Of a DNA stretch of 27,346 bases, positions 1 through 27,346 are shown piece after piece. Under the pieces are notes generated by a model, which was not told where the DNA came from, did not search any database, and saw only the letters and a list, made by a program, of their open reading frames with translations. Position 1 is the first letter of the stretch. Every line of letters begins with the position of its first letter. The position numbers were made by a program, and so were the translations under genes. This DNA is from a virus. The DNA lies in the IMG/VR virus record IMGVR_UViG_3300036045_000054, positions 1-27,346 of that record; one strand, written 5' to 3'.

Positions 1-1954
1 TAATCTCTTCAAACGTTCTTGCCTGCCCGCGAAGTGTTTCAAGCTCGCGGTTGAGCTGCTCAGCCTCTTGGGTTCTGCCAGCAGTCATGGCAGCTTGCGC
101 TCTTGCGGACACACCCTCAATTACGCCATTAAGCTCCTGAAGCTCACGACGCCGAGCATTAAGGAAGCCGTCAATCTCGCGCCCAGTAAGTGACGCGAGA
201 CGATCCTCCATTGACCGGTAGGAGCGGTTGAGACGTTCAACAGCTTGCTGTTCAGTTGTCGTCAGGCCAGACGGCGCATTGGCTGTGCCAAAGCGGTTCT
301 CAAATGCTGCGCGCGACTCACGCAGCAAACGAATGCTTTCTTGGATCGAAGCGTTGAAGCGACGAACGCCTTCAGCTTGCTGCGTTGTTGCTTGACTTCC
401 ACCTCCGCTCCCAGGCATCAACTCCTGGAGTGGAGTCATATTTATGCTGCCAAAAGTCTGGTTCGGCGCATTGGCATGACGACGCAGAAAATCGTCATAA
501 GCAAACCGGCCAGCGTCTCCAGCGCCACTGAAATTGCCGGAGAAAATCTCGCGCAAGTATGCCGCAGTTTGAACGGCAGTGGCAACAAATTCAGCGATCA
601 ACCTTCTAAGGTGGCCAACAATCTGGTCAGCAATGCCGATGGCAACAACGGCCCATATGCCTATCTTGCCAAACAGCAGTATGCCAAGAATGCCAAATGC
701 CGCAAGCTGAGCAGTCTCAACGCCTACGGTCCCGGCAACACTGCCAAGGAAGCCAATTATGGACCCAATTGCCTGCCCAAGAAACTCGACAGTTTCACTC
801 ATGATGCCGGCATAGGCGCCGACTATCAAGCCGATCCGACCAAACAGAATGTAGCCAAGAATGCCACCAGCAAGCGCCTCTGGCGGCAATTCGCTTAGAG
901 CAGAGAATATGCCTGTGACAACAGCAGCTATGGCGCTGCCAAAGTTGGCCAGAGTAGAGCCAAACCGCGCAATTCCTTCGGCATTTGCATTGATGAAGTT
1001 GAAGAAGGCACTTAGTGCTCCTTGAGCAGTCTCCCTAAGCCCATCATTGAATGTCTTGAGCTGGTCCCTGACAATTCGCAGACCGGCAGTGAGAACGTCA
1101 AAGAACCCGGCACGCTGAAGCTCCAGAGACGTGCGATTGATTTCAGTCCTGATCTGGCGCATGGCACCAGACATGGTCGCACTTAGAAGCTCACTTGCCC
1201 CGCCATACTTCTCCTGAAGCACTCGGATGAGGGCATCAATGCCTTCTCTCGCAGAAACGTTGCCTTTGCTGATTTCAGATATGAGCCTGGCAGTGGTCAT
1301 GCCAAGCCCTTCAGCCATCAGCTGCAGAGCATTTGGAAGCGCGTCACCAAGTTGCTGGCGAAGCTCTTCAAGCGAGACGACGCCCTTGCTCGCCATCTGC
1401 TGCAGCGCCAAGGCAGTGCGCTGAAGCTGTTGCTCCGATCCTCCAAAGGCGGCCAAACCATCAATAATTGCCTGGAGCGGACCACTCCCATCCGTCCCGG
1501 TAATCGGCTCAATGCCCGATGTCTTCAGTCGGATAAAGGCATCAGTGATTGCCTGGAGAGAGAATGGTGCCCTACCAGCAATAGTAACGAGTTGATCAAT
1601 TCGGGTATTTGCCTGAGCAAACGTGCCCTCTACTGTGAGCATCCTAATGGCAAGAAGCTCAAGCTCAGACGACATGCGGACAAACTGGGCAATTGCGCCA
1701 GCAAGCGCGCCCGCCGCCATATACTGGAGGATGCGGTCAAATGTTCTGAATTGGAGATCAAGGTCTCTCAGCTGTCCAGAGAGACCATGGAACGCGACAC
1801 TTAGAGAAGAAAGCCCACTTATTGCATGGGCATGATGAAGGCGGATATGGATGCCACCTGTGACGGTGGGACCGCCGCCACCAGCGCCAACACCGCCGCC
1901 GCCAAGACCGCCTAGCGGTATGCCTCCGCCACCTGGAGTGATAGCACCGGACAT
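1..1954 (-). CDS. Tail tape measure protein (3' end outside window)
   Basis: The frame is open from the ATG at 1954 to the window edge (651 codons), so the C-terminus is missing. Tape measure proteins set tail length and are threaded inside the tail tube. The N-terminus is glycine-rich (residues 6-27). Residues of about 50-270 match the tape-measure N-terminal domain family, with motifs such as GTFAQANTRIDQLV, PFSLQAITDAFIRLK, EELRQQLGDALPNA and ISKGNVSAREGIDALI. Hydrophobic segments follow at about 330-450, with a near-duplicated module at about 360-385 and 420-445. After that comes a helical, Gln/Glu/Arg-rich stretch. The gene starts 3 nt after the stop of the chaperone frame, the classical siphophage position. 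Family call is firm; exact length is unknown. Confidence 0.9.
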   Translation of the reverse strand, partial: MSGAITPGGGGIPLGGLGGGGVGAGGGGPTVTGGIHIRLHHAHAISGLSSLSVAFHGLSGQLRDLDLQFRTFDRILQYMAAGALAGAIAQFVRMSSELELLAIRMLTVEGTFAQANTRIDQLVTIAGRAPFSLQAITDAFIRLKTSGIEPITGTDGSGPLQAIIDGLAAFGGSEQQLQRTALALQQMASKGVVSLEELRQQLGDALPNALQLMAEGLGMTTARLISEISKGNVSAREGIDALIRVLQEKYGGASELLSATMSGAMRQIRTEINRTSLELQRAGFFDVLTAGLRIVRDQLKTFNDGLRETAQGALSAFFNFINANAEGIARFGSTLANFGSAIAAVVTGIFSALSELPPEALAGGILGYILFGRIGLIVGAYAGIMSETVEFLGQAIGSIIGFLGSVAGTVGVETAQLAAFGILGILLFGKIGIWAVVAIGIADQIVGHLRRLIAEFVATAVQTAAYLREIFSGNFSGAGDAGRFAYDDFLRRHANAPNQTFGSINMTPLQELMPGSGGGSQATTQQAEGVRRFNASIQESIRLLRESRAAFENRFGTANAPSGLTTTEQQAVERLNRSYRSMEDRLASLTGREIDGFLNARRRELQELNGVIEGVSARAQAAMTAGRTQEAEQLNRELETLRGQARTFEEI

Positions 1955-1957
1955 TCT

Positions 1958-2200
1958 TCAGCTTTTCCCCGAACGAGCAATGTCTTCTGCTCTCATCTCA
2001 TTCATGACTTGAGCAACCACTTCAAGTGCCCGCCAGAGATAACTGTCCTGATCGGCAATTGACCTGCCGTCAGGAGTTGACCGGGGCCACCAGCCCGTCT
2101 CAGTTGCCATGTAGCACTTAAAGAACCATGCCACATAGTATCCGCACAGTCGCTGCTCTGTCTCAAGTCCACCAGCATTGCTGCCAGGGACTGTCACCAT
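1958..2200 (-). CDS. Tail assembly chaperone T part (made as G-T frameshift fusion)
   Basis: An 80-codon frame lies between gene G and the tape measure gene. It has its own ATG in a TGATG overlap with the G stop. Its frame is open upstream to the slippery heptamer GGGAAAC at 2227-2221, so a -1 shift would fuse residues 1-134 of G to 87 further residues, giving about 221 residues. In lambda and many other siphophages the G-T fusion, made at a low ratio to G, binds the tape measure protein and recruits tail tube subunits. The sequence itself (Trp/Tyr-rich, no recognised domain) would not identify it; the call rests on position and the slippery site. Independent translation from the internal ATG cannot be excluded. 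Confidence 0.75.
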   Translation of the reverse strand: MVTVPGSNAGGLETEQRLCGYYVAWFFKCYMATETGWWPRSTPDGRSIADQDSYLWRALEVVAQVMNEMRAEDIARSGKS

Positions 2201-2622
2201 CAGACGAGCAGCTTTTCTGAGTTTCCCTCCGCCACCTCACTCGGGATGGAGATAGAGGCACACTTCATCAGTATCTCCATCGCCAGGGGAAGGTATGCCG
2301 GATATTCGATCAGGCTCTGGATGGTGACCTTCCCGTCAGCATCTTCCAGATTGTTGAGCTCCACATACTTGGGGAGAATGTCCTTGCACTGGACCACCAC
2401 TCGCATCATTTCGCTGGTCGTGATCTGGCTGTCAGACTTCAAGCCGCCGAGGCTATCCATCAGGCTGAGCAGGTCATCAATCTTGAGTGGCTGGAGAAGC
2501 ACCCAAACCTGATCAGCTTCTGGAAGCTTGGAATTGCCGTTCCAATCAGGTGTGAACCTGATCTTGCGCGAAAACGTGTGACGCATCTTGTGCCCAATCC
2601 TTCTGCGTTGCTGTCTATTCAT
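2200..2622 (-). CDS. Tail assembly chaperone G
   Basis: This is a 140-residue protein directly after the tail tube gene, starting in a TAATG overlap with that gene's stop. An upstream in-frame extension to 2760 would run back into the tail tube gene and is rejected. A basic start (NRQQRRRIGHKMRH) is followed by a helical, Leu- and Ile-rich body. Lambda gpG has a similar size and the same place in the gene order. The last codons contain a slippery heptamer in the correct zero-frame phase (G GGA AAC). No Shine-Dalgarno site lies close to the ATG, so reinitiation after the tail tube stop is likely. Similarity alone would be weak; synteny plus the frameshift signal make the call. Confidence 0.8.
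   Translation of the reverse strand: MNRQQRRRIGHKMRHTFSRKIRFTPDWNGNSKLPEADQVWVLLQPLKIDDLLSLMDSLGGLKSDSQITTSEMMRVVVQCKDILPKYVELNNLEDADGKVTIQSLIEYPAYLPLAMEILMKCASISIPSEVAEGNSEKLLV
2221..2227 (-). promoter_or_regulatory. Programmed -1 ribosomal frameshift site (GGGAAAC)
   Basis: On the coding strand the heptamer reads G GGA AAC in the frame of chaperone G, the X XXY YYZ pattern needed for tandem slippage. The -1 frame after it is open to 1958 and contains the ATG at 2200. The shifted product continues with codons for LRKAARL and then the T frame. No stimulatory RNA structure was identified. Confidence 0.8.
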
Positions 2623-3731
2623 TACGGATAGGTGCCATATCCCTCCCGCCAGGTGTTGCGCAGGCGAGCCTGGAAGTTGTAGAGGCTGGCAACGTTGAAT
2701 TCGCCCTTGCCCGTGAACTGAACCGTCAAACGGTTCGGCCCTTGGATTGGCGCATTCCACTTGGTGAACTTGAACTCCGGCACATCAATTGCCAGCTGGA
2801 AGTAGTGGGCGCTGGAAGGATTGCCGATGATCATGTCGCTCGCCACGTGCGTGAGCGTGGCGCGGAAGAACCTGTTGTTGTAATCGCGGAACAGCAGATA
2901 CTCGTCAAAGTTGCGGAACGTCATCGTGCCGTTCAACGAGACGCGCTGGAAGCCGTTCGTCTGGAATTCACCATACTTCTTGGTGCCATCCAGAAGAACA
3001 ACACCCTCGATTGGCGTCTCATACTTGACCGTCAACTGCTCAAACTTGTCGAACGAAGCCAGGCTGTTCACACCCGGTCCCATCTGGATGCTGGCCATGT
3101 CCCAGACCCAAGGCTTGCCGCCCGGATTGCGTAGGGCAGAAACACTGCTGATCCGCTCGAACATGGCCACATCGCGTGCCATGACCGACACAGTGGACTT
3201 GGCAAGCTGGCCAGCTTGGATGTTGAACTCAATGCCGGTGAACACCGTGCCATTGTAGATCATCATGCTGCCGACATCGCGATAAATCAGCAGCGAGTAT
3301 GGCGGCAGATACGTCCGCTCATCGTATGCGGTCTGCTTCGGCGAAAAGATGTGGTCGTAAACGCCACGAGCCAATGAGCCATAGCCAGTTGGCAGGTTGA
3401 AGGAGTTGCCGCTGTTGGCACCCCATGAACCGGGGTCGGTCAGGACTGAGCTGTTGCACTGTCCAAACACGCCATACAGGAAGTGCCCAAGGGCATTCGG
3501 GTTCGGCTCAAGCTGGATTTCACCAGCCCCGCTGTCCAAGCCCTTGTAGCTTGGCGGTGCCGCCTTGTAGCCAGTGATGGCGCCTTCCTCAAGCTCACCA
3601 AGGGTGTGCTCGACCGCCTCACTGACGAAATTCGTCCACCTTGCGTTGCCAGCTATCTGGCTGCTGCTTGGGGAGGTGAACAAGCTCCCAACAGCCATAA
3701 GGGCAATCTGGCCACCGCTACCTGCCGGCAT
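2622..3731 (-). CDS. Major tail tube protein
   Basis: This 369-residue protein should form the hexameric rings of the tail tube. Signs of the family are the early segment with EPNPNALGHFLYGVFG, many alternating beta strands, and the C-terminal part with FKFTKWNAP and LTVQFTGKGEF. The size fits siphophage tube proteins with an added domain. The ATG at 3731 has a GGAGG site 5 nt upstream. The gene lies between the tail terminator (11 nt gap) and chaperone G (TAATG overlap), the expected place. A minor structural role is less likely given this order. Confidence 0.85.
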   Translation of the reverse strand: MPAGSGGQIALMAVGSLFTSPSSSQIAGNARWTNFVSEAVEHTLGELEEGAITGYKAAPPSYKGLDSGAGEIQLEPNPNALGHFLYGVFGQCNSSVLTDPGSWGANSGNSFNLPTGYGSLARGVYDHIFSPKQTAYDERTYLPPYSLLIYRDVGSMMIYNGTVFTGIEFNIQAGQLAKSTVSVMARDVAMFERISSVSALRNPGGKPWVWDMASIQMGPGVNSLASFDKFEQLTVKYETPIEGVVLLDGTKKYGEFQTNGFQRVSLNGTMTFRNFDEYLLFRDYNNRFFRATLTHVASDMIIGNPSSAHYFQLAIDVPEFKFTKWNAPIQGPNRLTVQFTGKGEFNVASLYNFQARLRNTWREGYGTYP

Positions 3732-3742
3732 TCAAGCCTCCA

Positions 3743-4183
3743 TCATGTGACATATGCGTCCACCATCACAGTGAACGTAGCAAGCGCAACGTGCCCTTTA
3801 CCCTCAGAAACTGCGGCAGCGCCAAATGACGTGTTCCCCTGAACCGAGGATGTCAAAATGCCTGCCGTGAACATCCGATTGGCTCTGCAAACTTCCTTTG
3901 CCCTCTTGAGCACAACGTCACGAAGTCTAGCCGCTTCCTTGAAAGTTTCAAAGCTGAAAGAGACAACATCCACAAAAATAATCAGCCTTTCCAGGGTCCC
4001 ATCAGGGATGTTCGTCAATTCTTCCGAGCTTTCATTGAGCCGGACATTCAGGAGCGGCATGTGCGCAATGTTGCCAGTCTCCCGCTCCATACCCTCTACC
4101 CAAACGGATGCCGCCTCAGTGACGTTGGCGCGAAGAAGGGTTGCCAGGTCATCCTGTATCTGCGCATAGTCTAGGGACGCCAT
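3743..4183 (-). CDS. Tail terminator / tail completion protein
   Basis: A 146-residue protein between the gpG-like gene and the tail tube gene. Tail terminators of the gpU type cap the finished tube and join it to the head; their usual size is 130-160 residues. The start MASLDYAQIQDDLATLLRAN and the later alternating beta/helix pattern (LERLIIFVDVVSFSF, then a helix with EAARLRDVVLKRAKEV) fit that fold. The ATG has an AGGA site 5 nt upstream and overlaps the preceding gene by 13 nt. The call depends largely on position. Confidence 0.7.
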   Translation of the reverse strand: MASLDYAQIQDDLATLLRANVTEAASVWVEGMERETGNIAHMPLLNVRLNESSEELTNIPDGTLERLIIFVDVVSFSFETFKEAARLRDVVLKRAKEVCRANRMFTAGILTSSVQGNTSFGAAAVSEGKGHVALATFTVMVDAYVT

Positions 4184-4686
4184 GTCTTCCTGACCCCTTC
4201 CTTAATCCAATTATTCACCATATGCGAAACAACAGTGGCAACTTCCTTCTGAGTCGGCCAAATCTCGCGGGCAGGCACTCTTGTTGCTCTGGCGTTGTGG
4301 AAAAAGATTGCTCCCCCTCTTGCCAGAGGCACTGCCATCAGCACATTCTTTCTGGCAGGTATCTTGTAGCCTGTGTGGTGCGCATTGATTGACCAGTTGG
4401 TCTGATCGCCACGATAGAACACAGTTGCCGTAGTCTTATCTGCCGAGTATGATATGCGCCTTGGTATGGTGCTGAGCGGCTTACGTCTGCCAGTCCGCTG
4501 AGTTGTCCACCAAGAAAGAGGCGCATATGGGCGCTTCCGGCCACTGCTTGCAATAGTCTGACGGACATAGTCACGAAGCACACGACCAATGTTGTCCATC
4601 AACCGCGCATCGTCATAGATGTAGCGCGAGAGGCGACGAATTGCCCCTTGAATTGGCGCAAAGTCAACTGTGACGCTGCTAACCAT
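4171..4686 (-). CDS. Mu gpG-like phage virion morphogenesis / tail completion protein
   Basis: A 171-residue basic protein of the Phage_tail_S / HK97 gp10-like type, which acts at the head-tail joint. Family-like features are RKRPYAPLSWWTTQRTGRR at about residues 49-67, a central beta region with FYRGDQTNWSINAHHTGYK, and a late R-x-P-A-R motif (RVPAREIWPTQ) followed by a helix. The ATG at 4686 overlaps the upstream stop by 8 nt. A longer frame back to 4878 lies inside the upstream gene and is rejected. It sits between the gp36-like connector and the tail terminator, the usual order in Mu-type head-tail modules. Confidence 0.75.
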   Translation of the reverse strand: MVSSVTVDFAPIQGAIRRLSRYIYDDARLMDNIGRVLRDYVRQTIASSGRKRPYAPLSWWTTQRTGRRKPLSTIPRRISYSADKTTATVFYRGDQTNWSINAHHTGYKIPARKNVLMAVPLARGGAIFFHNARATRVPAREIWPTQKEVATVVSHMVNNWIKEGVRKTWRP

Positions 4687-5179
4687 TGCTGTCAGTATCA
4701 CCTGGCCAACGAGCGTCATAATCCGCTTCTTGGCGATCCGGGTCTGCCCGCTGATTGATGTCACGAAGCACAGGCGAGAAGATTGGATCATAGCCCCGGT
4801 TGGCGCTCCAAGCATAGTCGCTGCCATTGGCGCTGCTCGCCAGGGTTGCCGAAGCAATGACCATGTCGCCATCAGCAAGCATTTTCAGGATGGCGTCACA
4901 ACGTTCCTTGCGCTGCAGGATAAACTCTGGCACATCAGGAAGCTTCTCGGCAAGCATGTGGAAGATCGCCAAGTCTGCTGTAACCTGGGTGATCAGAGGG
5001 TTGACGACCGCAAGTGGCACAGCATATCGCCGCGCCAGCCAAGCGTCCACATAAGCCTCTGATTGCCAGATAAACACAGATGACACTTCAAGCGAGGTCA
5101 CAGTGTAACCGGCTGTCCCGACCATCGTGGTGATCGGGCGATACCGGACAAAGACATCGCTCAAAGAGGCATATGCCAT
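4679..5179 (-). CDS. gp36-like head-tail connector (DUF1320)
   Basis: A 166-residue protein resembling the Mu gp36 family (DUF1320), adaptor proteins that dock under the portal. The N-terminus MAYASLSDVFVRY, the segment AYVDAWLARRYAVPL (about residues 42-56) and the helical part with ADLAIFHMLAEKLPD are typical. The tail is polar and probably flexible. The ATG at 5179 follows the stop of the large transferase gene by 9 nt and has a GGTGGTA site upstream. Good confidence in the family. Confidence 0.8.
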   Translation of the reverse strand: MAYASLSDVFVRYRPITTMVGTAGYTVTSLEVSSVFIWQSEAYVDAWLARRYAVPLAVVNPLITQVTADLAIFHMLAEKLPDVPEFILQRKERCDAILKMLADGDMVIASATLASSANGSDYAWSANRGYDPIFSPVLRDINQRADPDRQEADYDARWPGDTDSNG

Positions 5180-5188
5180 GCTACCACC

Positions 5189-8080
5189 TCATTGCCAATA
5201 TCCTGACCGTTTCCGGTCATACTGCCCCTTGAGATGGGTGCGAATCACATTGAGCACCTCATCTTCATTGTCGAAGATGCCCTGGATCATGGTTGGCGCC
5301 TCTCCAACCTTCAACTGGAGTTGGACAGGCAACCCTCTGCCCATGAAAGCGAGAGCCTCACTGTAGTATTGGATGGCCTGCTCCCCGCCCATTCCAACCT
5401 TGTCCCAGGTTGACCAGTGCTCCTTGTAGAAAGCTACGCCATCCAGCGCAAGAAGTCTAGCTTGTTGAGGCTGGCCAGTGCTCGCCAAATAGCGCATGCG
5501 GTGGATGATGTCGCGGAGCCACAAGAATTTGCCAATGTTCCTGTCAGGATTGACCTCGCGATCCCACTCCAAGAACGGGAAGTTGCGCATGAAGCGATCC
5601 TTGCGCACATTCTCGTTCACATATCCCGAGTGTCCAATGTCCACATCAGGGAGGATGAAGCAGAAACCGGGGCCACCGTTGAAGCCCTTCTCGGCATGCT
5701 CGTGGACCTTCCCATAAAACTTGAAGCCACGATTTGTGCGATAGAGCCGAGCAGGCTTGTCCATCTGCGTGGGCGCCCCACGCGGATCGCAGGTGAAGTG
5801 GTGCTGGTGGATCGCGTAAGCGTCAAAGGCATTCCGCCTGAGAAACTTCCTGAAGCTTCCAGACAGCCATTCGTCCGCGTCAATCCAGAGCACCCAGTCA
5901 GAAGTTGCCCGCTCAACAGACATGTTCCGGGCATCATCGAAGCCCCAGACGCCGGGGCTGAGTATCTTCCCATCGCGCTTGCGGACAAACACCCAGGGGT
6001 GATTGGCCATGAACTTCCTCACCACCTGATCGCAGTGGTAATCGTCCCCGCTGATCACAAGCTCGACCACCTGGACTTCCTTGCCAATGCTGTTGAGCGT
6101 CTTGGAAAGGGTGTCAGCATTGTCCACAATGATGGCCGCGGTCACAGTCTCGCGGGAGCGATGCCTCATCGCCTTCTGGAGCGGATCAACAGGGTGCGGC
6201 GCCTTGTGATCTGCCTCATAGGAGAATGTGGTGTGCCCAATCGCCCGTCCATCAGGCGCGTGCCCATGAGGCAGCGACTGCATGCGGCAGTCCTTCTTGT
6301 CGGCAAACATCTGCCGAAGCATCCACTTGTTGATGTGCCAGATATGGGCGCGCCAGTTGAATTGCTCCTTGTCATAGAGGCCAAGCGCCTCCCAAGGACC
6401 CATCGGCACAGTGATGATGACGCGACCGCCAACAGCAATCTGCTTCTCAAGGAAGCCAATTACCTCCCACGGCTTCTCAACATGCTCCAGCACTTCCGAG
6501 CAGATCACTGCATCAGCATACTGAACGCTTGGCCAATTATCAGTTGAGCCGTGATAAAAGTCAACATTCTTCAGGTCCATCTCATCAGCATACTTCCGAC
6601 ACAGATGGATATTGCTATCGGCAAAATCAATGCCGATGAAATTCCGATCAGGGAAGCGTTCTGCCAGATCAAGGATGATCACGCCCTCTGCGCATCCATA
6701 ATCGAGAATTGTGGCGCCTGGCGGAGTCATTGAGACTTCCTGAGCAATCGCCTCGAAACGCGGGTTGCCAACCATTGAACGGCGCTGACGAGCACCCTTC
6801 TTATCTTCCCGCACAAAGTAATTCTCATAGTAGTTGGCAAACGTGCAGTCGCCATACAGGTATGGATAGAGCCGCCTCAGCTGGGTGGCCATCCACAGCT
6901 GGTAATCAGTCTTGCTCGTGGTCGAAGCGAGCAACTCAATTGCCGGGATGATATCGCTGTCTTCAACAAGCGACCAGATCAGACTGTCCGCAGTGACCGG
7001 GACCGGGGAAAGCATTTCCTCCACTTCCTGCGCAGCCTGCGCCCAATAGCGCGGCATCCAGCGCGCCTTGATGGCGTATTGCAGCCCCTCAGCCACTTCC
7101 ATGGTGCTTCGCACAAATTGTGCAAATTCTTCGCAAAATTCATCGCTTCCGTATTCCAATTCGCCAGAGTTGAAAAATGTGCCATACTCGCCAAGCGTTT
7201 CTGGCAGAGCACCCTTCTCGGTGGCCATGAAGACACACGCGCGCTCCATGCACTCTTGTGCCAGGATGCAGCTGGTCTCCTCAAATGCCGTCGGGTAGGC
7301 ATACCCACCACAATCGTCCATCAGCTGCCGAAGCTGAAGCTGCGTCAGGTTGCCCCAGACCTTGACGTTGGGCAAAGCATTTGCCCAGGCAAACAATTGC
7401 GCGTAGTAATCCTGCATGTGCTCTGGATAGTTTTCATACATGCTGATGTTCAGCTTGAATTCGGGCAGACGGCTCATGATGCCGCCAGGCCGCACAAGAG
7501 CCTCCAGGCCGCGCTCTGGACGAGCAGCATATATAAGCTGCTTGTTATCCTTCATGCCGAGAGGCATGATCTCTTGCGACGTGATCGCGTTGCGGAGCAC
7601 CTTGACGTATTCGCGCGGATACCCGGTCACCTTGGAATACTGGTCGGCGTGCCAGTGGGACACGCACCAAATCTCATCGAAGTTGAAGCCGACGCCTTGG
7701 ACGGCCTGAGATGGCCCGTAATACGTGGCCAGATCATGGCACCACAGAACCGCCTTGCGAGCCTGATGGTTGACCTGCAGCAGCTCAGGGCTGCGCTGGA
7801 CGATGAGCAGGTCCACCTCAGTTGTTGAGATGAACGGACCATACTGGTTGATGCTGACGTAGCGCACACCGTCAACGTCCAACCCTCCACCTTCGCCAAT
7901 GTAATCCGGCGAGCCTTTGTGCGGCAGAACACAGAACACGGTCACAAGGTGCCCGCGCTGCTGAAGTGCTTTTGCCAGGGAGAGAGCGGCTGTCTCACTG
8001 CCGCCAAGTGACTTGTGTTCCAGCGTGGTTGCCGCAAACGGCATACCAGGTGCCACGATCACAATTTCGCGAATGTCCAC
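5189..8080 (-). CDS. Three-domain fusion: GT4-like glycosyltransferase, SAM methyltransferase, GT2-like glycosyltransferase
   Basis: A 963-residue protein with three enzyme domains. Residues 1-350 look like a retaining GT-B glycosyltransferase (GT4): GGSE at 26-29 in the donor/acceptor loop, and an E-x7-E pair at E268 and E276 in FEETSCILAQE. Residues about 430-600 form a class I methyltransferase: ILDYGCAEG at 458-466, the motif II acid in IGIDF at 482-486, and VICSEVLEHV at 525-534. Residues about 645-880 form a GT-A glycosyltransferase: ETVTAAIIVDNADTLSKTL at the start and a DxD motif in WIDADEW (D734, D736). The GTG start at 8080 has GAGGG 7 nt upstream. The gene lies between major capsid protein and head-tail connector, so virion protein glycosylation is a reasonable inference. 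All three motif sets appear intact; the sugar and target are unknown. Confidence 0.85.
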   Translation of the reverse strand: MDIREIVIVAPGMPFAATTLEHKSLGGSETAALSLAKALQQRGHLVTVFCVLPHKGSPDYIGEGGGLDVDGVRYVSINQYGPFISTTEVDLLIVQRSPELLQVNHQARKAVLWCHDLATYYGPSQAVQGVGFNFDEIWCVSHWHADQYSKVTGYPREYVKVLRNAITSQEIMPLGMKDNKQLIYAARPERGLEALVRPGGIMSRLPEFKLNISMYENYPEHMQDYYAQLFAWANALPNVKVWGNLTQLQLRQLMDDCGGYAYPTAFEETSCILAQECMERACVFMATEKGALPETLGEYGTFFNSGELEYGSDEFCEEFAQFVRSTMEVAEGLQYAIKARWMPRYWAQAAQEVEEMLSPVPVTADSLIWSLVEDSDIIPAIELLASTTSKTDYQLWMATQLRRLYPYLYGDCTFANYYENYFVREDKKGARQRRSMVGNPRFEAIAQEVSMTPPGATILDYGCAEGVIILDLAERFPDRNFIGIDFADSNIHLCRKYADEMDLKNVDFYHGSTDNWPSVQYADAVICSEVLEHVEKPWEVIGFLEKQIAVGGRVIITVPMGPWEALGLYDKEQFNWRAHIWHINKWMLRQMFADKKDCRMQSLPHGHAPDGRAIGHTTFSYEADHKAPHPVDPLQKAMRHRSRETVTAAIIVDNADTLSKTLNSIGKEVQVVELVISGDDYHCDQVVRKFMANHPWVFVRKRDGKILSPGVWGFDDARNMSVERATSDWVLWIDADEWLSGSFRKFLRRNAFDAYAIHQHHFTCDPRGAPTQMDKPARLYRTNRGFKFYGKVHEHAEKGFNGGPGFCFILPDVDIGHSGYVNENVRKDRFMRNFPFLEWDREVNPDRNIGKFLWLRDIIHRMRYLASTGQPQQARLLALDGVAFYKEHWSTWDKVGMGGEQAIQYYSEALAFMGRGLPVQLQLKVGEAPTMIQGIFDNEDEVLNVIRTHLKGQYDRKRSGYWQ

Positions 8081-8175
8081 TTTTGTGCCCTCAATGCAAA
8101 CGGGCGATCAGCCCGGTCAGGGCACATGACCTGGCCAACCGCCCGCCGCTCCCATGCCGGAGCCGGGATTGGTCA

Positions 8176-8207
8176 ACCTGACGCGAGTGTGCCCTCTCAC
8201 GTCAGGT
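8176..8207 (-). terminator. Stem-loop after the major capsid gene
   Basis: Arms at 8176-8187 and 8196-8207 pair over 12 positions with one mismatch around an 8-nt loop. On the minus strand the hairpin begins 8 nt after the capsid stop codon. No U-run follows, so it may be a transcript end, a processing site or a stabiliser that keeps capsid mRNA more abundant than the downstream genes. Type is uncertain. Confidence 0.5.
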
Positions 8208-8215
8208 CGTCACGA

Positions 8216-9178
8216 TCAGGTGGAAGTGACGATGATCCTCATCGCCAGGTCAGTGGAGACGACCTTCTCCCCCTGATAGTATCCAACCTGCATGTCGTAG
8301 CACTTCCGCTTCGGGTCAAACGGGAAGCGTTCAGCGGCCATCGGCACACCGAGTGCCGGGTTGGTCCAGCGGAAGGCGTTGATCCACGTGTCGGTCATCT
8401 GCCCCGCCAGCGTCTTGGTGTGGGCGAGCCAGATGTTGTCCGTGCCCCAGACATCGGTGAGGGTGAAGCTGCCGTTGACAGTTTCCTGTTCGGCAAAAGT
8501 ATTCGCCTGCACCTGCGGGATCAGCACATTCGGGATTTCCAGCAACCCAGCCAGCTGCTGGATCGAAGGCACCCCGCCACGGTCACCGAACAGCACCGAC
8601 ACCATCTGCGAGTTGACGTTGATGTGGCGCTTGATCGCTTCCGGCACGATCAGCGTGTTCGGAACCATCCCAGTTGCCCGCCTGAAATCTTCCTTGTAGC
8701 CGAGCATCTGGGTCCAGATCGGCGCCTGTGCCAGCGTCCATGCGCAGCCCACCTGCGTGACCGTCCGAACGTTGCTGGTGTTGACGGCCAGCGTTGCCAG
8801 ACGGAACTCATAGTCCATCATCAGACGGTCCATGAGGAACACGCCGTGGTTGTTCGCCCAGTTGAGGATGGCGTCAGCGTTGACCTCATCCTCCACCGAC
8901 CAGTCCGTGCCCAGAGCGTAGTTGGGCGCGAAGTAGGTGTCGCTGGCCACCGAGAAGTGGACCTTGCGCGGCTCGGTGCGCGGCGCACGAAGCGTCATGC
9001 CCGCCTCGAAACGTGCCCACTCCCCATATCGGAATTTGTAATACATGTCCGACTGCTTGGAGACGGGTGTCACCGGGATGAACTGGTCAGCGATGAAGCC
9101 CGAAGGGCGACGGTTGACCAGAATGTTGGACAGCGGCACGTCAACGTGGAGCGTGCGGCCAGTGGAAGGGACAGTCAT
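8216..9178 (-). CDS. Major capsid protein
   Basis: A 320-residue protein expected to form the HK97-fold shell. It lies after protease/scaffold and decoration genes and before the connectors. Family-like features are the N-terminal LSNILVNRRPSGFIADQFIP, the central TYFAPNYALGTDWSVEDE, a long helix with WANNHGVFLMDRLMMDYE, and NTLIVPEAIKRHI in the middle domain. The C-terminus holds an R- and F-rich strand region (FPFDPKRKCYDMQVGYYQGE). The ATG has AAGGAG 9 nt upstream, a strong site for a highly made protein. A hairpin follows the stop. Confidence 0.9.
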   Translation of the reverse strand: MTVPSTGRTLHVDVPLSNILVNRRPSGFIADQFIPVTPVSKQSDMYYKFRYGEWARFEAGMTLRAPRTEPRKVHFSVASDTYFAPNYALGTDWSVEDEVNADAILNWANNHGVFLMDRLMMDYEFRLATLAVNTSNVRTVTQVGCAWTLAQAPIWTQMLGYKEDFRRATGMVPNTLIVPEAIKRHINVNSQMVSVLFGDRGGVPSIQQLAGLLEIPNVLIPQVQANTFAEQETVNGSFTLTDVWGTDNIWLAHTKTLAGQMTDTWINAFRWTNPALGVPMAAERFPFDPKRKCYDMQVGYYQGEKVVSTDLAMRIIVTST

Positions 9179-9191
9179 GCTTGGTCGCTCC

Positions 9192-9617
9192 TTATACGCC
9201 GCCGATTATGCCGGCACTGTTCGGATAGATGATCTGGCGCCGGCTCATGTCCAGGGTGAACAGTGAACCACTCGCCGCCGAAGTGCGGGCAACCCCGAGC
9301 ATGGAAACCGGGCCGGTCATCCCGCTCGTGATCGTTGTTGCCCACCCCGGTCCCCCAGTTGCGCTGGTCGCCGTGGTGATCGGTGCGCCGATGGCGATGG
9401 CAGCGCCCGCACGGCATCGCACCTCTCCATTCACAACGACCGTTGCCGCCTCGTTGATGCGAGGCTCATTCTGCAGAACGCCGAAGCCACCCCGCCCCGC
9501 CGCAGGGTTGCAGGCATTCGGCTCACTCGTGGCCAATTCCACGATGCGATACTGCATCCCCTCCAAAGAGGCGAGTGCCTTGAGCGCGATAGACCGCTCA
9601 TTCAGGTTCCAGGCCAT
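9192..9617 (-). CDS. Capsid decoration protein (DUF2190-like)
   Basis: A 141-residue protein. The middle, with VVNGEVRCRAGAAIAIGAP, and the end, with SMLGVARTSAASGSLFTL, show the Ala/Gly-rich beta pattern of DUF2190 head decoration or stabilisation proteins. Such proteins bind the expanded capsid surface. It lies 13 nt before the major capsid start and 6 nt after the protease stop, where decoration genes commonly sit. GGGAG is present about 9 nt before the ATG. A head fibre role is possible. Confidence 0.65.
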   Translation of the reverse strand: MAWNLNERSIALKALASLEGMQYRIVELATSEPNACNPAAGRGGFGVLQNEPRINEAATVVVNGEVRCRAGAAIAIGAPITTATSATGGPGWATTITSGMTGPVSMLGVARTSAASGSLFTLDMSRRQIIYPNSAGIIGGV

Positions 9618-9623
9618 TGCCGA

Positions 9624-10175
9624 TCACTCCCCCTTGATGTAGCGGGATGCCAGATCAGCATCACCGTCAAGAACCTTCTTCATGGCTTCAGCATAGCCGA
9701 GCTTTCCGCCACTGGCCGAAATGGCCTCGTTCACCTTGGCGTCCACTTCGTGGCCTGCCGTGGCAAACTGCCTCACGTCGCGGCTGCCCTCCTTGCCGCT
9801 GCCACGTTCGGTGGTGTCCACCTGCTTCCCGGCCAGGCCGATGAAGTCAGCGAACAGCTGGGCTGGCGTCTTTTCGGCGCCGCCAAAGTTCACCGTTCCC
9901 TTCATGCCGGACATGAAGGCAAGGGCCAAATCCTTCTGCTTGGGCAGAAGCTTGCCATCCTTGATGGCCTGATCCACCAGGTTGACCGCCTCACGCTGCG
10001 CAAACTCTGCCGCCTGCGTGTTGAGCTTGCCTTCCGCCGCTTCCGCGCGGGCAGTCAGCGTCGTGACCTGAGCACCCAGGTCAGAAATCCTCGTGGCAAA
10101 TTCGGCCCTGATGGCCTCATTCGCCTTGTTGACCGCCGCTGCGATCAGCGTGTCAACTTGCTCCTGCGTGAACAT
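9624..10175 (-). CDS. Nested scaffold protein from internal start (predicted)
   Basis: Codon 175 of the protease gene is an ATG at 10175-10173, preceded by GGAG at 10184-10181 with a 5-nt spacer. It is placed exactly where the protease domain ends and the helical scaffold part begins. The product would be 183 residues (MFTQEQVDTLIAAAVNK onward). Separate scaffold products from the 3' part of a protease gene are known in Mu (I/Z) and lambda (C/Nu3). The ribosome site is visible; actual use is inferred. Confidence 0.6.
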   Translation of the reverse strand: MFTQEQVDTLIAAAVNKANEAIRAEFATRISDLGAQVTTLTARAEAAEGKLNTQAAEFAQREAVNLVDQAIKDGKLLPKQKDLALAFMSGMKGTVNFGGAEKTPAQLFADFIGLAGKQVDTTERGSGKEGSRDVRQFATAGHEVDAKVNEAISASGGKLGYAEAMKKVLDGDADLASRYIKGE

Positions 10176-10697
10176 TGCCACTCCGTTGGCTTGGTTGAAG
10201 ATGACCGGTTCCTGCTTGGTCTCGCTGCTGAACTGCTGCCCATACAGAGCCGCAGCAAGCCCTGCCAAATCCTTGACTGCGGGCATCTCAGTGCCAAGGA
10301 TCGCAACGGCAGAGAGAACGTGGCCAAACTTCTTGCCATCATGCTCAATCTGCCCTGGCGAGAACACCTCACTCGACACGTTATGATAACGTCCCTGCCT
10401 GAACAAGTCCAGGAGTGCCTCTGGGACGCTGTCGATGTCCGCAAAAAGTTTTGCCCCCTCCCTCCAAATCCTGCTGATCCAGCCAAGGGTTGGAATGCCA
10501 ACCTTCTGACCGAACCACTTCTGCGCATCCGTATGACCAAGCTTGAGATGCGGCTTGACAATGTTCGTGCCATTCAGCGCGTAGAAGTTTGCCACCATTT
10601 CATCCAGGTGGCCCTCAGTCACAGTCACCTTCTGACCACTGGCGGGCGTCCAAGTGCCCGCTCCAAATATCTCCAGACGCTGAATGGTCCCTGGCAT
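9624..10697 (-). CDS. Prohead protease with C-terminal scaffold domain (Mu gpI-like)
   Basis: A 357-residue protein of the Mu-like prohead protease type. The N-terminal half carries PHLKLGH at 49-55, a likely catalytic His region, YHNVSSEVF at 104-112, and HVLSAVAILGTEMPAV at 126-141. The C-terminal half (from about 175) is a helical, Ala/Glu/Gln-rich scaffold region, with TARAEAAEGKLNTQAAEFAQ as an example. The protease should cut scaffold and capsid precursors during maturation. The ATG at 10697 has no clear Shine-Dalgarno sequence. The portal gene ends 45 nt upstream, and no MuF-type minor head gene lies between them, unlike in Mu. Confidence 0.8.
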   Translation of the reverse strand: MPGTIQRLEIFGAGTWTPASGQKVTVTEGHLDEMVANFYALNGTNIVKPHLKLGHTDAQKWFGQKVGIPTLGWISRIWREGAKLFADIDSVPEALLDLFRQGRYHNVSSEVFSPGQIEHDGKKFGHVLSAVAILGTEMPAVKDLAGLAAALYGQQFSSETKQEPVIFNQANGVAMFTQEQVDTLIAAAVNKANEAIRAEFATRISDLGAQVTTLTARAEAAEGKLNTQAAEFAQREAVNLVDQAIKDGKLLPKQKDLALAFMSGMKGTVNFGGAEKTPAQLFADFIGLAGKQVDTTERGSGKEGSRDVRQFATAGHEVDAKVNEAISASGGKLGYAEAMKKVLDGDADLASRYIKGE

Positions 10698-10742
10698 GGT
10701 TTGTGAAGCTAAACGCGAAAAATTTGCCCGTAAAGAGTTTTT

Positions 10743-12164
10743 TCAGGTCATTTTCGTAGTTTTTGCTTTGGCTGGTCCCTTAGTTGCCCGGTTGTTGTTC
10801 TTACCCGCTCCAAGCCCCATTTCATTGGCTATTCCTGCGCCTGGGCCAGTGCCAAGTGGGGTCGGTTGTGGACGATTAACCTCATCCTCGTCACCTTCGT
10901 CACGCATTGGCGCACCGAGGATGGAGCGCATATAGTTGACGTCATTCTGGTCAGCATCAAGGATGCCAGCGTTGAACATGTTGATCATGCTGTCGGCAAT
11001 CTCAATTGCCTCGTATTCACCATAGTCACGGAACACGAACCGGGGGAAGTCCGTCACATTCGGGAAGTTCATGTCCACAAGCGGCTTGACCACCTTGGCG
11101 TTGAAAATGTGTTCCAGATCATTGCAGATGTCACCAGCAACCTTCATAAGCACTCGCAAATGAAGCCTGCTCTGGCTGTCACTGCCACGCTTCACGTCCA
11201 CGCCCATGCCCAGCAGCGCCGGCAGGAGCAGCGCCCGAGAAATGCCCACATCGCAATAGGTGAGCGCATCCCCATATTGCGCCGTTCCCGCGCGCGTAGC
11301 TTCTATGAGATCAACCTCCACCCCTTCCGGCACAAGGATGTCACTGCGCGTGGACAGTGTGCGGAGGATGTCTTGGAGTGAGTCCTTCAGCGTCTGACTG
11401 GCGCCAATCGGATACTTCATCATCATGAGTGGCGAGCCGAAACGCTCCAGAAACACGTTCCAAAACTGGGTGATGAACTTCTTGCTCCACCAAGCCCTGT
11501 AGGCGGCACGAAGATCAGGAATGCCATAGTGGTTCCCGAACAGGCCACCATACTGGAAGTGCATCACCTTCTCTGGCGGCAGCTCAATCTCGTGTGGCGC
11601 GAAGCCACTGATCTGCCGGAACCCAATGATGTTGCTGTGGCGATCCACATCAATGCGAATGAACTCTGGATCGCGATGCTTCACATCCTTGAGCACGACC
11701 TTGAGGCCATACTCCTTGAACTCTTGCGCTTCCCAAATAAGCTCACCGGCGCTGAAACCATAGTCAAGCGCGCTGAGCATTTCGCGCATGATGCGGTTCC
11801 AGCTAATCTCATGGAGTGCGTCTTGCACAAATTGCGCCTGCTTCTTCTGCTCTTCACTCGCATCCTTGTCTCCTGCCGGAGTGATCTCCCAGGCACGACC
11901 ATGAACGAGCAACTTCTTGAAGGCCAAGCAGGCTTTGACGGTATCATCCGCCACCATTTCGCGATAGATGCGATAACCGGAGCGCGCGAGCAGATCATCT
12001 GGACTGACCAGCTCAAACCGGTCACCCTTGCGCACCATGGTGAACGGGCCAGGCCAGCTGGTGAGCTGGCCCATAGTCGCCACAGTGAGCTCTTGCTCAA
12101 TAGCCCGTGGACGGCCAACTATGGCCCGATATGCCTCAGCGATGCGCTCACGGATCGTGCTCAT
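10743..12164 (-). CDS. Portal protein (DUF935, Mu gp29-like)
   Basis: A 473-residue protein that should form the dodecameric DNA portal at one capsid vertex and dock the terminase. DUF935 features include DDTVKACLAFKKLLVHGRAW, ISWNRIMREMLSALDYGFSA, the EKVMHFQYGG segment, ERFGSPLMMMKYPIG, and LLPALLGMGVDVKRGSDSQS in the second half. The C-terminal 60 residues are Gly/Pro/Asn/Lys-rich and probably disordered. The ATG overlaps the large terminase stop (ATGA). Length fits the family (about 450-550). Confidence 0.88.
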   Translation of the reverse strand: MSTIRERIAEAYRAIVGRPRAIEQELTVATMGQLTSWPGPFTMVRKGDRFELVSPDDLLARSGYRIYREMVADDTVKACLAFKKLLVHGRAWEITPAGDKDASEEQKKQAQFVQDALHEISWNRIMREMLSALDYGFSAGELIWEAQEFKEYGLKVVLKDVKHRDPEFIRIDVDRHSNIIGFRQISGFAPHEIELPPEKVMHFQYGGLFGNHYGIPDLRAAYRAWWSKKFITQFWNVFLERFGSPLMMMKYPIGASQTLKDSLQDILRTLSTRSDILVPEGVEVDLIEATRAGTAQYGDALTYCDVGISRALLLPALLGMGVDVKRGSDSQSRLHLRVLMKVAGDICNDLEHIFNAKVVKPLVDMNFPNVTDFPRFVFRDYGEYEAIEIADSMINMFNAGILDADQNDVNYMRSILGAPMRDEGDEDEVNRPQPTPLGTGPGAGIANEMGLGAGKNNNRATKGPAKAKTTKMT

Positions 12165-13735
12165 GCGAAATCCCTGAAATCCTGCTCAGCAGTAGGCCGC
12201 AGGCGACCATAGCTGATCGCATTGGTAACGTCAAGTGATTCAAGAGCAAGGGCATTTGGGATGGAATAATATGGCGCAAGCCCCATCACCAGATTATCTG
12301 CCCGGTCAGGGCTGGCGTCTTCACCCAGCCTCTCGCGCATCTTGCGCTTACTCTCCACAAGTATCTTCTCACGCTCGTTGTATTCATACCGCACGCTGGA
12401 CAACTGGTTGATGAGCGTCTCATCCTCCACAATATGGGTTCTGCCCCTCTCCAGAATGCGCCGCAGATACCACCAGTCACGACTGCGCCGCGTGGCAAAC
12501 ATTCTGATGTCTTCCTCTGGGTCGCCATTCTCGGCACTAACGCTGCCGCCGCCATTGTATGGTCTGACCGCCAGATTAGCTCGCCGCGCCTGGTCCACCA
12601 CGCCGCCGCCCACACCCGGCTCGTCGATGATCACCCGGCCAAGTATCAGCCCGTCAGATTGAATTGACCGGGCGTATTCCAGGAGAATGTCCACGCACTC
12701 GTTTGTGCTGGTGCGCGGCCACGCCTTCAGCGCCAGCTGGTGCCCGCGACGATAGATGCCCAGGGTGGTCTCGTCACCACCAAATCGCGCAACGTCCATG
12801 CACAGGTGGACGGTATCAGCCACAGGATCGAAGTGCGGCAGCGGCACATACTGCGCGCGCTCTGCCCACACAATCGGAATCACCACCCGGTCATCGTTGG
12901 TCGGGAACAGCCCACGAACGCGCACATCATAGACGGGACTGTCCTTCCCATACTTGCGCGCCATAGTCTGCCGATACGACTCACTCACACGGCGGCTGAC
13001 ATATATCTTGCCACCATTGCGGTCCTTCGGCAACTCCACGTCGCCGCTGATCGTGAACCGCGCATACAGCATCTTGTTGCTGTGGAAGCTGTTGTAAAAC
13101 TCGCCATTCGTCTGCGTGGGGTTGCCGGCCATCAGGAGCTTCGCCTCCTGGCCGTGCTCATCGGCATTCGTCAGAATGCCCTCGATCACCTCAAACACCG
13201 GCATCGCCACACCAGATGCCTCGTCACAGAGCACCAGAATGTTGTCTCCATGGAAGCCCTGCAGGTTCTCCTGCTTGTTGGACGTTCTCGAAACAGCAAA
13301 CCACGTCTTTGGCGCCTGCTTGTTCCGAATGTGCGTGTCTGATATGTCCCACAGCTGCAGCAACTCCTGCGGCATCATCTGATGCCACTTCGCCATCTCA
13401 GGCCACAGCACGTCCTTCAGCTGGGCTTGGGTCGGAGCAGTCGCCACCACGCGGCTATTCGCCCGCGTGTTCAAATACACCCACCCCGCCCACGCCTCCA
13501 CCGTGGTCTTACCAACGCCGTGGCCCGACTTCACACTCACACGGTTGAAGTTGCGAAACAGATCAGTCAGAATTTCCCCCTGATAGTCCTCAGGAGTCAC
13601 TCCAAACCAATCCTTCACAGCATCTACTGGGTTCTGGCCCCAGTGGGCGATTGCCTCAGCGAGCTTGTCAGCCTGCCGGTGGCTCACCTGGCTGATCGGT
13701 GCCGTCTGCACCACACGCTTCGGTCTGCCCGCCAT
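12161..13735 (-). CDS. terL: Terminase large subunit
   Basis: A 524-residue DNA packaging motor. Walker A is SGHGVGKTT at 70-78 and Walker B is ILVLCDE at 166-172. The coupling motif region AGNPTQTNGEFY lies at 203-214. The RNase H-like nuclease has its acidic residues at D314 (MDVARFGGDET), D371 (VIIDEPGVGGGVVDQ) and D480 (RADNLVMGLAPY). A TTG at 13753 would add six residues, but the ATG at 13735 has GGAAGAAG directly upstream and is preferred. It overlaps the small subunit by 68 nt and the portal by 4 nt. All catalytic elements appear intact. Confidence 0.93.
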   Translation of the reverse strand: MAGRPKRVVQTAPISQVSHRQADKLAEAIAHWGQNPVDAVKDWFGVTPEDYQGEILTDLFRNFNRVSVKSGHGVGKTTVEAWAGWVYLNTRANSRVVATAPTQAQLKDVLWPEMAKWHQMMPQELLQLWDISDTHIRNKQAPKTWFAVSRTSNKQENLQGFHGDNILVLCDEASGVAMPVFEVIEGILTNADEHGQEAKLLMAGNPTQTNGEFYNSFHSNKMLYARFTISGDVELPKDRNGGKIYVSRRVSESYRQTMARKYGKDSPVYDVRVRGLFPTNDDRVVIPIVWAERAQYVPLPHFDPVADTVHLCMDVARFGGDETTLGIYRRGHQLALKAWPRTSTNECVDILLEYARSIQSDGLILGRVIIDEPGVGGGVVDQARRANLAVRPYNGGGSVSAENGDPEEDIRMFATRRSRDWWYLRRILERGRTHIVEDETLINQLSSVRYEYNEREKILVESKRKMRERLGEDASPDRADNLVMGLAPYYSIPNALALESLDVTNAISYGRLRPTAEQDFRDFA

Positions 13736-14249
13736 CTTCTTCCACCACCTCAATTACCGTTGATGCCCGCCGCTTGCTCGCGGCCATATTCACCACCTGC
13801 GCGAAACTAGGCTGTCCAGGCCGCGCCGGGTCAAATGCTCCCCGGTCATCCTCTTCACCGCTGCCCTCATCCACCACGTGCTTAGTGATAGACAGCGTCG
13901 GCATGATCTTCGCCGCCAGATACTTCGCCACAGCGATCCGCTCCTTCAGCGGCGTGGCCTGATAGATCGTCTCCACCTCACCTTCTTCATTGACGAACGA
14001 CACAGGTATGAGCGCACCCGTCTGCACAGCAATCAAAAATCCAAACGGGTCTGCCTGCTCCTGGATGCGCACAATATTCTGCCTCACCGTCACCACTGGT
14101 CCGCGCGCTATCTTCACCACTTCCTTGCCACTTTTGGAGTGGTTCACAACAAGGGGTTGACCGGGGCCTCCCCCGTTCTCGCGCAGAATGTCTTCCAGCT
14201 TGCGCTTGATCGCAAACGTCGCAATGTCAGCTTTCTTGGGGCGTGCCAT
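13668..14249 (-). CDS. Putative terminase small subunit
   Basis: A 193-residue protein directly upstream of terL. The N-terminus MARPKKADIATFAIKRKLED is basic and helical, as in DNA-binding parts. The segment PLKERIAVAKYLAAKIMPTL (about residues 100-119) resembles a pattern seen in small-terminase-like phage proteins. The C-terminus is acidic and Gly/Pro-rich. Its last 68 nt lie inside the terL reading region in another frame. The call is mostly positional; it might instead be an accessory packaging protein. Confidence 0.6.
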   Translation of the reverse strand: MARPKKADIATFAIKRKLEDILRENGGGPGQPLVVNHSKSGKEVVKIARGPVVTVRQNIVRIQEQADPFGFLIAVQTGALIPVSFVNEEGEVETIYQATPLKERIAVAKYLAAKIMPTLSITKHVVDEGSGEEDDRGAFDPARPGQPSFAQVVNMAASKRRASTVIEVVEEDGGQTEACGADGTDQPGEPPAG

Positions 14250-14529
14250 TTGCGTAGGGTAGCGTGATCGCGCAAACCGGGGAAGCCTCTTTCTTTGCCA
14301 GCTCCCTTCTGACCAGCACCGCCTGCCTGAACGTGATCTTCACCGCTCCAAGCTCAATTGCCTTGCGCCTCTTGCTCTGGCAGATGTTGTAGTGGTAATT
14401 GTGATAGTGCTCAAACTTGATGCCGAGCTTGTTGGCCATTTCGTGAAGCTCTTGTGCCGTGTCTGCAACCATGTGGCACATCTTCATCAGGCCATATGGG
14501 ATCGCTGCATTGTCCACATACACTGCCAT
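14227..14529 (-). CDS. DUF4031 family protein
   Basis: A 100-residue protein with the family's opening pattern: a start MAVYVDNAAIPYGLMKMCHM, then ADTAQELHEMANKLGIK, HYNICQSKRRKAIELGA and a basic C-terminal helix. DUF4031 proteins are small, common in phages and plasmids, and lack an established function. The ATG has AGAGG 6 nt upstream. It is the first gene of the virion operon and overlaps the small terminase by 23 nt, so it may be expressed with packaging genes. A terminator-like hairpin lies just before it. Confidence 0.85.
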   Translation of the reverse strand: MAVYVDNAAIPYGLMKMCHMVADTAQELHEMANKLGIKFEHYHNYHYNICQSKRRKAIELGAVKITFRQAVLVRRELAKKEASPVCAITLPYANGTPQES

Positions 14530-14545
14530 AAGTTGCCTCTGGATG

Positions 14546-14592
14546 AAAAAGTGGGGGTGGAGCGAGGGTCGTGCATAGTCAGCCCCACCCCC
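14546..14592 (-). terminator. Leader terminator/attenuator-like hairpin before the virion operon
   Basis: On the minus strand, GGGGGTGG and CCACCCCC (plus-strand arms 14585-14592 and 14553-14560) can pair, with a loop of about 24 nt that may pair further inside. After 2 nt comes a run of five T (14550-14546). It lies 17 nt before the first virion gene, so it would stop leader transcripts unless read through. The long loop lowers confidence. Confidence 0.4.
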
Positions 14593-15251
14593 CAGTTTGC
14601 GTAGTTTCCCAGCGCGTCGGGATGGAACATCGCCGGTTCCGAAAATATAGTCTCCCCGCTAGTGACCGAGAAGTCGGGAATATGGATAAAATTGCGCTGG
14701 GTGTGGGGTGCGTTGTTCTGGGTGCGTAATGAATGACCTTGCGTAGAGTGCCGTGCAAAAATATGGATGTGTGGGTGCGTGGATAAGGGTGGATAGTATC
14801 CATATTGGGAGTGATGCAGAATTGCGGTGGGGGATAACAGAACCCGTAGGCCAGCCCTCCACGAAATAAAAGAACACAAGCCCACCCACTATTGTTATGG
14901 AATTATTAACAACTTTTAATGAATTACTACCAGAGGTAGGTAGCCTTTCAGTTGGGGATAGGGCATACTCTCTGGGTAGGCGGGCGATAGGCCGGTGGGT
15001 AGGGCGAGAAAGGCGCCACCCACCCCCACCCCTCCTATGTGCGGCTTAGGCTGCGCTGGCGGTCGGAGCGGGAGCGTAACCCCCATGCCCTTGGGCGTGG
15101 ACGGGGTGAGGGCCTGTCTCTATGGTAGTCAGCGCGTCTGGTTTAGCCCACGCCCAAAAGTATCTGGGCAACCTAACTAAGCGTAAGCGTATATTAGCCT
15201 AGCCTATCCTATCCAACCCCAAACGGGCCATGGGCCCAAGGAGAAGAAGTC
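14593..15251. other. Divergent non-coding control region
   Basis: No convincing gene is present; the frames here give His/Pro/Thr-rich translations without family features. An AT-rich stretch (14890-14930) contains the inverted repeat TTGTTA (14892-14897) / TAACAA (14907-14912), a possible operator for the two diverging units. Nearer the plus-strand operon are tandem short repeats (TAAGCG twice at about 15179-15188; TAGCC/TATCC pairs at about 15195-15215) and a TATATT at 15190-15195 that could be a -10 element, though no good -35 is visible. An AAGGAG site for the first plus gene starts at 15238. Confidence 0.5.
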
Positions 15252-15824
15252 ATGCGTGGTTTCCGTGGTTATCGTCGCCCTGAGCACGTCTCTGAGGCGG
15301 CACTGACCTCCTTCCTGGACCGCTCTGGGCTGTCCAGCGACAACGCCAACCTCTACGTCATGTGGACGGGTGGCAACTACCGTCGGCGCCTGGGTAGTGC
15401 GCGCTCCAGCGCGCTCTTCACCCTGGACGTGAAGAACAAGCCGGTGCGTCTGGCCGACTGGATCACGTTGAGCGCGCGCTGCCGCGCCAGCGAGGCTGAC
15501 CCCCAGTTCGGCTATGATCCGGCCACCGTGCGTTCCGGCCTGTTTCTCCACCAGGGCGCGAAGCCCTGCGTGTATCTGGCTCTGGAGCGCAAGGCGGATG
15601 GCTCATTCGTCGCGGCCAAGAACGTGCCGGTGCCGGATGGGTCGCTGGGCTTCGTGAGCCTCAATCGCGGTGATGTCGTGATCGCCGCTGACGATGGCCG
15701 CGATGCGATCGCTGAGGTTGAGCTGAACCGCAGCGAGACCAGCCTCGTGGAGAGCCAGGAGACGAAGGCACTGCCGGCTCCTGAGACCACCGCCAACAAG
15801 AGGGCGCGTGGACGCCGCCGCTGA
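15252..15824 (+). CDS. Hypothetical protein, first gene of plus-strand operon
   Basis: A 190-residue protein without a recognised domain. It begins with a basic segment (MRGFRGYRRPEHVSE), has a probably beta-rich body (ALFTLDVKNKPVRLADWI; VYLALERKADGSFVAAK) and ends in a basic tail (NKRARGRRR) that could bind nucleic acid. AAGGAGAAG lies just before the ATG. It is divergent from the virion operon, and a perfect 10-bp hairpin follows its stop. Codon choice (many GCC, CTG, CGC) supports real coding. Possible roles include a regulator or a small nucleic-acid-binding protein, but function is not shown. Confidence 0.75.
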   Translation: MRGFRGYRRPEHVSEAALTSFLDRSGLSSDNANLYVMWTGGNYRRRLGSARSSALFTLDVKNKPVRLADWITLSARCRASEADPQFGYDPATVRSGLFLHQGAKPCVYLALERKADGSFVAAKNVPVPDGSLGFVSLNRGDVVIAADDGRDAIAEVELNRSETSLVESQETKALPAPETTANKRARGRRR

Positions 15825-15830
15825 TCGGCA

Positions 15831-15854
15831 GGGGAGGGCAGAGATGCCCTCCCC
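15831..15854 (+). repeat. Intercistronic hairpin 1 (GGGGAGGGCA type)
   Basis: Arms 15831-15840 and 15845-15854 pair perfectly over 10 bp around a GAGA tetraloop. No T-run follows, so it is not a standard terminator. Related hairpins follow two later genes of the same operon. Confidence 0.75.
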
Positions 15855-15880
15855 ACTCTCAAACCCAAAGAGGTGAGAAT

Positions 15881-16048
15881 ATGAACAGCCTGATGATCCT
15901 CGGCAGCGCCACGTGCCTGCTGACCGCCACCGCCCTCGCGCTGTGCGAGTGGATGGAAGCCCGAGACACCAAGGCGCAGGTGAATGCCTTCCTGGTCAGG
16001 AAGCTGCGCTGGATGCGTGAGAAGGGTGAGGTGCTGCGGTGGGAGTGA
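15881..16048 (+). CDS. Small single-pass membrane protein
   Basis: A 55-residue protein starting at an ATG with a good GAGGTG site upstream. Residues 2-22 (LMILGSATCLLTATALALC within them) form one hydrophobic segment, followed by a charged, basic helix (about 27-55). An N-out, C-in single-span topology is plausible from the positive residues after the helix. It overlaps the next gene by 10 nt. No family recognised; phages often carry such small membrane proteins near regulatory genes. Confidence 0.7.
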   Translation: MNSLMILGSATCLLTATALALCEWMEARDTKAQVNAFLVRKLRWMREKGEVLRWE

Positions 16049-16230
16049 AGACCACAACGAGCGTGACCCAGGTGGACCGGTGGTTCATCTGGGAGCACAG
16101 CGGAAAATGGGTGGTGACTCACTGGAACCCAAACCGTGAATCACTGCCCCACCTGCTCCCCTACCAGCGCCGGTATGACACTCAGGAGATCGCTCTTGAG
16201 GCTGCCAGGCTGCTGGAGGATGAGTGCTGA
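16039..16230 (+). CDS. Small hypothetical protein
   Basis: A 63-residue protein that begins at GTG 16039 (or GTG 16045) inside the end of the previous gene, suggesting coupled translation. It is Trp-rich in the N-terminal part (VDRWFIWEHSGKWVVTHW) and ends with an acidic helix (IALEAARLLEDEC). The pattern suggests a small beta-hairpin plus helix domain. No family recognised. A 9-bp G-rich hairpin follows its stop codon. Confidence 0.6.
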   Translation: MGVKTTTSVTQVDRWFIWEHSGKWVVTHWNPNRESLPHLLPYQRRYDTQEIALEAARLLEDEC

Positions 16231-16236
16231 TGACCG

Positions 16237-16280
16237 GGGGAGGGCGCGATGCCCTCCCCTCCACCTGGGGCTCATGCCCC
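16237..16280 (+). repeat. Intercistronic hairpin 2 and a smaller adjacent hairpin
   Basis: GGGGAGGGC (16237-16245) pairs with GCCCTCCCC (16251-16259) around a 5-nt loop; this is nearly the same sequence as hairpin 1. A second stem, GGGGC/GCCCC (16267-16271 with 16276-16280), follows. There is no T-run. Confidence 0.7.
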
Positions 16281-16302
16281 GCAACTGAGAGAGGATGGAA
16301 GT

Positions 16303-16503
16303 ATGATCACCGTGACCTATGTGAGCGTGGACAACGTCAGGAAGCGTCGCCAGTTCAAGACGCTGACTGGCGCATCCCGCTGGGCGCGTGAGTGGATTGG
16401 GAACCACCCCGAAATCGGCATGGGCTATGCCGTGAGCGGTGACGGTGTGGGCACCATCTACGTCAGCGGCGCCACGCTGGAGCAGCTGTTCCCGTCCAAG
16501 TAA
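16303..16503 (+). CDS. Small hypothetical protein, last gene of plus-strand operon
   Basis: A 66-residue protein. An ATG at 16249 would start within hairpin 2 and is rejected; the ATG at 16303 has AGAGGA/GGAAG upstream. It starts with a beta strand (MITVTYVSVDNVRK) and contains FKTLTGASRWAREWIG, a likely helix, then strands around YAVSGDGVGTIYVSG. This compact strand-helix-strand layout resembles many uncharacterised phage proteins. Function is unknown. A Rho-independent terminator follows 6 nt after the stop. Confidence 0.7.
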   Translation: MITVTYVSVDNVRKRRQFKTLTGASRWAREWIGNHPEIGMGYAVSGDGVGTIYVSGATLEQLFPSK

Positions 16504-16509
16504 CGGGAT

Positions 16510-16546
16510 GGGAGGGCTGGCCGATGGGCTGGCCCTCCCCTTTTTT
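16510..16546 (+). terminator. Rho-independent terminator of plus-strand operon
   Basis: GGGAGGGCTGGCC (16510-16522) pairs with GGCTGGCCCTCCC (16527-16539), with two G-T wobbles, around GATG. A C and six T (16541-16546) follow. The outer stem is the same GGGAGGGC sequence as the two intercistronic hairpins. Confidence 0.9.
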
Positions 16547-16605
16547 GTGCGTGTGGCTGTTCAGAACCTCAGTGCTTCACTTCACCCCCCAGAGCCTCAG
16601 CTGGC

Positions 16606-16716
16606 GTTTGAGCATCATTTGTTTCAGAGCCTCAGTTGCCGTTTGAGCATCTGACCGTTTGAGCATGCAGGTGTTTGAGCATCAGATCGTCAGTGCCCGT
16701 TTGAGCATTTGAGCGT
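16606..16716. repeat. Cluster of GTTTGAGCAT direct repeats
   Basis: Exact copies start at 16606, 16641, 16657, 16673 and 16699, and a degenerate sixth lies at 16708-16716. Spacings are 35, 16, 16 and 26 bp. Short CAGAGCCTCAG-like repeats are interspersed at about 16562, 16591 and 16625. The cluster follows the terminator of the plus-strand operon and is non-coding. Confidence 0.8.
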
Positions 16717-16775
16717 GAATGTCTGGGGTTCTGGGATGTGAAGCTCTGAAATGAGCACCAAATAGCTTGGATCAG

Positions 16776-16846
16776 GTTAACATTCCTGTGAAATTAACTG
16801 GAAATCAGTTAACCTTGGGGCTGTGATTAACTGCTTCCACGTTAAT
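16776..16846. repeat. TTAACTG/GTTAAC repeat cluster with inverted repeat
   Basis: GTTAAC at 16776, TTAACTG at 16794-16800 facing CAGTTAA at 16806-16812 (a 7-bp perfect inverted repeat with a 5-nt gap), TTAACTG again at 16827-16833, and GTTAAT at 16841. The layout resembles clustered protein binding sites. Confidence 0.6.
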
Positions 16847-17616
16847 GGGCGTCTGATTTGTGGATGTGAAGTTGTGGGCAACCACCCACCTCGCACAGCC
16901 TCACAAACGCCACATCCCACAATGTCCACAACATACATATCATCCATCTTATCAATGCCATAACACGCCCCACACACCCACCCGTCCAGACTACGCACAC
17001 ACATTTAACCGGGGCACACAGCCCAGCCCTATACGCGCGCGCGACCCACTCCATATACGCCCACAGTATAGAGACCAATTCGCACGCCGGGAACGTAGGC
17101 ACACCACAAAACCCCACCCCGGTTATCATAATTTCCATTTCAGTGGATGTTTTGTGCCTCATTTCCATTTCAATGGATGTTTCAACCCATCCTCCACATT
17201 TGAGTGGATGTTTCACATCAACGATCCATTTCAATGGATGTTTTGCCCGGTCATCCAAAACCTTCACCCACCATCCACAACACGCTGAAATCCACGTTAC
17301 CGCTACCAGCGTCTCGCCGATCACTATACCGAGGGGATATGTAGAATGGGGGTCGCGGCCGATACATGCGCGCACGCGATATAAAGGGACCCATGAATTA
17401 TTACTGGCTTGGTGTCTAAAAATTCAGATTGTGTAGATGTTCATCTCATTACGCTACAATAACACTGCGCTCTGCTGCTTGACGCCACGTTCAGGACCCA
17501 GCCCGCTACCCTACTAGCTCCCCCTCCCCTTCAAGCGTGCCGTCATGTGGCTACGCTGTGGCGCGAGGGTGTTAAATCGCCTCCCCTACCCCTACCCGGC
17601 TCACCGCCCTCATCCT
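16847..17616. other. Remaining non-coding region between converging operons
   Basis: Apart from the iterons at 17135-17243, no gene is supported here. Open frames on both strands across 16842-17375 are His/Pro- or Cys/Trp-rich and follow the DNA repeats. Two alternating purine-pyrimidine tracts (17030-17043 and 17362-17378) are present. No terminator for the minus operon ending at 17617 was seen. Confidence 0.6.
17135..17243. repeat. Four palindromic iterons with 30-31 bp period
   Basis: CCATTTCARTGGATGTTT occurs at 17135-17152, 17165-17182 and 17226-17243, with a diverged copy at 17194-17213. The core ATCCATTTCAATGGAT is nearly palindromic. The period of 30-31 bp is close to three helical turns, so bound proteins would lie on one face of the DNA. 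No gene explains it. Confidence 0.85.
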
Positions 17617-18060
17617 CTATCTGCGAGCGTATCCTCTGGGTGGCCCATTCACCCTGAATGCCCACTTGCCATTCCTGAAATTCTCAATCCACGTATCACA
17701 TTCATCTGCCGTAAGTGCCCTGTATTCCATATCAGTGTTTGAAATCAGGTCACCCCTTCTCCATCGGCTCTTTGGACCGACAAAATACTTTGCTCTACCG
17801 TCACAATCAAGCTCGTAGATGGACCAGTCGTGATACTCACGGACGCACCCCATAACCATCATGGAGTGTTCTTCCTTCCGGTCATATCGGCGCTTCACAT
17901 AGTTGCCATCAGCGATCATTTGCTCGCGTGGAACCCAACCCAGGCTATCTGACCACCAAGCAGTTCTATCCTCATTCCAGTGCTCATCGCCAACAGCTAG
18001 GTTTTGTTTCCTCCACCTATTTGGGTCATACACCTCGTCACTTCTATCCTTCTTGGCCAC
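17617..18060 (-). CDS. Hypothetical protein
   Basis: A 147-residue charged, Trp-rich protein at the 3' end of the minus-strand small-gene operon. GTG 18060 is chosen because AGGTGAGAGG lies 9 nt upstream and it follows the previous stop by 13 nt. An ATG at 18108 and a GTG at 18117 are in-frame alternatives that would overlap the previous gene. Visible segments include TAWWSDSLGWVPREQMIADG, YHDWSIYELDCDGRAKYF and a final ADECDTWIENFRNGKW. No family recognised. Confidence 0.65.
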   Translation of the reverse strand: MAKKDRSDEVYDPNRWRKQNLAVGDEHWNEDRTAWWSDSLGWVPREQMIADGNYVKRRYDRKEEHSMMVMGCVREYHDWSIYELDCDGRAKYFVGPKSRWRRGDLISNTDMEYRALTADECDTWIENFRNGKWAFRVNGPPRGYARR

Positions 18061-18073
18061 GACAAATATCCTC

Positions 18074-18301
18074 TCACCTAGTGTGACTACTGTCAAATGG
18101 CAGATCATTGCCGCCACTTATCTTGACAATTGGCATTATCTTGTTGCCATCGACGATGATCGCCAACTTCTCATATGGAACGAAAGCCAGGCCGACAGAG
18201 ACAGCTTTGCTGCCCTGCATAACATCCCGCCGATACAGCCATCCGCCTGGGACTGGTGCCCTGAAGTCTCCCCCGCCCAGGCTCTCCCATGTGAGCGGCA
18301 T
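18074..18301 (-). CDS. Small hypothetical protein
   Basis: A 75-residue protein with a perfect AGGAGG site 5 nt before its ATG, so translation is very likely. It looks like a small beta domain (GWLYRRDVMQGSKAVSVGL; KLAIIVDGNKIMPIVKISGG). No family recognised. It follows the glycine-zipper membrane protein by 9 nt and precedes a charged Trp-rich protein. Confidence 0.7.
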   Translation of the reverse strand: MPLTWESLGGGDFRAPVPGGWLYRRDVMQGSKAVSVGLAFVPYEKLAIIVDGNKIMPIVKISGGNDLPFDSSHTR

Positions 18302-18310
18302 TGCGACCTC

Positions 18311-18433
18311 CTATCCCTTGTTGACAATCTGTTGGATGATCCATGGAACGGCCACAAAACAGACGAACACAACGACAATGACAACCACCCCACCAACCAC
18401 ACCACCAAGGAAGCCCGCGACCACCCCGCTCAT
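18311..18433 (-). CDS. Tiny glycine-zipper membrane protein
   Basis: A 40-residue protein, nearly all hydrophobic. A GxxxG-type zipper (GFLGGVVGGVVVIVVV at about residues 7-22) runs into a transmembrane helix, ending with WIIQQIVNKG. It starts in an ATGA overlap with the upstream gene, which supports translation. Such helices tend to oligomerise in the inner membrane. Possible roles are a holin-like, toxin-like or exclusion factor; nothing in the sequence decides. Confidence 0.65.
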   Translation of the reverse strand: MSGVVAGFLGGVVGGVVVIVVVFVCFVAVPWIIQQIVNKG

Positions 18434-18624
18434 TTCACCCTCACCTCGATGTAGTGGTTGCCATCTTCACTGAAGCTATGCGCCACAGATGTAACATGGC
18501 CGCGCAAAAACTTATCGCCATACTTGGCCTCCGCATACTCACCTCTCCTTGGAATGAACTCGACATCCATCCCAAATTCCAGAGCCTGTTTGCCCCTTCC
18601 GAAGATCATCACAACTCGCTTCAT
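18430..18624 (-). CDS. Small hypothetical protein
   Basis: A 64-residue soluble protein between two small membrane protein genes, with ATGA-type overlaps at both ends. A hydrophobic first strand (MKRVVMIFGRG) is followed by strands around DVEFIPRRGEY and HVTSVAHSFSEDGNHYIEVR, suggesting a small beta-barrel. GGGGAG lies about 9 nt before the ATG. No family recognised. Its position suggests a soluble partner of the membrane proteins, which is inference only. Confidence 0.65.
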   Translation of the reverse strand: MKRVVMIFGRGKQALEFGMDVEFIPRRGEYAEAKYGDKFLRGHVTSVAHSFSEDGNHYIEVRVK

Positions 18625-18788
18625 CCAATCTTGCTCCCCAGCAGGAATTTCCCGGTCAACCCGAGAGTGACTGCCACCACGGCAACCGTTACTTGAATAG
18701 TGGCCATAAGCAGGAAGCAGAACACGTCAAGTAGAAGTGATGCCGCTTTTAACCATCCTGACCGCTTCTGCTTCCGCTTCACAACCAT
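18621..18788 (-). CDS. Small membrane protein with basic N-terminus
   Basis: A 55-residue protein: a strongly basic start (VKRKQKRSGWLK), then hydrophobic segments at about 15-30 and 31-50 that could form two short helices or a hairpin. The ATG at 18788 is used here, but GTG 18782 is the better start by its spacing from AGGGGA (6 nt). It overlaps the next gene by 4 nt. A promoter (18853-18826) lies upstream. Function unknown. Confidence 0.6.
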   Translation of the reverse strand: MVVKRKQKRSGWLKAASLLLDVFCFLLMATIQVTVAVVAVTLGLTGKFLLGSKIG

Positions 18789-18825
18789 TCCCCTAGATGA
18801 TAGGGCACCATCGCCCGACCCCTAG

Positions 18826-18861
18826 AGTATAGCTTGAGTCATAACGCTCACAAAGTGTTAT
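18826..18861 (-). promoter_or_regulatory. Promoter with overlapping inverted repeat
   Basis: On the minus strand, TTGTGA (18853-18848), a 16-bp spacer and TATACT (18831-18826). The imperfect inverted repeat ATAACGCTC (18841-18849) / AAGTGTTAT (18853-18861) covers the -35 box and could be an operator. It would drive the five small genes from 18788 down to 17617. Confidence 0.55.
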
Positions 18862-18870
18862 AGTAGGGTA

Positions 18871-19407
18871 TCATTCATAGTGAGGCTTGTGGGTTGGATA
18901 GTTGCGAGGATAGCCCTCAAAAATCTCCACCCTGTATTGGGCGCCTTCATAAGCGGCAACATCGTTGAGCTTTTCATCATCAATGATCTTGCTCACCAGC
19001 GTGGCAATCCGTGAGATGAAATCTTCGCTCTTGCTGACCCATGGGCCGCCAGCCTCGCTGGTCAACAGCATCGCCTCTGGATCGTCCACGGTGACGCTGT
19101 CATACCACCAGCCACCTTCCTCTGGGCCGCCATAGTGGCGCTCAACGAGCGCAATACATGCCGACCAGAATACTGGGATGTGCTCGTGGACGCTGACCTG
19201 CGAGGCATCACCCTTGTAGTCCTTGACGACCTGCCGGGCTTCGTCGTGTGTCACGTTGGAGGCGAGCACCGAATACTCATCCCCATCGCGATCCTCCGGG
19301 CGTGAATAGTCCCGCACATCAAACGTCCTGTCCTGGCGGAACATTGGACGCTTGGCCCTCTCAAGCACTGATTCGCCCAGTGCGTCGCGTATCCAGTCGC
19401 TTCTCAT
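18871..19407 (-). CDS. Hypothetical protein
   Basis: A 178-residue acidic protein without a recognised domain. It starts MRSDWIRDALGESVLERAKR, contains YSVLASNVTHDEARQVVKDY (an uptake of strand-helix pattern seen in small phage proteins) and a helix SKSEDFISRIATLVSKIIDD, and ends with a Tyr/Pro/His tail. It begins in an ATGA overlap with the upstream gene. It is last in the transcription unit from 20339; the promoter at 18853-18826 begins just after it. Confidence 0.7.
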   Translation of the reverse strand: MRSDWIRDALGESVLERAKRPMFRQDRTFDVRDYSRPEDRDGDEYSVLASNVTHDEARQVVKDYKGDASQVSVHEHIPVFWSACIALVERHYGGPEEGGWWYDSVTVDDPEAMLLTSEAGGPWVSKSEDFISRIATLVSKIIDDEKLNDVAAYEGAQYRVEIFEGYPRNYPTHKPHYE

Positions 19408-19643
19408 TCGCTTCTCTCCATAAGGATGTTGAACTCGCCCCTGGTCATTTTCAGAGACGCGCTGAGCAGATCATTCAAAGACCGCTCGGCTTCCTCAAGA
19501 CTGTTGAAACGGGTGTGGGTGCCGTTCAGGGCACCCACCATCATGAAGCGTTCACCCGACATCCTACGTGGCGGCGCGCTGGGGTGCGCATAGTCCTTCA
19601 CATAGAAGTTGATCGGATGATATTGGATGCACCACTGGATCAT
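19404..19643 (-). CDS. Small hypothetical protein
   Basis: A 79-residue protein starting in a TGATG overlap with the zinc-ribbon gene. N-terminal aromatic region (MIQWCIQYHPINFYVKDY), a linker with two Pro, then a helix rich in Leu/Glu (SLEEAERSLNDLLSASLK). The middle part, ERFMMVGALNGTHTRFNSLE, suggests a strand-helix domain like the preceding small proteins of this operon. No family recognised. Confidence 0.65.
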   Translation of the reverse strand: MIQWCIQYHPINFYVKDYAHPSAPPRRMSGERFMMVGALNGTHTRFNSLEEAERSLNDLLSASLKMTRGEFNILMERSE

Positions 19644-19852
19644 CACCCGCAATCCCATCCGCGCTCTGCCGCGTCAGCGCAGCTGTTGCAGATGGAGTAG
19701 TCAGGGCGCAGCTTCACGCGGGCGCCGCATGACTTGCACTTCTTCCAGCGGCTCTCGCGCTGAACCTGACGGTAGAATGCCCGGTTATCCTCGCCATCCG
19801 GGCCATTCATATCCTCCCAGTGGCCGAAGTTGTCGTCATAGAAGCCGCTCAT
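19643..19852 (-). CDS. Small zinc-ribbon protein
   Basis: A 69-residue protein with two CxxC pairs, CKSC (Cys39, Cys42) and CNSC (Cys55, Cys58), 12 residues apart, so a zinc ribbon is likely. The N-terminal 30 residues are acidic and aromatic (FYDDNFGHWEDMNGP). The ATG at 19852 is chosen: it overlaps the upstream stop (ATGA) and has AAAGGA 8 nt upstream. An in-frame ATG at 19861 is an alternative. It might bind nucleic acid or a host polymerase; no family assigned. Confidence 0.75.
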   Translation of the reverse strand: MSGFYDDNFGHWEDMNGPDGEDNRAFYRQVQRESRWKKCKSCGARVKLRPDYSICNSCADAAERGWDCG

Positions 19853-20112
19853 GGCGTCCATCCTTTCGCGTTGGTTTGCTGGGGCGTCATTCGCACCCTG
19901 GTTTCGTTGATCATCTGCCAGACCTCGCCCGGCACCAGATCGCGCGTGAACTCAGCACGCGCGAATAGCTCCACGATCTGAGAACTGTCAGCCGGGACAA
20001 TCATGATGATGCAGTGGCCGAGTGCTTCGTCAGAGACGGCGCACAGCACTTCCACATCAATCACTTCGTCCTTGAACGTGGAGCGCAGCACGTAGTATTG
20101 TGGGCGGATCAT
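19849..20112 (-). CDS. Small hypothetical protein
   Basis: An 87-residue protein in an ATGA overlap with the upstream gene. The first half is strand-rich (IRPQYYVLRSTFKDEVIDVE; HCIIMIVPADSSQIVELFAR), the second has a helix (VPGEVWQMINETRVRM). A longer upstream frame exists but would overlap the preceding gene. No family recognised; likely a soluble accessory protein. Confidence 0.65.
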   Translation of the reverse strand: MIRPQYYVLRSTFKDEVIDVEVLCAVSDEALGHCIIMIVPADSSQIVELFARAEFTRDLVPGEVWQMINETRVRMTPQQTNAKGWTP

Positions 20113-20339
20113 TCGGAGAACTCCATGAAACTGCCCTTCGCCCTGCCGAAGCTGCTCATCGGCACACGGTTGCATGACTTGATGGCGACGATGATGCCGC
20201 GCTCGTTGCGTGAGCGTATCCAGGGGAGGATTTCACTCTCGCGCATCCGCGTGCTACCAGCGCCACCGTCCATCGGCGTCATGCTGAGGGACCAGTATTC
20301 AAGGTCCACCAGCGGATCATACACATCCCTACGGTCCAT
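20109..20339 (-). CDS. Small hypothetical protein, first gene of its transcription unit
   Basis: A 76-residue protein with AAGGAGG 6 nt before its ATG and a sigma70-like promoter with TATAAT about 40 nt upstream. Starts MDRRDVYDPLVDLEYWSLSM and holds RSRNERGIIVAIKSCNRVPM near its end. Four further genes to 18871 follow with 4-5 nt overlaps and would share the transcript. No family recognised. Confidence 0.7.
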   Translation of the reverse strand: MDRRDVYDPLVDLEYWSLSMTPMDGGAGSTRMRESEILPWIRSRNERGIIVAIKSCNRVPMSSFGRAKGSFMEFSE

Positions 20340-20381
20340 TCTGAACCTCCTTTGTGGGAGCTGGATTGCCCCAACGCGCCT

Positions 20382-20409
20382 ATTATAGCGGAACCCGCTA
20401 CTGACACAA
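20382..20409 (-). promoter_or_regulatory. Promoter TTGTGT-N16-TATAAT
   Basis: Minus-strand -35 TTGTGT at 20409-20404, a 16-bp spacer and a perfect -10 TATAAT at 20387-20382. It lies 43 nt before the ATG at 20339, in a short gap after the coiled-coil gene. Confidence 0.7.
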
Positions 20410-20485
20410 AGGTGGATAGTTGCACCTTGAAACCAGCGATAGCACACGCTGGACGGAGCCTCCCCCGCCCAGCGTCTGAAGTCAC

Positions 20486-20863
20486 TCAGCCCTTGGCGCT
20501 CTCAATCAGGCCGATGGCCGAGTCAATTGCGTTCTCGGCTTCACTGGCGCTGCTGATAGCGTCATCAAGCTCACCGCAGGCGCTCTCCAGGTTGTTGGCG
20601 GCTTCGTCGATGGCCTGACCGCGCTCACCAGCCTGAAGCCCTTCAGGCATGTTGTCGAATGTCTCGCGCTCTTCATTGGAGACATCGTCAAGCTCGTTCT
20701 TGGCTTCCTCCATTTCAGTCTTGGCCTCGCCCACCTTCTGCTGAGCCTCCTTGAGCTTCTCCAGCATTTCATCGAGGATCGGCTTGGCCTCGTCAAATGA
20801 GGCCACGGCCCCATTGATCTTGGCGATGATGCCGTCAAGAGCCTTGCGGCGTGCGTTGTTCAT
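20486..20863 (-). CDS. Coiled-coil protein, acidic
   Basis: A 125-residue protein that is almost entirely helical and acidic. Residues about 20-65 have heptad-like spacing (ILDEMLEKLKEAQQKVGEAK), and the C-terminal half is a second helical stretch rich in Ala, Glu, Asp and Ser. Probably an oligomeric rod or a hairpin. The ATG has AGAGG 8 nt upstream and overlaps the preceding gene by 29 nt. No family recognised. It is last in the transcription unit that begins at 21804. Confidence 0.7.
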   Translation of the reverse strand: MNNARRKALDGIIAKINGAVASFDEAKPILDEMLEKLKEAQQKVGEAKTEMEEAKNELDDVSNEERETFDNMPEGLQAGERGQAIDEAANNLESACGELDDAISSASEAENAIDSAIGLIESAKG

Positions 20864-21116
20864 CAGATGTGCCTCTCTTGGCTAGGATGGATGTTGCGTG
20901 TTGAAGGCCACTAAGGTAGATGGCCAGCAGCACCTGTTGAAGCGGATAACCAGCATTGGTCAAATCCGCAAATATCTCCAGGACCATGGATTGAATCTCT
21001 GAGATTGCCTCAGGATCAGCCCCGGTCAACCGGGTCATGCCTGGTGGGGTGGTGCCGCGAGAGGCGCGCGAGACACCGGTGACCGGGAAAATCTCAGCGC
21101 GCCTCTGGCGGGGCAT
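20835..21116 (-). CDS. Small hypothetical protein
   Basis: A 93-residue protein in a TGATG overlap with the upstream gene. The N-terminal third is basic and Pro/Gly-rich (probably disordered), followed by helices (AISEIQSMVLEIFADLTNAG; QQVLLAIYLSGLQHATSIL). The tail is polar. The helical half suggests a small helical bundle. No family recognised. Confidence 0.65.
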   Translation of the reverse strand: MPRQRRAEIFPVTGVSRASRGTTPPGMTRLTGADPEAISEIQSMVLEIFADLTNAGYPLQQVLLAIYLSGLQHATSILAKRGTSDEQRTPQGS

Positions 21117-21601
21117 CAGTAGCCCCAGCCCGTCTTGCCAATCGGGATGACGGCTTCACCGGCGATGTGGCTGTTGTGGTAGAGGATGCTGGCGACCACG
21201 TTGGCCTGAAGGTTCTTGAGCAGACCTTCCTCGTCCACCAGCAGTGGGATCGTCCGGTTGTGGAGCTTGATGGGCGCGCGCTCGATCCATCCGCCGCCAA
21301 TCCAACTCTTGATGCCGGGGAAGCCGATGCGCTTGCTGTCGCCGGGCACCATGGTGCACACCATCAGCTGGCAGCCGGGGCTGATCCAGATGAGGCCATT
21401 CCACTTGGCGGCGAAGGCTGCGAGCGTAAAGTTGTGGATGTAGCGGATGTAGGGACCGGGGATGAGCGGCACAGTCTTGTGCTCGACACTCTGGCGGATG
21501 CTCTCTAGCATCGCCACACCCTCAACGGCGCCGTTCGCCCACTTGAGGTTCACGCCCGGCGTGGGCGCGATGCCCAGCGGGTATTCGATGGTCTCGCTCA
21601 T
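21116..21601 (-). CDS. Hypothetical protein
   Basis: A 161-residue protein rich in Ile, Pro, Gly and Trp, apparently beta-rich. Notable segments are LGIAPTPGVNLKWANGAVEG, KWNGLIWISPGCQLMVCTMV, and RTIPLLVDEEGLLKNLQANV. The start is an ATGA overlap with the upstream gene. No family recognised; the repeated strand pattern could be a small enzyme or binding domain. Confidence 0.65.
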   Translation of the reverse strand: MSETIEYPLGIAPTPGVNLKWANGAVEGVAMLESIRQSVEHKTVPLIPGPYIRYIHNFTLAAFAAKWNGLIWISPGCQLMVCTMVPGDSKRIGFPGIKSWIGGGWIERAPIKLHNRTIPLLVDEEGLLKNLQANVVASILYHNSHIAGEAVIPIGKTGWGY

Positions 21602-21804
21602 GCCGCGTGTTCCTCCACGCTGTTGACCGTGCCGAGTGCCTCGTGGCCGACCTGGGCGGTCATATACCGGCGGGCCAAGTCCTCAGCGGCAGGCCGATCA
21701 GGCGCGGTGACGATCACGCGCCGGTGACCGTAGTGCTCGCGCAGAGCGGTTTTGGAAATTCCTGGCGGAGCATTCCGCTGGAACTCGATGATCCAATAGG
21801 CCAT
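21598..21804 (-). CDS. Small hypothetical protein
   Basis: A 68-residue protein: a start strand (MAYWIIEFQRNAPPG), VIVTAPDRPAAEDLARRYM in the middle and an acidic end. The pattern (strand, then D-x-P-A-A-E helix) resembles small phage proteins that act as adaptors, but no family can be named. The ATG at 21804 has GGGA 5 nt upstream; ATG 21810 is an alternative. Confidence 0.65.
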   Translation of the reverse strand: MAYWIIEFQRNAPPGISKTALREHYGHRRVIVTAPDRPAAEDLARRYMTAQVGHEALGTVNSVEEHAA

Positions 21805-21849
21805 TACCATCCCTTTCCTATCAGTGGGTTGCCACAAGTTGGCCCGGCT

Positions 21850-21877
21850 ATCCTACCCTTAGCCTCGTGGCAGAGAA
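21850..21877 (-). promoter_or_regulatory. Weak promoter TTCTCT-N16-TAGGAT
   Basis: Minus-strand -35-like TTCTCT (21877-21872), 16-bp spacer and TAGGAT (21855-21850), just after the stop of the gene at 21883. CAC directly precedes the -35, as in two other promoters here. Confidence 0.4.
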
Positions 21878-21882
21878 GTGTT

Positions 21883-22095
21883 TTACCTGGGAGAACGCTT
21901 AGGTTCCACGTTTCCACTGTTCACTTCCTTGATGAACGACGACAGCGCCAGGAAGGCTGGATGATCCATAGCAAGTGCGTGAAGTTGGCCATTCACATTA
22001 GCCATCAGCCAGCAATAGTTGCCGTCCCAGCCAGCATATAGGCCATCACCCAAATACTTGTGGGCGCACACGAGAATGGTTTCGTCAGGGGTCAT
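21883..22095 (-). CDS. Small hypothetical protein
   Basis: A 70-residue protein in an ATGA overlap with the glycosylase-like gene. It contains ILVCAHKYLGDGLYAGWDGN and LHALAMDHPAFLALSSFIKE; the end is basic. Probably a small mixed alpha/beta domain. No family recognised. Co-translation with the upstream gene hints at a shared task, without proof. Confidence 0.65.
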   Translation of the reverse strand: MTPDETILVCAHKYLGDGLYAGWDGNYCWLMANVNGQLHALAMDHPAFLALSSFIKEVNSGNVEPKRSPR

Positions 22096-23012
22096 CCCCG
22101 GTATCCTTCTGGGTTCCAGTCGTGTGGATAGGTGAGCGGATCAAGCGCGTTGGCATACTGCTCACCCACGTAACAGACCACCTGCCACTGAGCATTGGTC
22201 AGCTTGTCGGCAAAGTTGCTGGTGATGTCCACATCGTCGCGGTAGCGGTCAGCGCCGAGGAATTTGAGGTGGCACTTGTTGAACAGCTGAGTGGGGATGT
22301 CGTCATCATCGCCCTCGTCAATCTGTCCATTGGCGATCTTGTTCGCGCGATCAACAAGCTCTTCCCATTCATCGTCAGTCGTGAGGTCTGGCGCGCAGCC
22401 AAGCTCATCGCGGAACAGGTGAGCATCGGAGCAGATGAGGTGGCACTTCTCCAGCAGCGTGTCGGCTGCTCGCTTGAGTGCCTTGTAGTCAGTGATCAAC
22501 CAAGTGGGCGGTGGGCGGACTGTCCACGTGTGCAGATGCTGTTTTGCCCTGCGAATGTAATTGCGGTAGCTGCCGATGGGGCTGGCTACGCGCGAGCGAA
22601 ATTCCTCAGGCATCGCGAGTGGCGGGCAGAGGAAAGTGTTGGTCGTCAGCCACGGCGTGGGCAGATTGTAGGTCATGTAGTTAAGTGCCGCCTCACACGC
22701 GTGCGGCGTCTTGAAGCGGAGCTTCCACTCGTTCAGCAGCCCGTAGGCGTGAACGCGAAGCCAATCGAAGTGCTTGAAGTCCTCACGCACCCAGACCGCG
22801 CAAGGGTGGTTCCAGTGTGACTTGGCGTAGGGTGCGCCATCGGCTCGTGATGGAGGCGGCACCGTGGCGCCCTCCATGTGATAGACGTTGGCGAGCATCT
22901 GGGTGCTCTCAACGAGCATCTTGCGCACATGGGCGTCGCAGCAAAATTCTGCGGCAATTGTGGGGTTGAGGTGGGTGAAGAAGATGTTCACGTCGTCCCA
23001 ATCCAAGCTCAT
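22092..23012 (-). CDS. Pyrimidine dimer DNA glycosylase-like protein
   Basis: A 306-residue protein whose N-terminal half resembles the pyrimidine dimer DNA glycosylase / Pyr_excise-type phage family: VNIFFTHLNP at 8-17, CDAHVRKMLVESTQMLAN at about 25-42 (the D-x-H-V-x-K-M-x-x-E-x-x-Q-x-L pattern), then SHWNHPCAVWVRED and a helix with WLRVHAYGLLNEW. Members excise or bind damaged bases, but many phage relatives are uncharacterised. The protein is much longer than T4 endonuclease V (138 residues), with an extra C-terminal half of about 150 residues including an acidic run (EGDDDD). The ATG at 23012 has GGAGG 5 nt upstream; a TTG at 23024 is less likely. Confidence 0.65.
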   Translation of the reverse strand: MSLDWDDVNIFFTHLNPTIAAEFCCDAHVRKMLVESTQMLANVYHMEGATVPPPSRADGAPYAKSHWNHPCAVWVREDFKHFDWLRVHAYGLLNEWKLRFKTPHACEAALNYMTYNLPTPWLTTNTFLCPPLAMPEEFRSRVASPIGSYRNYIRRAKQHLHTWTVRPPPTWLITDYKALKRAADTLLEKCHLICSDAHLFRDELGCAPDLTTDDEWEELVDRANKIANGQIDEGDDDDIPTQLFNKCHLKFLGADRYRDDVDITSNFADKLTNAQWQVVCYVGEQYANALDPLTYPHDWNPEGYRG

Positions 23013-23032
23013 GGCAACCTCCAACTCTTGCT

Positions 23033-23060
23033 ATTCTACCCCTCCCCGGTAATTGGGCAA
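23033..23060 (-). promoter_or_regulatory. Promoter TTGCCC-N16-TAGAAT
   Basis: Minus-strand -35 TTGCCC (23060-23055), 16-bp spacer and -10 TAGAAT (23038-23033), 21 nt before the ATG at 23012. It faces away from the plus-strand promoter at 23092-23121. Confidence 0.55.
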
Positions 23061-23091
23061 AGGCTTCCCGTTGAAGGGTCAGCTTCGTCTC

Positions 23092-23121
23092 TCGACAGCA
23101 AACCGGGGCTTGGGGTATAAT
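23092..23121 (+). promoter_or_regulatory. Plus-strand promoter of the HNH-like gene
   Basis: TCGACA (23092-23097), an 18-bp spacer and a perfect TATAAT (23116-23121). The ATG at 23139 follows only 17 nt later, so the transcript leader is about 10 nt and consists mostly of the AAGGAGG site. Confidence 0.65.
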
Positions 23122-23138
23122 AGAGGAAAGGAGGGCAA

Positions 23139-23510
23139 ATGGGCACCATCACCATGCGCAGGCCGCTGTTGCACATGAACACGCGCCTGGCGGACATTCC
23201 AGAAGATTGGCTGAGGAATGCTGAGAAGCACATCATGCGAGGCAGCTTCCTGCCATGTTGGATATGGACGGGCGCTCATGATATGGGCGGATACCCTGTG
23301 GTGAACCATCCGCAGAATGGGAAGATGCTCGCCCAGCGGTGGATCGCCTCGATGTTCTGGGACTTTCCACAAGAGTTTTTTGTGACCAGAACGTGCCTGA
23401 GGCAGAACTGTGTGAACCCGCAGCACCTTGTTGTCCAGGAGGAAAACCCGCGCTGGAGTGTGCCTCTTGGGAAGGTCAAAGCGATTAGGAGCTTGACGGG
23501 ACGTTCATGA
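23139..23510 (+). CDS. HNH-like protein lacking the catalytic histidine
   Basis: A 123-residue protein that matches the phage HNH pattern: CWIWTGAHDMGGYPVV at 40-55, then KMLAQRWIASMFW, and TRTCLRQNCVNPQHL at 83-97. In active relatives the segment before the first Cys reads like V-x-H-x-C; here it is V-T-R-T-C with Arg84 in place of His. The usual H-R pair is also altered (QR at 66-67). The C-x4-C-V-N-P-x-H-L part is kept. Transcribed opposite to all neighbours from its own promoter, as is typical of free-standing homing endonucleases. It may be an inactive nuclease or a DNA-binding protein. AAGGAGG site, strong start. Confidence 0.75.
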   Translation: MGTITMRRPLLHMNTRLADIPEDWLRNAEKHIMRGSFLPCWIWTGAHDMGGYPVVNHPQNGKMLAQRWIASMFWDFPQEFFVTRTCLRQNCVNPQHLVVQEENPRWSVPLGKVKAIRSLTGRS

Positions 23511-23583
23511 GGCGGGGCGCTACCCTCCCTAGCCTCCTAGTGGTAGGCTCGCGGTCAAGCACCGTAGGCGTGCCTAGGATGTG

Positions 23584-23609
23584 AAAAAGGGCGCCCTTCC
23601 GGGCGCCCT
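23584..23609 (-). terminator. Rho-independent terminator for the minus-strand gene at 23636
   Basis: AGGGCGCCC (23588-23596) and GGGCGCCCT (23601-23609) form a 9-bp GC-rich stem with a 4-nt loop. On the minus strand it is followed by five T (23588-23584) and lies about 26 nt after the stop codon. Confidence 0.9.
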
Positions 23610-23635
23610 ACCCTGTCGTGCCCACAGGGTGATGA

Positions 23636-24244
23636 TCAGGCAGTGGCGGCTTCAGCCTCGGGCTTGGACTTCTTGCCCTTGCCCTTCTTGGGCGCTTCAG
23701 CCGCTTCGGTGGTCTTGCCGGCCTCAGCAGCCTTCGCCTCGCGCTCAGCAGCCGCCTTGGCGGCGGCTTCGGCTTCAGCAGCTGCCTTGGCTGCCGCCTT
23801 GGCCGCAGCCTTCTCAGCCTTCTCAGCTTCCTTGGCGGCGGCACGAGCCTCCACAGCGGCAGCCTTGGCAGCCGCCTTCTCCTGCTTCTCAGCCTCCTTG
23901 GCCTCCTTGGCGGCCAACTGCTCAGGAGTGAGAGCGCGTGCGCGGCGGGTTGCCTTGATCTCCGCCATCGTTGTGCCCTCAGGCGGCTCGACCAGATAGG
24001 CGGCATCCTTGGCGCCGGTCTGCTTCAGCAGGCTGGAGACCACGAAGTTGGGATCGTGGCCGACGCCCACAGCGGCCAGCGTCAGATCGCCCACCGTCAT
24101 GCCCTCGGTGATCAGCTTCAGCGCCTCGGCGCGTCCACTTCCCGTCTGGTGGCGGTAGGGTTTGCCGGTGACGATGATCCGGCATGCGTCGAACTTGGTG
24201 GGGTAGTGCTTCACCAGCTCACTCGGCTTCCGATATGGAGGCAT
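23636..24244 (-). CDS. Protein with histone-H1-like Ala/Lys/Glu-rich tail
   Basis: A 202-residue protein. The N-terminal domain (1 to about 95) is compact: PYRHQTGSGRAEALKLITEG, then GMTVGDLTLAAVGVGHDPNF, reminiscent of a small helical DNA-binding domain. Residues of about 105-202 are a low-complexity helix of Ala, Lys and Glu (units such as AAKEAEKAEK and AAAKAAAKAAA), ending KKGKGKKSKPE. The charge is mixed, not purely basic. The design recalls histone H1-like and other nucleoid proteins, but coiled-coil or linker roles are possible. AAAGGG lies about 11 nt before the ATG. It has its own terminator. Confidence 0.75.
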   Translation of the reverse strand: MPPYRKPSELVKHYPTKFDACRIIVTGKPYRHQTGSGRAEALKLITEGMTVGDLTLAAVGVGHDPNFVVSSLLKQTGAKDAAYLVEPPEGTTMAEIKATRRARALTPEQLAAKEAKEAEKQEKAAAKAAAVEARAAAKEAEKAEKAAAKAAAKAAAEAEAAAKAAAEREAKAAEAGKTTEAAEAPKKGKGKKSKPEAEAATA

Positions 24245-24329
24245 CGGTGATTGTGCCCTTTCAGAGAGGCTGTCTGGGGCCGCCTCTGCTCGCCCTCCAA
24301 GGCAGACTACTTGCTCTGCCTCGTTCAGT
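24245..24329. other. Short structured leader without gene
   Basis: Two small hairpins can form: AGAGGC/GCCTCT (24265-24270 with 24282-24287) and GGCAGA/TCTGCC (24301-24306 with 24315-24320). It lies before the gene at 24244. No clear -10/-35 pair was found for that gene. Confidence 0.35.
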
Positions 24330-24363
24330 AAAGAGGATTAGCTGTTAACTAATGCTCTTTTTT
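24330..24363. terminator. Bidirectional terminator-like hairpin
   Basis: AAAGAG-G-ATTAG (24330-24341) pairs with CTAAT-G-CTCTTT (24349-24360), one mismatch, 7-nt loop. On the plus strand six T end at 24363; on the minus strand TTT follows. It overlaps the stop codon of the DUF2786 gene (TAA 24347-24345). Confidence 0.65.
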
Positions 24364-25076
24364 GTGGATTGGTGAACACCGGGGTTGAATTGCACCGCCT
24401 CACCGCTCCGGTATCCAGCATACCAGGCACCGGAGTCCATGCTCACTTGCCTGGAGACGGCTGTTTTCAGAGCAATCCCAAGCTTGTCGAATTCAGCATC
24501 AATCACAGGCTTCTTGATGATGACCAGATCGCGGCCAGTGGTGGCAACATTCTCTGCGCGCTGCGCGTCCTTCATCTTCCGCAGCTTGGCATCCACGCTG
24601 CTGGCGAAGCCCATGAAGAAACCATTCTTCAGTCTCGTCTTGTGCGAGCTTGGCAGATGGGTGTAGTTGGGGACGGACTTGCGGTGATCCTCCCAGCCAT
24701 ATATCTGCGCATACATGCAGATGTCGTAGATGTATTTGGCGACGATCACATCCGTCTTGAAGCCGAGGAACTTGAAGAGCGCCGTCTTGTTGCGCCTGCG
24801 CGAGCGCCACACCTTGGTGTCAGTGAAGTAGGCGATGCCGCTGATGACGTTGAACATTGGACCGCCATCGTAAGATGACGTTTGGACATCCAGCTGCTCA
24901 ACGATTTCCTCCTTCAGCTTGATGTCCGTCAGCGACAGCTGATACTTGTTCATGATCTCACCGAGCTTCTGCGCGGCGAGCATGGCCTCAGCCTCACTGC
25001 AGCCATTGGCTACAGTTTTCTCCATCAACGCGCGCACGCGGCGGATAACGGCTTCGCGGTCAAAGTCATCGCTCAT
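24345..25076 (-). CDS. DUF2786 family protein
   Basis: A 243-residue protein. The N-terminus (about 10-50) shows the DUF2786 pattern: IRRVRALMEKTVANGCSEAE, then AMLAAQKLGEIMNKYQLSL. The middle has DGGPMFNVISGIAYFTDTKV and RNKTALFKFLGFKTDVIVAK, as in the C-terminal domain commonly joined to DUF2786. The final part is basic. The family is common in phages and unassigned in function. ATG 25076 is chosen over an upstream frame start at 25118 because it begins with the family motif; a weak GGGATG site lies before it. Confidence 0.8.
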   Translation of the reverse strand: MSDDFDREAVIRRVRALMEKTVANGCSEAEAMLAAQKLGEIMNKYQLSLTDIKLKEEIVEQLDVQTSSYDGGPMFNVISGIAYFTDTKVWRSRRRNKTALFKFLGFKTDVIVAKYIYDICMYAQIYGWEDHRKSVPNYTHLPSSHKTRLKNGFFMGFASSVDAKLRKMKDAQRAENVATTGRDLVIIKKPVIDAEFDKLGIALKTAVSRQVSMDSGAWYAGYRSGEAVQFNPGVHQSTKKSIS

Positions 25077-25106
25077 GGCAGCATCCCTTCGTTGCCTGCT
25101 ATCGTT

Positions 25107-25134
25107 ACTATAGGGCAACTCGGGTGAAAGGAAA
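25107..25134 (-). promoter_or_regulatory. Promoter-like TTTCCT-N16-TATAGT
   Basis: Minus-strand TTTCCT (25134-25129), 16-bp spacer and TATAGT (25112-25107), about 30 nt before the DUF2786 ATG. CAC directly precedes the -35 box. The -35 is weak. Confidence 0.4.
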
Positions 25135-25139
25135 GTGCT

Positions 25140-25436
25140 TTACTTGAGCAATTCCTTGATCCGTTCAGTCACTCTCTCCAGAACGGGAACTGACTGGACC
25201 AGTTGGTCACGACGCTGATGCTTCTGGAGCGCGATAATTGCCTTGGTCGCAATCACCGTCAACTCAGCCAGGTCGATGATGACCAGGCCAAGCTTCGCAC
25301 GCTCAACTTTTTCGTGGAGGTCAGCCAGGTTGGTGGCGGCGGCAAGAGGGATGACTCTCCCATTCTGCGGCGTGACCTGAGTGTCAGAGCCTGCCCGATC
25401 CTCCGGGCTTGCCTGCCGTGGATACTTGTCGTCCAT
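25140..25436 (-). CDS. Small hypothetical protein, helical
   Basis: A 98-residue protein. The N-terminal 30 residues are polar and probably disordered; the rest is helical with a hydrophobic face (KLGLVIIDLAELTVIATKAI). The end is basic/acidic mixed (ERVTERIKELLK). AGGAGG stands 7 nt before the ATG, so translation is well supported. No family recognised. Follows the HAD gene by 12 nt. Confidence 0.7.
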   Translation of the reverse strand: MDDKYPRQASPEDRAGSDTQVTPQNGRVIPLAAATNLADLHEKVERAKLGLVIIDLAELTVIATKAIIALQKHQRRDQLVQSVPVLERVTERIKELLK

Positions 25437-25448
25437 CGCATCGCCTCC

Positions 25449-25988
25449 TTATCGCTTCCACTCTTCATGATCATAATACCACGGTCTGAACCTGCGCAGT
25501 TCAGCCACGGAAAGATGGCCATAGCTGCCATTGAAGTTCATCGCCCGGTCATCAATGAACAGGAAGGCACTCGGCTTGCCCGGTTCAAAGATGAATGCAT
25601 CCAGAAACTCGCGGCTCATCCCATGCTTGACGAACCACTCCTTCATCGCAGCAATGCCCTTCTCGTCATTGCAGCGCGCGGAGTAGATCATCACGCTGAA
25701 CTTCAGCGTCAGGTTGGCAAGCCACGTAAAGGCGCCAGGGAGCGGGTCATCAGGAATTGTCCAAGCATCAATCCAGGGACGCTTGTAACTGTGGATCACA
25801 CCATCAAAGTCCACAGCAATAACTGGCTTGGTCAAATGCCAGTAGGAGTGCTTGTGTGATGGAGTGTGGAGAGCTTCATCAATATCCTTTTGAAGCTGAG
25901 CCAGAAAGCCACTAACATCGTGCCCTCTGTTCATCGTTGCCACTATACTCTTGAGCCTTTCTTGGACTCTCTCCAGATTAACAATCAT
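25449..25988 (-). CDS. HAD-superfamily phosphatase
   Basis: A 179-residue hydrolase. After a helical N-terminal extension (1-50) come the HAD motifs: DFDGV at 60-64 with the nucleophile Asp60 and Asp62, a motif II Ser103 in VMIYSARCND, a conserved GKPSAFLFIDDRAMNF segment (137-152) giving motif III Lys and motif IV Asp146/147. The layout fits small HAD phosphatases of phages, which may act on nucleotides or nucleic acid ends. ATG 25988 overlaps the nuclease stop (TGATG); GTG 25991 is an alternative. The substrate is unknown. Confidence 0.85.
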   Translation of the reverse strand: MIVNLERVQERLKSIVATMNRGHDVSGFLAQLQKDIDEALHTPSHKHSYWHLTKPVIAVDFDGVIHSYKRPWIDAWTIPDDPLPGAFTWLANLTLKFSVMIYSARCNDEKGIAAMKEWFVKHGMSREFLDAFIFEPGKPSAFLFIDDRAMNFNGSYGHLSVAELRRFRPWYYDHEEWKR

Positions 25989-26893
25989 CACCCTTCCCTT
26001 CGCTTCTGTTCGATCACAGCATCAACTGTGACGTATTTCCTGCCATCTTGCGGGATATGCTCTACAGCATCCCCTGAGTCATCTACAAACTCATCACCAT
26101 CCTCCCTACCGTGCTGCTTGATCAGATCGTCCAGCGTTGTGAACGTCCTGCCCTCCTGGACACTTCGCGGGTTCTCAGCAATCCATCTGTCCCACGCCGG
26201 ATTGAAGAATTTGCCGAGGTCAAGCTTAGGACCAGTGAAGAAGCGGTCAATTCCGCAATCTTCCCATCTGCCGAAGCGCATCAATCGGCCAAAGTGGAGC
26301 GCAATGCCCGTATCCCAGAAGCGAATTGACTGGAAATTGTCCCATGGCATAAAGACGAACATGGTTTCGTTCGGGTTCATTCTCCACCCGAAAGCAACAA
26401 AGCAATTATCTCCAAGCGCAGTGTGCCGATTGAGGAATGAACGCTGATTTGACGAGAAATACTTGATCGGAGAGTTGGATGGACGGGGTGAACCGGGGAC
26501 GATTTTGCTTTCAACCCAGCTGCCTGGCGGAAAGTAAATGTCCGGTATCCCGCGCGTTACCCGGTCATTTGTCTTGATGGATGGAACGCCGCACTTGTTC
26601 AGCGCAATTCGGACATTCTTGGAGAATTTGGCCTCGATCATATCGCGCTTCCTGTCAATTCTCGCGCTCCATGTGGAGCGCATCTTTTCAGCTTGGGCTT
26701 TGCTCTTTGCGAGTTGAGCGCGCTTTTTGACGATCCTCGCGTTGATGTCAGCGAGAAGCTTCACATAGATTGGCGCTTTGCGGTGTGATAGCTGATCTCT
26801 GGCTTGAAGCAAATCATCAAGTGAAACTTGAGGGTGGCTGGAAAGAAGCTCAGCAGCCGACCTGTTGAAAGATGGCGGATCGCGCCTTGGCAC
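25988..26893 (-). CDS. PD-(D/E)XK-type (VRR-NUC-like) nuclease
   Basis: A 301-residue protein. A basic helical N-terminus (residues 30-100) leads to the nuclease core: TRGIPDIYF (Pro117-Asp118), then WVESK (Glu128, Lys130), followed by a Gln in SSNQRSFLNR (Gln150) and strands with CFVAFGW. This G-x-P-D ... E-x-K layout is that of VRR-NUC-type and related PD-(D/E)XK enzymes, which cut branched or flapped DNA. The C-terminal 100 residues are acidic/polar and likely a regulatory or binding region. The GTG start is 2 nt after the upstream stop. Confidence 0.75.
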   Translation of the reverse strand: MPRRDPPSFNRSAAELLSSHPQVSLDDLLQARDQLSHRKAPIYVKLLADINARIVKKRAQLAKSKAQAEKMRSTWSARIDRKRDMIEAKFSKNVRIALNKCGVPSIKTNDRVTRGIPDIYFPPGSWVESKIVPGSPRPSNSPIKYFSSNQRSFLNRHTALGDNCFVAFGWRMNPNETMFVFMPWDNFQSIRFWDTGIALHFGRLMRFGRWEDCGIDRFFTGPKLDLGKFFNPAWDRWIAENPRSVQEGRTFTTLDDLIKQHGREDGDEFVDDSGDAVEHIPQDGRKYVTVDAVIEQKRREG

Positions 26894-26895
26894 GA

Positions 26896-27342
26896 TCAGT
26901 GCTTCTTCTTGGATATGGCGGTGAAGATTTCAGCCAGATGCGCCTTGATCTTCTCATCAGACGCCTGATCTGGCGGAGCACCGCAATCGTGCGCGTGGTG
27001 ATAGAGACCACACCACTCAAGCTGCATGCTGATCACCCAATTCACCGTGCTGACCATGTGGCTCTTTTTGGCGAATGGGTAGTCAAGGTTGTCGGTGTCG
27101 CCAAGGCAAATTGTTGCCTCGGAATAGCACTGCCAGCGGAAGAAGTGGAACGCAGCGCCGCCAAAATTGCCCTCGCCCTTTCTCATCCAGGCGATGATGT
27201 ATGGGTGCCCATACTGCTCAGCCGCATCATCGCTGACGCGATACTGAGCGCGGAACCACTCACCAGGCGTGTCTCCCCTGGACCAGATGGCATCGCCAAG
27301 AGGGCCATTCGGAACTGACCTGATGAACTTCTCAGCATACAC
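26896..27342 (-). CDS. Hypothetical protein, possibly 5'-truncated by window edge
   Basis: A 148-residue protein beginning at a GTG 4 nt from the window edge; the frame is open to the edge, so the real start may lie outside. It is aromatic-rich (GEWFRAQYRVSDDAAEQY; GGAAFHFFRWQCYSEATICL; MQLEWCGLYHHAHDC) and ends with a helical basic tail. No family recognised. It ends 2 nt before the nuclease GTG start, so it is probably part of the same operon. Confidence 0.6.
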   Translation of the reverse strand: MYAEKFIRSVPNGPLGDAIWSRGDTPGEWFRAQYRVSDDAAEQYGHPYIIAWMRKGEGNFGGAAFHFFRWQCYSEATICLGDTDNLDYPFAKKSHMVSTVNWVISMQLEWCGLYHHAHDCGAPPDQASDEKIKAHLAEIFTAISKKKH

Positions 27343-27346
27343 GCCC

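Follow-up and report, generated by a model that had tools for sequence, protein, structure and literature searches.

A GT4-methyltransferase-GT2 fusion gene beside the major capsid gene of uncultured phages: a candidate enzyme for virion glycosylation

A fusion gene within the head-tail operon

The window analysed here is a 27,346-bp record that covers a fragment of an uncultured virus. At 5189..8080 it carries a gene that joins GT4, methyltransferase and GT2 modules in one open reading frame of 963 aa, running from a GTG start at 8080 to a TGA stop at 5189-5191 with no internal stop. The frame lies on the minus strand, which the initial annotation had left unstated, as do all the neighbouring genes described below.

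Along this strand the fusion is preceded by the genes for the terminase large subunit (12161..13753; phrog_2, E 9e-35), the portal protein (10743..12164; phrog_113, E 2e-78), a Mu gpI-like head maturation protease/scaffold (9624..10697; phrog_976, E 3e-38; PF10123), a cement-like protein (9192..9617) and, directly upstream, the major capsid protein (8216..9178; phrog_1005, E 5e-36). The cement-like product is a probable decoration protein, its match to PF09956 (Phage_cement_2, E 7e-4) being below the cut-off; it also matches phrog_673 (E 6e-10), a family that bears the name 'head scaffolding'. Directly downstream of the fusion comes a Gp36-type head-tail adaptor (4679..5179; PF07030, E 1e-11; phrog_195), followed by a tail completion or neck protein (4171..4878; phrog_26, E 2e-10 from residue 63), a small unidentified protein, the tail tube protein (2622..3731; PF18906, E 9e-11), two small proteins and a tape-measure-like protein. 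The listed frame of the neck protein overlaps the adaptor, the true start lying further inside it. A scan of the DNA for promoters and terminators returned nothing above shuffled expectation.

The spacing between the fusion and the adaptor is tight. In the window the adaptor starts 9 nt past the fusion stop, and among 28 loci with a same-strand adaptor match downstream, the stop lies at most 5 nt from the adaptor start or overlaps it in 22, by a TAATG-like 1-nt overlap in 11 loci and an ATGA or GTGA arrangement in 5. Nearly all of these tightly spaced loci belong to the subclade of the window. To judge from the junctions, this is a pattern typical of translational coupling.

Three enzyme modules in one chain

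Pfam recognises all three modules, two glycosyltransferases and one methyltransferase, and AlphaFold2, supplied with an alignment of 49 family members, predicts a confidently packed three-domain chain (pLDDT 92.3, pTM 0.91) that would form a single rigid unit. A search for membrane segments in the protein found none, and it is predicted to be soluble. The initial annotation had described one intact three-enzyme chain placed between the capsid gene and the head-tail connectors, and had listed its catalytic motifs; the uninterrupted frame, the adjoining capsid and adaptor genes and the motifs given below bear this out, as does the structural model that it had proposed as a check.

The N-terminal module (residues 1-362; 6995..8080) matches Pfam Glyco_transf_4 (PF13439) at residues 26-167 (E 4.7e-7). 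Its model aligns in VIA-align with sucrose-phosphate synthase, MshA, HepE and PglA at Z 25-30, PglA being a protein-glycan enzyme. The GT-B fold extends over the whole module and the solved GT-B matches include GT4 members, so that it is read as a GT-B enzyme of the retaining type. The E-x7-E pair expected of a GT4 enzyme is present as E268 and E276 (7253..7279).

The second module (approximately residues 426-640; 6161..6805) is a class I SAM-dependent methyltransferase. Residues 455-560 match Methyltransf_31 (PF13847; E 9.8e-17) with 61.4 bits against a curated cut-off of 27, as do ten of ten family members scanned, and a family profile of the module matches PDB 3mgg at E 2e-20. The Rossmann-type architecture is accompanied by a glycine-rich motif I, DYGCAEG (residues 460-466; 6683..6703), and by GIDF at residues 483-486. 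Homology does not fix what this module methylates, which could be something other than a sugar, since its many matches are to generic methyltransferases, among them a D-glucose O-methyltransferase at 3e-10.

The third module (residues 641-845; 5546..6160) has a GT-A fold and matches Glycos_transf_2 at residues 655-752 (E 1.3e-5). It contains a DxDE motif for metal and nucleotide-sugar binding (D734-A-D736-E737; 5870..5881) and a GKVHEH motif (residues 790-795; 5696..5713) that aligns with FHGKVHEEP of SunS. A helical C-terminal module with a small beta/alpha end completes the chain (residues 846-963; 5192..5545). Predicted on its own, the GT2 module with this C-terminus reaches a pLDDT of 91.6, and its alignment with SunS and ThuS spans model residues 1-314. 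The best solved structures are those of SunS (Z 21.2 over 265 residues, rmsd 3.4) and ThuS (Z 20.3), and the next structural group stands at Z 15.3 or less. At the level of sequence, the top PDB matches of the GT2 profile are GmaR (E 5e-28) and SunS (E 7e-25); the support for GmaR is this sequence match, the protein being absent from the listed structural matches.

The features of the SunS family (TIGR04195), namely a GT-A/GT2 fold, a DxD motif and a helical C-terminal domain, are thus all present, and the SunS model matches ten of ten members scanned. The window protein nevertheless scores 36.4 bits against an equivalog cut-off of 350 bits, far enough below it that the module is to be regarded as kin to SunS and not as a member. 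A further mark of that family is linkage to a glycocin precursor and a SunT transporter; the genes recognised around the fusion are those of head and tail. The peptide residue modified is Cys for SunS and either Cys or Ser for ThuS (PMC6405829), and GmaR puts GlcNAc on flagellin (PMC9638930). By sequence and by predicted structure, the GT2 module is therefore closest to enzymes with polypeptide acceptors, and by analogy its kinship to SunS would also fit a small-peptide acceptor.

In an alignment of 55 related proteins, 25-55% identical, the residues E276, H115-D116, R187-P-E-R, D734, D736, E737, H793, E794 and H795 are invariant. E268 is found in 54 of the 55, G462 of motif I in 50 (with Ala in the other 5) and G466 in 52. 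Conservation of the catalytic residues at 91-98% for E268 and the two methyltransferase glycines, and at 100% for the invariant set, in a family where pairwise identity falls to 25%, indicates at the sequence level a function under selection. Catalytic residues left intact in a phage-encoded glycosyltransferase are also what is expected of a virion-glycosylation enzyme.

Recurrence beside the capsid gene and co-inheritance

A protein-based search of IMG/VR retrieved nine independent records with the full fusion, at 31-55% identity; eight of these extend as far as the capsid gene, and each has the fusion immediately after it. So that loci would not be selected by the fusion itself, a second search used the capsid protein: queried with the window's own sequence alone it gave one relative only, and with a capsid alignment 279, of which 80 were kept and read. 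The modules are encoded downstream of the capsid gene in all 43 capsid-selected loci with at least 5 kb of downstream sequence. All modules share one open reading frame in 40 of them; tracing the other three through their full records added a 41st, L084, whose single frame contains an intein. Some of the 43 loci are near-duplicates, and the full-length fusions distinct at 95% identity number 48, with the window included and L059 excluded. Since the architecture recurs in the nine IMG/VR records and throughout the capsid-selected loci that have enough sequence, it cannot be attributed to chance.

The two remaining loci (L054 and L055), which are near-identical, carry the modules as a GT4 frame and an MT-GT4-GT2 frame; we had considered them as losses of the fusion and rejected this, as the modules lie further downstream as two frames. 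Three records (L082, L085 and L086) have the fusion encoded on the opposite strand.

The site also accommodates other genes. Additional stand-alone GT4 genes stand between the capsid gene and the fusion in five loci (L057, L065, L072, L087 and L090), and two additional methyltransferases in another (L058), as would be expected if this slot hosts glycan-building genes. Small frames in L068 and L092 were considered as sulfotransferases, a reading that Pfam, PHROGs and the PDB did not confirm. In many members the fusion is immediately preceded by a NUMOD4-HNH homing endonuclease. The inteins of L059 (LAGLIDADG) and L110 (HNH-like) carry differing nuclease types and are inserted at one and the same point of the GxVHEH motif. 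Mobile elements of both kinds are commonly found in genes that are conserved and needed, so their presence fits an important role for the fusion gene, short of proving one.

The fusion has long travelled with the capsid gene, as the pairwise identities of the two proteins rise and fall together (r 0.915, Mantel p 5e-4), inside each of two subclades as well (r 0.84 and 0.89), and the three modules correlate with one another at r 0.82-0.90.

The same gene order without the fusion is found in cultured phages whose capsid proteins are distantly related (24-28% identity), small connector or unknown genes coming next after the capsid gene. The fusion therefore marks a subclade, and glycosylation would not be needed for that capsid fold. 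Full-length fusions were not found in cultured phages by tblastn against plasmids and phages, where matches cover at most about 40% of the query. A scan of genome contigs with two short near-clade peptide patterns, which diverged host fusions could escape, yielded no bacterial homologue of the fusion; its sole match (L019) is a weak one to a methyltransferase only, at 24% identity. The initial annotation had called for a survey of whether homologues always adjoin the capsid gene and had regarded their location in host polysaccharide clusters as evidence against a virion role. In the capsid-selected loci they consistently follow the capsid gene, and no homologue turned up in such a cluster.

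Proposed role, alternatives and significance

We consider it reasonably likely that the fusion is a soluble enzyme with three active sites, expressed with the head-tail genes and glycosylating a virion protein. From the position of the gene and its co-divergence with the capsid, we infer that the sugar chain is probably carried by the major capsid protein or by the small decoration protein. The GT2 module with its helical C-terminus would bind the polypeptide and attach a first sugar, taken from a host nucleotide sugar, to Ser, Thr or Cys. The GT4 module would add a second sugar onto the first, and the SAM-dependent methyltransferase would O-methylate the terminal sugar and so cap the chain. 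Such a glycan might mask particles from binding molecules, contribute to particle stability or favour adhesion to the host.

A glycan on its own virion proteins, methylated and put on by one polypeptide, had been suggested for this phage in the initial annotation. Each computational prediction put to the test spoke for virion self-glycosylation (the capsid site, the adaptor coupling in the window's subclade, the co-divergence, the kinship of the GT2 module, the lack of a membrane segment and, in 18 large relatives, of a GtrA-like flippase), whereas the glycan, its methylation and its synthesis by one chain are what we infer from them. A more specific picture, held tentatively and with somewhat more doubt than belief, is that of a 'glycan printer': a core gene on which the whole lineage would depend, coupled to the connector and co-evolving with the capsid, whose single cytoplasmic chain would place a SunS-like first sugar on capsid side chains, perhaps S-linked to Cys, extend it by GT4 and finish it with a methyl cap.

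A gene carried within a structural operon may be cargo that serves another purpose, and other readings have to be weighed. The fusion might alter the host surface, be it O-antigen, capsule or teichoic acid, so as to exclude superinfecting phages, its place among the head genes being incidental. Envelope polysaccharides are commonly built by GT4 and GT2 enzymes, and the GT4 module structurally resembles LPS and glycolipid glycosyltransferases. We hold this reading to be unlikely. The protein is without a membrane segment, and the GtrA-type membrane flippase (PF04138) expected near a gtr cassette occurs in none of 18 large relatives, while 7 of 14 control genomes were positive. The constant place of the fusion beside the capsid gene, with its coupling to the connector frame, is unlike that of seroconversion cassettes, the GT2 module is nearest to polypeptide glycosyltransferases, and the genome-contig scan, of limited sensitivity, found no bacterial counterpart. 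A fusion protein packaged in or on the virion, acting at entry or at the host surface and not on the virion itself, would account for the location among virion genes of a soluble 963-aa protein predicted as one rigid unit; it is very unlikely, for nucleotide sugars and SAM, the donors on which the three enzymes depend, are cytoplasmic, and no virion-protein-like domain was recognised.

The sequence proximity of the GT2 module to GmaR, a flagellin glycosyltransferase (PMC9638930), raises the question of a host target, for instance flagellin or pilin, whose glycosylation would block other phages or alter motility. The late structural site and the tight coupling to the adaptor make this quite unlikely, and the co-divergence with the capsid fits a phage-encoded partner better. 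Phage glycosyltransferases are also known to glycosylate modified DNA bases, as in T4, and a role in protecting phage DNA from nucleases was considered on this ground. The pyrimidine hydroxymethylase that would accompany DNA hypermodification has a candidate, a thymidylate-synthase-family protein, in 3 of the 18 large fusion-bearing relatives, and no such base-modifying enzyme was found in the other 15, records that may be incomplete, the window too being a fragment. As the GT2 module moreover resembles peptide and not DNA glycosyltransferases, this activity is highly improbable.

Virion glycosylation by a phage-encoded enzyme has known counterparts. The closest in architecture is A064R of chlorovirus PBCV-1, a three-domain GT-GT-MT protein that extends and O-methylates the glycan of the capsid protein (PMC7826918, citing Speciale et al. 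2020). This precedent for the synthesis of a capsid glycan by one polypeptide was not named in the initial annotation. Like A064R (and A111/114R), the fusion is one virus-encoded chain with two glycosyltransferases and one methyltransferase. The likeness is one of architecture, and the order and length differ (GT-GT-MT in 638 aa versus GT4-MT-GT2 in 963 aa). PBCV-1 is a eukaryotic algal virus whose A064R rhamnosyltransferases extend an existing N-glycan, whereas the last module of the fusion resembles polypeptide enzymes that attach the first sugar.

In phages, capsid glycosylation is established for mycobacteriophages, Che8 among them (Freeman et al. 2023, via PMC11256854 and PMC13313380), and phage-encoded glycosyltransferases are linked there with covalent glycans on major capsid proteins. 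These are separate genes, near the genome end in Maravista, in other phages and hosts, and no such fusion is reported for them. A glycosyltransferase and methyltransferase pair in Rhodococcus phages has been taken as a sign of virion glycosylation (PMC13313380). SunS and ThuS, of the glycocin pathway and the SPbeta prophage, share DxD, KVHE and H-GY motifs with the GT2 module and C-terminus, at about 15-22% identity to the module; they act as separate enzymes on a small bacteriocin peptide, unlike the SunS-like module of the fusion, which is joined to GT4 and methyltransferase modules in a virion operon. GmaR, the Listeria flagellin O-GlcNAc transferase and closest PDB sequence, acts on a large self-assembling protein, but adds one sugar and is fused to TPR and antirepressor domains and not to GT4 or methyltransferase modules (PMC9638930).

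A further parallel was found in the SU10-type capsid lineage (the podovirus MW202524, which is our L107, and its IMG/VR relative L109, assigned by 67% identity and a reading of its frames), where a GT2-TPR-GT4 fusion and further glycosyltransferase and methyltransferase genes lie downstream of the capsid gene. The MW202524 operon matches the same PHROG families, 13126 and 2170. It differs in capsid lineage, in its separate methyltransferase gene and in its reversed module order, and its function is likewise putative. By analogy, a glycan-gene cluster beside an unrelated capsid supports virion glycosylation independently.

Glycosylated phage virions and, in PBCV-1, a GT-GT-MT enzyme for the capsid glycan are thus already known. 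What appears new is a capsid-linked, near-fixed fused enzyme with a different module order and a SunS-like module in a large lineage of uncultured phages; no description of it was found among open-licence papers. As a tool, a soluble enzyme able to assemble a glycan on protein and cap it with methyl, independently of lipid carriers, would be useful.

To our knowledge, virion glycosylation has been demonstrated in only a few bacteriophages. Phage capsid glycans can alter the immune recognition of particles, and a single clonable gene would permit virion glycosylation to be tested. With the fusion in every capsid relative for which enough sequence is available, glycosylation would become a fixed trait of a broad environmental phage lineage.

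Mobile elements in and beside the fusion gene

In two relatives, the gene encoding the GT4–methyltransferase–GT2 fusion is interrupted by an intein, and both inteins are inserted at an identical point, the GxVHEH motif of the GT2 module. The interrupted gene at L059:7469-11512 harbours a Pfam-confirmed LAGLIDADG domain within its intein, and that at L110:1492-5475 a putative HNH-like insert, recognised by sequence alone. Directly upstream of the fusion, a NUMOD4-HNH homing endonuclease gene is conserved in one subclade and ends at or adjoining the fusion start. This assignment stems from Pfam for L063:3082-3612 only, the upstream genes of the remaining loci (L064, L070, L075, L081, L088, L091, L098, L099, L102, L105 and L106) being judged similar by sequence.

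Neighbouring genes, potential acceptors and other cargo

In the window, a 135-nt gap separates the capsid gene from the fusion. It contains an inverted repeat on the minus strand (CCTGACG...CGTCAGG, 8177-8206), located 3' of the capsid stop codon; a possible role of this repeat is to dampen transcriptional or translational read-through out of the upstream capsid gene. At two other loci, related ORFs with motifs reminiscent of sulfotransferases lie between these genes (L068:7223-7882 and L092:6175-6849), a reading that found no support in Pfam, PHROG or PDB. Several virion-like ORFs of no recognised family, some of them Ser/Thr-rich, occur upstream of the fusion at L017:1979-4483 and L084:7288-10648 and are possible head decorations and glycan acceptors.

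The portal–protease interval constitutes a second cargo slot of these phages, occupied by radical SAM genes (L006:4368-5045 and L016:4693-5361) or by an ORF of no recognised family (L015:4449-5363). Thymidylate-synthase-family proteins, possibly base-modifying enzymes, are encoded in three fusion-bearing records (G014, G015 and G016, with loci L061, L062 and L066), two of the three matches being partial and inside longer ORFs.

Rearranged, inverted and apparently independent glycan genes

A split version combines a separate GT4 gene with a 1080-aa MT-GT4-GT2 open frame (record G022:11538-15621, L111-L113). This version also has extra methyltransferase genes, which lie closer to the capsid gene than the rearranged GT4/MT-GT4-GT2 modules (L054). 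In three near-identical records (L082, L085 and L086), fusion and capsid gene are on opposite strands, and coupling to the structural operon is thus not universal. Two SU10-type phages, of another capsid lineage, encode a GT2-TPR-GT4 fusion just downstream of the capsid gene (L107:3147-5432, MW202524; L109:4950-7319), accompanied there by additional glycosyltransferase and methyltransferase genes. The capsid-linked glycan operon formed by these genes is apparently an independent one.
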